Position numbers and translations under genes: made by a program | DNA from: Thermogutta terrifontis | GTDB taxonomy: Bacteria > Planctomycetota > Planctomycetia > Pirellulales > Thermoguttaceae | DNA: 64,000 nucleotides | Direction: 5' to 3' | Assembly (NCBI RefSeq): GCF_002277955.1 | Contig: NZ_CP018477.1 | Coordinates: 4,361,206 to 4,425,205 of the forward strand | Notes under the pieces: model-generated | Told to the model about the DNA's origin: nothing | What the model saw: only the letters and a program-made list of their open reading frames with translations | Databases searched by the model: none | Shown here: positions 1-64,000 of the stretch, piece by piece | Position numbering within the stretch: position 1 is the stretch's first letter | Layout: each line of letters begins with the position of its first letter

Positions 1-1415
1 CCATCGCCGCCGTCAAAACCGATGGGGTCCTCGCTCAGCCAGCGGCCGACACGGGCATCATACCAGCGGTTGAGGTTATTTTGAAGTTGGGTGTCACTAT
101 CGAACGGTCTACCGGTGAATAAAAAGAGACTATCGATCGTCGGATTACTCTCCGACGTCACCCGGCCAAAGGCATCGTAGATAAGATGATTGACCACGGT
201 GGTCATGTCGCTGCCCGGATCGTACTTCGCGATGTCCCGAACCGTGTTCAGGTGGTCCGTCAGCGTCCACTGTACGAGGTCGGGGGTACCGCCGTCAACG
301 GCTTCCTCGGCCAGGATCTGGTCCACCGCCGGACCCCAGAGGTAACGCTGCCGCAGGTGGCCCACCTGCATGTCGCCCGAGTTGGTACGCCAGAAATCCA
401 TGACAATCTGGTTACCATCGTAGATGAAGATCCGCCGCTGCTCGGCATGGCCGTCGCCGTCGTCATCCAGCCGCTTGTAAACCCAGCGGTTGGCGTAATC
501 GTAGGCGTACTCGACCACATGATCGACCGCCGCGGCGTAGCTGGACCGGTGCTCCACCTTGGTCAGCCGGTTGCGGTGGTCCCAGGTGTACTGGGTGATG
601 TCGGTGTCGCCCGCGTCGAGCTGCCCATTGGCGTTGGTATCAATGAACCGGTGCGTGCGGTTCCCCTCGGCATCGTAGAGATAGCGGTAGGTGCCGTCGG
701 AGAGGAGCCGATTGTTGGTGCCGGTGGTGTAAGTGCTACCATTGGCGGTAACGCGGTTGCCGTTGGCGTCGTACTGGTAGCTCTCGTCGCTCTGGTAGTC
801 GTAGTCGGCGGCGGTGAGCTGGCCCGTGGCGTCGCTGGTGTAGTCGGCCGTGCCGTCCACCGAGTTGATGTACTGCGTCATGCGATTGGCGGCATCGAAG
901 TTCCAGGTGTATTCCACAAAGGTGGTCTGGCCGCGGAAGTGGCTGAGGCCCCGCAGTCGCCCGGCCTGGTCGTAGGTGTAGTCGGACTGGGCGACAAGCT
1001 GTGTGCCAGCCAGGTCGGCGTAACGGGTGAGGGAGACGAGCTGTCCGGCGGCGTCGTAGGCCAGGTCGACCCGCTTTTCGGCCACGGCCCGGCCGCCGGG
1101 CTGGGGACCCTGGGTGATCCGTATTACCCGGCCAAGGTTGTCGTAGGTCCACTGGTTGACGAACTCGGCCGTGCCATTGACCTGGGTTTTCAGTTCGGTG
1201 CGGCGACCGACCGCATCATAGGTCTGGTTGAAGGTCACCATGGGTGTCAGCCCCACGATGCTGTGGGTCAGTGTGATCACCCGGCCCAGGGCATCATAAG
1301 TGTACGTGTAGTCAGCCTCGACGTCGTCGACACTGGTGAGTTGCCCGACCAGGTCATAGCTGAACGCGATCGTTCGTTGACGGTTCTGGTCGGCCCCCTG
1401 AAGTGGCTGAAGTGC
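1..1415 (-). pseudogene. RHS/YD-repeat core fragment, 5'-truncated, runs off the left edge
   Basis: The minus strand is open from just after a TGA at 1418-1416 to the window edge. It encodes many YD-type repeats (FSYD, YTYD, LAYD, YEYD motifs) and then the RHS core with the landmarks WGPAVDQILAEE, TLTDHLNTVRD, NRWYDARVGRWLSEDPIGF and GGDG at the left edge. RHS proteins are large secreted shells that carry a variable toxic tip after this core. No start codon, signal peptide or N-terminal shell precedes the fragment, because the sequence upstream of 1416 is unrelated. It is therefore a 3' part of an RHS gene whose tip lies outside the window. Its nucleotide sequence is nearly identical over about 250 bases to the core at 2490-2780 and to those at 40.8-41.1 kb and 48.1-48.4 kb. 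Confidence 0.8.
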
Positions 1416-1492
1416 TCATTTCCGCCGCCGGACATTACGGGTTGCAGCGGCACATTGAAACAAGCGACGCGTAAAGCAAAAATTCTTCGCCA

Positions 1493-1774
1493 CTACCAGG
1501 GTGGTCCGATCAGTCCCAATTCGTCCAAGATGAACGCAAGAAACCATATTATAGCGATAATCCAGCCAATCACACAGACAACTTTTCGAAGCAAGTGCCA
1601 AGTGTTGCACATCAGTACTAAGCATGCGATAGTTAATATGGCTGTGCATATTATACCAATGGGGCGGAACCGTCTTGTCCACAACATCCAACTCGTGGCT
1701 GTGATCGACCATATGCATATTTTTGCCAGCACGCTACGCGTCCGCTCGTCCACAAACCTGCGCGGTCCGTTCAT
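1493..1774 (-). CDS. Small two-helix membrane protein, candidate immunity protein of the RHS tip
   Basis: This 93-residue protein has a charged N-terminus of about 35 residues, then two strongly hydrophobic segments (about 38-58 and 65-88) separated by a short basic stretch. An AGAGGA ribosome-binding site lies about 9 bases before the ATG. It starts 41 bases after the stop of the upstream RHS tip gene, the usual place for an immunity gene in polymorphic toxin loci. The region is visibly richer in A and T than its surroundings. I recognise no family. The immunity role is inferred from position and membrane topology only. Confidence 0.55.
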   Translation of the reverse strand: MNGPRRFVDERTRSVLAKICIWSITATSWMLWTRRFRPIGIICTAILTIACLVLMCNTWHLLRKVVCVIGWIIAIIWFLAFILDELGLIGPPW

Positions 1775-1815
1775 CGCAGCAGTCCTCTTCAGGATGCCGA
1801 AGCATACATCCTCGC

Positions 1816-2780
1816 TTAATGCTCGGTGATATATCTGGTATAGTAGTTATATGTCCAGCTATTAGTTGAAAGCCACTCTATGGGTTTCGAGGCCTGCGCT
1901 CGCGGCAGCCACACGGTGGATGTTCCCAGCGACACGCATTCGCACCAGACTAACCATTTCCACTTGAACATCCAAAAACCCTCTACGTCGAAGAAGAGTT
2001 CCCCGACCCCACCGATAACTTGCCCCGCGAAAACCACACCTGTCCCCACGAACTGCCCGCCTTGCGGCGCCGATACGGTCAAAATCGTCGCCAATACACC
2101 ACTCACAGTTGTCGCAATTTCCCAGGATGGCCCGTCGTTTTCGAGAGCGCGTCCGTCGTACCAGGTCACCTCCACCCCCTGGCGTCCACTGGGCAAGCGA
2201 ATTGTATTGGCCACTATAACGCCAGGCCAAGCGTAGTCCCAAGCGTTCTGAGCTACCCAGGTCGTACCTCCCGAATAACTTGCATTTCCATGTTCGTCGC
2301 AGGTTGCATATGCAATGAGCTTGAGCTGGACCTCTACCGTGTCCCACCAGAACCAGTTCCAATTAACAATTTCCGCGCGGGCCCTGATCACGGGCCCAGC
2401 CGACAAATCCTGCAACCCGTAGGGATCGACACGCTGTACTATCCGGTTTTTCACGTAGCGTGACAAATTCCCATCACCGCCGTTAAACCCAATCGGGTCC
2501 TCGCTCAGCCAGCGGCCAACCGAAGCATCGTACCAGCGGTTGAGGTCGTTCTGCAGTTGAGTATCACTATCGAATGGTCTACCCGTGAATAAAAAGAGAC
2601 TATCAATCGCCGGATTACTCTCCGACGTCACCTTGCCAAAGGCGTCGTAGACGAGATGATTGACCACGGTCGTCATGTCGCTGCCCAGATCATACTTCGC
2701 GATATCCCGGACCGTGTTCAAGTGGTCCGTCAAGGTCCACTGTACGGTTTCGTCAGCCCCGTTGTCAACATTTTCCTCGG
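1816..2780 (-). CDS. Orphan RHS C-terminal core with variable tip
   Basis: The open frame covers the last part of the RHS core (TLTDHLNTVRD, VYDAFGKVTSESNP, LFLFTGRPFDSD, NRWYDASVGRWLSEDPIGF, DPYGL) and then a tip of about 195 residues unrelated to other tips here. The tip is rich in tryptophan and has a long hydrophobic Gly/Val stretch in its middle, so it may act on or in membranes. Homology to other RHS copies stops at about 2780, inside the ILAEEN codons. An in-frame TAG lies at about 2806 and there is no convincing start codon, so this is a displaced C-terminal cassette rather than a complete gene. The next gene downstream is the small membrane protein at 1493-1774. Confidence 0.7.
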
Positions 2781-2890
2781 TGCCGGAGAGAGCGTGGCCG
2801 AGCCGCTAGGTGAGAGGCGGAATCCACCGCCGGGCCTCGTGAACACAGCCGTCCGGACGTGCGGCTTCCTTTGCCGTCGTTGAACTCCCA
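2781..2890 (-). other. Possible 3' remnant of a group II intron
   Basis: On the minus strand the segment joined to the broken RHS core holds GC-rich hairpins, including AGCCG-CACGTCCGGA-CGGCT, followed by further short stems. The CACGTCCGG element and its position near an end in AC resemble domains V/VI at the 3' end of bacterial group II introns. No reverse transcriptase or 5' part is present. This is a resemblance only; a structural covariance search would settle it. Confidence 0.3.
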
Positions 2891-3071
2891 CCTTAAAGGT
2901 AGTGTGCGCATCGCCAGAGAGAGGGGCCGAATGTTTAAAGGGAACAGAATAGGGCAAAGAGCGTTCCCGCACCGAGTGGAAAAATAATGAAAAGTGGACC
3001 GCAAGACCTGCTCAATTGCGACGTTATGCAGCTCAAATCGCGTCGTAACTTATTGCCGCAACAACACTTGA

Positions 3072-3144
<73 letters not shown>

Positions 3145-3573
3145 ACAAAACAAAGCCTCCAAACGGAGACCGCCGCTCTCGCGACTTTCACAATAAAGTT
3201 TACCCGCATGCCGGTCGTTGTACAACCCCACCTCTCCGAGCCCGGCCACGGGCCACGGACCACGGAGGGCACGAGGGCACGGGCCACGCGGCACGCTTGT
3301 CGTGCCCGGTGTCACGTGTGCGCGTGACGTTACCAACCCCGGTAGGGGCAATTCATGAATCGCCCGTACCGGTGAACCCTTATCGTGTTCGCTAAGCGGG
3401 CAACGTCCTTCGGAGGGGCACGCTTGTCGTGCCCGATGAAATGAAACGGATCATTCATCCTGAAAAACGGGACCTGACAAGCAGGTCCCTCCGTTGTGTG
3501 GATTAGATGTGTGTGGATTAGATGATCGGGTGCCCCCGACCGGTCTTTGTCGTGCCAGCCGGGCGGACAGCAC

Positions 3574-3684
3574 GGTGGTGAAGACTAAAGCCTTCACCGA
3601 AAAGCGGCGATGAATCGCCGCACTCCATATGGAGTGCGGGGCTTTAGCCCCGCTTTCAGCGCGGGACTTCAGTCCCCGCTGAAA
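3574..3684. repeat. 110-bp intergenic repeat, copy 1
   Basis: This unit contains three nested hairpins in a row: GGTGAAGACTAAAGCCTTCACC, GGAGTGCGGGGCTTTAGCCCC preceded by GCACTCC, and GCGGGACTTCAGTCCCCGC. It is repeated with a few differences at 3953-4062. The order of hairpins is the same in both copies, so the whole unit was duplicated. Confidence 0.75.
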
Positions 3685-3952
3685 CGGAATCCATGATCGG
3701 ACGTTGACAAACGGACCTGACAAGCAGGTCCCTCCGGAGATATGGACCTGACAAGCAGGTGCCTCCGGAAAAAGGTCGGAGGGGCACGCTTGTCGTGCCC
3801 GGTGAGAAGGGATGGGTAATCAATCGGTGTTCGTCGGACCCGACAAGCGGGTCCCTCCGGAAAAGGTCCCTCTGGCGGTGTAGGGCCAATTCATGAATTG
3901 CCCCTACCGGTGGACGCTTGTCGTGGTCGCGGCAAAACACCGCCAACGGCAC

Positions 3953-4062
3953 GGTTGTGAAGGCTAAAGCCTTCACCCAAAAAGCGGCGATGAATCGCTG
4001 CACTCCATGGAGTGCGGGGCTTTAGCCCCGCTTTCAGCGCGGGACTTCAGTCCCTGGTGAAA
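3953..4062. repeat. 110-bp intergenic repeat, copy 2
   Basis: Second copy of the unit at 3574-3684. Arms of the first hairpin read GTGAAGGC/GCCTTCAC here, and the last hairpin is damaged (TCCCTGG replaces TCCCCGC). No coding function is evident. Confidence 0.75.
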
Positions 4063-4187
4063 GTGAATGGATGATCCAACTTTGACTGACGGACCCGACT
4101 AGCGCCCCTTCCAATTCGGGAGTTTCGCGTTTTTGGTAGGGGCAAGAATTGGTCTTGGAGAATTCCCGGAGTTTAGACAAAAAGGGT

Positions 4188-4229
4188 CTCCACGTCAGGT
4201 TGTTCAAAAAGTCTCTCAATGACGTGGAG
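4188..4229. repeat. Inverted repeat CTCCACGTCA / TGACGTGGAG
   Basis: Two perfect 10-base arms at 4188-4197 and 4220-4229 enclose 22 bases (GGTTGTTCAAAAAGTCTCTCAA). The loop and arms resemble transposon-end sequence but no transposase is found beside it. Apart from this and the doubtful small frame at 4238-4447, the stretch 4063-4700 shows nothing I can identify. Confidence 0.4.
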
Positions 4230-4237
4230 GCCGGAAA

Positions 4238-4447
4238 ATGGACAAGCTTGATGTTCGCCTGATCGCCTGCTGCGAGCGACAAGAGCTCCATAGAATGAGA
4301 CGACAATTGTCCGACCAAGTCAGTAGCCAGCAGCAAGCCATCCGGAGGTATTTGGCCTGGTGCAACGGCGGCCGCGTGCTAGCCGTCGAGCCTTGGCGAT
4401 CGTCCCTCCGAAGAAACGCCCCATCCGCCCGCCGCGCGGCAGCCTAA
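4238..4447 (+). CDS. Doubtful 69-residue hypothetical protein
   Basis: A short open frame with an ATG that follows a purine-rich GGAGGCCGGAAA stretch. The product is basic, has no recognisable domain, and ends in an Arg/Ala-rich tail that looks like chance translation of GC-rich DNA. It follows an inverted repeat and might be a remnant of a mobile element. I would not treat it as a real gene without homologues. Confidence 0.2.
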   Translation: MDKLDVRLIACCERQELHRMRRQLSDQVSSQQQAIRRYLAWCNGGRVLAVEPWRSSLRRNAPSARRAAA

Positions 4448-4701
4448 AACGCGCGAAACTGTTCAACTGGAAAGGGCACTACTCACAACCAAACCGGCGT
4501 CGAGCGGCGTTTCACAACTAAAGAGTTCGCAGCAGACTCAACATACGCTATTCACAAATGCGAATGCCGTGAAGAAAAAAGGCAAAACTGATCAAGTGCG
4601 GTGGCTCTTGTGAGGAATGCCTTTTTCCAGTCTCTTCGTAACTTCGACGAGTTACGCGAACTGGGAACATCGCGACGGGCTCCGTGCAGGTTCGGCCCCA
4701 C

Positions 4702-4735
4702 TTGACGCCCGCCGGCTGCATTGTACACTTGTACA
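4702..4735 (+). promoter_or_regulatory. Probable lexA promoter with overlapping operator
   Basis: TTGACG (4702-4707) is followed after 16 bases by TACACT (4724-4729), a plausible -35/-10 pair. The -10 element lies inside a palindrome, TGTAC-ACTT-GTACA (4722-4735). The arrangement of two 5-base half-sites around a 4-base spacer matches the geometry of known LexA boxes, although the half-site differs from the GAAC/GTTC type. Autorepression by LexA is the natural reading. It lies about 160 bases before the lexA start. Confidence 0.45.
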
Positions 4736-4895
4736 CGAAGAAGGTTCAGTGTAAATTTTGACCAGGACAGTTTTTCTGGGAGCCGGGCCAACGATATTGC
4801 AGATCTGCCGGAAGCGCGGTTCATGGTGATTTCGATCGCTAACCAAGCCGTGGGGCGGCTGGGCCGACGGTGGGGGTCAATCGCGAGGCACACTT

Positions 4896-5543
4896 ATGAA
4901 TCCAACAGGGTCAACTCAACACACATTAACACAAAGGCAACGCGAGATTCTCAACTTTATTAAGACCAGCATTGAACGACGCGGATATGCTCCGACAGTC
5001 CGGGAAATCGCCGCCGAGTTCAATATCCGCTCGCCCAACGGGGTGCGTGGGCATCTTCGCGCCTTGGAGGCGAAAGGATTTATCGTGCGGGATCCGCACC
5101 GGTCACGTGCCATTCGCGTGGCGGAACTTGGACGATTGGGGGCTCAAACTGGGAAGCGTTCCCAGCGTTCGGGCCTGCCTCTGGTAGGGCGGATTGCTGC
5201 CGGTCTTCTTCATGAGGCGATTGAAAACGCTGAAACGTTTGACTTTGAGAGCCTTTTTAACAATAAGAACGGCGATCTGTTCGTGCTCCGTGTTCAGGGA
5301 GATTCAATGATTGAAGCGCAGATTGCGGACGGAGATTATGTCATTGTGCGCCGCCAAGATGTCGCCGAACCAGGAAGCATTGTTGTTGCCCTGACGGACG
5401 AGAATGAAGCCACCCTGAAATACTGGTATCCCACCAAGCGTGGGGCAAAGCTGGTCCCGGCCAACAAGAACATGTCGCCGATCATTGTAAGAAATGCTCG
5501 GGTATTGGGGGTCGTCATCGGGGTGGTTCGCAAACTCGGTTGA
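4896..5543 (+). CDS. lexA: LexA repressor, SOS response regulator
   Basis: LexA represses DNA-damage genes and cuts itself when stimulated by RecA filaments. The 215-residue protein has an N-terminal winged helix-turn-helix (about 8-75; LTQRQREILNFI, APTVREIAAEF, SPNGVRGHLRALEAKG) and a C-terminal S24 peptidase domain. The cleavage site is Ala102-Gly103 (LVGRIAAG), the catalytic serine is Ser137 in GDSMIEA and the lysine is Lys175 in EATLKYW, so the autoprotease is complete. Length is normal for the family. Only a weak GAGG lies before the ATG, but this start aligns well with family N-termini. A promoter with an overlapping palindrome is at 4702-4735. Confidence 0.95.
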   Translation: MNPTGSTQHTLTQRQREILNFIKTSIERRGYAPTVREIAAEFNIRSPNGVRGHLRALEAKGFIVRDPHRSRAIRVAELGRLGAQTGKRSQRSGLPLVGRIAAGLLHEAIENAETFDFESLFNNKNGDLFVLRVQGDSMIEAQIADGDYVIVRRQDVAEPGSIVVALTDENEATLKYWYPTKRGAKLVPANKNMSPIIVRNARVLGVVIGVVRKLG

Positions 5544-5711
5544 AGGGGAATCGCTGTTGGCAACGGATGGTTTGGAGTCTTCTCTGACTTCTCTGCAAAA
5601 GGGGCGTCTTTCCGCATCCGTCGTTTACGGACCTGTGAACTTGGGCTAAGATGCAAACAGGTTGTCGCAACGGGTTGGCTGTCCGTGTTGAGCGTTGCGG
5701 AAGAGAACGAG

Positions 5712-6356
5712 ATGGGCTTTCGGTTTTTCTGTCCTCAGGGCCATATCCTGGAGGCCGAGGTCGAACAAGCAGGCCAGGCCGCCGCGTGCCCCTTTTGTGG
5801 GACGGCGATGCTCATACCGTCGCCCAAGTCGTTACGCGAAGTTGGTCGTGGGGACCCGTTGGGCCCCGTCCATGAACAACCGGAACTTTGCGAGCCATCG
5901 CCGGTCATTTCCCAGGACGGCTTTTCGGTCCCCGGCCCGATAGACTGGCAGCGTCTCCCTACTTCCGCATCTGGGCCTTCGGCGGAAACTGCCGCGGGAC
6001 CAGGGGAAGACGGCTTTGAGTGGTCGTCCGCGCAGCGGGAGGCGACTTCTTCAGCAAGTGCGGAGGCCGCTCCTGCGGTGTCCGAAGCCGTCCCGGAGGT
6101 CTATCATATCGTATGCCCTCAGGGGCATGTGTTGGAAACGCCCCGCGAGATGCTGGGCACTGACGCCATGTGCCCGTTTTGCCAGTCTGTCTTTCATCTG
6201 GCGTACGAAGCAAGTCAGGAGTACCAGGAAAAGCGGCGGCGGGAGATCGAGCTTGCAGAGCGGCGGGCGGCGCTGTTCTGGGTTAGGCTGGCCGTTGGGG
6301 CGGCGATTCTGGTGGTCGGCGGCCTCATTACGATGATCATCCTTGCACCCAAGTGA
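5712..6356 (+). CDS. Zinc-ribbon protein with C-terminal membrane anchor
   Basis: The roughly 214-residue protein has two matching zinc-ribbon modules, each with CPQGH near the start and CPFC some 20 residues later (residues about 7-30 and 132-160). They are joined by a long, acidic and Ser/Ala/Pro-rich linker. A charged helix (about 165-190) leads to one hydrophobic helix (about 190-212) that ends three residues before the C-terminus, so the protein is tail-anchored. The ATG at 5712 is preferred to the in-frame ATG at 5685 because CPQGH then lies close to the N-terminus. Function is unknown. The next gene starts in a 4-base GTGA overlap with its stop. Confidence 0.7.
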   Translation: MGFRFFCPQGHILEAEVEQAGQAAACPFCGTAMLIPSPKSLREVGRGDPLGPVHEQPELCEPSPVISQDGFSVPGPIDWQRLPTSASGPSAETAAGPGEDGFEWSSAQREATSSASAEAAPAVSEAVPEVYHIVCPQGHVLETPREMLGTDAMCPFCQSVFHLAYEASQEYQEKRRREIELAERRAALFWVRLAVGAAILVVGGLITMIILAPK

Positions 6357-6730
6357 TCAGGAAGCCCATGCTCCTTTTTAAGAAAAAATTCCTTGCCGAC
6401 ATCCGCGCTGGTCGCAAGACGCAAACAATTCGGGTATGGAAGTTTCGCCACATGCGGGCCGGACAGAGGAGCTACATTCCGGGGGTGGGGTATATCCAAG
6501 TCGACGAGGTGGAGGCGGTTTCCCTGGAAGATCTAACCGATGAGGATGCCATTCCGGACGGCTTTGCAACGGCGGAGGGGCTTCGAACGGAAATTCGGCG
6601 GATTTATTCGGAAGAGCAACTCCGTGAGCGCAAGGTTTTCCGCATTCGTTTTCACGTGCTCCCCGCCGAGGAGCAAAAGCGGGCACGCGAGGAACGCCGT
6701 CAGCGGCGGGCGGCGCAGTCAAACGGATAA
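6353..6730 (+). CDS. ASCH-domain protein
   Basis: The 125-residue protein begins LLFKKKFLADIRAGRKTQTI and continues with RVWKFRHMRAGQRSYIPG, typical of the ASCH fold, a PUA-like barrel thought to bind RNA. It ends in a basic tail (about 102-125). Translation probably starts at a GTG that shares four bases with the stop of the zinc-ribbon gene, so the two are translationally coupled. An internal ATG six codons later is an alternative. No specific RNA target can be inferred. Confidence 0.75.
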   Translation: MIRKPMLLFKKKFLADIRAGRKTQTIRVWKFRHMRAGQRSYIPGVGYIQVDEVEAVSLEDLTDEDAIPDGFATAEGLRTEIRRIYSEEQLRERKVFRIRFHVLPAEEQKRAREERRQRRAAQSNG

Positions 6731-7178
6731 CGCCTTCATGCGGGCAGTTCGCTGAGGGTTGCCTTTGTTGTCAGTCGCAGGCGGCTCATTCCCGCCAAAT
6801 TGGGGCGGTCTTAATTATTCCGTCGGTCCTGCTTGCCCATCGTATGTAAGGGATATCTTATCCGGACATCTTTCTTGTCCTGAGTGCCCCAAACTCATCT
6901 TTCGACGATCGTTCTTCAGGATAATCTGATTATCCAGCCGGGTTAAATTAACTTCTCGCTCTAGTTTTCCGATATGACCAACATGGGAATGCGCTGAATC
7001 GGTAATCGAGGGAAATTTACCAGTTGTATCGGTTGTGCTTAGGAGGACGCGGGTGACGATCGTTGGAGCGTTTCTGATGGCCTAACGGTTGTTACCTCAC
7101 GATGCCGAAAACCCAAACAGGGACGTCTGCCATCCCAGAGCACACCCGCCGCAAGGACTTACCAAAAGGAGGGATGAC
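6731..7178 (+). other. 448-base non-coding stretch upstream of the YTV gene
   Basis: No gene, repeat or RNA is recognised. The first half is T-rich. The last 15 bases hold a strong AAAGGAGG ribosome-binding site for the YTV gene at 7179. A promoter for that gene presumably lies here but I cannot place it with confidence. Confidence 0.4.
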
Positions 7179-9743
7179 ATGAAAAGGCTTGGCGTTATAC
7201 CGCTGATGGCGGCCCTTCTGGTCGCCTGGTCAGCGGCACGTGTCGAGGCCGGTTATTGCGGTGCCGTGCGATTGGCCCGCGCGACCACGGCCTGCGCTGT
7301 GGATGTGGGCTGTGCGCCCCAGCAATGCTACACGGTGCTGAAACCCCACCGCAAGCTGGTGTACGAGACCCAGCAAATCACCACGTATAAGACGTGCTTT
7401 GAGCGGGTGGTCGAACCTCGTCAGGTGTCTTACACCAAATACGTTCCCGAGATTCAGTACCGAGAGGTTGCCCGCACGGTGATGAAACCCGTCTGGGAAA
7501 CTCAGACCCGGCAGGTGACCTACACAGTGATGAAGCCTGTGTGGGAGACGCGGACGAAGGAAATCTGCTACACAGTGATGAAACCCGTGTGGGAGACACG
7601 GACACGGACCTACACGGTGTGCAAGCCTGTGTGGGAGACCTGCACGAAGGAGATTCCCTATACGGTTCTCAAGCCGGTGTACGAGACGGTGACCAAGGAA
7701 ATTCCCTACACCGTTCTCAAGCCGGTGTATGAGACCCGTCAATGCACCTACACGGTGATGAAGCCTGTGTGGGAGACGCGGACGAAGGAAGTCTGCTACA
7801 CGGTGATGAAACCCGTGTGGGAGACACGAACACGGACCTACACGGTGTGCAAACCTGTGTGGGAGACCTGCACGAAGGAGATTCCGTACACGGTTCTCAA
7901 GCCGGTGTATGAGACGGTGACCAAGGAGATTCCCTACACTGTTCTCAAGCCGGTGTATGAAACCCGTCAATGCACCTACACAGTGATGAAGCCTGTGTGG
8001 GAGACGCGGACGAAGGAAATCTGCTACACGGTGATGAAACCCGTGTGGGAGACCCGGACTCGGACCTACACGGTGTGCAAACCTGTGTGGGAGACCTGCA
8101 CGAAGGAGATTCCGTACACGGTTCTCAAGCCGGTGTATGAGACGGTGACCAAGGAAATTCCCTACACCGTTCTCAAGCCGGTGTATGAGACCCGTCAATG
8201 CACCTACACCGTCTGCAAGCCTGTGTGGGAAACCTGCACCAAGGACATCTGTTACACGGTGTATCGTCGGGTTCATGAAACCTGCTACCGTGAGGTCTGC
8301 TACACAGTCTTAAAGCCGGTGTACGAAACGAAGATGGTGAAAGTGTGCACTGGCCGGTGGGAGACGCAGATTGTCGAGAAACCGGGCCCCGTCGTCACCA
8401 AGTGCATTCAGGAACCCGGTGAATGGAAGTGGGATGCCACCAGTTGTCGCGCCTATTACTCTCCCGGTGGTGTGAAGAAGGTCCTCGTCCAGTGCCCGCC
8501 GGTTAAGGTGTGCAAGCGGGTTTGGGTGCCGGAGGTCAAGGAATGCCCGGTGACGACCGTGCGGTATGTCCGCGAGACCTGCGTAAAGAAGGTTCCTTAT
8601 ACGGTGTGCCGTCTCGTGCCGGAAAAGTGCGTGAAGACGGTCACCTACAAGGTATGCCGATGGGTGCCGGAGCAGCGGGTTCGGACGTACCAGGTGTGCA
8701 AGCTGGTGCCCGAGCAACGGGTGAAGACCTGCACGTATCAGGTCTGCCGGATGGTGCCCGAGCAGCGGGTGAAGACGGTGTGCTACAAGGTGCGTCGCTG
8801 GGTCCGCGAGGAGAAGACCTGCACCTATCAGGTGTGCAAGCTGGTGCCGGAGCAGCGGGTCAAGACCTGCACCTACAAGGTATGCCGATGGGTGCCGGAG
8901 CAGCGGGTTCGGACGTACCAGGTATGCAAGCTGGTGCCCGAGCAACGGGTGAAGACCTGCACATATCAGGTCTGCCGGATGGTGCCCGAGCAGCGGGTGA
9001 AGACGGTGTGCTACAAGGTGCGTCGCTGGGTCCGCGAGGAGAAGACCTGCACCTATCAGGTGTGCAAGCTGGTGCCGGAGCAGCGGGTCAAGACCTGCAC
9101 CTACAAGGTATGCCGGTGGGTGCCGGAGCAGCGGGTTCGGACGTACCAGGTGTGCAAGCTGGTGCCCGAGCAACGGGTGAAGACCTGCACATATCAGGTC
9201 TGCCGGATGGTGCCCGAGCAGCGGGTGAAGACGGTGTGCTACAAGGTGCGTCGCTGGGTCCGTGAGGAGAAGACCTGCACCTATCAGGTATGCAAGCTGG
9301 TGCCTGAGCAGCGGGTCAAGACCTGCACGTATCAGGTGTGCAGGATGGTTCCCGAACAGCGGATCAAGACAGTCTGCTACAAAGTGTGCAAACTGGTCCC
9401 GACAACCTGCGTGACCAAGGGTTCCGTGCCGGGTGTGGAAGCCGGTAACCTGCACCAAGACCGTGTACGAGGTGCGTTGGGTGAAGAAGGTGGTGCCTTG
9501 CACGGTCACCCGCTGCGTCCCGCGAGTCGTCTGCGAGATGGTGCCGGTGAAGGTGTGCTGCCCCGTGCGGAAAGTGTGCTGCCCGACGGCTCAAGAAGCC
9601 TGCGCCCCGGCTTGCGATGCCTGTGCCGCCCCGCAGGGCGATCCCAAGCCGGTGGACGTGAAACCCGCACAGGTGGCTCCCAAGCCGCTCGACAGCCGGA
9701 CCATCTGAACGGTCAACCGGAATCGATAACGGCCTGGTCCTAA
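7179..9743 (+). CDS. Secreted YTV-repeat protein, frameshifted near the C-terminus
   Basis: The protein starts after AAAGGAGG with a signal peptide (MKRLGVIPLMAALLVAWSA, cleavage near VEAG). It then consists of Cys-, Tyr- and Val-rich repeats of the planctomycete YTV type. Two higher-order arrays are visible, each of three 228-bp (76-residue) units: one of YTVxKPVWET modules (about 7525-8210) and one of YxVCxLVPEQR modules (about 8650-9330). Each unit divides into five modules of 14 or 16 residues. Near 9420 the bases AAGGGTTCC break the pattern. With one G fewer the frame continues as VPCRVWKPVTCTKTVYEV and ends at 9708 with a Cys/Pro-rich tail; as written it runs in a foreign frame to 9743. 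Probably a cell-surface structural protein with cysteine cross-links. Confidence 0.85.
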   Translation: MKRLGVIPLMAALLVAWSAARVEAGYCGAVRLARATTACAVDVGCAPQQCYTVLKPHRKLVYETQQITTYKTCFERVVEPRQVSYTKYVPEIQYREVARTVMKPVWETQTRQVTYTVMKPVWETRTKEICYTVMKPVWETRTRTYTVCKPVWETCTKEIPYTVLKPVYETVTKEIPYTVLKPVYETRQCTYTVMKPVWETRTKEVCYTVMKPVWETRTRTYTVCKPVWETCTKEIPYTVLKPVYETVTKEIPYTVLKPVYETRQCTYTVMKPVWETRTKEICYTVMKPVWETRTRTYTVCKPVWETCTKEIPYTVLKPVYETVTKEIPYTVLKPVYETRQCTYTVCKPVWETCTKDICYTVYRRVHETCYREVCYTVLKPVYETKMVKVCTGRWETQIVEKPGPVVTKCIQEPGEWKWDATSCRAYYSPGGVKKVLVQCPPVKVCKRVWVPEVKECPVTTVRYVRETCVKKVPYTVCRLVPEKCVKTVTYKVCRWVPEQRVRTYQVCKLVPEQRVKTCTYQVCRMVPEQRVKTVCYKVRRWVREEKTCTYQVCKLVPEQRVKTCTYKVCRWVPEQRVRTYQVCKLVPEQRVKTCTYQVCRMVPEQRVKTVCYKVRRWVREEKTCTYQVCKLVPEQRVKTCTYKVCRWVPEQRVRTYQVCKLVPEQRVKTCTYQVCRMVPEQRVKTVCYKVRRWVREEKTCTYQVCKLVPEQRVKTCTYQVCRMVPEQRIKTVCYKVCKLVPTTCVTKGSVPGVEAGNLHQDRVRGALGEEGGALHGHPLRPASRLRDGAGEGVLPRAESVLPDGSRSLRPGLRCLCRPAGRSQAGGRETRTGGSQAARQPDHLNGQPESITAWS

Positions 9744-9752
9744 ACCTCCGCG

Positions 9753-9776
9753 GCCCAGTGAACCCCATCACTGGGC
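9753..9776 (+). terminator. Hairpin after the YTV gene
   Basis: GCCCAGTGA and TCACTGGGC form a perfect 9-base stem with a 6-base loop, followed within a few bases by a short T-containing run (CTGTTTCTT). The T-tract is weak, so termination may be incomplete. It lies 45-70 bases after the corrected stop of the YTV gene. Confidence 0.5.
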
Positions 9777-9971
9777 TGCGCTGTTTCTTGGCGACGCTCG
9801 CCATGAAATCCGCAGGTAAGATGCGTTCGCTTATCCTGAAAACCAGGCTGACGGATAAGCTCCTGATGGAGACATCGCGACAGCGTGTCCAGGAGAGGGT
9901 TTCCTATTGCAGTCGAAGCAACCCCCGGTCCGGCGGAAGCGGTCAATCGCGTCTCTCCAACAGTCGGTTTC

Positions 9972-12900
9972 TTATTGGAGCCGAAGCCCCCCCCACAATT
10001 CAGGACGATCGGGAGCGCCATCCCCTTTTGAGGCCGGCCAGTAAATTTCAGTCCGGCCCTGGGGCCCTGGTAGGGTGAGATTGACGTTTGCCCGCACGGT
10101 CCGCCCCGCTTCAGGATGCCAACTTTGAAGCCGGGAGCCGGGCAAAAAAACTTCCATCAGCCAGCCATCTTCTGTTTTCCGACTTACACCCCGAACCTCG
10201 GGCAGGTTGTAAATTGTGGCGGGAATTTCAGTCCCACGTTTCCAGCGACCGGCAAAGACCTTGCCAGTATCGAAAAGGGGGCAGAACCAGAATTGGTGGT
10301 CGGTCGCTTGGTAGGATTTTCGTGGTCGGGCATCTGATGCCGTATCGATAAACAGTTCCACGCACGTCTGCGCCCAAAAGACGCGGGGATCTGTCACTGC
10401 CCCACTGTGATTCTTGACATGAACCGCCAGGAAAACTCCGGCGGGATTATAACCCAGTGCCACCCGGACGGGGAACGCCGTCCCGCGAGCCGCCAGCAGC
10501 CAATCCGGTAACCACGCTCCAGACGGCCAATCTTCGAATTGTCCGTCGATTTTTATGTTTTCCACCAGGGGCAGATGCCAAAAGGGCACCGGGATTGTGG
10601 TCACGGCAGCCGTTTGCCCGTTCTCATCTTTCAGAAGAACCTGGGGCGGGGTGGACGGCAGGTCATGCGTGCCAATTGCCAAACGCAAGGGGATTTCCGT
10701 TTCCCGTCTGGCGCCGACGCGGAGTGGAGAGCGAATGGGTTCGAGTGTCCAGCCGGGCGGCAAACTGCCTTCCAGGACCAATGTCTTCTCAGATTGCGAA
10801 TTGTTTCTGATTCGCACCGTCGTTGTGTAGTGGGTTGCTTCCTGTTCCAACGAACCAACAGATAGTTCCACGGAAGGAATCACGTGAAATTTGACGGGAA
10901 GCGTTTTTTTCGCATTCCCCGCCTGAACTACCAGGTCGAGCGAATGCTCCCGCTGGGAGAGTGAAATTGGGATTTCCACCGAGATGGGAATTGAAAGTTT
11001 TTCACTCGGTGCTACCGTGAATTCACCACGCGTTGGGCTCACCTTCCATCCCTCAGACGATTCCAAACGCCAGGACACCTGGAGGGTTTGGGAAGTCTGG
11101 TTGGAGGTGGTCCACACCAGTCGGCCCGTTTCCCCACAAACCGCGGAAAGGAGTTGCGGCGTTTCCCAGGTGAAGCCAGCTTCGACCACGATGGGATCAT
11201 CCTGTGAGAACCCACTGATCCAGAGAGGTGCCGCACCAACGCGACGGGGTTTCTCAGAAAGCCGATTGCCGTACATGTCGTAAAACTCGGTGCCGGGCAA
11301 ATCGACTTCTTCCTCGTCGGCGTTTTTCTGTGGTCGAAATACACACGCCCACAACCGATCTCCGTCTCGGATGACGTAGCCCTGCACATCTTTCGGAAGG
11401 TCGAATGTGCCTAGAATATGGGGATTTTTCAGGAAATGCGTGAGGGCGGCGAGCGCTGCGGCAGCCGGTTTGGGCTCATTCCGATAGTCGAACAGCCCAC
11501 AGCCATCAAAATATGTGGAGGCTTTTTCCTTGTTGTCCCAGTCCCAGAACCAGAACATCTTATCAATGCCGCAGGCCAGGCCCATCAGGTATCCCCGTTG
11601 CAGGTAGATGGCCTGCTCTTTCTCAGTAACGACGTAGCCGGCACGCGTATCCCAGCCGAATTCGGTGATCCAGGCCTGACGATCACGTCCGTCACAATCA
11701 GCGGCTTTCGCGAATGCCCGGAGTCGGTCCGAAATCAGCATCATCTCCGATTCATCGCCTGGACCGTTCGCGTTTTCCACACTGCACTCGGGGGGCTCCG
11801 CGCCGCAGTAAAAATGAGCGTTGACCACGTCGATCTTCTCAAACGCGCCGGTTTGGATGCTCCGCTCCACCCATTCTGGATGGATTCCCGCCGTGCCCTG
11901 TTCCACGGCAAGGGAATCCGGCTTCATGAATTTGACAACCTCGGCAAACATGCGGTGATAAGCATGATAAGCTCGCCACTGCCGTGCTCGCTCCTCTTTT
12001 CCGTGATGGTAGTCGTACTCGTTGTCAAGTTCCCAAGCGGGAAAGTCCGGCATCGCCCACAGAATATGGACGAGGTCATATTTCCACTGCCGATCGGGTT
12101 CAAGTAATCCCTTCTGAACATAGGGATGAATGGAATCCCCCATGCAGGCAAGAAGCATGAGTCCTGCCTCCTGGATGCCTTTATTGATCCGTGGGTACCA
12201 GGGCCATCCGTTGTATCTGCCGTCTGCCCCGCGAGCATTGACCAACCATTGTCGGTTGTACGAATAATCGCGCACCCAGACCACGCCAATACGGCGGAGC
12301 GATTCGTAAGAGACCCCACCACTGGCGGAATGAATGTTCAGTCCCCACGGCGATCGCCACTTTTCGTCAGCCGATAAAGCATGCGGCTTGGGCACATAAA
12401 TGAAACGAGTTTCAGCATGGAGCGCACCACCGGCGGATAGTTGTGCTGTGACCTTTACGAAAAATGGTCCGAACCGCGTTGGCGTCCACACCAGATCCCA
12501 GGCCTGGAGATCATGGAGTGTCGCAGAGTAATCGGATTGATGAAGAATCGTGCCCTGTTCATCGATGATCTGCGCACGGACCTTTATGGGAAGTGATTCT
12601 GTCCGCCAGCTGTCGCCAATAATTTGAAAGTTGACCGGCTCCGGTTCGGTAAACACGTTTCGAGGTGCGCCACTTGTGATCCGCAGTTCCAGCGGCCGAT
12701 CGCCCGTTGGAAAGCCCGAAATATCGGTTTCCACTTCCATTCGATAAATCCGGAGTCGAGCGTCGCCCGCCACATTTTGCCGATTCCAGTTATGGGCGCC
12801 AATGGAAACGATAGAAACGGGGTGCTTCCAATTCTGTGGGATGGCAAACTCCAGTAACGACCACTGCCCCGTCGGTGCATTGAGGGGCCATTCTAGCTTC

Positions 12901-13313
12901 TTGCCGTTGAGGGCGTCCTTTCCTTCTCCATCGCGGAAATTGAGGATCCATGTGTAGTCGGGATGGATCGGCTTGACCCACAGTCGGACCTTTTTCAGTG
13001 TGCCCGGAATCTTGAGACCTGCCGGTTCGAGCGAAGCAAACTGAAAGCCGGTCCCATCATAATGGACGGTAATCTCCATGACGGGGTGGGTCGCTTCTTT
13101 CTCGGGCAAATCTTCTTTCAACCACTCAATCGTTGCGGTGGCACTGTTCCATGGGCCGGGTTGCCACTTGGCCGCCAGGGGCTGCGCGATATTCCGCGTG
13201 GCAATGTTCCCTGTTGGGACCGGAGATGTCTCTTCTGCGATTCCGGTGGCCTCGGCTGCAAAGAAAGCAAACCACAAGCCCAGCGTGATCAATCGGATAG
13301 TCGTGCTTGCCAT
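9972..13313 (-). CDS. Large exported glycosidase-like protein with C-terminal CBM9-like domain
   Basis: About 1113 residues starting with a signal peptide (LITLGLWFAFFAAEATG). An N-terminal beta-rich, probably carbohydrate-binding region is followed by a TIM-barrel-like region related to clan GH-A. WELDNEYDYHH supplies a likely acid/base Glu after Asn, and AWITEFGWDT a likely nucleophile Glu. Immunoglobulin-like domains follow, and the C-terminal 180 residues (IDGQFEDWPSG, ARGTAFPVRVALGYN, CVELFIDT) resemble CBM9 sugar-binding domains. The substrate is unknown. The ATG at 13313 gives a clean signal peptide and is preferred to the one at 13391. It lies downstream of a DUF1080 gene on the same strand and may be co-transcribed for polysaccharide use. 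Confidence 0.7.
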   Translation of the reverse strand: MASTTIRLITLGLWFAFFAAEATGIAEETSPVPTGNIATRNIAQPLAAKWQPGPWNSATATIEWLKEDLPEKEATHPVMEITVHYDGTGFQFASLEPAGLKIPGTLKKVRLWVKPIHPDYTWILNFRDGEGKDALNGKKLEWPLNAPTGQWSLLEFAIPQNWKHPVSIVSIGAHNWNRQNVAGDARLRIYRMEVETDISGFPTGDRPLELRITSGAPRNVFTEPEPVNFQIIGDSWRTESLPIKVRAQIIDEQGTILHQSDYSATLHDLQAWDLVWTPTRFGPFFVKVTAQLSAGGALHAETRFIYVPKPHALSADEKWRSPWGLNIHSASGGVSYESLRRIGVVWVRDYSYNRQWLVNARGADGRYNGWPWYPRINKGIQEAGLMLLACMGDSIHPYVQKGLLEPDRQWKYDLVHILWAMPDFPAWELDNEYDYHHGKEERARQWRAYHAYHRMFAEVVKFMKPDSLAVEQGTAGIHPEWVERSIQTGAFEKIDVVNAHFYCGAEPPECSVENANGPGDESEMMLISDRLRAFAKAADCDGRDRQAWITEFGWDTRAGYVVTEKEQAIYLQRGYLMGLACGIDKMFWFWDWDNKEKASTYFDGCGLFDYRNEPKPAAAALAALTHFLKNPHILGTFDLPKDVQGYVIRDGDRLWACVFRPQKNADEEEVDLPGTEFYDMYGNRLSEKPRRVGAAPLWISGFSQDDPIVVEAGFTWETPQLLSAVCGETGRLVWTTSNQTSQTLQVSWRLESSEGWKVSPTRGEFTVAPSEKLSIPISVEIPISLSQREHSLDLVVQAGNAKKTLPVKFHVIPSVELSVGSLEQEATHYTTTVRIRNNSQSEKTLVLEGSLPPGWTLEPIRSPLRVGARRETEIPLRLAIGTHDLPSTPPQVLLKDENGQTAAVTTIPVPFWHLPLVENIKIDGQFEDWPSGAWLPDWLLAARGTAFPVRVALGYNPAGVFLAVHVKNHSGAVTDPRVFWAQTCVELFIDTASDARPRKSYQATDHQFWFCPLFDTGKVFAGRWKRGTEIPATIYNLPEVRGVSRKTEDGWLMEVFLPGSRLQSWHPEAGRTVRANVNLTLPGPQGRTEIYWPASKGDGAPDRPELWGGLRLQ

Positions 13314-13450
13314 GGTGGTGGTCTCAATAAAAAACCCCGCGGTGCCTGCCAGTCGCGATGACACGACGGACATCCTCAGGGAAATGCACATGTGTCACCG
13401 CAAGTGAGAACTCTGTCTGTGTGCGCTGCTGGCTGATGTGAGAACTCGTC

Positions 13451-14236
13451 TCACGGGGTCGTACAATCGCATGACGCGGTGGTCCGATGCGCTCGTAGCC
13501 GCTGAACGAGTCGGGCGAGCGGACCCGCACGATGAGCATGCGCCACATATGTCGGGGTCAGGTCCTTGTAAAAGATGTTCCTAAATTCGATGTAGCCGCC
13601 ATGGTTCTGAACGGAGAAGAAGCCACACAACGGCTTGTCTTTGATGGCGTCGAACTGCGTCTGATCGATGTCCTGAACCACCTGGCCGTTGAGGATCACT
13701 GCCAAATGAGTTCCGCGTGCGGTGATGAGGACCCAGTTCCATTCCCCGGCAGGCTTAATCGCATTTTTCTTGGGGGCCACGTATCGATAGAGGGACATGC
13801 TGGAGTGCACATCCGGCTCCTTACCCGCATCGTCGAAAATCTGAATCTCGAAGCCCGAAATGCTGGGGCGAGTGTCTGGCTTTTTCGGATCGAATTTGTC
13901 CGCGCGAATTCCGATACCACTATTGCACTTTTCTGACATGCGGAACTCCAGATAAAGGCGGAAATCGCACAGCGATTTATCGTATCGCAAAAAGCCAAAC
14001 CCTTTGCCGGCACAGACGATTTTTCCGTCTTCCACATACCAAACGGGTTTTTCCACATCACCGTCCTTGTATGTTGCGGTTCCTTCCACGACCCAGCCGC
14101 TGAGATCGTAGCCGTTAAAAGCGGGAACCCAACCGCCAGGGCCGTAGGTCGTGCGGTGTTGCCCCGCATAAGCCGAAGCTGCTACAAACCATCCCAGAAG
14201 ATTCGACACGAGCACCGCGACCATCAGTCGTCGCAT
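13451..14236 (-). CDS. DUF1080 (3-keto-disaccharide hydrolase-like) exported protein
   Basis: A 261-residue protein with a signal peptide (LMVAVLVSNLLGWFVAASAYA). It has the DUF1080 jelly-roll pattern: FNGYDLSGWVVEG, WYVEDGKIVCAG, FRLYLEFRMSEKCNSGIGIR, GFEIQIFDD, GEWNWVLITARG, LNGQVVQDIDQ and GGYIEFRNIFYKDL. Members bind or hydrolyse sugars and are greatly expanded in planctomycetes. The last 30 residues are an extra basic tail. The start at 14236 follows GGAGGACC, a good ribosome-binding site. Confidence 0.85.
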   Translation of the reverse strand: MRRLMVAVLVSNLLGWFVAASAYAGQHRTTYGPGGWVPAFNGYDLSGWVVEGTATYKDGDVEKPVWYVEDGKIVCAGKGFGFLRYDKSLCDFRLYLEFRMSEKCNSGIGIRADKFDPKKPDTRPSISGFEIQIFDDAGKEPDVHSSMSLYRYVAPKKNAIKPAGEWNWVLITARGTHLAVILNGQVVQDIDQTQFDAIKDKPLCGFFSVQNHGGYIEFRNIFYKDLTPTYVAHAHRAGPLARLVQRLRAHRTTASCDCTTP

Positions 14237-14539
14237 GGGTGGTCCTCCCTATCAGGTCATCCAGAATCCATCGCTGCACGTCAACACAAACATAACACCA
14301 CAACGCGCTATTGTAATTAGCACCGACTCGGTTTTCTTCGACGTCAGATCGCGCATGGGTATTCAATTGCCGTGCATTATTGACTGAAAGTTTTTTGGTA
14401 AAAACTTCTGGACCGGCACTAAAAAGGACTCATAATGAATAGAGGGCGAGCTCCAGAGGGGTTGGTTATTCTGTTCGACGACCTGCATCGACCGTAAAAG
14501 GATGCTTTTTCGCGAACACCGCAGTGGCGGGTGGGAGTC

Positions 14540-17500
14540 ATGAACCGATTCGGCATACCGCAGTGGATCAGGAGCGTGACGGGTCTTCTCCTGGTCTCTG
14601 GCTGCATATTTATCTTTCCGCCCGGCCGCATCGTAGCTCAGGACTCCGCTTCTTCGGCGATCGACAAAAACCATGCGGCGGTGCAGGTCATGGTATCCCA
14701 GCCTGAGGGGACCGCCACCGAATCCAAAGCGGTTCAGAATCCGGGCGGCGACGTCCCGAAACTTATCGCGAAACCACCTGCGGAACAGGCTCCTGAGTCC
14801 ACACCTTCCCCGAAGGGGCCTGAGAATGCCGCGGGCCCCGCCGGTGGCCCACCAGGCAAGGAACAGGGTAAGAGCAGTGAACCCCCCAAGGGGCCACCTC
14901 CCATCACACGTCCCAAAGAACCGAGCGAGCCGCCGGAATGGAACGTGGAACAGTCGGAAGCGGGACGAGTGCGCGTCAATTTCCGGGGCCAATCCTGGCC
15001 GAAAGTCCTGGAATGGATCGCGGACCTTTCCCACATGAGCCTGGACTGGCAGGAACTGCCTGGTGATTATTTGAATCTCTCAACGCAGCAAGCATACACG
15101 GTGGAAGAACTTCGCAATCTTATCAACTGGCACCTGTTTCAACGTGGCTATACGATGATCCGTCAGGGCGAGGTTCTCACCGTGGTCAATCTGGAGAAAC
15201 TCGATCCCGGCATTGTACCCCACGTGACACCGGAGGAACTCGAAAAAACGCCGGCATTTGAATTTGTGCGCGTCACTTTTCAACTAGAATCACTCTTGGC
15301 CGATCAGGCAGCCGACGAACTCAAGCCGCTTCTCAGTCCGAGAGGTAAGCTCTTTCCTCTTTCGGCCACGAACCGGCTAGAGGCCATGGACCTGGCCGTT
15401 AACCTCCGCGAGGTTGCCAGGATCCTACGGCAGGAGCAATCCGGCACGGGTCAGGAGCGGATGGTTCGCGAGTTTGTGCTTCGGTTCGCACGGGCGGAAG
15501 AGACGCTGCAACAACTGAAGGACTTGCTCGGCATCCGCGATGCAGCGCCGCCTATGCCGCCGGGAGTTAATCCGCAGCAACTCCAGCAACTCCAGCAGAT
15601 GATAGCGGCGCAGGGTGGAGCGGTGGCGCAGCCTGGCATGCCAGGAGCTCCCGGGACACCTGGCGCGAAGGGGACGCCGCCCACGTTGCGGCGGCCCAGC
15701 GATGTGAATCTGGTTGTCAACACGCGGCGGAACTCCATCATCGCTCAGGCACCGCCCGACAAAATGGCCATCATCGAACAGGCAGTCAAGCTGCTGGATG
15801 TGCCCTCCGATCAGGACACCGCCATTCTCGCCCATTTGAACCGTTTTCAGGTTTATCGGCTTGCCGCCATTGATCCGGAACCTCTGGTGAAAACACTCCG
15901 CGAACTGGGTGGACTTGATCCAAGCACGCGATTGGAAGTGGACAAACAGAACAACGCGATCATTGCCTACGCCCCGCTTGCGGATCATGTCACGATTCGC
16001 TCCGTCATTGAACGATTGGATGGGAGTGGCCGACGCTTTGAAGTCATCCAGCTTCGCCGGCTTCCCGCCGACTATGTGGCCGGTACGATCGAATTCATGA
16101 TGGGGGGCCAGGAATCCTCCAGCGAGTCTCTCCCCCCGTGGCTTCCTCCCTGGGAGCGGACCCGCCGTCAATCCGAGACAACCAATCGCAATCGTTTCCG
16201 TGTGGATGCCGATGTCGAGAACAACCGCCTGCTTCTCTGGGCCAACGATATTGAGATTCAGGAAGTGCAGAAACTTCTTGTCAAGTTGGGTGAGATTGCG
16301 GAGCCGGGTTCGGTGGGCGGTCGGGTCCGGACGCTGGAGTTTGGTGACCCCGCCCAGGCGGACGCGGCACTGCAACTTCTTGAGCGGCATTGGAATCGGA
16401 TTTCACCTCATCCCCTGCGGGTTGAAAAAACGCCGGGGTGGGAGAGGCCATCGGGGGCCCCAACTCCAAACCAGAAACAAGATGTTCCAACCGGTAACGA
16501 CCGTGCATCTGAGCCGCAGGCGGATTCACGCCAAAATGCCCCGTTTCATGGTGGCAGCGGTCGTGGTAGTGATGGCCAGGTCAGTATTCGGGCGGCGGTT
16601 CTCACACAGGTGGCTGACGAGTCAAAAGAACAGCACGACGCCGCGGTGCGGGATCAGCCCTCTGATGGTTCACAGAGCATTCACCGGCCGGGCGAGGAAA
16701 ACGGGGGAGTTCGCGTCTCGGATGAGCCAGAAAGCGGGAGTTCGAGGAACTTGACAGGCAGAGGTGAAGGACAAGGTCAACTCCCGGCAGCACCCGAGAT
16801 CACCGTGTATCAGACGCCCGACGGCCGACTGATATTCACATGTCCTGATCCGACGGCACTGGATATGGTGGAGCAGTTTTTGCGGGACGTGATCCCGCCC
16901 CAGCCGGACTACCAGATATTTCGGCTGCGATATGCATGGGCGGATAACGTGGTGAAGATTCTCGAATCACTGTTTTCTGAGGAAGAAAACAACCGACGCC
17001 GATCCCCGTTCTGGGGTTTTGATCCCTGGTGGAGCTTGAGCGAAACCTCTGACCGGGATCGAAAAGGGCGGCTTTCGCAACGCCGCCCAATCAAATTTGT
17101 CGCTGATACGGACACAAATTCCATCGTGGTACAGAACGCCGATTCGCGGCAATTGGCGGAAATTAAACAAATCATCGACTTTTACGATCAGCCTCCACCG
17201 ACAGACGGGCAATCAATACGAGTCACAGAAATTTTTCCTCTTCGGTGGGCCAAGGCATCTCAGATGGCCACGGCGATTAAGGACGTGTATCGGGATTTGC
17301 TGAGCCCCAACGAGAATCAACGACCGGGAGAACGGGGCATTGTGTTCTTCTTTCCCGACAGCTTTTCCGATACCCGCACTCCACGGTTTAAAGGTTTGCT
17401 CTCGGTGGGCGTCGATGAAACGTCCAACTGCCTTGTGGTATCGGCGCCGGTCTATCTGATGAATGATCTCCGCGAGTTGATCACCCAGCTTGACCGCAAT

Positions 17501-17692
17501 GCGGAGCCCAACTCCACGACCGTGGAGGTTGTAAGATTAAAAAACGGAGTGAGTGCGGAGTATCTCCGCAGAGGGTTAGGAAACATTCTGTCGGGATCAA
17601 CGAGTCCTGTTGCCGGGCAAGGAGGCAAGGAGCCATCCCCGCCTAAAACGCCGGTTGAGCCGCGTCCCAGCTCTGGCGAGCGCAAACCATGA
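14540..17692 (+). CDS. Secretin N-domain-containing exported protein without a visible secretin barrel
   Basis: About 1050 residues. A hydrophobic leader (SVTGLLLVSGCIFIF) is followed by a Pro/Lys/Glu-rich linker, then a domain resembling STN/N0 (VRVNFRGQSWPKVLEWIADL) and several secretin N-type subdomains (for example FVRVTFQLESLLADQAADEL, NSIIAQAPPDKMAII, NAIIAYAPLADHVTI, NSIVVQNADSRQLAEI, NCLVVSAPVYLMND). Two low-complexity Gly/Pro or Ser/Gln-rich insertions separate them. The gate and beta-barrel segment that normally ends a type II/III secretin is not evident; the C-terminus is a Pro-rich tail. It may be a scaffold in an export system, or its barrel may be supplied by another protein. 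It converges with the gene at 17705. Confidence 0.7.
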   Translation: MNRFGIPQWIRSVTGLLLVSGCIFIFPPGRIVAQDSASSAIDKNHAAVQVMVSQPEGTATESKAVQNPGGDVPKLIAKPPAEQAPESTPSPKGPENAAGPAGGPPGKEQGKSSEPPKGPPPITRPKEPSEPPEWNVEQSEAGRVRVNFRGQSWPKVLEWIADLSHMSLDWQELPGDYLNLSTQQAYTVEELRNLINWHLFQRGYTMIRQGEVLTVVNLEKLDPGIVPHVTPEELEKTPAFEFVRVTFQLESLLADQAADELKPLLSPRGKLFPLSATNRLEAMDLAVNLREVARILRQEQSGTGQERMVREFVLRFARAEETLQQLKDLLGIRDAAPPMPPGVNPQQLQQLQQMIAAQGGAVAQPGMPGAPGTPGAKGTPPTLRRPSDVNLVVNTRRNSIIAQAPPDKMAIIEQAVKLLDVPSDQDTAILAHLNRFQVYRLAAIDPEPLVKTLRELGGLDPSTRLEVDKQNNAIIAYAPLADHVTIRSVIERLDGSGRRFEVIQLRRLPADYVAGTIEFMMGGQESSSESLPPWLPPWERTRRQSETTNRNRFRVDADVENNRLLLWANDIEIQEVQKLLVKLGEIAEPGSVGGRVRTLEFGDPAQADAALQLLERHWNRISPHPLRVEKTPGWERPSGAPTPNQKQDVPTGNDRASEPQADSRQNAPFHGGSGRGSDGQVSIRAAVLTQVADESKEQHDAAVRDQPSDGSQSIHRPGEENGGVRVSDEPESGSSRNLTGRGEGQGQLPAAPEITVYQTPDGRLIFTCPDPTALDMVEQFLRDVIPPQPDYQIFRLRYAWADNVVKILESLFSEEENNRRRSPFWGFDPWWSLSETSDRDRKGRLSQRRPIKFVADTDTNSIVVQNADSRQLAEIKQIIDFYDQPPPTDGQSIRVTEIFPLRWAKASQMATAIKDVYRDLLSPNENQRPGERGIVFFFPDSFSDTRTPRFKGLLSVGVDETSNCLVVSAPVYLMNDLRELITQLDRNAEPNSTTVEVVRLKNGVSAEYLRRGLGNILSGSTSPVAGQGGKEPSPPKTPVEPRPSSGERKP

Positions 17693-17704
17693 AAGCGAAG
17701 CACA

Positions 17705-20527
17705 TCACCGGGAGGGGGCGTGCTCCATAAGAATCTCCAGGTGGGCTGTGATGGCCTCTTGCGTGATGATCGCATTTCCCTCTAACCCACGGAACCAATT
17801 GAGAGGCGGAGCAAGAAACGGTTCCTTGGAGTCTGCTTTGCTGTCTCCCGACGGAGACTTCTGCGAGCCGGACACCTGATCTGCTTCCGGGGTTTCGCTC
17901 TCCCTCTGGTTGAGGGTATTCCCCAATCGGGAACGCACGAACTCCGCAACGCGGTTGACGGCAGGCAGAGGCTGCTGGACAGACGTATCGCGTCTTTCCC
18001 GCAAAACCTCGCGGCGCGGCCCCGCACTCGGGGGCTCACCCGAGGTTGGATCGATGCCCGACATAGGCGGCAGGGGCTTTCCATCCGCAAACGATGTCGA
18101 AGTCCAGCGGGGAATGCCGAACTCGTCGGGCTGATACACGTACTCGCCGCCAAGGGGACAGCGGAGCTCGGCGTCAAAAAGAAATTCCGCTACGCGCTTG
18201 CATTCTTTCCCGGGAACGCGGAGCTGTTGTTCGAGATCTCGAAGAAAACGTAGGTTTCCCAGGGAGGTCTGCATCGTCCGCCAGTAAACAAAGCGGTTGA
18301 GCAAAGGCGTGATTCGAGCGTGCGAAAGATCGCCGAGGAAGACCCGCACATGAGCTTCTCGTTCCGTCTCTTGCCACCGCAGTTGGTTCGTCACCGCGGT
18401 CAAAACCTCGGGCTGGAAGGAAAACACGGTAACGCCCTGCATTTCCCGCCGCCATAATCCAAACAATCCCCGACTGTAACCGTTTGCATCGGGTCGGGTG
18501 CTGAAAGTCTGATTGATTTTTCCCAGCACTCCAAGCTCTCCCGTTGTTCCCAGGTAACCGATAAGAATGTCCCGAATTCGCCCGGTGGGCACCACCCGAC
18601 CATCCACAATGTCCAGGGGAGGCACAATATCGTAGAGTCCACCGAACAGTCGGCCGCGACTCAAACTGATTTCAAAACGTCCCAATTCTCCCTCAATCGG
18701 AGCCAACTCGTATTTGTCGGGTGGCCCCATTTTGGCGACGAGATTCTCGTAGTTTTCTTTCGCCAGTGGGGTGACCCGGGCGTCCACAATGATCCGTTCC
18801 CGGTTGGCAGCGACTGACTCCCGCTGGATGGCCACGATGACCGGATCCAGTCGCTGCCACTGAGTGGTGTAGTGGGCTAGAAATTCTCGATAGAGCTGGA
18901 CTTCCTGAGGACTGGCCTGCTCCACGCGAATATCCGCAATGGGGACAAAATGGCCCCGTTCGCCGCGCAAGGAGTCCCGCACGATGCCGTTTTCAATGAC
19001 GGTGCGACTTCCGTCTGCCCGCGGACCGAAACGGTTGGGAAGATAGCCGTGGGTGACGAGTTCTTCAATCGTATCAAAGGCGTGTCCCTCGCAAGCCGCC
19101 GCAAGAAGAGCAAGCTCGACCATGTCCATGTCGGCCAGGGCCTGGAGCCGACGCTGTGTCTCGATGCGGTAGGCCGGTCCTGTCAAGTTACGAAAGAACT
19201 CACGCGAAAGATAGATAAACGCGGTATCGCGCCGGCTCACAGGGAAGATCGCCCGCGCCAAACGGAACTCGGCCGAGTCTGCAAGTCGCCCACGGCCGGC
19301 AGAGGCTTCCAGAAACCGCTCCACCAGCTTTCGCGATGTGGTCACGAGATGGAAGTCTCCGTCGGTGACGTAGTAGGATCGCACCGCTCCGTCTTCAGAG
19401 CTTAAATAGGAGACGGCGCGATTGAGGATCGTCAGGTTTTCCTCGCGTACCCCTCCCTTTTTCAGACGTTCCTGCCGCTGCTGCATCAGATTGGCCTGAA
19501 ACAGTGCGTTATTGCGAGCCTGAAACAGCAGTCCGAACGCCGCCCCCTCATGGAAGTGAAGGTCGAAACCGACAATCGCCACGTCGGCCACGATTGTTTC
19601 TCCTAGCAGTCGCGAGAGTGCGGATTGTCGCAGGACGAGCTGCTCCTCAATGCGTCGGCTGATGGCATAGTTCAGCGAACGCAGGGCCACGAGATTCTGG
19701 ATGTCGCCCCCCCACCGAGCCAGAGTGTCCTGAATCCAGAGAAAGTTGTTAAAGCTTCCGAATCGAATGTAGAGCGATTCCACCGGCACATGGGTGGCCA
19801 GGGGTTCAACGACTACATCCTGCGGGACGTCCACTGCCGGAGGTGGTTGCTCATCCCAGGGGGACGGCAGGGGTTGGTTGGCCGTGCCTTCAAAAACCTG
19901 CGGTGACAAAAAGCGAGCTTCCATGATTCTCAAGCGAAGCGGTTCACTGCTCAGCATGAGGCCGAGTTGTTCGCGAAACCACGCCTCCCAGGATTCCGAG
20001 GCCGTTTGGGGAGGCTTGAGTCCCAGACGCTGCGATAGCATGAGCCGAAGATACTGCGCCACCAGAGGCGGATAATCGGGCTTTGACTCAAAAAGTCCCG
20101 GCGGTTGCGCGTATTCCCGCCACCAGCCTCGCAGAGCCCTTTCGTATCCGCGCGGATCAGTTCGGGGAATTATTCGGACCAACTGGGGAGGCCGCGTCCC
20201 GATGCTGACATCCAGCGGTTGCTCGCCTCGGAAAAGAAAATAGATCGTCATCCTGGGGACACTGCCGACCATCTCGGCAAAGAAGCCTCCCAGTGGTGGG
20301 CCAGCAATAACAGGATAGAACACACGATGCTCCGCGTCCTCCAGCAGAACGCCCTCCAGTCCCAACGGCCGAGGCAACTGCTGCGGGATGAGGTCCATTT
20401 CAATTTTGCCAACGCCAAACGGTTGGCCGACGTAGGCTTCCGTACGCAACTCAGCGGCCTGGACTGGGAACTTTGGCAAGAGCCATATCCCTGCCGTCAA
20501 CATAAGTCCCAAAAGCTGTCGGTGCAT
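17705..20527 (-). CDS. Large exported protein of unknown function
   Basis: About 940 residues with a signal peptide (LLGLMLTAGIWLLPKFPVQA). No domain is recognised. The body looks like a conserved planctomycete-type extracellular or periplasmic protein with alternating helical and beta regions, and the last 150 residues are polar and Pro/Ser-rich. The second ATG (20527) is preferred because it directly precedes the signal sequence. It stands alone, ends 12 bases from the convergent secretin-domain gene and has a 180-base upstream region. Confidence 0.6.
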   Translation of the reverse strand: MHRQLLGLMLTAGIWLLPKFPVQAAELRTEAYVGQPFGVGKIEMDLIPQQLPRPLGLEGVLLEDAEHRVFYPVIAGPPLGGFFAEMVGSVPRMTIYFLFRGEQPLDVSIGTRPPQLVRIIPRTDPRGYERALRGWWREYAQPPGLFESKPDYPPLVAQYLRLMLSQRLGLKPPQTASESWEAWFREQLGLMLSSEPLRLRIMEARFLSPQVFEGTANQPLPSPWDEQPPPAVDVPQDVVVEPLATHVPVESLYIRFGSFNNFLWIQDTLARWGGDIQNLVALRSLNYAISRRIEEQLVLRQSALSRLLGETIVADVAIVGFDLHFHEGAAFGLLFQARNNALFQANLMQQRQERLKKGGVREENLTILNRAVSYLSSEDGAVRSYYVTDGDFHLVTTSRKLVERFLEASAGRGRLADSAEFRLARAIFPVSRRDTAFIYLSREFFRNLTGPAYRIETQRRLQALADMDMVELALLAAACEGHAFDTIEELVTHGYLPNRFGPRADGSRTVIENGIVRDSLRGERGHFVPIADIRVEQASPQEVQLYREFLAHYTTQWQRLDPVIVAIQRESVAANRERIIVDARVTPLAKENYENLVAKMGPPDKYELAPIEGELGRFEISLSRGRLFGGLYDIVPPLDIVDGRVVPTGRIRDILIGYLGTTGELGVLGKINQTFSTRPDANGYSRGLFGLWRREMQGVTVFSFQPEVLTAVTNQLRWQETEREAHVRVFLGDLSHARITPLLNRFVYWRTMQTSLGNLRFLRDLEQQLRVPGKECKRVAEFLFDAELRCPLGGEYVYQPDEFGIPRWTSTSFADGKPLPPMSGIDPTSGEPPSAGPRREVLRERRDTSVQQPLPAVNRVAEFVRSRLGNTLNQRESETPEADQVSGSQKSPSGDSKADSKEPFLAPPLNWFRGLEGNAIITQEAITAHLEILMEHAPSR

Positions 20528-20710
20528 CGGATTATTTCCCTCCATGTAGTGGGAGCATCACACGAGGTGTTCTGCGAGACGTTACTGTTCCATTGTCGGG
20601 GCAAAGGACACATCCGGGCAAGCCGAATAGAGTGCAAACGCGCTACGCCCAGCGGCGGATCCAACGGCCTGGCGTGAAATGTGAAGGATCCCGCAGGGAT
20701 TACCCCGCCA

Positions 20711-21535
20711 TCACGCCCGGAGGGCAATTTGCCATATCAGGACAACAGTGCCCATGAAAAAGACCCATCCGGCAAACCAGCTCAGCCGACCTTTGGCAAG
20801 CCATTGGATGACCCAGGCGAGAGCCAGCAGGCCGATCGCAAAGGAAAGTACGACGCCGAGCATGATCGGGCCCAGCGAAGCATCGATGGAGGCGGGATGA
20901 AGGAGCTTGCGGCCTTCAATGATGGTGGCCCCGGCAATCGTGGGAATGGAGAGAAGGAAGGAAAAGCTGGCGGCTTCCTCACGCTTCAGGCCGCAAACCA
21001 AGCCAGCAGCGATTGTCATCCCACTGCGCGATAATCCGGGTAGGATGGCCAGCGCCTGGGCAAGCCCCACCAACACGGCCTGAGCTACGGTGAGTTGACC
21101 GGCTTCCCTGAGGCCCTGTTTTCGTCTCACGCTGAGCAACACCCCACCCGTCACAAAAAACATCAAACCCGCCGTCAAGACATGGTCGAGGGGATCGTAG
21201 CCAAGGTGCACAAGCAGCCAGTCTTTGAGCCACAATTCGTAACCCACCCCAGCGCACGCGGCCGGGATCGTCGCCACAATCAGGAGGAATAGTGTCCTGG
21301 ACTCGGATGAGAGTAACGCGGCGATCCGCCGACGATAGTAAACGATCACAGCCAGCAGGGTCCCGAGGTGAAGCATCACGTTGATGGTCAGTTTTTCGTG
21401 AAGCGGATGAGCCAACGCGTCGAACAGGTGGGCCAGGACCAACACATGACCAGAGGAGCTGATCGGGAGAAACTCTCCCAGACCCTGAACTACGGCGAGA
21501 GCGGCTACTTCGAGATACTCGGCCAATCCTTCCAT
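20711..21535 (-). CDS. uppP: Undecaprenyl-diphosphatase (UppP/BacA)
   Basis: This integral membrane enzyme removes phosphate from undecaprenyl diphosphate to recycle the lipid carrier for cell-wall and polysaccharide synthesis; overexpression gives bacitracin resistance. The 274-residue protein has the family signatures QGLGEFLPISSSGH near the N-terminus and LPGLSRSGMTI in the middle, with about eight membrane segments. Length is normal. A strong hairpin/T-tract lies 55-100 bases before its start and separates it from the upstream TadG-like gene. Confidence 0.95.
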   Translation of the reverse strand: MEGLAEYLEVAALAVVQGLGEFLPISSSGHVLVLAHLFDALAHPLHEKLTINVMLHLGTLLAVIVYYRRRIAALLSSESRTLFLLIVATIPAACAGVGYELWLKDWLLVHLGYDPLDHVLTAGLMFFVTGGVLLSVRRKQGLREAGQLTVAQAVLVGLAQALAILPGLSRSGMTIAAGLVCGLKREEAASFSFLLSIPTIAGATIIEGRKLLHPASIDASLGPIMLGVVLSFAIGLLALAWVIQWLAKGRLSWFAGWVFFMGTVVLIWQIALRA

Positions 21536-21589
21536 TATCCAAACCCCGAAGGCACGAGATGGCGAGCGGTTGGCGCGGCGGCCGTCAAG

Positions 21590-21633
21590 AAAAAAAGTGC
21601 CCTTCGTAGGCGGGGCAGGGACCTACGAAGGGC
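21590..21633 (-). terminator. Intrinsic terminator between the TadG-like gene and uppP
   Basis: On the minus strand GCCCTTCGTAGG and CCTACGAAGGGC form a perfect 12-base stem around an 11-base loop, followed by AC and seven T residues. A second, weaker hairpin (GTGAGGG/CCCTCAC) lies just upstream at about 21641-21656. It would stop transcripts from the TadG-like gene. Because it lies 55 bases before uppP, attenuation of uppP is also possible. Confidence 0.75.
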
Positions 21634-21854
21634 TGCGCTGTGAGGGTCCCCTCACGCACTTTTATTATTGCGCGCCCCCGACCCGTTTGCAAGCCCCTTG
21701 CGCGAAAAATTCTGCATTGAATTGCTCGAAAACCGGCTTTTGCATTTCTTGAAAGAGACATTTGTGCTTCGCCGTGCAATGCATTTCATGGTGTTTTCAT
21801 GCGCGAAAGCCATTGCCATCCGGTTTGGGTTCAATCCCGTCGCCAATCATGGCG

Positions 21855-24362
21855 CTACTTAACCAGGCGTACTTTGGGGGATTCGATGATTCTTTCGAAA
21901 ATCTCCCTCAAGCGTGACTCGTATTCGGCGGGGTTGCCGCTTCCACGGGGACTTTGTCCGTCGTCGTTGGCAGTGCCGCCCAGTCTCGCCAGGCGGTCCA
22001 TAAAGTTGTAATCGGTCCCTAATCCAACGCCCACTGGGAACACCGACCAGTGATCCAGTTGCATCCGTGCAGCCTGCATAAGGGCTGCGTCATAGGGATA
22101 GGCGCTGCCACCGTAGTACTCGGGACTGGGGTTTTGGCTGATAAAACCTCTGATTTCGGCCGGTGAACTCACATAAAGATTGGGGACTCCGTCGGTGAGC
22201 AGAATCACGACCTTGTTGGTGTCGCGGCGGCCCGTTCCGCCTTCGGTCCGCGGCTTGAGCAGATTCCTCGCGGCCAGGAGCCCTGCTTCCGTTGCGGTCG
22301 AAGCCCCCTTGTCGCCGCATGCCTGGAGGCGGGTGCAGACCGCCATGGCCTCATCGTAATCTCCGGTCAGCGGTTGGGCGATGACAGGCCCGCCACCGCT
22401 CAGCGAATCGTAGGTGATGATCGACACCCAATCCCGCTGGCTCGGATCCGGAATTCCCTGGTTTCTCTCTTTGACGACCTGTATTGCGGCAATCAGGGCC
22501 CGGCGCGCGGCATGCGTTGGCTGTTCGCGGGGAGGAAACCGAAAGGTGCCCCCATCGGTATCTTCCAGATGGTACGGACAGTACGGGCTGTGGCGCGAAA
22601 GAGGAACAAAATTGGCGCCATCCGGTTTCAGATCGCGTCCGTAGTCCATCATGAATTGGACATACGTGAGATATCCGATCTTGTTGAGGTACCGCTCGGG
22701 AAGCCGCGAGCTTGCACTGGGAAATGTGCTTCGATTGGGGTTGTTCATGCCCGTGATCCGGTCGGCACTCTGATTGGGTGGAAGCCACACGGATCCGCTG
22801 TTGGAGCGATTACCGCCCGTGTTTCCTCCGCCGCTGGTTGTCGCACTGCTACCGACAGGTGTGGACCGCCACAGTCCCGGCCCACCCGACGACGTGGCCC
22901 CAGTCGAGGACTGCTCCGGCCCATTCGGGCCGAAATCGCGATTTCCTCTACCACTTTGGGCCAGAAGGAACAACGCCCCGGACTGGGGTGGCATGAACGG
23001 CCCGAGAGTGGGCATCGTAATGTCGAGCGCAGCGTAGGCCTGGTCGAGAAATTTTGACGGAAATTGATTCCCGATCGGTCCACCGCCGGGAGAGCCCGGT
23101 GAGCCACCGCCCCCACCGCCGTTATTGCCGCCCGAGTTGCCACCCCTATTTCCCGAGCCGCCACCTCTCCCTGGCGAACCGCCTGAACCCTCGCGATCGG
23201 TCCCTCGACCGCGCGAGTTTTCCGCCCCCTGGTTTGAACCGTTGTTCCGATTTTCACGAGAGGTTCCCCCATTGCCTTCCCGACCGCGGTTGTTTGCTCC
23301 GTCGCGCTGACCACGGTCGCGGACATCGCCCCGATCGATGGGCGGTGGGCGATCACCACCGCGTCCCCTTCCGTTTCTACCGCCGCCGTCTCCACCATCA
23401 TTTCCGGGACTCGATCCCCTCGTAACTTGCACCGGTTTGATGATGTAATCGAGATACTTTTCCCAATAGCTGTAAAAACGGGAGCTATCAGGCGCAGGTC
23501 GGGCATTGGGCATGACCCGGGCAATCTGGTAGTCGATGATTGCCGAATACGCTTTAAATTTTCTCGTCAGTTCGTCGTCCGTGGGATTGATGCGGTAACG
23601 CGGAGGAACGTTGGGCCGGGTGAGCGGACCATTGTCTTTGGTGAGCTCTGCGTACGCAAGATCGGTCTGCGGGACGCCCCAAGGTTGACCAATATGTTCC
23701 AGTTGTCCGGGGAACCTTCCGAAGCCGAAGTCGTCGAACACATGCTGCATAAGCTCCGTGCCGATGGAGCCGTAGCCCGTCGAGCCGAAAGTGCTATTGA
23801 CCACGTCGGTGGCCCAGGCCGGTTCGGTATCGTCGTTCATGGACCCCGACAGATCAACCACGAAGGCAATATCCCGTGGATTGGCCATGGCAATGGCCTC
23901 CGCGGAAAGATCCACGGCCTGTCGGCCCAGTGCTCGGGCAAAAAAGAGGGGAGCTGGATTGCCGGTAAGAGCATCCCGGCGCACGCGAACCCGAACCGCA
24001 TTGGGTGCCGAGTTCGTCGGGGTGAAGGTTCTGCTGGTCGCATCCCAGATTCCTAATTCGACATCCTGTCGCAGAAGTCGCAGCGGCTGTCCGCCGGAAG
24101 TGTGGAATCGAGCATAGCGATCTGCGGTTTGGAACACGGTTTCGAATCCGTGGGCAATTTGGGAGGCACCCGCCAGCGCGGCCGAGTCGGCGGCGGCTTG
24201 AAGCTGCGCGCGAACCAGAACGACGTATCCAAGGTCCACGGCCAGCGCCATCAGGGCCAAAATGACGGCGAGCATCACGGCCGTCAAAATGAGGACCGCT
24301 CCCGTTCTCGCTCTTGAACCGGGAGGGTCACGCCTGCAGAGAAATCTTGTGGGTTTCCTCAT
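21855..24362 (-). CDS. TadG-like protein with von Willebrand A domain
   Basis: The protein begins with a short basic stretch and one hydrophobic helix in the Tad N-terminal pattern (ARTGAVLILTAVMLAVILAL, then LQAAADSAALAGA), which anchors it in the membrane. A VWA domain with a complete MIDAS (DLSGSMN) follows; its Rossmann-like part is split by a very long Gly/Arg/Asn-rich insertion (about residues 300-420). The rest contains VVILLTDGVPN and a PVGVGLGTDYNFM segment. TadG-type proteins belong to Flp/Tad pilus systems, but no other tad genes are nearby. The ATG at 24362 (MRKPTRF) gives the best leader; one six codons upstream is an alternative. Confidence 0.75.
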   Translation of the reverse strand: MRKPTRFLCRRDPPGSRARTGAVLILTAVMLAVILALMALAVDLGYVVLVRAQLQAAADSAALAGASQIAHGFETVFQTADRYARFHTSGGQPLRLLRQDVELGIWDATSRTFTPTNSAPNAVRVRVRRDALTGNPAPLFFARALGRQAVDLSAEAIAMANPRDIAFVVDLSGSMNDDTEPAWATDVVNSTFGSTGYGSIGTELMQHVFDDFGFGRFPGQLEHIGQPWGVPQTDLAYAELTKDNGPLTRPNVPPRYRINPTDDELTRKFKAYSAIIDYQIARVMPNARPAPDSSRFYSYWEKYLDYIIKPVQVTRGSSPGNDGGDGGGRNGRGRGGDRPPPIDRGDVRDRGQRDGANNRGREGNGGTSRENRNNGSNQGAENSRGRGTDREGSGGSPGRGGGSGNRGGNSGGNNGGGGGGSPGSPGGGPIGNQFPSKFLDQAYAALDITMPTLGPFMPPQSGALFLLAQSGRGNRDFGPNGPEQSSTGATSSGGPGLWRSTPVGSSATTSGGGNTGGNRSNSGSVWLPPNQSADRITGMNNPNRSTFPSASSRLPERYLNKIGYLTYVQFMMDYGRDLKPDGANFVPLSRHSPYCPYHLEDTDGGTFRFPPREQPTHAARRALIAAIQVVKERNQGIPDPSQRDWVSIITYDSLSGGGPVIAQPLTGDYDEAMAVCTRLQACGDKGASTATEAGLLAARNLLKPRTEGGTGRRDTNKVVILLTDGVPNLYVSSPAEIRGFISQNPSPEYYGGSAYPYDAALMQAARMQLDHWSVFPVGVGLGTDYNFMDRLARLGGTANDDGQSPRGSGNPAEYESRLREIFERIIESPKVRLVK

Positions 24363-24749
24363 GGCAAAGGACTCCACACGTATCTTTCTACCTTTGCCCG
24401 GGAAGTAGCTGCGCGTTCAACACGCCGGCATTTCCGGGAGTTTTTTGAACGATGGTCAACTCAGGGATGGTATAACGCGGAAGGTTCTATCTCGGGGAAA
24501 ACGGAATGGTCACTTGCGCGAGCAGGTAGGGCAGTACACCACCTTGAAGACTATAGGTCAGAACTGGTGTTTTACCGCGTGAAAATAGCCAGTCGTCACA
24601 TGCAATAAAGGGACGGTTGCGACGGATTTGCGGCAGACTTGGATTTTGACGATAGCGTGCAGAGGGGCACACGCCCCTTGAGTGGAACGGGCTCGGGATC
24701 TGACATCTTTTGCGGGGAAAAGCACAAGGGAATAGTAACTGTGCAGCAT
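24363..24749. other. Non-coding stretch upstream of the TadG-like gene
   Basis: No gene, RNA or repeat is recognised in these 390 bases between two minus-strand genes. It probably carries the promoter of the TadG-like gene. Confidence 0.4.
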
Positions 24750-25676
24750 TTATACACGGTGACGGAACTGCTGGGCTTGTGCGACGAGGTCAATGCCCGC
24801 GATTTCGTTCCAGGCCGCGAGCAAGCGGCGGTATACTGGACCCGGCTTTCCGGGGGCGGTTTGTCCCACCGGCGTCCCATTCAGTCGCACGACGGGCAGA
24901 AGGCAAAACGGAGTGCTGGTGAGGAAAATTTCGTCGCAGCGTTCGAGATCCGAGACGGTAAGAAAGCGGTGGAAGAACGGAATCCCCAGTTGGCTGGCCA
25001 GCTCCTTCACGACTTTGAGCGAGATACCCGGGAGAGTTCTCTCTTCCGGCGGGGCCACCAAACCCTCCTCACGATGGTAAGCCACGATGTTGGCGGTGGG
25101 GGCCTCAGTCACGCCTCCGTCGGCATCCAGAAGAATGGGCCTCGCTGAGGGGTCCACCCGCCGCACCTCCTTCTCTGCCAGGTAATAGTGCATGCGACTT
25201 CGACATTTAAGCTGCCTGGGCCAGCACTCCACAGGCACCTGCCGAACAGAGGCCACAGCCACCGACTCGCCGCTGGTGTACTTGTCGGCCCAGAGATAAA
25301 AGGGAAGTGGATATGTGTGAATGGCCACGATGGGAACGCTCGGGCCCGGGCCTGAGTAGGCGGCATATCGACCTGGCGTCACGAAAATGGAGACGCCCAT
25401 GTCGTCCGCAGGATGCATCAGCTTGTGGTTGGCCGCCACAACGTATTCAGCCGCCGATTTGAGCTGTTCGGCGGTGTAGCCGATGTCCAGCCCGATAATT
25501 TCCAGCGAATGGTAGAGCCTTGAAAGATGATCTTCCGCCCGAAAAATCGTGCTTCGGAAAGTTCGAAGTTGTTCCGCAATCGTTACACCCAGGACGAAAC
25601 CGGCGTCCACAACCGAAACTGCCAGCTCCCGCTCTGGCAGGAAGGTCCCGTTGAGAAAGGCAATCCGTTCTAGCAT
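24750..25676 (-). CDS. Class IV PLP-dependent aminotransferase (branched-chain/aminodeoxychorismate lyase-like)
   Basis: The 308-residue protein begins MLERIAFLNGTFLPERELAV and shows fold-type IV features: DAGFVLGVTIAEQLRTF, an RAEDHLSRL segment, the lysine region RQLKCRSRMHYYLAEKEV, VTEAPTANIVAY and LPGISLKVVKEL. Family members transfer amino groups of branched-chain amino acids or D-amino acids, or make 4-aminobenzoate from aminodeoxychorismate; the sequence alone does not decide. The start at 25676 aligns with the family, while in-frame codons upstream are poor matches. It is 44 bases downstream of the alpha/beta-hydrolase-like gene, possibly in one transcript. Confidence 0.8.
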   Translation of the reverse strand: MLERIAFLNGTFLPERELAVSVVDAGFVLGVTIAEQLRTFRSTIFRAEDHLSRLYHSLEIIGLDIGYTAEQLKSAAEYVVAANHKLMHPADDMGVSIFVTPGRYAAYSGPGPSVPIVAIHTYPLPFYLWADKYTSGESVAVASVRQVPVECWPRQLKCRSRMHYYLAEKEVRRVDPSARPILLDADGGVTEAPTANIVAYHREEGLVAPPEERTLPGISLKVVKELASQLGIPFFHRFLTVSDLERCDEIFLTSTPFCLLPVVRLNGTPVGQTAPGKPGPVYRRLLAAWNEIAGIDLVAQAQQFRHRV

Positions 25677-25720
25677 GGGCAAGACGCGTCCTTGAGCGTT
25701 AATGTAATATGAAGACTTTC

Positions 25721-26794
25721 TTAACGATTTACCCCTGATTGCGTGACACAGGCGGCCTCGATGCTCACCCGCGAACTCTTCAGTATCGCCTGGACACCGC
25801 GAGATTGGAAATACCTCTGCCACTGATGAGTATGGCCAACTTCACCGGTGACGTCGATAATCCGCAACATCGGGGAGGTCTCGGCCGCTACACACGGGAG
25901 GATCCATCCAATGGCGTTGGGGCCACGGCATGTCCACAGGTGTCTGTACCATTTGAGTGCCGGATCCAGTCTGTTGACGGTCATCGCAATTCTGAACGGC
26001 ACTTGGACCTGCTTTCCCGCCTGGAGAGCCTCGTTCAATTCGGAAGCGTCAGCGGCCGGCGCGATCAACAGGAGTTCGACCCGTTGGGCGGTGTGCACCC
26101 ACGGTTCACCGTCGCCGCCTAGGATTTGGACGTTTTCGACACGAGTTGTCCGGACACTTTCGGCGAATGCCCTGAGCAGGGTTTTGGCGCCAAAGCTATA
26201 CCCGACAAGGATGACACGCCCTTTTGGTTGAAGCCGGTCGAGCCATGCTGTCAGCAAAGCTGCTTCCTGCACACTCCGCATGGCCTTGAGTCGGCTGTCT
26301 CGGGCAAGACCCCTCACCGTGGGTTGTGAGGGCCACGACCATAGGATTTTAGGACCATCCATGTCTTTCACAATTTCGTGGAATCCCCACATGAACCGTA
26401 TGGCGTCGCTCGACGACATCCGATTCCCGTGAACCACGATCCATAGGGTCTCGGCGTTGCCAACTGCCTCTTGTAGTTCAGGCTCTTCCGCGGACGCCGT
26501 GTGGCCCTGTCTGTCCACCTGGAAGTACCGAAGCTGAGACACCGCATCCGCTGGATTCTTGAGCTGGGTCCAGGAAATCGATCGCGAGCTGATCACCCAG
26601 AATGCCGGAGCCTTACCGGCCAGTGTTGGCTCAGGCGGGTTGGCGTTCAAATCGGACGGGGCGGCGGCCTTTTCGCCGGCGGTACCGGCAGCGACGATTT
26701 TCTGGTTGGGGGCCACCGAGACGACAACCGTCAGAACCGCTGCTGCCAGCACGCGTGTCCACCGAATCGTCCACCCTGAACAAACCGTCTTCAT
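25721..26794 (-). CDS. Exported alpha/beta-hydrolase-like protein
   Basis: About 357 residues with a signal peptide (RVLAAAVLTVVVSVAPNQKIVAAG). TLWIVVHGNRMSS and RVILVGYSFGAKTLLRAFAE match the oxyanion strand and nucleophile elbow (GYSFG) of alpha/beta hydrolases. A later Asp and His (for example VGHTHQWQRYF) could complete the triad. Substrate unknown. The ATG at 26794 gives the best signal peptide. It precedes the class IV aminotransferase on the same strand. Confidence 0.65.
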   Translation of the reverse strand: MKTVCSGWTIRWTRVLAAAVLTVVVSVAPNQKIVAAGTAGEKAAAPSDLNANPPEPTLAGKAPAFWVISSRSISWTQLKNPADAVSQLRYFQVDRQGHTASAEEPELQEAVGNAETLWIVVHGNRMSSSDAIRFMWGFHEIVKDMDGPKILWSWPSQPTVRGLARDSRLKAMRSVQEAALLTAWLDRLQPKGRVILVGYSFGAKTLLRAFAESVRTTRVENVQILGGDGEPWVHTAQRVELLLIAPAADASELNEALQAGKQVQVPFRIAMTVNRLDPALKWYRHLWTCRGPNAIGWILPCVAAETSPMLRIIDVTGEVGHTHQWQRYFQSRGVQAILKSSRVSIEAACVTQSGVNR

Positions 26795-27194
26795 TGGCGA
26801 AAGCCCTCCCAACTGTTTGGAGCCGTTCAAGTTGCACAATCACTCCAGCCGAAGGCTTCCTGCCTGATGATACCTGCCGGATAACTCGACCCTCCTGTTC
26901 CAAGGACACTCCTGTCTTTGTGGGAAACCTGTGAAATGCTTTGCTCAGCACCAACCTACGACGTTGCGTGGCCCGTTGGTCGGCGTCCTCCTACGGAAAC
27001 TTAGCGAGCCTGGCCGTTGCAGTTTTACTCTAACATACAACCGATTTTCCCGTCACGCAAAACGGCCGGTTTTGTGCCCAAAAATCAACTGCGGCATTTG
27101 CACAACGTGAATTGTGGGCTATGGTTTTCAAGGCATGATTCCGAAGCTCACCCAGTTCGCAGGATGCAACGGAATTTCAATAAGGAGACATGCA

Positions 27195-27446
27195 ATGCGG
27201 AAGGTGATGATCTGGACCGTTGGCCTCACTCTGCTGGCCATGGCTGTGGGATGTCAGCGCTGCAATCTGTTCCGGCGCGGGGCCCTATTCGCGCCGACGG
27301 CCGCCGTGCCGGCCGCAGTGATTGAATGCCCACCTGTTGACCCCTGTGCCGACACCGTTATCGGCGGAGCCTGCGACCCGTGCACACCACCCATGACGAC
27401 CGTAACCCCGCCGCCGGCTACGTTTGTTCCCGGACCGGCTGGGTGA
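27195..27446 (+). CDS. Small Cys/Pro-rich lipoprotein
   Basis: An 83-residue protein with a clear lipoprotein signal: MRKVMIWTVGLTLLAMAVGC, with Cys at the lipobox. The mature part is short, rich in Cys, Pro, Ala and Thr, and probably unstructured. A good ribosome-binding site (TAAGGAG, 27181-27187) precedes the ATG. No family is recognised. It converges with the beta-helix gene. Confidence 0.7.
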   Translation: MRKVMIWTVGLTLLAMAVGCQRCNLFRRGALFAPTAAVPAAVIECPPVDPCADTVIGGACDPCTPPMTTVTPPPATFVPGPAG

Positions 27447-27693
27447 ATCACCCCCTGAACACAGGCCCCTCCATCTGACCGCTCAAATCAATCGCCGGTT
27501 AATCACCGGTCACGTACAGACTCCATTCCGGTAGGCCCCATCGCACGGGAAAGTTTGCCGCCTCCTCCTGGCAGGAATCCGCCCGCGGTCACGCTGTCCT
27601 GACGTGGCCGCGGGCCCCTATTTGCGCGATCGGCCGGTACGATCACGAAGATTCAACGCAGGGCGGGGAAACCATCCCTGCGCTCCGCCAGGT

Positions 27694-29328
27694 TCATTGC
27701 TTCGGGGAAGCATCGCTGGAGAGAATAACGTTTCCATCGAGCAGGACTCCATCGGCGGGGCAGTCAACGCTCCCTTGGAGGAGGTTGTTGGTGACGACCA
27801 CGTTCCGACAATTCACGGCCCGCACGGCCACAAACGCCCCATCCCCAGGTTGACTTTCTTCACTGGACGGACTCCGCAAGAGATTGTCGCTGAGTCGGCT
27901 CAGGCTGACACAGTCAAGCAAAATCCCCACCGGGCCGCATCCAGTCATCTGGCAGTTCGTCACATTCAGGCCGGAACAGTTTCTTAGCACGATGGCGGCC
28001 TCTTTGCCGCTGATGTCTGCCAGTTGTAGCGCGTTGATAACGCAATCCTGGCACTCTTCCAGCCGAATACCCCCGCGGTAGGGCCCCTGATGGGCATAGT
28101 TCGGATTCTGGTCCAGGGAGTTTGGGCCGACCACGATATTCCGGCAATTCCGGAGCACAAGGTCTTCCTCGCCTGCGCCCCAGAAAGTGTTTCCCACGAT
28201 GGATACACCGCGGGCGTTGACGATTTCCACATTCGTGACCACATCGCTGAGCACGTTTTCCGCAATTGTAAGCGCCCCCCACCAACGTCCTTTGGCGTCC
28301 GACCCAATGAAGCGGATGTTGGCGCTGCCGGGAGCCTTGAGAGTGTGTTGAATCGTGCAACCCGTGATGGCAATCTCCGCATGACCGTAGAGGCTCTCCG
28401 TGCTGTCGATGAGAATATTTGCCGTGGGTTCGCCCTCGGGACCCATGTTCACTTCAATGTCGCACCCCGCAACCTGAAGGTTGCGCAGATATCCTTTACG
28501 CACCACGATACCGCCACCCTGGTTGTAACTGATGTGGCTGCCAACAATGTTGATCTGATGGAGATCCACATCGTCAAGATAAACCCCAATGCCCCGATTA
28601 TGGTAAATGTGACAGTCGCTGACGATCACATTCCGGTTGCGTCGGTGTAGGCGAATTGCATGTAGCGTTTCACGGATGAGTGTCCGTGTGATGGTCAGTT
28701 GCATCGTTTGAATGGCCTCGATTCCGCAGGCCTCTTCGTGATCCCCGACAATTTCCAAACCGTCCACCAGAGGCATACGTTCACGCTGCCACACCTGTGG
28801 TTGCACGGTTTTCGGGTCGGCCGTGCCCTGGTGCTGGCCCACAAAGCGGAGAGCGGGGCCGGGGCCATTCATAACGAGCCGGGCGGTACCGTTTCCAACA
28901 AAGGCAATCCATCCTGTTTCAGCAAGGCGGACCTCGATCGGGGCTGTGATGCGATAAGTGCCTGGAGGGAAGAGAATAACGCCACCCCTGGCCACGCATC
29001 TTTGGATGGCTGCCGTGTCGTCCTGGATCCCGTCACCCACGGCACCGAAAGATTTCACGCTGTTAGCTTCGGGCGGAGTGCCTGCGCCGGTAGCGGCTGG
29101 TTCCAGGACAGCGCTCAGCAAGGCCGCTGAAAGGCTCACCTTGGGCCGTAGAGTGAAGTCCGTCGCCAATCGCTGGACTGCAACCCTCGTATCCGCTGAA
29201 GCGCTGGGCGGTGTGCGCCGCGTCTCCCCGGCACGGCACAGTCCAAAATGGAGTACTCCAACAAGAACAATGACCGACCAAATGACGCTCTCGCGAAAAG
29301 TCTTCCGGATCGGAGGCACCTCGCGCAT
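27694..29328 (-). CDS. Exported right-handed beta-helix (pectate-lyase-3-like) protein
   Basis: About 544 residues with an N-terminal hydrophobic signal (VIWSVIVLVGVLHFGLCRAG). It opens with the hallmark VKSFGAVGDGIQDDTAAIQRCV and ILFPPGTYRI of the pectate lyase 3 superfamily and continues with many beta-helix coils (for example NRNVIVSDCHIYHNRGIGVYL, NIVVGPNSL, NVVVTNNLLQG). Such proteins bind or cleave polysaccharides, but catalytic residues cannot be assigned. The ATG at 29328 follows GGAGAAAGG and is preferred to the one at 29385. Confidence 0.75.
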   Translation of the reverse strand: MREVPPIRKTFRESVIWSVIVLVGVLHFGLCRAGETRRTPPSASADTRVAVQRLATDFTLRPKVSLSAALLSAVLEPAATGAGTPPEANSVKSFGAVGDGIQDDTAAIQRCVARGGVILFPPGTYRITAPIEVRLAETGWIAFVGNGTARLVMNGPGPALRFVGQHQGTADPKTVQPQVWQRERMPLVDGLEIVGDHEEACGIEAIQTMQLTITRTLIRETLHAIRLHRRNRNVIVSDCHIYHNRGIGVYLDDVDLHQINIVGSHISYNQGGGIVVRKGYLRNLQVAGCDIEVNMGPEGEPTANILIDSTESLYGHAEIAITGCTIQHTLKAPGSANIRFIGSDAKGRWWGALTIAENVLSDVVTNVEIVNARGVSIVGNTFWGAGEEDLVLRNCRNIVVGPNSLDQNPNYAHQGPYRGGIRLEECQDCVINALQLADISGKEAAIVLRNCSGLNVTNCQMTGCGPVGILLDCVSLSRLSDNLLRSPSSEESQPGDGAFVAVRAVNCRNVVVTNNLLQGSVDCPADGVLLDGNVILSSDASPKQ

Positions 29329-29518
29329 AACCTTTCTCCACTTAAACGAGCCAACCCGATCGAACGAAGTAACCCGACCGCTCATGGTTCGTCATCCGGC
29401 ATGAGAATGCCGAATTTCACTGTATCCGTTAGCAGTTCACTTGCCAAACGCCCAACGGTGGATTAAGTGGGACCACAGGATAACGAAATTCCCGGTACCG
29501 CATCCGCATTTGCTGTGA

Positions 29519-31342
29519 TCATCCGTTTTTGTGTGCTGCCTCATTGGGCGGGTTGTCAGGCGTTTCGACATCGGCCGGAGTGCGTCGCTTGATCTGCCAT
29601 CGCTGCCGCAGCCGGACCGAATCCACACCCAATTTGGTGCCGCGAGATGCCGGTGACTGGCCTACACATTCAAACCGCAGCACATGGGTTCCTTTTGAAA
29701 GCGTACGCTGTCCCAAGTTGATCTCCCGGACGCGAATCTCCGGGGAATAGAAGTCTTCCCAATCTCGCACCACCTCGTGGTCGAGGAGAATCCGATAAAT
29801 CCCGAAATCGTAGGAATCGGTGACACGTAAGGTCAACTGGCGCAGTTCTTCCGTCTTAACCTCAAACTCGCACTCGAACCAGGCTCCGAGGCCTTTTGTG
29901 TTGTTGAAAAAGAGTTGACCGTGGCCCGTCCAAAAGTGCCCCGACTGAAGGTGAAGTGTACCGCCTTCGGACCTGCCTTTGGCAAGCAGTTCTTGTCCCT
30001 CGATGATAATGTCGAGCTCAGGGAGCCGCCGTTGAGAAGCAGGCGGAAGCTCGGTGAATCGCTTTGGCTGTCCCTGCTGGTACCAGAAGGCCACGGTCGC
30101 AAAGTCGTCGTTGCGTTCCACAAATCCCCGATGGGTGTTGGGAGCCAATTCATCCTCACTGATCCAGCCGGCATCTTCGATCACAACGCGGAGAGATTTT
30201 TCAAAGCGGATGGGATCCAGAATGTGCCACCGATACACCGTGGTTTTGTAGCCCACCATGCCCCACTCACCTTCGAGCATCGTGACCCCAAAGTAGGGAT
30301 ATGTACCGGTACCCATTCCCCAAGCGTTCAGGACGTAGTCCTCCGTTCCCGTGCCCCAGATACTTGGGGTTGATTCGCCGTCGATGTAGAGCTTTTCGTC
30401 TCCTTCGCCGAACCATTCGGGGCTCCTTGAGCGGACGCTAAGGACAGTGCCCACATATTGTCCACGCCCCACGGCGTCCAGAATGAGATAGTCCCGGCCC
30501 GATTGCACCGGGAATTCCTGCCGATACTGGGCACAAAAGTAGAGAATGTCGTCCGGTAACGATTCCAGCCGACAGTAATCAACATGATAGTAAAAGGCAT
30601 TGAGGGGTTTCGTGCTCTCGTTGGTGATTTCGATCCGGGCTGACTTTTTAAATGGCATTGGCCACCAGGAGTTGTAGGCATCTCCCCCTTCCACCGTGAT
30701 CGCAGCGGAGTTGACCGGCGCTCGCTGCCCAAACCCGGCCGCGAAGAAGTCTCCCACGGGCGATTCCACGGCCGGCTCGGTGGCACCATCCCAGTACATG
30801 CGGAGAACGAGCTCACTATGGTTGGCATTGCCCTCCTTTCCCAGCCAGCTCGGTTCGGGACTGGGAAAGGTCATCCAGATGTGCTGAATGATTCCGGGGC
30901 CTTCGATGTCGGCGAGAACAAGCTTACCACCGGGCGGGATGAAGCGGTTGTCGGCGTTGCTGGATCGTTTCGGGGCAGCAGAGGACGCTCGGGCTGATCG
31001 GCCCGGCAGTGGGCGCAGGAGATGTCCCAGGGGATGCGGCGGAAGATTGAAGTCCCTTCCCACCTGCATTTCCATAAACGGCGCGAGCCCCCCAAGCGAT
31101 TCGGGCAACTGCAAGTTCGGAAATTTTTCGTTAAATTCGTCGATCTGCTTCCCCAGCTCCCGAAGCTGTTGTACCACGCGCTGACGGCGAAGGTACTTCT
31201 GGATTTCTGACGCCAAATCCTGGGCCTGGAGGGAAGGCGAAACGGCAAAATAGGCCAGACAGCCAACGCCCAGGAACAGAGCATAGCGTGAGGCATCTAA
31301 CAGCAAGTGAAATGGCTTCACGCCCTGGCACTGGGTTCTCAT
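29519..31342 (-). CDS. DUF2961 exported protein (putative glycoside hydrolase family)
   Basis: A 607-residue protein with a signal peptide ending near SLQAQ. DUF2961 features include the opening GGKLVLADIEGPGIIQHIWMT, VESPVGDFFAAGFGQ, PFKKSARIEITNES, YYHVDYC, GEGDEKLYIDGES and the TGTEDYVLNAWGMG segment. The last 170 residues form a second beta-rich module (WFECEFEV, GTHVLRFECVG). DUF2961 proteins include fructan- and arabinan-degrading hydrolases; the substrate here is unknown. A GAGGGAGAAA site precedes the ATG. It is divergent from the oxidoreductase gene at 31886. Confidence 0.85.
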   Translation of the reverse strand: MRTQCQGVKPFHLLLDASRYALFLGVGCLAYFAVSPSLQAQDLASEIQKYLRRQRVVQQLRELGKQIDEFNEKFPNLQLPESLGGLAPFMEMQVGRDFNLPPHPLGHLLRPLPGRSARASSAAPKRSSNADNRFIPPGGKLVLADIEGPGIIQHIWMTFPSPEPSWLGKEGNANHSELVLRMYWDGATEPAVESPVGDFFAAGFGQRAPVNSAAITVEGGDAYNSWWPMPFKKSARIEITNESTKPLNAFYYHVDYCRLESLPDDILYFCAQYRQEFPVQSGRDYLILDAVGRGQYVGTVLSVRSRSPEWFGEGDEKLYIDGESTPSIWGTGTEDYVLNAWGMGTGTYPYFGVTMLEGEWGMVGYKTTVYRWHILDPIRFEKSLRVVIEDAGWISEDELAPNTHRGFVERNDDFATVAFWYQQGQPKRFTELPPASQRRLPELDIIIEGQELLAKGRSEGGTLHLQSGHFWTGHGQLFFNNTKGLGAWFECEFEVKTEELRQLTLRVTDSYDFGIYRILLDHEVVRDWEDFYSPEIRVREINLGQRTLSKGTHVLRFECVGQSPASRGTKLGVDSVRLRQRWQIKRRTPADVETPDNPPNEAAHKNG

Positions 31343-31885
31343 GCGAGTTTCTCCCTCGTGATAGCTTGGTGAGACTCAGCAGTGGGCGACTTCTTTCTAC
31401 TTCTGGTGAAGGATAAAGTCAACAAACTGGGGGGCTTTCGCCGGCGATTCGTCCATACTTCCTCTCAACGGCAGGAAAAGAGCGCGGACCGCGACCAGGC
31501 GTTGCGCAGGGATCAGATTCAGTTTGGGAAACCTGTTTGGCAGGTTCGCATTCCAGCGTTTGATGGTCCACTTCACCGCTTGTGCTCCGTCTGCTCATCC
31601 GGTTAAGGTAGGGGCAATTCATGAATTGCCTGTACCACGCATTCAGGCGATGGCCCGTTCAACAGATTCAGCCGGTAGCCTCCCAAACTATTAAAGAGGG
31701 TAGGAATGGGGCAGCTTTCGCCAGCGCTTGACAAGCCATTCCCAACAAACGATTATCAATGGCAGTCACAGTTTTCCGCTTGCCGAGTGCCCCCGCGGTG
31801 CGGGGCGATACGCTGTCTTGCCTGCCGTAATTTGCCAGTTGCAGCGTCCGCGTCGGAATTCTTGAGAACGCACGAGGAGGAAATC
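31343..31885. other. Divergent intergenic region, mostly without recognisable features
   Basis: This 543-base region separates the divergent DUF2961 and oxidoreductase genes and should carry both promoters. The only feature I recognise is the CAATTCATGAATTG palindrome at 31609-31641. Confidence 0.4.
31609..31641. repeat. Dispersed palindromic repeat (CAATTCATGAATTG type)
   Basis: GGTAGGGGCAATTCATGAAT followed by TGCCTGTACC. The same palindrome with its GGTAGGGG/CCTACC arms occurs at about 3341-3372 and 3881-3913, so this is a dispersed intergenic repeat and not unique to the tRNA-Ala region. Confidence 0.7.
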
Positions 31886-33172
31886 ATGAACGATCGTAGA
31901 ATTCACATTTCACGGCGGGGATTTCTCCGCACAGCACTGGGGGCCAGTGCGGCCCTGGCGGTCCCCACGTTTGTGTCCCCAAGAGCCCTGGGAATGGAAG
32001 GGCTCGCTGCGGCCAGCGAGCGGATTCGTTTGGGCGGCATCGGCATTGGAAATCGCGGCACCTACGACCTGGGGTGTTTTCTCCAGGAACCCGACGTCGA
32101 ATGTGTCGCCATCGCGGATGTGAAGTTGTTCCGTCGGGAACAAGCCAAGCGCATGGTGGACCAGCGCTACGGGAACAATAATTGTGTGACGTATCGGGAC
32201 TTCCGCGAGCTTCTGGACCGGCCGGATATCGACGCCGTGCTGATTGCCACCGGGCCAAACTGGCACTTTCTTGCGTCGGTTCTGTCAGCCAAGGCGGGCA
32301 AGGATGTGTACTGCGAAAAGCCGGTGACCAAGAACATCACACAGAGTCTGATTTTGGCTGAAACGTTTCGGCGAACAGGGCGAGTGTTCCAGGCGGGGAC
32401 GCAACGGCGGAATCTCCCCCATTTTGCCTTCGCTGTGGAGCTGGCGCAAAAGGGACGTCTCGGGAAGTTGCACACAGTCTATGCACACCCGGCTGGCATG
32501 AGCACAAGCATGAGCGGTTGGGCCCCCGCGGAGCCCGAGCCGCCCAAGGAAGAGATCGATTGGGATCTCTACCTCGGCCCTGCCGCGTGGCGACCGTTTA
32601 ACAAACGCTGGCTGGACGGCTTCAACTTCGAAAAAGGCGGCGGGCTCGTTGGCGGGGGTGTACTCGAGTGGGGTTCTCACTGTGTCGATTTGTGTCAGTG
32701 GGCCAACAACGCCGACAACACCGTCCCCGTGGAGTACTATCCCCCGGAGGGAAACCAGGTGAAAGCCAAATATGCGAACGGTGTGACCTTGGTTCTTCGC
32801 GAAGAAGGCTGGTTGCCGCTTGGATCGTGCCCGGTGCGATTTGAGGGTGACCGCGGTTGGGTGGAAACAGGGGACAGCGGGAAATTGGCCCTCAGCTCCC
32901 CGGCTCTGCTAGCTGGACGAAAAGTGGCGGAAATCGGGGGGTATCCGGCGACTTTCCACGTGCGAGATTTCCTGGACTGTGTGAAGACAAGGGGCAAGCC
33001 AAAGGCCAACGCGGACGTGGCTTGCCACTCCCATATTGCGTGCCATGCCGTCAATATCGCGATCTTCCTCGGACGAAAACTGCGCTTCGACCCCGTCAAG
33101 TATGAATTCATCGATGACGAACAGGCGAACCGGTTGCGCGGCGAAGCTCTCCGCGAACCGTGGCGTGTGTAA
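31886..33172 (+). CDS. Gfo/Idh/MocA-family oxidoreductase with Tat signal
   Basis: A 428-residue NAD(P)-dependent sugar oxidoreductase-like protein. The N-terminus has a twin-arginine signal (SRRGFLRTALGASAALAV), so it is exported folded. The Rossmann domain follows (IGNRGTYDL, VAIADVKLFRR, AVLIATGPNWHF), with the family motif CEKPVTKN and the C-terminal substrate domain (VGGGVLEWGSHCVDLCQW). The ATG at 31886 follows GAGGAGG and is preferred to the upstream in-frame ATG at 31706. Tat-exported members are abundant in planctomycetes; the substrate is unknown. A HEAT-repeat gene starts about 70 bases downstream. Confidence 0.9.
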   Translation: MNDRRIHISRRGFLRTALGASAALAVPTFVSPRALGMEGLAAASERIRLGGIGIGNRGTYDLGCFLQEPDVECVAIADVKLFRREQAKRMVDQRYGNNNCVTYRDFRELLDRPDIDAVLIATGPNWHFLASVLSAKAGKDVYCEKPVTKNITQSLILAETFRRTGRVFQAGTQRRNLPHFAFAVELAQKGRLGKLHTVYAHPAGMSTSMSGWAPAEPEPPKEEIDWDLYLGPAAWRPFNKRWLDGFNFEKGGGLVGGGVLEWGSHCVDLCQWANNADNTVPVEYYPPEGNQVKAKYANGVTLVLREEGWLPLGSCPVRFEGDRGWVETGDSGKLALSSPALLAGRKVAEIGGYPATFHVRDFLDCVKTRGKPKANADVACHSHIACHAVNIAIFLGRKLRFDPVKYEFIDDEQANRLRGEALREPWRV

Positions 33173-33244
33173 TCGGAACGCAAGGTCTGCCGAAGTGGCA
33201 CGTGGAACAAAGAATCGCGATATTACTGTTGAGGAGAAATGACC

Positions 33245-35446
33245 ATGCAGATCTGGAAACGCGGAATCTTGATTATCCTGCTTGGGGTAATGACTTTAGG
33301 AGTCAAGCTTGGGGCTTTCGCACAGCAGGCCCCTGTGCCGGAGTCGGAACTGATTGCCATCCTCAAGTCCGACGCCCCCAAAGGTGATAAGGCCTTGGCT
33401 TGCAAAAAACTGGCGGTGTTCGGTACCGGGCAAGCAGTTCCCGTGCTGGCGCCGCTCCTCGCGGATTCTGAACTCGCTTCCTGGGCGCGTATCGCTTTGG
33501 AGGCGATTCCTGATCCAACCTGTGATGCAGCACTGCGGGAAGCGGCGCGAAAGTTGGAGGGGCGGCTGGCCGTTGGCGTGATCAACTCCATCGCTGTGCG
33601 GCGCGATCCACAAGCGATCGAGGTTTTAGCCGGGCGACTCGGCGATAGCGACGCGGAGGTCGCGGCGGCAGCAGCAGTAGCCCTGGGCCGAATTGGCGGA
33701 GAGAAGGTGGTGGAAATCCTTCGGCCGGTGCTCAACCACGCGTCGCCAGTCGTGCGGAACGCCGTGGCCGAAGGACTTCTCTCCTGCGCGGATCGATATC
33801 TTGCTGACGGGAATGCCGCGGCCGCGCAATCGCTTTATGACCTTGTCCGCTCGGCCGACGTGCCCAAACCACGGCGTGTGGAAGCCACACGGGGGGCGAT
33901 TCTGGTTCGGGGGCCGGAAGGCATTCCCCTCTTGGTAGAGCAACTCAGATCCGGTGACAAGGATTTGGTGGCCATTGCCCTGTCCACCGCGCGGGAAATG
34001 AAAGGACCGGCAGTTGCCCAGGCCCTGGTTGCGGAGCTTGGACCGATAACAGCAACTCCCCAGCAGCGTCCACCATTACTCGTGATCAAGTCAGCTCGTT
34101 ACGGAGCCGGCGACCGTTGGGCGGACGTTACGGAGGCCCTGCGGGCGGCCGTGCGAAATAACAGTCTCCAGGTCGAGGCATCCAACTCGTTGGCCGGCGA
34201 CCCGGCCCCGGGCGTCGTGAAAGAGCTCGAACTCGTCTATTCGCTGGGTGGCCAGGAGTTTTCGCTCCGCGTCAGAGAAGGCGAGATGATCAGAATCGGC
34301 GAAGGGGTAAGACCGGCCGATCCCCGGCAGGTGGCGATCCTGGAGGCCCTCGCCGACATCGGTGAGCCAGCAGGCATCGCTGCCATCGTCAAAGCGGCTC
34401 AGGAGGCCGACTGGGCGTTGCGATTGGTGGCTGTCCGCTTGCTCGGTCGAGTGGGCGACGCCTCGGCGGTGCCGGTTCTGGTCTCCGCGGCCACCGAAGG
34501 GGGTGAACTGGCTCAAGCCGCGGCAGAAAGCCTGGTGCAGCTCACCGGACAGGGAGTTGATGACGCAATTCTGAAGGCACTTCAGTCTGCGCAGGGGCCG
34601 CAGCGGGTGGTACTGCTTCAGGCAGTAGGTGAGCGCCTCCTGGAAGCGGCTTTGCCGGTTGCCCTTGCCGACGTGAACAGTGACGACCCGGCGGTGCGTG
34701 GGGCAGCCATTCAGGCCCTGGGTATGATTGTGCCCCTGGAACAGCTCGACGTTCTTATCGCACGGCTTCTCCAGCCGCGTGATGATCAAGAATTCCAGGC
34801 GGTCCGCAACGCGCTGATTGTGGCATGCAGCCGGATGCCTGATCTGGATGCTGCCGCGGCCAAGCTGATGGCAGTCTGGCCGCAAGCGCCCACGCGGGTA
34901 CGGGTGGCCATTGTAGAAATCCTCGGCGCGATGGGGGGACAGGGCGCGCTGCGCGGACTCGCACAGGCTGCCCGGGATTCCGAAGACGAGGTTCAGGATG
35001 CCGCCACACGGGCTCTCGGGGAATGGATGTCGGCAGATGCCGCTCCCGTGCTTCTGGATCTGGCCAGGACCGGGAATCCGCGGTATCGCATTCGCGCCCT
35101 GCGCGGTTATATTCGGATCGCCCGACAGCTTGAAGTGCCCTTGAACGACCGGATCGCAATGTGCAAGGAGGCCCTCGCTGCCGCCCAGCGACCGGAGGAA
35201 AAACGGCTGGTACTGGAGGTGCTCCGGCGATATCCCACAGCGGAAGGCCTTCAACTAGCGGTGACACAGTTGGCTGTGCCGGAACTGAAGGCAGAAGCTG
35301 CTGAGGCGGCCGTGCAAATTGCCGAAAAACTCCCCGCCTCGGATGCCGCAACCGTGGCGAAGGCCATGGATCAGGTCATCCAGGCAGCGCCCGGGGGCGA
35401 GACTGTCCAGCGGGCTCAGGCCCTTCGGCAGCGGGCCCGCCAGTGA
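33245..35446 (+). CDS. Exported HEAT-repeat protein with inserted DUF3395-like domain
   Basis: About 733 residues with a signal peptide (ILIILLGVMTLGVKLGAFAQ). HEAT repeats occur from about 30 to 270 and again from about 355 to the end (for example VAAAAAVALGRIGGEKVVEIL, VQDAATRALGEWM). Between them a beta-rich domain (SARYGAGDRWADVTEALRAAV, APGVVKELELVYSLGG, FSLRVREGEMIRIG) resembles DUF3395-type modules seen in planctomycete proteins. The ATG at 33245 lies 8 bases after GGAG; the one at 33239 is too close. HEAT solenoids bind proteins. It follows the oxidoreductase by 72 bases and is probably co-transcribed. Confidence 0.8.
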   Translation: MQIWKRGILIILLGVMTLGVKLGAFAQQAPVPESELIAILKSDAPKGDKALACKKLAVFGTGQAVPVLAPLLADSELASWARIALEAIPDPTCDAALREAARKLEGRLAVGVINSIAVRRDPQAIEVLAGRLGDSDAEVAAAAAVALGRIGGEKVVEILRPVLNHASPVVRNAVAEGLLSCADRYLADGNAAAAQSLYDLVRSADVPKPRRVEATRGAILVRGPEGIPLLVEQLRSGDKDLVAIALSTAREMKGPAVAQALVAELGPITATPQQRPPLLVIKSARYGAGDRWADVTEALRAAVRNNSLQVEASNSLAGDPAPGVVKELELVYSLGGQEFSLRVREGEMIRIGEGVRPADPRQVAILEALADIGEPAGIAAIVKAAQEADWALRLVAVRLLGRVGDASAVPVLVSAATEGGELAQAAAESLVQLTGQGVDDAILKALQSAQGPQRVVLLQAVGERLLEAALPVALADVNSDDPAVRGAAIQALGMIVPLEQLDVLIARLLQPRDDQEFQAVRNALIVACSRMPDLDAAAAKLMAVWPQAPTRVRVAIVEILGAMGGQGALRGLAQAARDSEDEVQDAATRALGEWMSADAAPVLLDLARTGNPRYRIRALRGYIRIARQLEVPLNDRIAMCKEALAAAQRPEEKRLVLEVLRRYPTAEGLQLAVTQLAVPELKAEAAEAAVQIAEKLPASDAATVAKAMDQVIQAAPGGETVQRAQALRQRARQ

Positions 35447-35978
35447 CCCAGATTGTCGCCTGGCCAGTCCCGGTGAGACGAGCATCTCCCCGTCATGGGG
35501 TGAGCTGTGGATGAATCACCAGGGTGGGCAGGGGGCCGACCAACGATCGACCGGCACGCCGCCCGCCCTGGGCTGGTCAGATGCCCTAGATTTTGCTATG
35601 CTGGGCAATCGATATTGCACGATAGGGGAAGATTAACGGCATCCACAAAATGACACTAGGGAGAGCCCCGCACGCGAGGAGATAATCGTGCCCTGTTTGG
35701 GTGGTAAAATATTGGATGTGGGAGCTTTGCCCGTTCGCTGTACTTCCGCCAGCTGGGGTGAAACGATTCCCCGTGCGGGCGTTAGGCGGCACAGTTCAAT
35801 GCGAACACGTTTTTTCTCCTTCGGCTTTTGGAGGCCAGTCGGTCAGGAAGCCGAGGAGATGTGCTACGCGGTTGTCAGCGCTCTGTGAAAAGAGGTGACA
35901 CGCATCGGATCACAATCGGATCAAACGAATTCAGGGGTTTCTAAAAACCGAGGTCCCATCGCCAGCGGCAACGATGGG
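35447..35978. other. 530-base stretch without a recognised gene
   Basis: Several short GC-rich hairpins are visible, for example GGGGTGAAACGATTCCCC around 35756-35773. A structured RNA upstream of the DUF2344/ribonuclease genes is conceivable, but it does not match tmRNA, RNase P or SRP RNA as I know them. An in-frame start for the DUF2344 gene at 35895 is possible but gives a non-conserved extension. Confidence 0.35.
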
Positions 35979-36617
35979 ATGGACCGGTTAACGGTCCGGC
36001 AACGAGTGCGCATTCGCTTCTCCAAAACGGGAGATTTGCGATTTATCGGCCACCACGACCTGGTGCGAACTCTGGAGCGACTGTTCCGGCGGGCAGGACT
36101 TCCGCTTGCTTTCAGCCAGGGGTACCATCCAAAACCGAAGATCAGTTTCCCTCTGGCGCTTGCCCTCGGATTGGAAGGGCGCAACGAAGTTCTCGAACTT
36201 GAGCTGACCGAGGCTTTGTCCGCCGACGAGATTCTCGCCCGCCTTCAGCAAGCAACTGTTCCAGGGTTGGCGTTTCATCGCGTCGAGCTTGTTCCACCCG
36301 GGACCCGCACAGCGCAGGTTTCCCGCGTGACTTACGAAATTCAGGTACCTTTGGACCGAGAAGAAAAGGTTCGAAGCCGGCTTGACGCGATCGGTGCCCA
36401 CTCCCGCGTGGACATGACGCAGCAGGGCCAGGCCGTCGAACGCAATCTCCTCGATCATCTCCTGGAGTGGAGTCTTACCGACGGCCGGCTGAGTTTCACT
36501 CTCCGTGTCGATCCCCGCGGATCTCTCCATCCTCGGGAAGTGCTTCGGATGCTGGAGCTTGACGATCTCGAAGCGCAGGGGATTCCTCTTGTGCGCAGCC
36601 GGGTGGAGGTGGTCTGA
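35979..36617 (+). CDS. DUF2344 / TIGR03936-type protein (radical-SAM-linked)
   Basis: The 212-residue protein contains RVRIRFSKTGDLRFIGHHDL, LERLFRRAGLPLAFSQGYHPKP and ISFPLALALGLEGRNEVLELEL, the signature of the TIGR03936 family. In many genomes this domain is encoded next to, or fused with, a B12-binding radical SAM protein and beside the ribonuclease E/G gene, and is thought to act in RNA modification or processing. Here the ribonuclease follows after 99 bases, but no radical SAM gene is adjacent. The ATG at 35979 matches the family start. Confidence 0.85.
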   Translation: MDRLTVRQRVRIRFSKTGDLRFIGHHDLVRTLERLFRRAGLPLAFSQGYHPKPKISFPLALALGLEGRNEVLELELTEALSADEILARLQQATVPGLAFHRVELVPPGTRTAQVSRVTYEIQVPLDREEKVRSRLDAIGAHSRVDMTQQGQAVERNLLDHLLEWSLTDGRLSFTLRVDPRGSLHPREVLRMLELDDLEAQGIPLVRSRVEVV

Positions 36618-36716
36618 TGACGAACGCGAAGGGGATCTCACAGGACTGGACGTTCAGCACCGGCCGAGGTCTCCCGATGCGCACTCGCCTCCAGCGCCGC
36701 AAAGGATGGCGAGTTT

Positions 36717-38321
36717 ATGAAGCAGGAAATGTTGATCAATGCTGCCCAGCCCGAGGAATGTCGAATTGCCATTGTAGAAGACGGCGTCCTGGAAGAGCTT
36801 TACATCGAACGTGCTGACCAGGAAAGCTACGTCGGCAACATCTACAAGGGAATCGTCGTCAATCTCGAGCCGAGCATTCAAGCGGCGTTTGTGGATTTTG
36901 GAATCGGTCGGAATGGGTTCCTGCACGTCAGCGATGTGGAACCCCAGTATTTCCGTCAGGCCGGATATGACCCGGACGAACTTGGCGATTTGCCGCCCCC
37001 TGCGTCGGGAGTTCTCAACGGCCTGGATGGTGAAACCACTCGCCCTGCTCGAAATCGCCGGAATAATATTCGGCCCAGGGTTCGTCCCCCCATTCAAAGC
37101 ATCTTCCGCCGCGGCGATGAGGTGATCGTTCAGGTGATCAAAGAGGGCATCGGCAACAAAGGGCCGACGCTCTCCACTTATATCAGCATTCCGGGACGTT
37201 ATCTCGTCCTGATGCCTGCCTTAGGTCGGGTGGGAATTTCCCGCAAAATCGAAGACGAGGCCACACGCCGCCGGCTCCGCGAAATCATGCATCAGCTCGA
37301 TTTGCCCAAAGGATTGGGGTTCATCGTCCGCACGGCGGGAGCCGACCGCACCAGAAAAGAGCTTTCCCGCGACCTCGCCTATCTCCTCCGCCTCTGGAAG
37401 GTGATCGTGCGGCGGATCAAAAAGCTGGAAGCACCGGTGGACATCTACCAGGAAAGCGACATGATCATCCGCACCATTCGCGATATCTTCAGTGCGGAGG
37501 TGGGAACCATCATCATCGACGAGCCGAAAACATACGAGCGGGCGAAGGAATTCCTGGAAATGGTCATGCCCCGGTATGTGGACCGGCTCAAATATTACGA
37601 CGGAAAGGAACCCCTCTTCCATAAGTACGGTTTGGAAAAAGAGATAAGTATCATCCATCAGCGTGAAGTGCCGCTGTCTCCCGGTGGATCCATCGTCATC
37701 GATCAGACCGAAGCTCTGGTGGCGATCGATGTCAATAGCGGCAATTTCCGGGTGGATGACTCGGCCGAAGAAACCGCGTTCCAGATCAATCTCATCGCCG
37801 CCAAGGAAATTGCCCGGCAAATTCGCCTGCGTGATCTGGGGGGTGTCATCGTCAACGATTTTATTGACATGCGAAAAGAGAAACATCGCCGAGCGGTCGA
37901 GAGGGCACTGCGGGAGGCGATGCGCCGCGATCGCGCAAGGACCAAAATCCTCCGCACCAGTCCATTCGGTTTGATCGAGATGACGCGCCAGCGGATTCGC
38001 CCCAGTTTGAAAAGGACCCTTTACCGGGATTGTCCTCTGTGTAAAGGGGCCGGTTGGGTCAAAACCGTGGAGACGATGGCCATCGAAACGATGCGGCAAC
38101 TTCTCCTGGCGGTACTTGTGGATCGCGTGGCCAAGATTACAGTGACCGTTCATGAAGAAGTTGCTGAATATCTCAATAATAATAAACGGCGTTTCATTAC
38201 TGACTTGGAAACAAAAAATAACGTGACGATTCGAGTGGCGGGTGAAAAACACGTTTCGCCCGAGCATTTGGTCATTGAATGCCGGGATAAGGAAGATCGA
38301 ATTTTGGCAATGCCGAAGTGA
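36717..38321 (+). CDS. Ribonuclease E/G family endoribonuclease
   Basis: A 534-residue Rne/Rng protein for RNA processing and decay. The N-terminal S1 domain (YVGNIYKGIVVNLEPSIQAA, FVDFGIGRNGFLHVSD) contains a charged insertion at about 80-130. The RNase H-like/5' sensor region follows, then the DNase I-like domain with catalytic acidic residues (ALVAIDVNSGNFR, and IVNDFIDM). The zinc-link CPLCKGAGWVKTVET supports dimer/tetramer formation. There is no long RNase E scaffold tail, so it is RNase G-like in length. It is downstream of the DUF2344 gene in a conserved pairing. Confidence 0.95.
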   Translation: MKQEMLINAAQPEECRIAIVEDGVLEELYIERADQESYVGNIYKGIVVNLEPSIQAAFVDFGIGRNGFLHVSDVEPQYFRQAGYDPDELGDLPPPASGVLNGLDGETTRPARNRRNNIRPRVRPPIQSIFRRGDEVIVQVIKEGIGNKGPTLSTYISIPGRYLVLMPALGRVGISRKIEDEATRRRLREIMHQLDLPKGLGFIVRTAGADRTRKELSRDLAYLLRLWKVIVRRIKKLEAPVDIYQESDMIIRTIRDIFSAEVGTIIIDEPKTYERAKEFLEMVMPRYVDRLKYYDGKEPLFHKYGLEKEISIIHQREVPLSPGGSIVIDQTEALVAIDVNSGNFRVDDSAEETAFQINLIAAKEIARQIRLRDLGGVIVNDFIDMRKEKHRRAVERALREAMRRDRARTKILRTSPFGLIEMTRQRIRPSLKRTLYRDCPLCKGAGWVKTVETMAIETMRQLLLAVLVDRVAKITVTVHEEVAEYLNNNKRRFITDLETKNNVTIRVAGEKHVSPEHLVIECRDKEDRILAMPK

Positions 38322-38358
38322 GAGAAGTCTTTCGGCCGGGTTAGCCGCGGGGTCTCGG

Positions 38359-38721
38359 TCAGTCAAAAATCACGAGTGCCATGCCGCCATGAACTCTTAC
38401 GCATGGCGGGAGATGAGTAACCCGAAATTGGCAGGGCCAATCACTTGGCCGCGATAATAAGACCCCTATCCGAAAACCGAACTGCGTCCAGGGAATCACG
38501 CCAATGTTGAGGTTTTCGGATAGATTCTTATTCTCCGACGTCACCCTGCCGAGGGCGTCGTAGATGAGATGGTTGACCACGGTAGTCATGTCGCTCCCCG
38601 GATCATACTTGGCGATGTCCCGAACCGTGTTCAAGTGGTCCGTCAGCGTCCACTGTACGGTTTCATCAGCCCCATTGTCAACATTTTCCTCAGCCAAAAT
38701 CTGGTCCACCGCCGGGCCTTC
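38359..38721 (-). pseudogene. RHS core fragment ending in a miniature element
   Basis: The frame starts abruptly at EGPAVDQILAEEN and continues TVQWTLTDHLNTVRDIAKYD, LIYDALGRVTSE. At this point a TA-flanked palindromic element (38460-38528) enters, and RHS homology does not resume. The FTGRPFDSD to DPIGF part and any tip are missing; the frame runs into unrelated codons and stops at 38359. No start codon is evident. This is the last, truncated member of the array and converges with the ribonuclease gene. Confidence 0.75.
38460..38528. mobile_element. TA-flanked miniature inverted-repeat element, copy 1
   Basis: A 69-base unit between TA dinucleotides with inverted ends CTATCCGAAAACC/GGTTTTCGGATAG. 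It is nearly identical to the unit at 48298-48364. It lies exactly at the point where RHS homology of the 38359-38721 fragment ends, so it was present at, or caused, the truncation. Its ends do not match the IS at 45455-46694. Confidence 0.6.
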
Positions 38722-38799
38722 CAAATGTGACAGGGCGAATGGACCCTCACTGTGTCCTTATCTGCACGAATGCTGGAAGGGCCTTGGAGCAATGTCCCC

Positions 38800-40110
38800 T
38801 CATTGTCGTTTTGTTTCCAGCAAGCCGACGGCAACACCCAACGATAGTAGCGTCTTCTGGCGGGCTGGGCGATCCTCCTGGACTAGTCCCTCGATAAAGT
38901 CTATTCTGCCCACCAACGCACAACTCGCACCTAAAGCTAGCCATGCTTCGCCGGTCGATGACAAATCCCCTGCCTCTTTACGTAGTATAGACGTTTCCAA
39001 GTTTTCAATGAAATGAATGGCCTCTTGGACGCAACCCGCCCTCGCGAGGACAGAAACCATCAACGGAAGTATCGTGAAGCTCGCCAAGCCTTGATCGAAC
39101 TGCGAACCCTGCATTACTAGCCGAAACGTTTTCATAGCCAAGCTGTGCGCCTTCTGCGTGTCTCCGAGTTCTAAGAAAAGATCGGCTAGTAAGCAGTAGT
39201 CAACTGCGTTGGCAAATTCAAGCCTTTCAGATCGCGAATCCAGGAATCGCAAAAGCTCTTCGGCTGCAACCCTGCTTCCAACGGTGTCGCCTGCCTCCAA
39301 TCTTCTCCAGGCAACCTCTAGACTGGGCACTGGTTTCTCGTTTTCCGATTGGTTTGGCTGTGTTTGTTCTTCTTTGTCTTGCGCCGGCGCTTCCGCGAAG
39401 GCAACGACCGCGCCTCTCAAACTGTTCAAGAAACCGGGTCTTGGCGCCTCCTTGCGTCCATGACGACGGCATTCTGCAATCACTTGCTCTACCCGAGCAA
39501 TTTCAATAGGATCGGCCTTTCCCAAATCCCTTGCAATGCGCAGCGTCTTTTCTGCCGCAGCATAATGCCCGGCCTTGGCTCCATATTCCGCCGCGCGAAG
39601 CAACACCGAAGCACGGGCACGCTCATCCGCAATCTTTCGCGCCGCGCCCAGCGTCGCTTCAAGGTCGCCTCGAATCATCCGGAATAGTGCTATAAGACGC
39701 AACGCCCGAGTTCGAGGACTGTCCGCGAAGCGAGAATCCGATTCTCGCTTGGGACCAACTTCTATACCGTCGGAAAGAGTTTCTGCTAATCGCTCTGCAA
39801 GGTCCACGTGTCCATGAGACGCAAGCGCTCCGCACAGCAAGATGATCCCGTCGGCTTTGGCAGCCGCTTCATTCACGCGCGAAATAACATTGAAGGCAGT
39901 ACGGAATTGCTGCAACTGAACGTAGGCATTTGCGAATAGAACCGCATTTTCTGCTCGCTCGTCCTCGGTCAATTGGTCGTACCACGTCCGAGAACGATCC
40001 ACCCACCGTCTTAGGTTAAGGTCCTCCACGGGCTCGTCGCATAAGAAGGTGGCCTCATGCGTGTCACACATTGCAACCAAGCAAAACACTATTGGCAACC
40101 ACAGACTCAT
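38800..40110 (-). CDS. Exported helical-repeat (TPR-like) protein, partner gene of an RHS tip
   Basis: A 436-residue protein with a signal peptide (LWLPIVFCLVAMC). The body is a helical solenoid of TPR type (for example AENAVLFANAYVQLQQFRTAF, GHVDLAERLAETL, GHYAAAEKTLRIARDLGKAD, YCLLADLFLELGDTQKAHSLAMKTF), with a polar Gln/Glu-rich linker near 225-245. It starts 169 bases after the RHS tip gene at 40280 and is followed by another RHS fragment, the pattern repeated throughout this island. It may be an immunity or accessory protein of the upstream tip; TPR proteins are not classical immunity proteins, so this is inference from position. Confidence 0.65.
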   Translation of the reverse strand: MSLWLPIVFCLVAMCDTHEATFLCDEPVEDLNLRRWVDRSRTWYDQLTEDERAENAVLFANAYVQLQQFRTAFNVISRVNEAAAKADGIILLCGALASHGHVDLAERLAETLSDGIEVGPKRESDSRFADSPRTRALRLIALFRMIRGDLEATLGAARKIADERARASVLLRAAEYGAKAGHYAAAEKTLRIARDLGKADPIEIARVEQVIAECRRHGRKEAPRPGFLNSLRGAVVAFAEAPAQDKEEQTQPNQSENEKPVPSLEVAWRRLEAGDTVGSRVAAEELLRFLDSRSERLEFANAVDYCLLADLFLELGDTQKAHSLAMKTFRLVMQGSQFDQGLASFTILPLMVSVLARAGCVQEAIHFIENLETSILRKEAGDLSSTGEAWLALGASCALVGRIDFIEGLVQEDRPARQKTLLSLGVAVGLLETKRQ

Positions 40111-40279
40111 GAGGAAGGCCTCCCAATCGTACCAGACGTAAATGCGTGATTTATCGCCGAAAACATAGTCGCGTCATGGAATTTTATCACCACCACATAA
40201 TCCCTGTTGACGACTTTGCGAGTACCGCCCGAACGAACTTTTATCAAAAGGTTCTATTCAAGCGTGCGTGTCTGCAGCT

Positions 40280-41266
40280 TCACCCCCGCCATGGCTTTCC
40301 GATGTTCCTTCGAGCAAGGTCGGCGCACGCTTCGGACACCCTCCTTGCAAATCTGCAGAAAAGCGCGGAGGAGGAGCTACCTCCAGACCGAATCGCCAGA
40401 TCCAGAGCGCATCGGTCGCCTAAAGTGCGATCTGACGCATCCCCAGCGGCGATATCTGGGCACATTCTTCCGTCACCGCGATGTGCAGCAAGGATCGCTT
40501 CAACGGCGCGCTTGTACCATCGAGCGCAATCTGTCTGCGGCTGAAACTCATTGAGTGCCCGCAGGAACTTAGACAATTGCTCTTGCAGCACGTTACTCGG
40601 TAGATCGAGCAAAACGGTGAGGCTTCCCGGCTTGGTGGGATCAGCAACCTCTTTAAGCAAGTCTTTCACCGTGTTGGCCGCCTCGATTGCGTCCAGAAAT
40701 GTTGTGTTTGGGTCGCTAGAGTGCTCGTCGCCTTTTCCTGAAGGGTCAGTTGACATGATCGGGCTATTCTTGACATACCGATACAAATTCCCATCACCAC
40801 CAGCGAAGCCGATCGGGTCCTCGCTCAGCCAGCGGCCGACGTGGGCATCGTACCAGCGGTTGAGATTGTTTTGAAGGTCCGTGTCACTATCGAATGGTCT
40901 ACTGGTGAATAAAAAGAGACTATCAATCGTCGGATTACTTTCCGACGTGACCCGGCCAAAAGCGTCATAAGTGAGGTGATTGACCACGGTGGTCATGTCG
41001 CTGCCCGGATCATACTTGGCGACGTCCCGGACCGTGTTCAGGTGGTCCGTCAGCGTCCACTGTACAAGGTCGGCCGTGCCGCCGTCAACGGTCTCCTCGG
41101 CCAGGATCTGATCCACCGCCGGGCCCCAAAATACCGCTGGCGGAGGTGGCCGATCTGAGGGTGCTCGAAGCTGCTCGCCAAACAGCCCGGCACGTGCGTT
41201 CATCGGGGTTGGTTGGGTAAGTGATCGTTTTGGCCGGCGCCTCCTGAACCGCGCTTTTTCTGACAA
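40280..41266 (-). CDS. Orphan RHS core with variable tip
   Basis: RHS homology begins at WGPAVDQILAEE (about 41128) and includes TLTDHLNTVRDVAKYD, FLFTSRPFDSD, NRWYDAHVGRWLSEDPIGF and NLYRYVKNSPIMSTDPSG. A tip of about 170 residues follows, mostly helical, with four cysteines (for example QTDCARWYKRAVEAILAAH, RRVSEACADLARR). The frame is open further upstream to a TTG at 41266, which overlaps the end of the preceding gene by 67 bases; that N-terminal part has no RHS similarity and is probably not native. The downstream partner is the TPR-like protein. Confidence 0.65.
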   Translation of the reverse strand: MSEKARFRRRRPKRSLTQPTPMNARAGLFGEQLRAPSDRPPPPAVFWGPAVDQILAEETVDGGTADLVQWTLTDHLNTVRDVAKYDPGSDMTTVVNHLTYDAFGRVTSESNPTIDSLFLFTSRPFDSDTDLQNNLNRWYDAHVGRWLSEDPIGFAGGDGNLYRYVKNSPIMSTDPSGKGDEHSSDPNTTFLDAIEAANTVKDLLKEVADPTKPGSLTVLLDLPSNVLQEQLSKFLRALNEFQPQTDCARWYKRAVEAILAAHRGDGRMCPDIAAGDASDRTLGDRCALDLAIRSGGSSSSALFCRFARRVSEACADLARRNIGKPWRG

Positions 41267-42189
41267 GTCTCGTTGGCGTCATTGCTCCCTGAGGCCCCAT
41301 TTCCCTCCCTCGGTGGAGCAGCACGACCGTTCGTGAAACGTGAGCCGGGGTGGCGTAACCCCTTCGGCGGAACCACCGTCCCGTCCATCAGTACTACAAC
41401 ATTGAGAATGGAGGGCAAGCCCCCCAATGCTCCGCCTGGCCTACCCCAATACTCGATGACCCAATACCACCGATCACCCGCGCGCGGCACGAGGCTGATG
41501 CCTTCCAGGGACCATAGCGTGTCTCTGTCGGCAGAAGACCTGAGCAGTCTCGCCTTCTCCCGCTCGGCCAGGGCAAGTGCCTTTCTGGCCGACAGGGGCG
41601 GATTCGCTTCATTCGGTCGCCACGGCGGACTGCGCCGAAGCATTTCGCAGGATATCGTGGTGACAAAGTCCCGGCCATTAAACGAGCTGTACACCTTTTC
41701 TCTTACCGGCAATGACGGAGTGCCCGGTCTTGTTGCCCAATAGATCGACGGCGACTCGTCATCCCGTATACCATACTCCCTGGGCTGAACGAGCGTCCCA
41801 TCCAGCAGCACCGCAAGCGTGAGCCCATACAGCTCGTCGCGGTCATAGTGGACCTTATAGGAAATTTCCCAATACCAGTGGTCCTCCCAGGGCCTAAGCC
41901 TAACTTTATCCAGGTACCAAAAAATACCATGCTGTGGCGAGTCCTTGACCAGTCGGGACTTTTCCTTCTCCGCAAGTTTGAGTGCCTTTCTGGCCGGAAA
42001 AGGCGGATTCGGCTCGCTCTCACGCCAGGGGGGAGATCCGTCCAAAGCTTCCCAGGAAATCTCTGTGGAGAACACCCTTGTGTCCGGAGAGCAGTCCTCC
42101 CACGTTATAGCAGGGCCCGGCTCTACGTCAGGACAACGAGGCCCCAGAACAACCGCAATCGCGAAAAACAAATTTGAGACGACACGCAT
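41200..42189 (-). CDS. Exported two-fold repeat protein, partner gene of an RHS tip
   Basis: A 329-residue protein with a weak signal sequence (LFFAIAVVLG). The body is an internal duplication. Repeat 1 (about 38-150) and repeat 2 (about 170-275) share the order FxTxIS, SPPWRxxExNPP, ARKALxLAExEKxRL, a WxLxxxxLxP segment, WYWxIxY, and VVLMDGTxVxP. The pattern of a helix followed by a WYW strand and a final xDGT turn resembles tandem PepSY-like domains, at low certainty. The last 50 residues are polar and disordered. It starts 26 bases after the RHS tip gene at 42216, which suggests coupling and possibly immunity. Confidence 0.6.
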   Translation of the reverse strand: MRVVSNLFFAIAVVLGPRCPDVEPGPAITWEDCSPDTRVFSTEISWEALDGSPPWRESEPNPPFPARKALKLAEKEKSRLVKDSPQHGIFWYLDKVRLRPWEDHWYWEISYKVHYDRDELYGLTLAVLLDGTLVQPREYGIRDDESPSIYWATRPGTPSLPVREKVYSSFNGRDFVTTISCEMLRRSPPWRPNEANPPLSARKALALAEREKARLLRSSADRDTLWSLEGISLVPRAGDRWYWVIEYWGRPGGALGGLPSILNVVVLMDGTVVPPKGLRHPGSRFTNGRAAPPREGNGASGSNDANETCQKKRGSGGAGQNDHLPNQPR

Positions 42190-42215
42190 AAGACACTTTT
42201 TCAGCTACAAAGGCA

Positions 42216-43017
42216 TCACGCAATATTACCTGGCCATGGCTCCGGGAGCTCTCCAGCGAACAACATCTGCACAACACGTGTTGCGCCGGACGTTGTCCAT
42301 GTCGCTATGACTTTACGAACAAAGGTACCCGACCTCGGCTGAAGCCCCGCAAACGCGTTGGCGTTTCTTGTAGAACGCAACTCCCCCGCATGGGTCATCG
42401 GATTGTTGGGAACAAAGTCGGCCGGCAAGTTCGTGTATGGATAGAACGCGGCAAATCCTGTCATCACGATGGTGCCGCAAGTGTCTGGGAGGCCATTAGG
42501 CTGGCTGAATTCGTCATCGACAGCCACTCCCGGCCTGGTCACTGGGGATGGCTGACCTGGCCGCACTTCCCACGCTTCCCAATAGCCCCACCTTCCATCA
42601 TCCCGCGGATCGTGAATTCTGTTGCCGTTTGCATCCCTGACATCGAACTCAGCCGTGACATACTGTATAATCCAGCTTGTCGAGGGAAGGCCTGTGTGTT
42701 TTGGCGGCATGATGGGGCGAGGTTCTACAATCCAATTGATGACGGCCCTGAAGCCCCCCCATTTGCCTTCGTTTACCCGAGGCCGAGCTCCTACCCGGAG
42801 AGAATAATACCGGACGGGTTCCCATTCGGCTGCCCCTTCGCCGGTGGGATCGGGAATCGTCCCCGGGCTATTGCCGCAGTAAACATACAGGTTCACCCCA
42901 CCACCGAATTGGATCGGGTCTTCGCTCAGCCAGCGGCCGACACGGGCATCGTACCAGCGGTTGAGGTTGTTCTGCAGGCCAGTGTCGGCATCGAATGGCC
43001 GGGCCGCGAAGAACTTT
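42216..43017 (-). CDS. Orphan RHS core (variant type) with variable tip
   Basis: The fragment begins after an in-frame TGA at about 43018 with FFAARPFDADTGLQNNLNRW, then GRWLSEDPIQFGGGVNLYVYCG and NSPGTIPDPTG. PIQFGGGVNLYVYC differs from the PIGFAGGDGNLYRYV type of the other copies, so this core came from a different RHS lineage. The tip (about 200 residues) is rich in Trp, Pro and Arg and looks like a beta-rich globular domain; no family is recognised. There is no credible start codon. Its partner gene starts 26 bases downstream. Confidence 0.65.
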
Positions 43018-43127
43018 CAATCATCACTCATAGAATTGCTCAGACAGATAATCACTCCACATGACACTTCGTAGATAGACCGATGTCGCTTTTCAGTGTG
43101 CAAACAACGATGCAAAACCGATGGTGA

Positions 43128-43874
43128 CTATTCATCCGTGGTGTGATTAACCAGTGACAACACGACCGGATATTCAATAACCTGGTAACGAATAACTTGA
43201 CCAGCATCCCTCCCTTGATCCAGGCAAATCCAGCAATCTCCCATGGTGTTGACGATGTAATAATACCTGGCCTTCTGCGATGCATTCCGTGCGTCTCGCT
43301 TTGACTCATCGAGGAAGGCGAACCACTGCTCTTTTGGTGCATGTCGAGACTTTATTGCGAGATCCTCAATATATTGGCAAGGATCCCATTTTCTCTCAAC
43401 CATCCCCGTAGTCTTCCCTTCTCGAATTAGGGTCCTAAAGTCCACGTTGAGAATAGCTCGGTCCTCGAGGATCAAACAACAGTTAAACCGGGGGACAAGA
43501 TGCGAATACCCAAGGAAATAATCGAGGATGCTCATTTGTGCGGAATACTCGACTCCCTGAGATACATGATGGAAGGTAAGATTCCCCTGTTTGTCAGAGC
43601 GAAGAGGTTTACTAGGTAGAAAGTCAGTGACGGGATAACCCCACGATACCTGTCCTACTTCATCTACCACCCGTAACTCAACCCCTTCAACCGGGTTGCC
43701 GCGGCGGTCAAGGAATGTCATCCGCACTTCCACCGTGGGGTAGCTTCCCACAAATTCTGAAGGCAACTGGAGCACATACAGGCCTACACCCACCCCTAAC
43801 GCACCTAACAATACGCCACCAAAGACCCACAAGAGTTTCTGGCGAGAGCATCGCAACGCCAACATAGGGTACAA
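43128..43874 (-). CDS. Membrane-anchored partner protein of the metallopeptidase-like RHS tip
   Basis: A 248-residue protein with one N-terminal transmembrane helix (about 14-35; LLWVFGGVLLGALGVGVGLY). Next comes a beta-sandwich-like region (VEVRMTFLDRRGNPVEGVELRV, RSDKQGNLTFHHVSQG) resembling carboxypeptidase-regulatory-like domains, and then a mixed region with cysteines. It starts only 4 bases after the stop of the tip gene at 43879, so the two are translationally coupled. This spacing and the anchoring outside the cytoplasm fit an immunity role, but no homologue is recognised. Base composition is more AT-rich than the flanking housekeeping genes. Confidence 0.65.
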   Translation of the reverse strand: MYPMLALRCSRQKLLWVFGGVLLGALGVGVGLYVLQLPSEFVGSYPTVEVRMTFLDRRGNPVEGVELRVVDEVGQVSWGYPVTDFLPSKPLRSDKQGNLTFHHVSQGVEYSAQMSILDYFLGYSHLVPRFNCCLILEDRAILNVDFRTLIREGKTTGMVERKWDPCQYIEDLAIKSRHAPKEQWFAFLDESKRDARNASQKARYYYIVNTMGDCWICLDQGRDAGQVIRYQVIEYPVVLSLVNHTTDE

Positions 43875-43878
43875 CCTT

Positions 43879-44570
43879 TTATGGAGAAGATAGACTTCCG
43901 CACTTGCGCGCAGCGCGAGTCTTCATCCAATTGTACACAGGATTGCCTCGTAAACTGTGACCCGGTACCACCAGCCACATAATTGTGTGAGCATTCATCA
44001 GTTCGCCCTTTGAGTCATCATCGACTGTCCCATACATGTGCGTCAGTTCGTGGAACAGAATTCGGTCCTGCCAATCGACATCCCTCTCGAACCAAGTCGG
44101 ACGAATCCCCTGATTGAACGCAATGTACGGCCGAGGAAAACCGATAATGGAAAAAATGGGAAAAGTCGGTCCCTGAATCGCGTCGGAATCAGGATGCGAA
44201 GAGCTAAGATCATACCTAAAAAACCGGAGGACATCCTTCTTCGAGCGAATCCCGTTCAACACTCTAGCCAACACGTTCCGGAGGGCTTGCAGTTCTCTAC
44301 CAAGCTCGCAACGCATGCATTGGGACAGACTGCTCATCTCCAAATCAATTTCCTTAATCACAAGGGGCAATCGGAAGGCGATTCGATCCAGAGACTGCAT
44401 CACCATGGATCGAAATCCATCCGGCCATTCATAACCTGCCCATTCTCCCCACACGATTAAGTACAAGCCATTTGGGTCTATTCCATATGATGCACGATTT
44501 CCCACATACCGATACAAATTCCCGTCGCCACCGGCAAAGCCGATCGGGTCCGCGCTCAGCCAGCGGCCGA
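43879..44570 (-). CDS. Orphan RHS tip with zinc-metallopeptidase motif (HExxHxxGxxD)
   Basis: Only 66 bases of RHS core remain (VGRWLSADPIGFAGGDG, NLYRYVGN, then DPNGLY). The tip of about 190 residues carries HELTHMYGTVD at about 44052-44020, which fits HExxHxxGxxD: two His and one Asp zinc ligands plus the catalytic Glu, as in snapalysin-type metzincins. A Met follows in NAHTIMW. An N-terminal helical region has a Cys pair (SQCMRCELG). Metallopeptidase domains are known among polymorphic toxin tips. There is no start codon in RHS context. The membrane-anchored partner follows after 4 bases. Confidence 0.7.
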
Positions 44571-45454
44571 CTTTTTATGCTTCCACGACCCCGCGACAGT
44601 ACCCTGCGATCATGTCCGACAACTCACGATCACAGTTGTCTCTGCGTGTGGCACATAGGTGCCCCGTTTTAAAGAATACCTTTATTCGGTAACTCATCCC
44701 TGCACAATTTAGTGTAATGTGTGCTCTATATTCGGCATTGCAGATTTATTAGCCATACTCGCGGGATACATCACCCATTGGCGATTCTTGCGGATCCAGA
44801 CAACCTTGAGCGGCACACGGAAAACGACCACGCGATCGCAACAACCGAAACGCGTGTCGCCGGGACATCGGCAGAATAGCTCCAACTCCATCGTTTCCAC
44901 TTCAGCCCGCGGTATCCAATCCACCGAGGCCTCGAACCGCAGGGGGAGTGCGAGATGTCCTCGTGGCTCAACATCCTTCCATACAAAGGCGGGACCTAGC
45001 AATAATCTTGCGTAAAACACAGCATCTGAACCTAACATGTTGTCAATTATACAGAACAAATCGCGACGTTTGTCATATAGTCTACTGTCATACTTCGCGA
45101 TACCATGGAGCGTGGCCATGACAAGCAACTCGGACAACCATACCCGGCAAGGTGTTGGAGACTGATTTTCGAGAATGACCACACCAGAAAGCTTGCATTT
45201 CTGGTGCATTTCATCAAATTCACCAGTAAGCCAAATCAGAGACCCTTTAAGCCTTTGTTTGGATTCCTTGTTTCGAACTCGCTCGTCTGCCCGCTTGGCT
45301 ATCCATCGTTCAAACATCTCGATGTTGACTTTAGTTCCCCTACCTGTAACCCGATCAGGATGCAGTGATTTCATCGTGTCGAGATACGACAGAACGCAGT
45401 CAGTAACTCTCGTATTGTCAAGAAGCAGCATCTCCAGCCGATCGTGGTGAGCTA

Positions 45455-46694
45455 GTGCTCCGTCACAGGAAAATTTTGGGATTGTCTTGGGTGGGTGGGA
45501 TGGGATAGGATCGGTGGTCGTTTCCGTTCCCTTTTGCCAAGGAGGGTTGCCATGCGAAAGAAGTATATTGTCCGGCTGACCGAGGAAGAACGTCAGAAAT
45601 GCCAGGAGGTCATTCGCAAGCTGAAGGGGACCAGCCAGAAGGTCCGTCGCGCTCAGATTCTGCTGAAGGTGGACGCGGACGGTCCGGCCTGGACGGACCA
45701 ACAGATTGCCGAAGCGTTCGGGTGTCGGCGGCAGACGGTAGAGAAGATTCGTCAGCGTTTTGTGGAACGGGGTTTTGAGGAGACGCTGGAAGGGAAGAGC
45801 CGGTCGGGGCACCAGCGAACAAGATTCTGGATGGGGAGGTGGAAGCGAAAATCATTGCCACCCGTTTGGGGCCGCCGCCTGCGGGTTACGGTCAGTGGAC
45901 GCTTCGCCTCCTGGCCCGTCGGTTGGTGGAGCTGAAAGTGGTGGAATCGATCAGCCACGAGACAGTACGCCGGGCGCTAAAAAAAACGAGATCACGGCGC
46001 GGAAGATTCAGTACTGGGTGATACCGCCGGAGGCGGATGCGGAGTTTGTCGCTCAGATGGAAGAGGTGCTGGAGGTGTATTGTCGGCCATATGATCCGTT
46101 GCATCCGGTCGTTTGCATGGATGAGCAGCCGGTGCAGTTGGTGAAGGAAGTGCGGCGTCCGATTCCGGCGACGAGAGGGCATCCCCGGCGAGTGGATTAC
46201 GAGTATGAACGAGCGGGGACGGCGGCGATCTTCCTGTTTTGCGAGCCCTTGGTCGGTTGGCGTCAGGCGACGGCGCGGGAACGTCGGACGAAGAGCGACT
46301 GGGCCACGGAGGTGGCAGCGCTTTTGGACGGGCGTTACGCGGACTGTGAGCGGATCACGCTGATCTGCGACAACCTGAACACGCACACGAAAGGGGCGTT
46401 TTACGAGGTGTTCCCAGCGGAGCGGGCTCGTCAGTACGTTCGTCGCATTGAGTTTGTTTACACGCCGAAACACGGCAGTTGGCTGAACGTGGCGGAGTGC
46501 GAGTTGAGCTGTTTGACCCGGCAGTGCCTGGCGGGGCGTCGTGTGGGAGAGTTACGTCTTCTTCAGGAGGAAATTGCGGCGTGGTCGGGAGACCTCAACG
46601 CTCGGCAGCGGGGTGTCGACTGGCAAATGACCGCGGAAGATGCCCGCTGCAAACTGAAGTCTGTTTATCCCAAAATTATCCTGTGACGGAGCAC
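45455..46694 (+). mobile_element. IS630-family insertion sequence, 1240 bp
   Basis: Terminal inverted repeats of 28 bases (45455-45482 and 46667-46694) match at 27 positions; they begin GTGCTCCGTCACAGG. The element is flanked by TA on both sides (45453-45454 and 46695-46696), the target duplication of IS630/Tc1-mariner elements. It contains one transposase gene in three frames and interrupts the LRR gene on the opposite strand. Confidence 0.9.
45552..46686 (+). CDS. IS630-family DDE transposase, read in three frames
   Basis: Frame 1 from the ATG at 45552 (after AAGGAGGG) gives the helix-turn-helix part (QKVRRAQILLKVDADG, WTDQQIAEAFGC, RFVERGFEETLEGKS). At about 45805-45815 similarity moves by -1 to PANKILDGEVEAKIIATR and WTLRLLARRLVEL up to RRALKK. 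At the A8 run (45968-45976) it moves by -1 again to NEITARKIQYW. The catalytic DDE residues lie in the last frame: VVCMDEQPVQL, LICDNLNTHT and TPKHGSWLNVAE. The A8 run is a typical slippery site (A AAA AAC), so the second shift may be programmed; the first, at GGGG, may be a mutation. The stop lies inside the right inverted repeat. Confidence 0.8.
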
Positions 46695-47415
46695 TAGATA
46701 CGCAATACCGTTATCTGTCACTGCAGTCCCTGCTAAGTTAAGCACTCGCAGATGCGTAAGCCCGCGCAGCTCCTTCAAGGCTTTGTCGGTAATCGCGGTA
46801 TTCGACAGATCAAGCACCTCAAGGCATTGCAATTCCGAAATCCATGCCGCTACCTTGTCTGTCACTTTTGTGTTCGGCAGTCCCAACTCGCGAAGATGTT
46901 TCCGGCTTGAGATTAACTGCCATGCACCCAAATCAGTAATAGTATCTCCACCAACAACCAAACCTTCAATGTTTTCGCCGTTGCCGAAATCCCTTAACCA
47001 TTGGTCCGAAAGTCCAACGTTGTACAGACAAATACGCTTAAGCTGTGGAAGTGCTGCCAAACTTCTAATCGATCTACGGTTAAGCCTGGTCCTGCTAATA
47101 TCAACGTCCACTAGAAACCGCCAGTGGTCAAACGAAACATCAACTACTTTGTCGAAACCACAATCCTGAATCTTCATATACCTCAGCAAGCGCAGGCGCT
47201 TTAGGTGGTCCCAAGCATTTGGCGTGATAGTCGTGCCGACTATAAAAACATCCTCAGCACGTGGGAGCAAGTGATGTCTGGAAACCTGGTCCCATATTGT
47301 TTCCCGGGTGACCATAAATCCGTCGGTCGTTTGTAGGACACGCAGGGAAAGCGATTCTTCATGCCAAGCAGCCCACTCCCTAGACATCCACAAGCAAAGC
47401 ACGAGGAACCAGGTA

Positions 47416-48655
47416 TTAAAGGTAAGCATTGATGAGAACCTCCACTGGGCATTCCGGTGAGCACAACAGGTCGCTCTGACGCCACGCCCTTATGCACGTA
47501 GCGCACCAAGCCCCGCAACAGCGGTCCTTGTCTCCTAGACAATTCATAGTTAGAGTCAGACCACAGAACCCTCTCGCGTCGGGAGGCAGCTTGTAGCGCC
47601 TGTCACTTGGCCCAATACCCTCTCTCATCTGACGCTCCATATCCTTATCACATATCACATATATCGTCACTGTGTCACAGCGTTGATTCGCCTCGCCACA
47701 TTTGTAACGCTCTGGTCGCCCATCGTCACAGAACTTTCTACGATTATCACACAGCTTCTGCTGAAACTCCTTGGCCTTGTTAATTGCATTGCGTAGGCCC
47801 GCAAACGCGTTCTCTTCACGTATCACCCGGTGCCATTCCGGGAACCCGGGTATTCGGTACCGCTCTGGGATCGTACCGTGCTGATATTGTGAAGAAAAAC
47901 AAGAGACGATACCAACATAGTTCCCGCATCTGGTCACTATGGAGTGATTTGGAACCGCGTGCTGATTGATGAACTCGCTCGCTTCTAAACCAAAATGACC
48001 ACCGAAAATCCAAATATGACAGGGCCAGTAACTTGTGGTTCCCCGCTTCGACTGCCTCTAAAGTCTATAAAGTTACTCGGATTGTTCTGAACATACCGAT
48101 ACAAATTCCCGTCACCCCCCGCGAAGCCGATCGGGTCCTCGCTCAGCCAGCGGCCCACGCGGGCATCGTACCAGCGGTTGAGGTTGTTCTGAAGTTGGGT
48201 GTCACTATCGAACGGTCTACCCGTGAATACAAAGAGACTATTGCTGACTAACAACGGACAGTTATTAAAGAAGAAAATATCCCCTGCTGCCGGATTAGAG
48301 CCTATCCGAAAACCGAAGTGCGTCCAGGGAATCACGCCAATGTTGAGGTTTTCGGATAGATTCTTATTCTCCGACGTCACCTTGCCGAAGGCGTCGTAGA
48401 TGAGGTGGTTGACCACGGTCATCGCCCCCTTGCCTCCGCCAAATCTGGGTTGTCCAGCCTTGGGTCCACGCTGCCAAGCGTTTGTGGGCCGAAGCTGACA
48501 ATATCCCGGATTGTGCCTAGCGGAAATGTCCCAAACGGTATTCAGTTGGTCCGTCCAGTGTGCCGTTAACGCGTTTACGTGGTCCGTCAGCGTCCACTGT
48601 ACGGTTTCATCAGCCCCGTTGTCAACATTTTCCTCGGCCAGAATCTAATCCGCCG
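47416..48655 (-). pseudogene. RHS core with Cys-rich tip, containing a stop and a frameshift
   Basis: Homology starts near PAADxILAEENVDNGADE, where the conserved Gln codon is TAG (48647-48645). The core contains extra sequence (DHVNALTAHWTDQLNTVWD) and a miniature element (48298-48364), then FTGRPFDSD, NRWYDARVGRWLSEDPIGF and NLYRYVQNNPSNFIDFRG. The frame stops at 47985, but another frame continues with GGHFGLEASEFINQHAVPN and a tip of about 175 residues with 15 or more cysteines, ending at 47416. The shift lies in the T-rich stretch near 48005-48015. The LRR partner gene starts within the last codons. The piece begins 37 bases after the DUF58 stop. Confidence 0.7.
48298..48364. mobile_element. 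TA-flanked miniature inverted-repeat element, copy 2
   Basis: A 67-base unit between TA dinucleotides (48296-48297 and 48365-48366), with inverted ends CTATCCGAAAACC/GGTTTTCGGATAG. Compared with the uninterrupted RHS core (GGATTACTCTCCGACG at about 150), it is inserted at the TA of GGATTA. Its length keeps the RHS frame open, adding codons that read NLSENLNIGVIPWT. Confidence 0.6.
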
Positions 48656-48692
48656 CAGGGTTGGCAGGAAGAGTTTGTCGCAGGGGAGGCGC

Positions 48693-49601
48693 TCAACGAA
48701 AACGCCGGGCACGGTTGCGGAAGTGCAGATAGTCCGCCAACACGTCTGCCAGGGGACGGCTGGTGTCCACCACAACGTGCTCGGCCTTGTTCCGCTGGCA
48801 CAGCTCCGACAACCGGTTTTGGAAGGTCTGAAACGCTGCAAGATAGTGCGGCCGAAGGTCTTCCGGCCGAGTGATCAACTCATCAGCGATCTCCAGGCCG
48901 ATGAATTTGGTGGGACCTCGGAATTCAAAGGCGATTTCATCGTGGTGAAGCACCTGCATGAGGACAACTTCATGTCGGGCAAAGCGGAGGCGCTGGATGG
49001 CGGATTCCAGCTCGTCAAGATTGGCGAAAAAGTCGCTTACGATGATGACGATTTCCCGTCGCTGAAACCGGGCGGCAAGCTGGGCCAGGCATTCTCCCAT
49101 GGAGGTTTTACCGCGGGGTTCGGAATCGTCGAGGTGCTCCGTCATGCGCACGATCTGCGCAAGGGCGTTGCTGGGAGGCACGAACCCGCGAGGCTGATCG
49201 TCAAAGGTGGAGAGGGAAACTTTGTCACCCTGTGCCAAAACGGCGTAACCGAGCGTGACGACCAGTCGAGCGGCATAGCGCAGTTTTTGCTGGTCACCTT
49301 CCCCGTAGCGCATGGAAGCGCTTGTGTCGAGCACGAAATGGCAGACCAGGTTGGTCTCCATCGCGTACTGCTTCACGACATATCGGCCCCGGTTGAAATA
49401 GACTCGCCAGTCGATGTATTTGGGGTCATCGCCCCAGACGTACTCCCGATGACCGACGAACTCCACGGCAAATCCAGCCAGGGCCGATCGGTGCGATCCC
49501 GCCAGATTTCCCTGGACAACACCGTAGGGCTCAAAACGTTGCCGGGCGATCCGGGCAAGCACGTCGGCATCGAGGTAACGGGAAAGGATCGATTTAGGCA
49601 T
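48693..49601 (-). CDS. DUF58 family protein
   Basis: A 302-residue cytoplasmic protein of the DUF58 family, which pairs with MoxR ATPases. The signature is GHREYVWGDDPKYIDWRVYF, followed by a VWA-like fold with VCHFVLDTSASMRYG and VIIVSDFFANLDEL. It starts 49 bases after the MoxR gene stop and is the last gene of the operon. The RHS island begins 37 bases after its stop. Confidence 0.9.
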   Translation of the reverse strand: MPKSILSRYLDADVLARIARQRFEPYGVVQGNLAGSHRSALAGFAVEFVGHREYVWGDDPKYIDWRVYFNRGRYVVKQYAMETNLVCHFVLDTSASMRYGEGDQQKLRYAARLVVTLGYAVLAQGDKVSLSTFDDQPRGFVPPSNALAQIVRMTEHLDDSEPRGKTSMGECLAQLAARFQRREIVIIVSDFFANLDELESAIQRLRFARHEVVLMQVLHHDEIAFEFRGPTKFIGLEIADELITRPEDLRPHYLAAFQTFQNRLSELCQRNKAEHVVVDTSRPLADVLADYLHFRNRARRFR

Positions 49602-49650
49602 ACACTTTCTCTTGTCGCATTGTCTTCGAATTCAATGTGGGCCTGGGTGA

Positions 49651-50706
49651 TCAGGCCTGAACTCGATCCCGGAGGACCCGCGGAGATGGTTTCTCGTATT
49701 TAGCGTCCGGAGGTACGGCCTCCATCAGCATTTCAATCAGTCGATCGCTGGTGAGATTGTTGGCCTGGGCTGCGTAATTTCCTGCGATGCGGTGCCGGAG
49801 GGCCGGTTTGAGAACGGCCTGGACGTCGCCGATGGTGGCATGGTACCGCCCGTGCAGGACGGCCCGGGCCTTGGCGCAGGTGACAAGCGTGAGCAGGCCG
49901 CGTGGTCCCGCCCCCCAGGCGACCCAACGGGTGACGAAGTCGGGACTTTCGTCGGAACCAGGTCGCGAGGCCCGGACGATGGCCCAGGCGTACCCCAAAA
50001 CCTGATCGGAAATGGGGATCCGCGTGACCAGTTTTTGGAATTCAACGAGTTCCTCACCCGTCATGAGAGGTTCAATGGTTCCCTGCTGTCCGCTCGTCAC
50101 GCGGCGGGCAATTTCCCATTCCTCCTCTGCCGAAGGGTAGTCCACCTTGATGTATAGGAGGAAGCGATCGAGTTGCGCCTCCGGGAGTGGGTAGGTCCCT
50201 TCCTGTTCCAGGGGATTTTGAGTGGCCAGGACAAAGAAGGGATCCGGAAGCCGATACACGCGACCTCCGGCCGTCACCTGGCGTTCCTGCATAGCCTCCA
50301 GCATAGCGGCCTGAGTTTTGGGCGGGGTTCGATTGATCTCGTCCGCCAGGATCATGTTGGCAAAAATGGGCCCGGGAAGGAATTTGTAGCCCCGCTCCCC
50401 GGTTTTGGGGTCCTCCTGGATGACATCTGTCCCGGTCACGTCGCTGGGCATGAGGTCCGGCGTAAACTGGATTCGCTTGAAAGTAAGATGGGTGGCCTGG
50501 GCCAGCGAACTGACAAGCAGGGTTTTGGCCAGGCCGGGCACACCCTCCAACAGCGCGTGTCCCCGGGCGAGGATCGCAATGAGGACCTCTTCGATCACCC
50601 GTTGCTGGCCGACGATCACCTTGGCCAGCTCTTCCCGAATGCGTAAATAAGCCTGGTGGCAGCGTTCGACGGCTGCCGCATCATGGGTGGAGATTTCTTG
50701 CTGCAT
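49651..50706 (-). CDS. MoxR-family AAA+ ATPase
   Basis: About 351 residues. Walker A is LLEGVPGLAKTLL, Walker B is ILADEINRTPP, sensor 1 is FFVLATQNPLEQEGTYPLPEAQ, and the C-terminal lid follows. MoxR ATPases act as chaperones, often for VWA-domain partners; DUF58, BatA-like and VWA proteins are all encoded in this operon. The ATG at 50706 (MQQEIS) is four bases after the stop of the preceding gene and is preferred to the upstream in-frame ATG at 50751, which lies inside that gene. Confidence 0.93.
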   Translation of the reverse strand: MQQEISTHDAAAVERCHQAYLRIREELAKVIVGQQRVIEEVLIAILARGHALLEGVPGLAKTLLVSSLAQATHLTFKRIQFTPDLMPSDVTGTDVIQEDPKTGERGYKFLPGPIFANMILADEINRTPPKTQAAMLEAMQERQVTAGGRVYRLPDPFFVLATQNPLEQEGTYPLPEAQLDRFLLYIKVDYPSAEEEWEIARRVTSGQQGTIEPLMTGEELVEFQKLVTRIPISDQVLGYAWAIVRASRPGSDESPDFVTRWVAWGAGPRGLLTLVTCAKARAVLHGRYHATIGDVQAVLKPALRHRIAGNYAAQANNLTSDRLIEMLMEAVPPDAKYEKPSPRVLRDRVQA

Positions 50707-50710
50707 GGAA

Positions 50711-53700
50711 TCACTCCGCATTTTGGAAGTACCTCCGTAAGCGGTCTTCATATCCCTTGGGAACCGGCGCGTTCATCCCTGCCCGCAATGCCTCACGGAT
50801 TTCCGGTGGTAGTTGCAAAAGCCAAGTTTGGGGGGAATGGGCGTTGCCTTCCGGGGTGACGGGGAGTTGGGCGGCCACCCCGGTGCGGCTGTCCGTCTGT
50901 GGCACCCTCCCTTCCTTTAAAGGCGACTGAGCAGGATTTTGGTTCTGCACCTGCTCGCCCTGGCGGGCCGCTCCGCCCTGACCCTGGGGAGAAGAATGGC
51001 TCGCGGTTTGCGTGGCCTGGCTGGTTGCGGCCTGGGAGCCCTGCGAGTGCTCCTGACCCGAAGCAGCCAGCGCTGCCAGGTTCTGAAGTGCTGCCAGGGC
51101 TGCGGCGACCGCGTCGGCAGGCGCAGTTTGCTGAGATGGGGAAGCTGCTGACTCATTCATTATCTGCTGCGGAACCGAATTCATCATCTGGGGAATTTGC
51201 TGAGCGGCCTGCAGCGCGGCGGCGAGCTGCTGCTCCCGTTCCGCAAGTGCCGAGAGGGCACCAGCGAAGGCCTGTCCGGTTGCCTCCTGGGCGGGTGGTA
51301 CCGCTTCTGGATTGGGGGATTGCAGCACCCCTCGAGATGAATTCTCCGCTGCGTGCAATTGTGCTGTGGCTTCCGGATGGACGGGAATCGCCTCACTGGC
51401 CAGGCGTTCTGCCGATTCGGTGTGGGCTGCAAAGGGAGGCCGGCTTTGAGAAGCCAACTGCTGGGCCAGTGACTGGAGATGTTCTGCCGCAGAGGCCAAT
51501 TCCTGGGTGACAGCCCGGGGAAGCGAATCGCCCGCGGCTTGAGTGTCCGGGGTGTTCGAGTCGGCGGGTTGTTCTGCCTGCCTGGAGAGTTCTCGGGCCT
51601 TCTGAAGGGCTTGGGCGGCCTGGGTAGCCTCCTGGTGGGCCTCCTCGGGCGTCGTCACATTCACGTCGGCGAGCGCCTTTTGGGCCTGCTCGATCGCCGC
51701 CGTTACCTGTTGCTGCTTTTCAGTGCGTTTTGACGTTGGGGATCCCTGCGGTGCCGTCGAGCGGGCAGCTTCGCGCAGCACCTCCAGGGCCCTCTCCGGC
51801 GATGATGCCTCCCGGAGGGCCGCCGCCACCTCGGGATGGCCTGCGGCTTCCTGTTGTTGGGCAGCCGCTTCGATGACCTGCCGCTGTGCCCGCTGGACAT
51901 TCTCCAGTTGACGGGCGAGTTCTTCGGTACCCGACAGAGACGGCAGGTACTGCTCCACCGCCTGGCGGGCCTGGCGAGCCTGTTCCAGTTGCTGAGCGGT
52001 GACTTCCTGAAGTTGCTGAGCCATCTTTTGAGCGGCTTCCCACTGTGGAGAACTGTCCGTTGGCCGCTGCCATGCCCCCCGGACGTTTTCCACAAGCTCT
52101 GCCGCAAGCCGTCGGCGCTGCGCGTCAGCCAGGGCCATTTCCACCGCCGAGAGGGCTTCATCGAGGGCCTGTTCCGCTTGCCGGGTGAGTTGATTGGGAG
52201 CAGATTCCGACGAAGGCGGTGTGGATTGCGCGGCTTGAGGGGTACTGGTTGCCTCCGGGGAAGTCGGCTGCTCCGGCTGGTTCGGTTGCATCGGCGCGTT
52301 CTGATTGGTTGAGCCGGCCGCCGCTTGGGCTGCGGAGGCGTTTTCCTCGGAAGGACTTTTACTCGATTGCCCCGCTAAATTGCCGAGTTTTTCGCCCACT
52401 TTTCGGACCGTCTCCGCCGCCTGATTGATTGCCGAGGTGACTTCTTGGGGAAGTTGTTTATCTTTCGGCACTTCTGCGACACCGGTGGCGATTTTCTGCT
52501 CGGCCTGGGCTGCCGCCTGGAGCTGATTCCTTGCGGCCTGCTCACTGGCGTGCGATTGTTCCACACGGAGTTGCCGGAGAGCCTCTCTGGCTGCCAGGAG
52601 GTCGGCCTCCTGCTGTTGGGCGGCGGCGACATCGAGCAGATCGGCCCCCGCGGCGGGAGAGGCCGCCTGCTGTTGCAACTCTGATCGAGCCTGAGCAAGA
52701 TTCTCCAGAACTTTCTGCTGCTCCTCCGCGGCAGCTTCACCCTGATTCTGGAAAAGCTCCTCGGCGGCACGAGCAGCGGCGTCCGCGGCCTCGCTGAGCG
52801 CTGGAGGGGCCTGAGGTGTCAGCTTCTTGGCTGCCTCTGTGATGGCGTTGCGGAGTTCCAATTGCTCTCTGGTAAGCTCTTCGAAAGTTTCCGGGGCGTC
52901 GGCCTGGAGGGTTCGCTGTCGCAGTTCTTCCTGACGTCGGGCAAGCTCCTCCAGGGCCTTCTGGACCGCATCGGGATTTTCCCGATTAAAGTCACCGCGC
53001 AGCGTTTCGATCCGCTGGAGGAGTTTTTCCAGGGCCGCGATGATCTGGTCTTCTTTTGCCACCGCCTCGGAAAATCGCGCCTCGGTGAGGGCCTGCAGAG
53101 ACTCAGCAAAAAGCCGATCCACCTGATCTTCCTGCAACGCCCGAAGGGCCAAATCGGCGGTACGACCCACGGGTCCACCCCACGCTACGATATCGTTCAA
53201 GAACTGCTTCACCTGGGTGAAAAGGGTGTTGACATCGCGCTGGTCTTCGCGAACGGACAGGGCCTGGACCGCCTGCTGGGCGGAAGGCTGAGCGGGCAGC
53301 AGTTCGGTGCGCTCGCGGACCTTCTGCTCCCGCTCAATAAGCTGCCTGGCCAGCTCTTCGATTTCCGCCAGCCTCAACCGCCGCAGAACGCGTTGCCTTT
53401 CCAGCATAAGCTGGGCCAGGACCAAGCGGCTCTTTTCGCGTGCCGCCTCCAGCAGGTTCAAACGCGCACCGGCAGGAGACTCCATCATTCGCGCGAGGAT
53501 GCTGAGAACCTCCTTCATATGCTGGTCCACAAGCTCGTCGAGATGCTGTTGCATCTCTTTCAGTTCACCGTAAAGCGGCAGCTCGGTCAGTCCATTCTCT
53601 TCAAGCTGCGTCATCTGAAGCGTGATCTGCTCATTGACGAGTCTCCGCGCCATCTCGCGGACCTGCTGCTGAACCGTTTGCTGATAAGCCGGATCGGGCA

Positions 53701-53929
53701 GCGATGCCGAAGGCACAGGAGCGGTCTCGCCGGTCGATTGCGAGATTGTCCCCGGCTGCGTTTGACCAGATGACTCACCCAGGGCGTGGCATGCAGTGCC
53801 GATAATCCCAGCAAGGCACACTAATAGCGACACCGTCCGGACCATGCGCGTGGCCCTGGCGACTCCTTTGCCCCACTCTTTGGAATGACCGGCTCCGGCC
53901 GAGCGTTGGTAGAAAAAGCGTGCACGCAT
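50711..53929 (-). CDS. Very large exported coiled-coil protein, Ala/Gln/Glu-rich
   Basis: About 1072 residues. A hydrophobic signal or anchor (about 30-50; TVSLLVCLAGIIGTACHAL) is followed by almost continuous heptad-rich helix from about 80 to 900 with long Gln/Ala/Glu runs (for example LEELARRQEELRQRTLQ, AEEQQKVLENLAQARSELQQQ). The C-terminal 170 residues are Gln/Ser/Pro-rich and end in a short conserved-looking helix (LPPEIREALRAGMN, YEDRLRRYF). No domain is recognised. It starts in a TGATG overlap with the preceding gene and lies directly before moxR, so it is likely an extracytoplasmic part of the same complex. Confidence 0.75.
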   Translation of the reverse strand: MRARFFYQRSAGAGHSKEWGKGVARATRMVRTVSLLVCLAGIIGTACHALGESSGQTQPGTISQSTGETAPVPSASLPDPAYQQTVQQQVREMARRLVNEQITLQMTQLEENGLTELPLYGELKEMQQHLDELVDQHMKEVLSILARMMESPAGARLNLLEAAREKSRLVLAQLMLERQRVLRRLRLAEIEELARQLIEREQKVRERTELLPAQPSAQQAVQALSVREDQRDVNTLFTQVKQFLNDIVAWGGPVGRTADLALRALQEDQVDRLFAESLQALTEARFSEAVAKEDQIIAALEKLLQRIETLRGDFNRENPDAVQKALEELARRQEELRQRTLQADAPETFEELTREQLELRNAITEAAKKLTPQAPPALSEAADAAARAAEELFQNQGEAAAEEQQKVLENLAQARSELQQQAASPAAGADLLDVAAAQQQEADLLAAREALRQLRVEQSHASEQAARNQLQAAAQAEQKIATGVAEVPKDKQLPQEVTSAINQAAETVRKVGEKLGNLAGQSSKSPSEENASAAQAAAGSTNQNAPMQPNQPEQPTSPEATSTPQAAQSTPPSSESAPNQLTRQAEQALDEALSAVEMALADAQRRRLAAELVENVRGAWQRPTDSSPQWEAAQKMAQQLQEVTAQQLEQARQARQAVEQYLPSLSGTEELARQLENVQRAQRQVIEAAAQQQEAAGHPEVAAALREASSPERALEVLREAARSTAPQGSPTSKRTEKQQQVTAAIEQAQKALADVNVTTPEEAHQEATQAAQALQKARELSRQAEQPADSNTPDTQAAGDSLPRAVTQELASAAEHLQSLAQQLASQSRPPFAAHTESAERLASEAIPVHPEATAQLHAAENSSRGVLQSPNPEAVPPAQEATGQAFAGALSALAEREQQLAAALQAAQQIPQMMNSVPQQIMNESAASPSQQTAPADAVAAALAALQNLAALAASGQEHSQGSQAATSQATQTASHSSPQGQGGAARQGEQVQNQNPAQSPLKEGRVPQTDSRTGVAAQLPVTPEGNAHSPQTWLLQLPPEIREALRAGMNAPVPKGYEDRLRRYFQNAE

Positions 53930-55710
53930 CACGGCCCACCTCCTACATCGAGCTGTTTATCGATCATTTCCCGCAATTCTTCCGCGGACTGGCGATCGAT
54001 TTCGCTCATGATCGCCAGGATTCCCGCCAGATCGGTGACCTCCAGTGCAATCGGCTCAGAGGAACTGACCGCTCCTTCCCGACACGGCCTGCGAATATCG
54101 GTGGCGGAGATCACAAGTTCCACGCGATCCCCTTTGCGGCAGGAGAGGCGGCTCAGATCTATCTTCCATTTTTCATCGAGTACTTTGACCCGGTCCGCGC
54201 TTTTTTCCCACACTGTCCAGACGACGGGCGGTTCGGAATTCCCGTCGGGGTGGATCACCTGGGCCTGAACGGTGACCTTCTCAATGCCGAGGTCATCTCT
54301 AACCTGACACACCAAAGTGGGCTTTGCCGTGGGGAGGACAAACTTGGTCAGCGCCCGCGCTGTCACCTGCGGCGGGTAATCCGGCCGAACCAAAAGGGTG
54401 GCCTCCAGCGGCGGATCGACAGTGAGATTATTCTCGTCTGTGATCTCGAACAGAATGTGCTGCGGCGTGGCCAGTTCGGAAAGGGGTAGGCCTTCTGGAT
54501 CCAGCCACCACAGCTCGGCGGACTTTCCAGAGGTCCCGGTGCCTGCTGTTGACGTGAGGAGCTGGGCGGAGTTGTCGGTCGGCTGGGGAACCGACGCCGG
54601 CCATCGTTTCTCCAGGGGCCTTTGCAGACGATCCATGCGGGCCACCACGTTGCGCAGCGGGCGATCGGACGCAACACCCAATGTGACCCGCGACCCTTCC
54701 GTAACCGTGATCTGAGTGACCCCCTGCATCACGGTGGGAGCGCCTTCATTCCGTGGATCTTCGACATAACCCATCAGAACCACTGCCGGGGGATTAAGAC
54801 ATGCCAGAGTCAGCCAGTTTGTTGCGGCATCACCCAGCAGGATGCGAAGACGCACGGTCTCCTGCAGTGCTGGAAGCTCCGCCCGGTAGACCTCACCCCC
54901 CGGAGACACAGCATGATCATCCCTGCCACCTGTAGTCTCCTTTGGAGCCGCCCGCGGAAGAGTCTGTTCCACGCTGCGACGATCGCTTGTGGGAGAACTG
55001 AGAATCAATTTTCCTCCGGCAGGCAGATATCCACTCGCCACCACGGCGATGGTGACAGGTTGTCCGGCGGCGCAGCGAATCATGGGCTCCGACCCCGTAA
55101 AGGGCACCGCCTGGCCGTTGATGTACACAGCCACCAACCGGGTAGCGGTGGGATAGGGTGTTTCCTCCAGCAGGAGCCGGCGGGTAAATGTGCGGAGATG
55201 GTCCGGGAAAAGCATCCACAGAAGGCCCAATAGCGCCACTCCACAAACTGCGGCCACCACCCGACGGCGCAGCGGTGTCCGTGGCGTTTCCCGAATGAGT
55301 GGCAGTCGCTGCGCCAGTTCCGCCACCCGGCGGATGACGTGCCGCTCCAATTCGACGGAACCCCATCGAGCGGCTTCTGGCCGCTCAAACTGCAAAGCGG
55401 CAACCAGGTCGCTGTCAATCCCGTGATGTTTTTCAACCAAGAGAGCAATATCCAGTTCTGACTCTTGGTACCGAAGCCAGGGAAGCACATAGCGGATGAA
55501 GGCAAGCACGGCGGCGGCCATGGCTATGAGCAACCCCACCAGCCGGATTTCCCGAGTCGGCTGGAGGAGCCAGTCAAAGCAGAACAGGCCCAAAATGGCA
55601 GCGCACAGGATGACTCCCGTCCCCAGAAAAGCAATCCACCGGCGGATCCGGCGACGATAACGCGCGACGCGCCGCAACAGCCGGTGCAGTGGGGTCAATT
55701 CACCACTCAT
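53929..55710 (-). CDS. DUF4175-like membrane protein
   Basis: About 593 residues. The N-terminal 180 residues hold three hydrophobic segments (FLGTGVILCAAILGLFCF, LVGLLIAMAAAVLAFIRYVL, VVAAVCGVALLGLLWMLF) around a basic helical stretch. The rest is a large periplasmic beta-rich region with repeated immunoglobulin-like segments (PPQVTARALTKFVLP, VRDDLGIEKVTVQAQVI). The pattern resembles DUF4175-type proteins. The ATG at 55710 overlaps the previous stop as ATGA; one at 55725 is an alternative. The next gene overlaps by TGATG. Confidence 0.7.
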   Translation of the reverse strand: MSGELTPLHRLLRRVARYRRRIRRWIAFLGTGVILCAAILGLFCFDWLLQPTREIRLVGLLIAMAAAVLAFIRYVLPWLRYQESELDIALLVEKHHGIDSDLVAALQFERPEAARWGSVELERHVIRRVAELAQRLPLIRETPRTPLRRRVVAAVCGVALLGLLWMLFPDHLRTFTRRLLLEETPYPTATRLVAVYINGQAVPFTGSEPMIRCAAGQPVTIAVVASGYLPAGGKLILSSPTSDRRSVEQTLPRAAPKETTGGRDDHAVSPGGEVYRAELPALQETVRLRILLGDAATNWLTLACLNPPAVVLMGYVEDPRNEGAPTVMQGVTQITVTEGSRVTLGVASDRPLRNVVARMDRLQRPLEKRWPASVPQPTDNSAQLLTSTAGTGTSGKSAELWWLDPEGLPLSELATPQHILFEITDENNLTVDPPLEATLLVRPDYPPQVTARALTKFVLPTAKPTLVCQVRDDLGIEKVTVQAQVIHPDGNSEPPVVWTVWEKSADRVKVLDEKWKIDLSRLSCRKGDRVELVISATDIRRPCREGAVSSSEPIALEVTDLAGILAIMSEIDRQSAEELREMIDKQLDVGGGP

Positions 55711-58250
55711 CGGAGATACAGCCATTTCCGAAGGGCCCATTCCACCAATAGACAACCAACGACCAAACCGAAGAACAGCCACGAATTCCAGAGTTCTATT
55801 TGAACGATTTCAGTCTCCTTCTCGCGACGCTGGGGAAGGTTGCGCAACAACTCCGCCAATTGATCAAGATCATACGATCGACCGCCGGTGAGGCTGGCCA
55901 GGCGTTCCTGAAGCTCCTTGTTCCGCCGGGCCTGTTGTTTTTCTACCGACTGGCTGGAGACCTTGAAGGACGTCTCCACGATTCGATTGGTGAGCGGATC
56001 CTGAACTTCCAGCCGGTATTCGCCGGGCGCGAAGACTGTGGTGCGGCCTTCAAACTGCCCGGGACGAAGCAATGTCAGAGAAATCTTCCGCGTTTGACCG
56101 CCCGCACCAGCCGGCAGATGAAGAAAGGCCTCCAATTTTCCCCCGGGTATCTGATCTTCAGTAAGTGGCCGATAATCGGCGTTGTACGCTTCCACTGAGA
56201 AGCGCACCTCATCACCACTGCGGTACTGCTTATGGTCGCTCCGAACGACGAAACGCTTATCTGCCCCCAGGGCATGCTGGATCGCCAGCCGGTGGATGAG
56301 CTGGCCCCAGAACTGACGGTAATAGAGATCTCCGTACTTCCGCCGCAGACGCCACAACTCATTGAATCCCACATAGATAACTTCACCACGACCTACTTTT
56401 TGGGCGGCGATGAGGGGCTGAGGGGTCCGGCCATCGGCGCAGGTATCTCGAGGATGGGCAAGTAAAACGGTGGCCAGGGGGCGAGCTCGAATGACCGGGT
56501 AATACCACACCAGCTTGCCGAGATTGTCCCAAGCCCGGCCGTTTTCCTCGGCATTCTGCCCCAGGACCATGAAATCAAATAGATCGGCTTCCGGGGTCCG
56601 CTGCGGCTGAAACGAGCTCTCGCGCAGGCGAGTCAGGGGAGCGATCTCAACCGGCAGAAGATCATTGAGCGGCGTGTCGGCCCATTGTCCGGGACTGAAT
56701 CGTGGACCGACGCTGAAAACCACCCCACCGCCCATCTCCGTGACAAACTCTCGGATCATTTCCATCATCGAGCGGCTGATGGCGCTGGCCGGAACATCCC
56801 CGATGATGACCACATCGTAGGTGAAGAATTCGCGCCGCGGCAGGGCAAATGTCGGCAAAAACAAGGGATTCTCCGCCCGAACGCGCGGATCAGCCGACCG
56901 CAGGTAAGTGCGAAAGCCCTCCGGACCCACAAGCGGGTCCCGATGAAACACCTCCTTAATAAATCGCCATTCCCACGAGGGTTCATCCTCAATGAAAAGG
57001 ACGCGGACATAATATTCTCGGACGTAGGTCTCACGAGCAATCCGGTTGTTCTCCGTAAGCGTCTCCTTCGGGAGAGGATCAACCTCCGCGGTGATGACCA
57101 GCGGGCCGGCTGCCTTTGGCACGTAGGGCACTTCCCGGTGGATGACCGGCCCGGAGAGGCTGACGACTTCCTGGAAGATGACCTCGCCCACCGGCACCTC
57201 CTTCTTTGGTTCGCCGGATACCGGGGACGCAGGTGGACGTGGCGGCAGGAGAGAATGCTCACCGCCTGCGGAGCGAGAACCACCCGATGCCACCGCCGCC
57301 GGTGGTGCGGTTTCCTCCGTCTGTCGGGCGAACACCCGCAAGGTCACCTCTTCACCGGTGAATCCTTCCTGTCGGATGGATACGGCGAGAGCGGACTTTT
57401 CGTCTTTTTTCATCATGGGGGGAAGTTGCACGTCCACGGCCAGATCGCGAGTCTGAACCTCGCCCACCCCCACACAGAAAAGCGGCGTTTGAAGCTGGGT
57501 GGCCGCTATTTCTGGAGCGACGCCCGCGTTCTGATTGAAATCGCTGATGAGCACAATCCCCCCTGGTGGTGTTGCCCCGCGTTTCCTGTTCAGATCGAGA
57601 AGCGCGACTCCCAGGGCGGTGACAGGGCCATCGGCGGTAAACTGGGAGGCCCATTGCTCCTGCCGAGTCAATCCTTCCAGGTTGAGCGTGAGCGGATCCA
57701 CCCCGTCTCCCCGGCGAATTCTGCAGACCCGGACTCGGAATGCGTTGTCTACCTGTCTGACCAGTTCGGGCTCAAGACGGGCGAAGGCCTGGCGGACGCG
57801 CTCTGATCGGGTCAACTGCCCTCCAGAATTTGCGGCTGAAGATTGTGCCGCATTTCCGTCCGAAGCTGAGGCGACCGCGACGGCGTTTTCGCCCGGCTCC
57901 GAAGTCCGGTCCACCAGGCTCATGCTTTCCGTGTCGTCGATAACGAACCACAGGCCCGGCCGAGTCAGGCGCTGAAGTTTGACGACCAACGTGGGCTGCA
58001 GGAGGATCCCCACAAGTCCGGCGAGCGTCAACGTCCTGATCACCACGAGAGTCGTCCGCAACCTGCGGGACGGGACATACAGCCAGCGTGCGTAGTAGGT
58101 GGCAACGCCCACCGCCACGACGATGGTGGCGACCACCAGGATCAGCCACGGGACGCGGACCCAGCTCGCGCCCCAGTAGAGATCGACCGATTCCACCTGT
58201 TCGGCGTGAGGGATCCCCAGTAACTGCCAGAAAAACGCGGTGAAGTTCAC
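55707..58250 (-). CDS. VWA/glutamine-amidotransferase-like membrane protein
   Basis: About 847 residues starting at a GTG in a GTGA overlap with the preceding stop. Two membrane helices (about 35-60 and 75-95) are followed by a VWA-like domain whose MIDAS is changed (FVIDDTESMSL). A central domain contains a class I amidotransferase-like fold (VVIIGDVPASAISRSMMEMI, GGGVVFSVGPRF). The C-terminus ends with one helix (LWNSWLFFGLVVGCLLVEWAL). Such proteins accompany BatA-type proteins in planctomycete operons; the exact role is unknown. Confidence 0.75.
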   Translation of the reverse strand: MNFTAFFWQLLGIPHAEQVESVDLYWGASWVRVPWLILVVATIVVAVGVATYYARWLYVPSRRLRTTLVVIRTLTLAGLVGILLQPTLVVKLQRLTRPGLWFVIDDTESMSLVDRTSEPGENAVAVASASDGNAAQSSAANSGGQLTRSERVRQAFARLEPELVRQVDNAFRVRVCRIRRGDGVDPLTLNLEGLTRQEQWASQFTADGPVTALGVALLDLNRKRGATPPGGIVLISDFNQNAGVAPEIAATQLQTPLFCVGVGEVQTRDLAVDVQLPPMMKKDEKSALAVSIRQEGFTGEEVTLRVFARQTEETAPPAAVASGGSRSAGGEHSLLPPRPPASPVSGEPKKEVPVGEVIFQEVVSLSGPVIHREVPYVPKAAGPLVITAEVDPLPKETLTENNRIARETYVREYYVRVLFIEDEPSWEWRFIKEVFHRDPLVGPEGFRTYLRSADPRVRAENPLFLPTFALPRREFFTYDVVIIGDVPASAISRSMMEMIREFVTEMGGGVVFSVGPRFSPGQWADTPLNDLLPVEIAPLTRLRESSFQPQRTPEADLFDFMVLGQNAEENGRAWDNLGKLVWYYPVIRARPLATVLLAHPRDTCADGRTPQPLIAAQKVGRGEVIYVGFNELWRLRRKYGDLYYRQFWGQLIHRLAIQHALGADKRFVVRSDHKQYRSGDEVRFSVEAYNADYRPLTEDQIPGGKLEAFLHLPAGAGGQTRKISLTLLRPGQFEGRTTVFAPGEYRLEVQDPLTNRIVETSFKVSSQSVEKQQARRNKELQERLASLTGGRSYDLDQLAELLRNLPQRREKETEIVQIELWNSWLFFGLVVGCLLVEWALRKWLYLR

Positions 58251-60733
58251 GAGCGGGCCTCCCCGTGGCTGGAAGCGCGGGCCAGAAGCCCCATTTCCAA
58301 CATCAGCCCAAGTGCTGCTGCAAGTACAAACCACGGCCACCACTCGCGGGACCGGCCTGTCAGCGTGTCGTTGCTCCCCGCATTCACCAGGACGTGCGAT
58401 TGCCCCAACTGCGACGATATTTCCTCCGGGCGGAGATAATCTGGGATGGATTCTTCCGCTGGTCCTGTCACGGCCAGAGGGATGTCTTCCACGGGCCGCC
58501 CCAGCACAGGAAGAGCGGAATCGCGAGCCTGTCGAGTTCCGTTCGCCGGAGCGTTGGCGCCAAAGCCGCCGGGATTCTCGGAAGAACCTCCCCCACCAGA
58601 TCCCTCGTAGCGAACCAGATGGTACAGCCCCCGTCGCGGAAATCCGCGGATCATGATGCCGTAGCGCCGGGCCTCCAGCGCTTCAGGCACAAGAGGTCTC
58701 ATTTCTCCGTCGGGACCGACAAGTTGCCAGGACTCTCCCGCCGGATCATCCACAGCGAGACGGAACAGATCGGAGGTAGCCAGATTGCGTCGCGGGCAGG
58801 TAGCGTCCACAAGCCTGCGGAGCAACCGATCGAACACCACCACCGCATACGAGGCGCACATGGTGTTCCAATCGCGAAACAGCCCACTGGTGATAAAAAT
58901 CGTGCGACCTTCTCCCACTTGGCGTTCCAGCATAAACGGTAGTCCGTTGTTGTAACGCGCCAGCACCTGCACTTCGGCTTTTGAAGAGTGTTGCCCGGGG
59001 TGCGCCGTGTCGGGGGTTTGTGTGCTTGCGTTTTCCGCAATCTTTTCAGGCAAAATCTTTTCGCGCTGCAGGTCCCACCGCCACATCAACCAGCTTCGTT
59101 CACGGCTTCCGGACGCGACAGCAAGAGAAGCAGCTTGCGTGGTCGTCTCTGAAGCTGACTTCGCGGAAGTGAGGCTCGATTGCCCTGATGATTGGGCCAG
59201 TTCGACCTCCACCGCCTGGAAGAAGAACACGGGTTGGTAAAATCGGGCCAATTCCGTGTCGTCAAATTCCTCGATCCGAAAACAGGGATCCTGGAGGCTG
59301 CTCACGTCAAGCTGAAACGGCTCCAATCGGGTAACGCCGGGTAGCGGAAGCCAACCGTGGAAATGGGGCAACAGGCGACCCGGCAGGATCTCATACGGGG
59401 GACCACAACCGCGAGACCACGCAACCGGATCGAATTCCCCACCTGCCGCCACCACCAGGTTGCCTCCCTCACGAACGAAGTGTGCCAGCAAATCCAACCG
59501 GGGAGCTGGATCACGCACGCCTGCCACAACGAGCACCCGGGTGTTACCAAGTCGCGAAGGAGAAAGCTCGTCCAGGGTGACGGCCTGGCCGACCAGTCCA
59601 AACGCGGCTTCCTCGAAGGACGTTGCCAGGAGCTTGCGGAGGAAAAAGGTTTCTCCGTACCGACCGGCAGCAGGATCTTCGTTTCGGCCATACTGATCGA
59701 CGAACAGAATCGGCGATGTCTTGAAAACGGGCAGGAGTATGGTTGCCGTGTTATCGTCCTCCAGGGAATCGGGGGGCAAACTCACCTGGATGTCGAGCCA
59801 GCTCAACTCCGTCTGCTGAGGGAGAACAGACAAAGAATACGGAGGGAATTCGACCTCCCGCTCCTGCCCCGGCTGCAGATCGACCGGCTGAGTCGCCACC
59901 ACATTTCCCCGAACGAGCAGCCGCACCAAGACGCCCTCGCGCGGCTTGCTTCCCTCATGACGCACCCACGCCCGAACCCGAACCGATCCGCCCGGCTGGA
60001 GATACCGTTCCGGAATCCACACGCGGCTGATCCAGGTGTTTTCGGGAACATCGGGTTGAATGGGAATGACTTCCGGTGTCACGGGGAGGTCTTGAACGAG
60101 CTGAGCCAATCCGGCCATTCCCGACTGCGACCGTTGAAAATCGCTCAGGATAACGATCCTTTTTTGACGGGGATCGGGAAAGCGGCGACAGAGATCAGCT
60201 ATCTCCGTGAGGGCCGCGCGGAGATCGCCGCTCCGATCCAGAGGAAATAGCGCCCCGATCACGTCCGCGGCTTCTTCCGGTGGTCCAAAATCACAACGGA
60301 CGACCTCGGTGGGTGCTCGAACAAGCGGAACCACGGAGACACGGCTTTCCGGCGGCAAGTCTTTCAGAATGGCCTGGGCCCGGTCTTGGGCTTCCGCCCA
60401 CAGGGAACGTCCCAGCAACTGATAGTTCATGCTGAGGGAGTTGTCTAAAACGAGGAGAAGATGCGTCGCCACGCGCGAACCGGAGGCACCCGGCCGGCCC
60501 CAGTGAGGACGCGCCATCCCAATCGCAAATAGAAGCAAACAGGCCACCCGCAACAGAAGCAGCAGCCAGTCGCGAAGTTCAATCATGCGGCGACTGCGGC
60601 GTGCGGCCTGGAGGAGGAACTCCATGGCCGCCCAGTGCACCACCCGAAACCGCCGTCGATGCAACAGGTGAATGAGAATCACACCTGCGGCGGCAGCCAC
60701 GCCACCCAAAATGAACCACGGCGCGACAAACAT
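58247..60733 (-). CDS. BatA-like N-terminal membrane protein with VWA domain
   Basis: 828 residues. The BatA N-terminal region comprises two helices around HLLHRRRFRVVHWAAMEFLL, RRSRRMIELRDWLLLLLR and ACLLLFAIGMARPHW. A VWA domain follows with a complete MIDAS DNSLSMN and VILSDFQRSQSGM. A beta-rich and amidotransferase-like region comes next, and a final helix (WWPWFVLAAALGLMLEMGLLA) anchors the C-terminus. Bat proteins work with MoxR. Its stop overlaps the next start by four bases. Confidence 0.85.
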   Translation of the reverse strand: MFVAPWFILGGVAAAAGVILIHLLHRRRFRVVHWAAMEFLLQAARRSRRMIELRDWLLLLLRVACLLLFAIGMARPHWGRPGASGSRVATHLLLVLDNSLSMNYQLLGRSLWAEAQDRAQAILKDLPPESRVSVVPLVRAPTEVVRCDFGPPEEAADVIGALFPLDRSGDLRAALTEIADLCRRFPDPRQKRIVILSDFQRSQSGMAGLAQLVQDLPVTPEVIPIQPDVPENTWISRVWIPERYLQPGGSVRVRAWVRHEGSKPREGVLVRLLVRGNVVATQPVDLQPGQEREVEFPPYSLSVLPQQTELSWLDIQVSLPPDSLEDDNTATILLPVFKTSPILFVDQYGRNEDPAAGRYGETFFLRKLLATSFEEAAFGLVGQAVTLDELSPSRLGNTRVLVVAGVRDPAPRLDLLAHFVREGGNLVVAAGGEFDPVAWSRGCGPPYEILPGRLLPHFHGWLPLPGVTRLEPFQLDVSSLQDPCFRIEEFDDTELARFYQPVFFFQAVEVELAQSSGQSSLTSAKSASETTTQAASLAVASGSRERSWLMWRWDLQREKILPEKIAENASTQTPDTAHPGQHSSKAEVQVLARYNNGLPFMLERQVGEGRTIFITSGLFRDWNTMCASYAVVVFDRLLRRLVDATCPRRNLATSDLFRLAVDDPAGESWQLVGPDGEMRPLVPEALEARRYGIMIRGFPRRGLYHLVRYEGSGGGGSSENPGGFGANAPANGTRQARDSALPVLGRPVEDIPLAVTGPAEESIPDYLRPEEISSQLGQSHVLVNAGSNDTLTGRSREWWPWFVLAAALGLMLEMGLLARASSHGEARS

Positions 60734-60922
60734 GGGAGAAATGCGGAGGTTTTCTCAGGGCTGGCTTCCCACTCGCGAAATCCCGCCGGCAAGGCAGTTT
60801 TCCGTGCGAATGGGCAAGGGCGATTCTCTCTGTTCCGGTTAATCCGCTTGCTTTTGTGTACTGTAATCCAAAGCGGGGAAGAACACAACTTGCCGGGTGC
60901 TTCAGCGTCAGCAAGGATGTCG

Positions 60923-62167
60923 TCACGGATGACCGGATTGGTTATACCCCGTGGATGATCCGAACTGGCGCTGTAAACTTTCGATCTTTCCCTCCTGGAG
61001 AATGGGCAAATAACGGTTGGGAATGGCCAGCACGAAACAGCAGACTGCCGTCATATACAGATCGCCAGGCTTGCCGCCGACATGGCCCTGGGCCGTCCAC
61101 ATGCCGTCCCGGGCTGGATTGCCGGGATCCCGGACCTGGCTGGCAACCACGCCATCCCGCAGCAATGGGTAGCACTCGCGCCACGGTTCACCGCCCACCT
61201 GATACAGGGCCTGCGACACGTAGTAGAGCGTGTACGGGTCGAACGGAGCACGGCGTTCACGACGCGGCCGATCGTTTCGCGTCGCATCCAGGATCGCATT
61301 GCGGATGACTTCCAGATTTTTTTCAATTCGCCAGTCGTCGTACTGCCCGAACTCCTGGAGACAGACAATCCCGGCGGCCGCCATCGCCACCGTGGCGTTA
61401 CCGCCTCCTTTGCTGTAGGTGAACTGACCCGGATGCCGTTTTTGTTCCTCTTCATCAGCATCCCGGGGGCAATTCCGCGGCGTGTAATGCTCGCGAACAC
61501 AGCGAATGGCTGCCTGGACAACCCTCGGGGAGACTTCAAAGCCGCTGTCCACGGCACTTCGCAAGGCCAGGGCCTGCATGACCACCAGACTTAAATCGTG
61601 GCCTTGCGGCTGTCGCTTGGCGATGTAGTCCCACCCCCCGTCGCCACACTGGGTTTCCTGGACCACCACCAGAGCCTTTTCCAGAAGCTCGCCCAGCCGC
61701 GGATCCTGGACCATCCCGTAAGCCTGCCCCAAAACAAACGTGGATAAGCCGTGGTTGTACATCCCCCGCCGTGGCTCTGAAATGTTGAGCAATCCCGAGG
61801 ATTGGGCGTTGCGAATCACGTACTCCAACGCCCGCTTGACGGTATCCCCATATGGCCCCCGACCGGGCAAATGGCCGGCCGCCAGAAAAGCCAGCGCGCC
61901 CGTGCTCACCAATCCCAGATCGTTGGAATCCCAATTACCTTCCGGCCCCTGATTGCGGGCCAACCAGGCCAATCCCCGTTCCAGAGCTTCTTCACTTTGA
62001 GGTGTGATTTCCCAATCTCCCTGGGCTAAAACTTGTTTTCCGCCCCCCAGCCATACTGCCGCCGCGAAAAGCAAGCATGCCCATCTGGCGGCTTTTTTCC
62101 AGCCTGCCGCGGAGCAAAAGTTTCTCCTCGAATTGCCACACACTGGACCGCAAAAAATTCTCAGCAT
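60923..62167 (-). CDS. Exported alpha/alpha-toroid (prenyltransferase/squalene-oxidase repeat-like) protein
   Basis: About 414 residues. The signal peptide lies within WACLLFAAAVWLGGGKQVLAQ. The toroid repeats resemble prenyltransferase and squalene cyclase repeats (LERGLAWLARNQGPEGNWDS, VVQETQCGDGGWDYIAKRQ, YYVSQALYQVGGEPW), but no DxDD catalytic motif is seen, so it is probably a binding scaffold. The ATG at 62167 lies four bases after the preceding stop. A gap of about 190 bases separates it from the BatA-like gene, so an internal promoter is possible. Confidence 0.8.
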   Translation of the reverse strand: MLRIFCGPVCGNSRRNFCSAAGWKKAARWACLLFAAAVWLGGGKQVLAQGDWEITPQSEEALERGLAWLARNQGPEGNWDSNDLGLVSTGALAFLAAGHLPGRGPYGDTVKRALEYVIRNAQSSGLLNISEPRRGMYNHGLSTFVLGQAYGMVQDPRLGELLEKALVVVQETQCGDGGWDYIAKRQPQGHDLSLVVMQALALRSAVDSGFEVSPRVVQAAIRCVREHYTPRNCPRDADEEEQKRHPGQFTYSKGGGNATVAMAAAGIVCLQEFGQYDDWRIEKNLEVIRNAILDATRNDRPRRERRAPFDPYTLYYVSQALYQVGGEPWRECYPLLRDGVVASQVRDPGNPARDGMWTAQGHVGGKPGDLYMTAVCCFVLAIPNRYLPILQEGKIESLQRQFGSSTGYNQSGHP

Positions 62168-62171
62168 CGCC

Positions 62172-64000
62172 CTATCCTCCGTCGGAGACAACGCCGATTT
62201 GATAGCTTGCTCGCCTCGCGGGGCTTGAAGGATGGCCCGTGAAGAGCAGAAGTTCGGTATCCCAGAGTACGATCGGCCCAATCCAGGGAGTTTTTTTCTC
62301 GGGCAGCGGAACCTGAGTGTACCCAACACATCGACCATCTGTGATGCCGTAAAAAGTCATCTGGAGTACGGCCGGGCGTTCCTGGGGATTTTCCCTCAGC
62401 TGAAGCGCCACAATGGTATCGGGATTGTGAACCCGCAGCCATTCGTCCACATCGTGATGTTCGATTTCCGCCAGTAACCGTCCCGACGCTGCCTCAAGAA
62501 TGGCCAGACCGTTCTCCGTCCGGATGTAAAGCCTACCCCCGGATTCTCCCAGAATTCCCAGCAGCCGGCCCAGCGGGCGACACCATTTGAGCGTTCCATC
62601 GGAGAGCGCAACTGCACACACGCACCAGCTTCCCCGACCTGTGACGATTACCGTATCTCCACAAACGAGTGGCGCAGGGTTGTCCTGATAAAACCAGGGC
62701 TGAGAAGGCCACCACCCGTCAGAAGGCGGAGCCACCCATGGCACCGTCCGCAACCATGCGACCCGACCGGTCACGTCTCCCGCGAAGACCGCTCCCCGGA
62801 CCTGCCCCACGAATTGTGGCCCAATCGCCGTCACCTGACAATCGACCGGTTGGTTGATCGTATTTCGCAGGCTGAACAACTTCGTGAATTCACGGAGACG
62901 CCCTCGCTCGGGATCCACGCAGGCCAGTCCAAGCTCGATGCGGTCGCTCTCCATATCGGACGCCACAATGGCGTACACATCCGTTCCCACCAGCCAGGGA
63001 TCGGACACGACGTCACCTTTGGGACGGCAGTTCCAGACCACGTGCCCGTCGATCAGATCAAGGCACACGAGTTCCGTCCCCCGTTGCTCCCATCGCCGGG
63101 CGATCAGGCGGCCCTCGTGAACGAGCGGTTTCATCCGCACCATGGCCGGCGCCCGCTGATCGCCCTGAATCGTCGATTGCTGCCCCCACACAAGTGTCCC
63201 ATCCCTGGCATAAGCGCGGATATCTGACTGTGCGTCCACGAGGAGGAGATCGTCAAGCGGAGTAAAACTCATCTGCGCTCGCGGCCAGTCTATCTCCCGA
63301 TCCGGAAAGGAAGGAGGCCGCCTCAAACCCGGCGTCTCCACCGATACTCCAGGACGAATCTCCAGGGGGCCAATTTCCCAACTGTTTACCGAAGTGGTAA
63401 AAATCCACTGCTCGCTACTGGGCTTGGACTGGGCCAGCGAGTCCACTTCGCCGAAGGCAGGCACGAGTGACATGACCAGCTTCAGGCGACGGAGAACTTC
63501 CTGTTGAATTGCGGCGTCGGGCACTGATCGGGCACGCTGGTAATAGGCGAGGGCCTCGGCCATGCGTCCCAATACCAGCCGCCGGTCGCCCAGCCAGATC
63601 GCCGCCCAGGCCGCTACAGTTGTCCCCGGTACCCGCATAGCGACATTTTCCGCAAGATCTTCCCGGCCATTATTCTTTGCCTGCTCCAATTGAATCTGGC
63701 CGACTTTAACAGCCAACCCTGCCAGAGCCTGAGAAAACCCCGAAAAACGGGAGGCAAGGCGTTCCAGATAGAGCGGGAAACTGCACCAGAGGTCGTTGTC
63801 GTCGGAAGCAGGGAAGAAACCTTCCGTTTCGTTGGCGCTCGCCTCAAGGATTCGCTGGGCCGCCCCCGAAACGTCCCCGTGATCCAGCATCGCACTCAGT
63901 TCCTGGACCAGATTGTACGCAGGCTTGCCGATATCCACCTGAAGCGGTTCCATTACCCGGGGGAAGTTGTCCTGGAGAATTCCGGCAGCCGTAGCGGTAC
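62172..64000 (-). CDS. PQQ-type beta-propeller protein, runs off the right edge
   Basis: The frame is open to the window edge, so the N-terminus is missing. An ATG at 63953 exists, but upstream codons (AAGILQDNFPRV) look coding. A helical region (about the first 200 visible residues) precedes PQQ/quinoprotein-like blades (DIRAYARDGTLVWGQQS, VCLDLIDGHVVWNCRPKG, AVALSDGTLKWCRPLGR, GLAILEAASGRLLAEI). No enzyme signature is seen; such propellers often serve as binding platforms. It is the first visible gene of the operon. Confidence 0.8.
   Translation of the reverse strand, partial: TATAAGILQDNFPRVMEPLQVDIGKPAYNLVQELSAMLDHGDVSGAAQRILEASANETEGFFPASDDNDLWCSFPLYLERLASRFSGFSQALAGLAVKVGQIQLEQAKNNGREDLAENVAMRVPGTTVAAWAAIWLGDRRLVLGRMAEALAYYQRARSVPDAAIQQEVLRRLKLVMSLVPAFGEVDSLAQSKPSSEQWIFTTSVNSWEIGPLEIRPGVSVETPGLRRPPSFPDREIDWPRAQMSFTPLDDLLLVDAQSDIRAYARDGTLVWGQQSTIQGDQRAPAMVRMKPLVHEGRLIARRWEQRGTELVCLDLIDGHVVWNCRPKGDVVSDPWLVGTDVYAIVASDMESDRIELGLACVDPERGRLREFTKLFSLRNTINQPVDCQVTAIGPQFVGQVRGAVFAGDVTGRVAWLRTVPWVAPPSDGWWPSQPWFYQDNPAPLVCGDTVIVTGRGSWCVCAVALSDGTLKWCRPLGRLLGILGESGGRLYIRTENGLAILEAASGRLLAEIEHHDVDEWLRVHNPDTIVALQLRENPQERPAVLQMTFYGITDGRCVGYTQVPLPEKKTPWIGPIVLWDTELLLFTGHPSSPARRASYQIGVVSDGG

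What the first reader, a model, noticed from the sequence alone, without database searches (positions are those of the whole stretch)
43879..44570. RHS tip with a snapalysin-like HExxHxxGxxD motif and a 4-base-coupled membrane-anchored partner
The zinc motif is complete and the tip is otherwise unfamiliar. Its partner has one N-terminal helix and an extracytoplasmic domain, so it could block a protease in the envelope. This is the tip with the clearest predicted chemistry.
Basis: partly seen in the sequence, partly recalled or inferred. Interest (0 to 1): 0.6.

Follow-up and report, generated by a model that had tools for sequence, protein, structure and literature searches.

The report
Orphan RHS toxin tip, probable metalloprotease
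This stretch of a hot-spring bacterium's chromosome looks like a spare, currently unarmed warhead for a bacterial weapon protein: probably a zinc protease stored next to a membrane-bound protector, one of about twenty such spares found alongside a single complete weapon gene.

Summary
Window 44574-43879 (minus strand) encodes the last 36 residues of an RHS core plus a 195-residue tip with HELTHMYGTVDDD. It lacks a credible start codon and any export signal: an orphan RHS C-terminal cassette. The downstream partner has one N-terminal hydrophobic segment; the gap is 4 bases with a TTG start, 13 with the ATG behind AAAAGG. The genome's length equals that of Thermogutta terrifontis R1. Of 23 RHS ends read, one belongs to a full-length gene (2335 aa). 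A 2,228-bp block of the neighbouring cassettes is 98.2% identical to one in a distant array, both ends in RHS core, so cassettes do move. The tip matches no Pfam, NCBIfam or PHROG toxin or peptidase family, and protein searches gave no convincing relative. A motif scan gave one probable relative: the tip of a 1355-aa RHS protein of a PVC-group MAG, whose partner also starts with a hydrophobic segment. 'Snapalysin-like' is too specific: an aspzincin (M35) shares the spacing, and an M35 model fits both tips slightly better than chance, but only around the motif. Structure prediction failed (pLDDT 51, 38). Best reading: a silent zincin toxin cassette with envelope immunity. Interest moderate.

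The parts
44467..44574 (-). RHS core remnant (36 residues, KVGRWLSADPIGFAGGDGNLYRYVGNRASYGIDPNG), preceded by TAA at 44577-44575
   Evidence: TIGR03696 partial match; 68 bp at 91% identity to the full-length RHS gene, longest exact run 20 bp
43879..44466 (-). toxin tip, 195 residues plus stop, no family match beyond the RHS end
   Evidence: searches of 392 phylum and 396 order genomes gave, besides itself, only 14 and 4 weak partial hits (best E 0.0105 and 0.002), 7 of these 18 read and judged chance
44014..44052 (-). HELTHMYGTVDDD: HExxHxxGxxD zinc-peptidase motif followed by two more Asp
43128..43865 (-). partner gene from ATG (TTG alternative at 43874): N-terminal hydrophobic segment, then a part predicted to lie outside the cytoplasm; predicted immunity protein
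   Evidence: SpaA prealbumin-like fold only at E 0.12, below cut-off
43875..43880 (-). AAAAGG, likely ribosome-binding site for the ATG at 43865; overlaps the tip's stop codon
   Evidence: read from the sequence
42216..43012 (-). next orphan cassette: RHS core end plus tip; the same tip also at 3.667 Mb
41200..42189 (-). partner of that cassette, signal-peptide-like start
40773..43000 (-). 2,228-bp block 98.2% identical to genome 3667604-3669831; both ends lie in RHS core sequence
40280..41266 (-). further RHS fragment with another tip
   Evidence: (TIGR03696 70.6 bits)
47416..48660 (-). upstream RHS fragment and tip-like frame, reading frame interrupted between them
44709..47429 (-). leucine-rich-repeat partner of the upstream cassette, apparently split by an insertion sequence at about 45452-46697; that the part below 45452 is its continuation is inferred (no LRR match there)
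   Evidence: LRR_8 3.8e-12 for 46665-47429, none for 44709-45812; 31-bp inverted ends; DDE_3 transposase

Best explanation
This is an orphan RHS C-terminal toxin/immunity cassette. SHOWN: the tip is joined in frame to the last 36 residues of an RHS core, lacks a credible start codon and an export signal, carries a complete HExxHxxGxxD motif, is followed at once by a gene with one N-terminal hydrophobic segment, and lies in one of several arrays of such cassettes in a genome where only one of the RHS ends read belongs to a full-length gene; neighbouring cassettes have been copied between arrays with borders in RHS core. INFERRED: the tip is a zinc metallopeptidase (zincin with an Asp third ligand), toxic to competing cells once recombination places it on the full-length RHS protein; its partner, held on the outer face of the cytoplasmic membrane, binds the tip and protects the producer, which points to an envelope site of action. 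My estimates per step: orphan cassette 0.95; zinc peptidase 0.75; partner is its immunity protein 0.75; acts in the envelope 0.5; becomes expressed by recombination 0.6.
For: RHS end and missing start; one full-length gene among 23 RHS ends read; 28 matches to the RHS end in the genome; 98.2% block with both ends in RHS core; motif rarer than chance; one of 15 genome-collection motif hits is the tip of a 1355-aa RHS protein (RHS_repeat 8.1e-19) with FHELTHxYGxxDD, having 8 of 32 extra identities beside the motif against 0-4 of 32 for the other 14; its partner's ATG overlaps the tip's stop codon as ATGA and begins with a hydrophobic segment (17-residue mean 2.04); the relative has a sub-threshold Reprolysin_5 match over the motif region (E 0.0015, 19.2 bits, cut-off 27). 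Orphan Rhs cassettes that work after recombination are documented (PMC3967940, passages), as is a metallopeptidase toxin of the periplasm with a periplasmic immunity protein (PMC6899460, passages).
Against: Whole, the two tips score above all of 5000 shuffles, but with the motif masked 1632 of 5000 reach the score, before the motif 1295, after it 207; and the relative was chosen by that motif. No peptidase family matches the focal tip. Structure prediction failed, and the models are mostly helical. Homology to the full-length RHS gene is only 68 bp with a longest exact run of 20 bp, against 522 bp in the Salmonella case, so direct recombination may be rare; a 44-bp exact run is shared with a cassette in another array. 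A hydrophobic N-terminus is common among partners here (11 of 20; two of the 11 are copies of one gene), so it is weak evidence on the site of action. The two partners show no sequence likeness.
Confidence: 0.6

Rival explanations
1. The tip is specifically an aspzincin-like (M35-type) peptidase: HExxH plus a GTxD-type Asp, with a shortened linker.
For: L062, a Pfam-confirmed Aspzincin_M35 protein, has the same HELTHxxGxxDD spacing, and another M35 locus reads HELMHAYAGVDD. On a model of 19 M35 domains the L053 tip scores 13.6 bits (8 of 2000 motif-keeping shuffles reach it) and the focal tip 9.5 bits (36 of 2000); the other 13 non-M35 motif hits score -1.4 to 7.1. The focal tip has GTVD as many M35 members have GTxD.
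Against: The alignment to the model covers only 23 (focal) and 37 (L053) residues around the motif; i-E-values are 0.2 and 0.012; an earlier, poorer model from 6 domains gave the focal tip 3.4 bits (19 of 300 shuffles); Pfam's Aspzincin_M35 was not reported for either tip; parts before and after the motif are not alike in pairwise tests; the 19 domains include two below Pfam's cut-off (L089, L093).
Confidence: 0.35
2. The tip is a metzincin of snapalysin type, with HExxHxxGxxD and the Met of GELMN as Met-turn.
For: Motif spacing fits HExxHxxGxxD (that this is snapalysin's spacing is recalled, not from a call); a Met follows 8 residues after the first Asp; the relative has a sub-threshold Reprolysin_5 match.
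Against: No Peptidase_M7 match. In the relative the next Met is 51 residues after the Asp pair. The same spacing occurs in M35 and in other proteins among the 15 motif hits.
Confidence: 0.15
3. The cassette is a relic: its RHS remnant is the shortest of the 23 and too short to recombine, and what is kept by selection is at most the partner, as protection against neighbours.
For: Only 36 RHS residues, longest exact run with the full gene 20 bp; neighbouring cassette broken by an insertion sequence and a frame break; no sigma-70-like promoter site in 43000-45200 (0 found, 2.4 expected in shuffles).
Against: Tip and partner frames are intact over 195 and 245 codons; a 44-bp exact run with a cassette in another array exists; orphan immunity genes without detectable toxin protein can be functional (PMC3150448, passages).
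Confidence: 0.25
4. The tip is not a peptidase; the motif is a coincidence in a helical toxin of other chemistry.
For: The best model is mostly helical with no strands, and no peptidase fold was matched.
Against: Models are of low confidence; the motif arises in 4 of 200,000 shuffles and recurs in an RHS tip of another PVC-group genome.
Confidence: 0.13

Closest known systems
Orphan Rhs-CT/RhsI and cdiA-CT/cdiI modules (PMC3967940, PMC3150448; passages read)
   Same: Core remnant plus tip plus immunity gene, no translation start, displaced from one full-length gene; shared blocks bordered by the conserved core motif
   Different: Homology of this cassette to the full-length gene is 68 bp rather than the 522 bp of Salmonella LT2; 22 cassettes were read beside one full-length gene, against the median 1:3 of active toxins to cassettes given in PMC3482391
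Tox-MPTase1-5, HopH1-type and PVC-metallopeptidase toxin domains (PMC3482391; passages read)
   Same: HExxH zincin toxin domains, most with RHS repeats, some reported from planctomycetes
   Different: The motif rows seen there list no HExxHxxGxxD; no Pfam or NCBIfam peptidase model matched the tip
VgrG2b C-terminal metallopeptidase with immunity PA0261 (PMC6899460; passages read)
   Same: HExxH peptidase-fold toxin, active in the periplasm, blocked by a periplasmic immunity protein encoded beside it
   Different: Gluzincin with a Glu third ligand, delivered by T6SS; here an Asp follows the motif and the full-length RHS gene looks secreted rather than T6SS-linked
Aspzincin_M35 (PF14521)
   Same: HExxH followed by Asp; one true member with identical HELTHxxGxxDD spacing
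   Different: No family-level match; likeness stops near the motif
Snapalysin, Peptidase_M7 (PF02031)
   Same: HExxHxxGxxD spacing (recalled)
   Different: No family match; Met not conserved in place in the relative; an RHS tip rather than a free secreted enzyme

Membership tests
Orphan RHS C-terminal toxin/immunity cassette | RHS core end fused in frame to a variable tip | tested here: met
Orphan RHS C-terminal toxin/immunity cassette | no translation start or export signal of its own; full-length gene elsewhere | tested here: met
Orphan RHS C-terminal toxin/immunity cassette | small gene directly downstream that neutralises the tip | tested here: inconclusive
   gene present; neutralisation not testable
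Zincin metallopeptidase (broad) | HExxH plus a third ligand residue at fitting distance | tested here: met
   sequence motif only; shared with L053, which was selected by the motif
Zincin metallopeptidase (broad) | ligands converge in the zincin fold | tested here: inconclusive
   pLDDT 51 and 38; no Foldseek hit at E 0.001
Snapalysin (Peptidase_M7) | match to PF02031 | tested here: not met
   no family for P0001 at E up to 1
Snapalysin (Peptidase_M7) | conserved Met-turn after the motif (feature recalled) | tested here: inconclusive
   Met in focal GELMN, none at that place in L053
Aspzincin_M35 | match to PF14521 | tested here: not met
   not reported for P0001 at E up to 1 or P0003 at E up to 5
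Aspzincin_M35 | better than motif-keeping shuffles on an M35 model | tested here: inconclusive
   focal 36 of 2000, L053 8 of 2000 shuffles reach the score, but the alignment is confined to the motif's surroundings
Tox-MPTase1-5 / HopH1 / PVC-metallopeptidase | match to a curated model of these families | tested here: not met
   no Pfam or NCBIfam peptidase model for P0001; that each of these families has a model in the libraries is recalled

The most novel reading that the evidence does not exclude
A so far unnamed family of RHS-linked zincin toxins with an Asp third ligand and envelope-tethered immunity, spread over the PVC group, held in Thermogutta as one entry of a chromosome-wide silent library of about 22 tips that exchange through RHS core repeats around a single expression site, in the manner of gene-conversion cassettes.
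Probability: 0.35. Interest if true: 0.6.

Novelty: new member of a known kind. Interest (0 to 1): 0.4.

Why it matters
If it is a peptidase that works in the envelope, it adds a toxin/immunity pair from a thermophile, convenient for structure and substrate work. The arrangement, many silent tips and one full-length RHS gene in a cultured organism with published transcriptomes, makes it possible to ask directly how often, and through how short a homology, RHS tips are swapped.

Tried and rejected
Relatives of the tip were sought and not found by protein search: 392 phylum genomes (15 with a match at E 0.1, own included), 396 order genomes (5 at E 0.01, own included; the two sets overlap), plasmids and phages, viral contigs, genome contigs by 8-residue patterns. 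Of the 18 weak hits I read seven (L025, L026, L035, L045-L048) and judged them chance; the other 11, all, were not read. With the L053 tip: viral contigs none; 392 phylum genomes with the two-row profile, only the own genome at E 0.01; 288 genomes of the phylum of G776, three weak hits besides itself, two of them read and without HExxH. Motif scan of viral contigs: 0. PDB by sequence: the focal tip's matches up to E 0.35 are only RHS ends of teneurin-like, Tc-type and Rhs shells (best E 0.0096), later ones chance-level; none for the L053 tip, the two-row profile or the partner.

Considered and dropped: the partner's membrane segment as proof of an envelope toxin (one search shows it is common here; no genome-wide baseline was run); the BLASTP E 4e-6 between the two tips as proof of homology (motif pre-selected); the PF02031 search of the own genome as evidence against snapalysin (no control rang); one search's profile probability of 91% as proof of M35 (three-row template, 35 columns round the motif). 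One search tested an M35 model for which my script had recovered only 6 of 17 domains; I repeated it with 19 of 19, and raised the aspzincin rival from 0.30 to 0.35 for that reason. Literature: Thermogutta with Rhs, 0 papers; snapalysin/metzincin/toxin/Rhs, 1 unrelated paper listed; aspzincin with toxin and Rhs, 0; Planctomycetes with polymorphic Rhs toxins, 3 listed; metalloprotease with Rhs and periplasmic immunity, 4 listed, not opened. In that library and with those words I found no report of this tip.

Full report
What is there. On the minus strand an open frame runs from 44574 to a TAA at 43881-43879, directly after a TAA at 44577-44575. Its first 36 residues are the end of an RHS core; NCBIfam's Rhs_assc_core finds them at E 5.9e-7 (29.9 bits, cut-off 32.5). 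The next 195 residues are the tip, with HELTHMYGTVDDD. There is no ATG before the tip; the one early start is a TTG inside the conserved core. The partner starts at TTG 43874 (4 bases after the stop) or, more credibly, at ATG 43865 (13 bases after the stop, 9 bases after AAAAGG), and ends at 43128. It has one N-terminal hydrophobic segment.

More than chance. HExxHxxGxxD occurs once in six frames of the window, and in 4 of 200,000 shuffles of the tip. No other RHS tip that I read in this genome has HExxH.

Genome context. The window lies in a one-contig genome of 4,810,751 bases, the exact length published for Thermogutta terrifontis R1, CP018477 (PMC5673643, passages); I take it to be that strain. 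A search with the focal frame gave 23 matches to its RHS end; a search with a longer RHS end gave 28. I read the 23 RHS ends from fetched stretches. One belongs to a full-length gene (ATG, 2335 aa, genome 3652861-3659868; RHS repeats in 15 stretches and a Golvesin_C domain); the other 22 have 2 to 456 open-frame residues before GRW, the focal one the fewest. The five further matches were not read, and full-length RHS genes with a very different end were not sought. RHS ends are common in the family: 34 of 61 genomes (own included) have at least one at E 1e-8; the own genome has the most (28, next 14), though nearly all the others are fragmented assemblies.

Evidence that cassettes move. Window 40773-43000 is 98.2% identical over 2,228 bp to genome 3667604-3669831, about 0.73 Mb away and on the other strand. 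The block holds a tip, its partner and the RHS part of the following cassette; both ends lie in RHS core, and the tips beyond differ. This is the pattern described for cdiA-CT modules, where identity starts at one conserved motif and ends at the next (PMC3150448, passages). The focal tip has no second copy in the genome. Its RHS part shares 68 bp at 91% with the full-length gene (longest exact run 20 bp) and a 44-bp exact run with a cassette near 4.356 Mb. In Salmonella LT2 an orphan with 522 bp at 95% recombines with the main gene and so becomes expressed (PMC3967940, passages). Whether the short homology here suffices is open.

Relatives of the tip. Protein searches found none that convinced. 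A scan of the species-genome collection for DNA encoding HE[LF]THxxGxxDD gave 15 stretches, all read. One, L053 (a PVC-group bacterium MAG), is the end of a 1355-aa RHS protein (RHS_repeat 8.1e-19): FHELTHFYGSRDDIDGG. Beside the pattern positions it shares 8 of 32 residues with the focal tip, the other 14 sharing 0-4. Its partner's ATG overlaps the tip's stop codon as ATGA and begins with a hydrophobic segment followed by a Cys. With the motif masked the two tips are not significantly alike, so homology is probable, not proven. The partners are not alike.

Which peptidase. No Pfam, PHROG or PADLOC family was reported for the focal tip; NCBIfam gave the RHS end and one chance-level line. The L053 tip touches Reprolysin_5 at E 0.0015, under the cut-off. 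One of the 15 motif hits, L062, is a true Aspzincin_M35 protein (E 5.5e-26) with the same spacing. On a model of 19 M35 domains the L053 tip scores 13.6 bits (8 of 2000 motif-keeping shuffles reach it) and the focal tip 9.5 (36 of 2000); the other 13 non-M35 motif hits score -1.4 to 7.1. The aligned part does not go beyond the motif's surroundings. So an Asp-type zincin stands as the idea, snapalysin membership is not shown, and M35 is at least as good a lead. AlphaFold2 on a two-row alignment gave pLDDT 51 (pTM 0.54) for the focal tip and 38 for L053; Foldseek on the focal model found nothing at E 0.001.

Site of action. Of 23 cassettes, 20 have a partner candidate of 70 aa or more that starts within -40 to +100 bases; 11 of these have a hydrophobic N-terminal segment (17-residue mean at least 1.6; two of the 11 are copies of one gene; no genome-wide baseline was run). 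The membrane anchor thus fits an envelope toxin but does not single this tip out. A precedent for the whole idea is VgrG2b of Pseudomonas: an HExxH toxin harmless in the cytoplasm, toxic in the periplasm, and blocked by a periplasmic immunity protein (PMC6899460, passages).

Verdict. A silent RHS cassette, probably for a zincin toxin with envelope immunity, of no named tip family, in a large tip collection. It works like the known polymorphic peptidase toxins; its membership in any one peptidase family is not established.

Noticed in passing
window 45452-46697: An insertion sequence (IS630-like by recall) with 31-bp inverted ends and a DDE_3 transposase in two overlapping frames lies within the leucine-rich-repeat partner gene of the upstream cassette.
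   Followed up: partly
window 47416-48422: The upstream RHS end runs into a stop about 20 residues after the core, and a separate tip-like frame (173 aa, Cys-rich) follows and overlaps the LRR partner.
   Followed up: partly
window 40773-43000 and genome C1:3667604-3669831 (L040): 98.2% identical block between two RHS arrays on opposite strands, with both ends inside RHS core.
   Followed up: yes
L041 15867-16253 and L041 10029-10415: Two related tips containing IGHWTWPWNWF in one array, both with partners lacking a hydrophobic N-terminus.
   Followed up: no
L041:14602-15150 (-): One orphan tip carries DUF6973 (PF22322, E 1.9e-21), next to a partner with a strong N-terminal hydrophobic segment.
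   Followed up: no
L040:11457-11837 (+): One orphan tip has a sub-threshold HicA toxin match (E 0.00064).
   Followed up: no
L039 7862-14869: The only full-length RHS gene read (2335 aa) has an N-terminus of the planctomycete LExRxLLS kind (label recalled), suggesting export rather than type VI delivery.
   Followed up: partly
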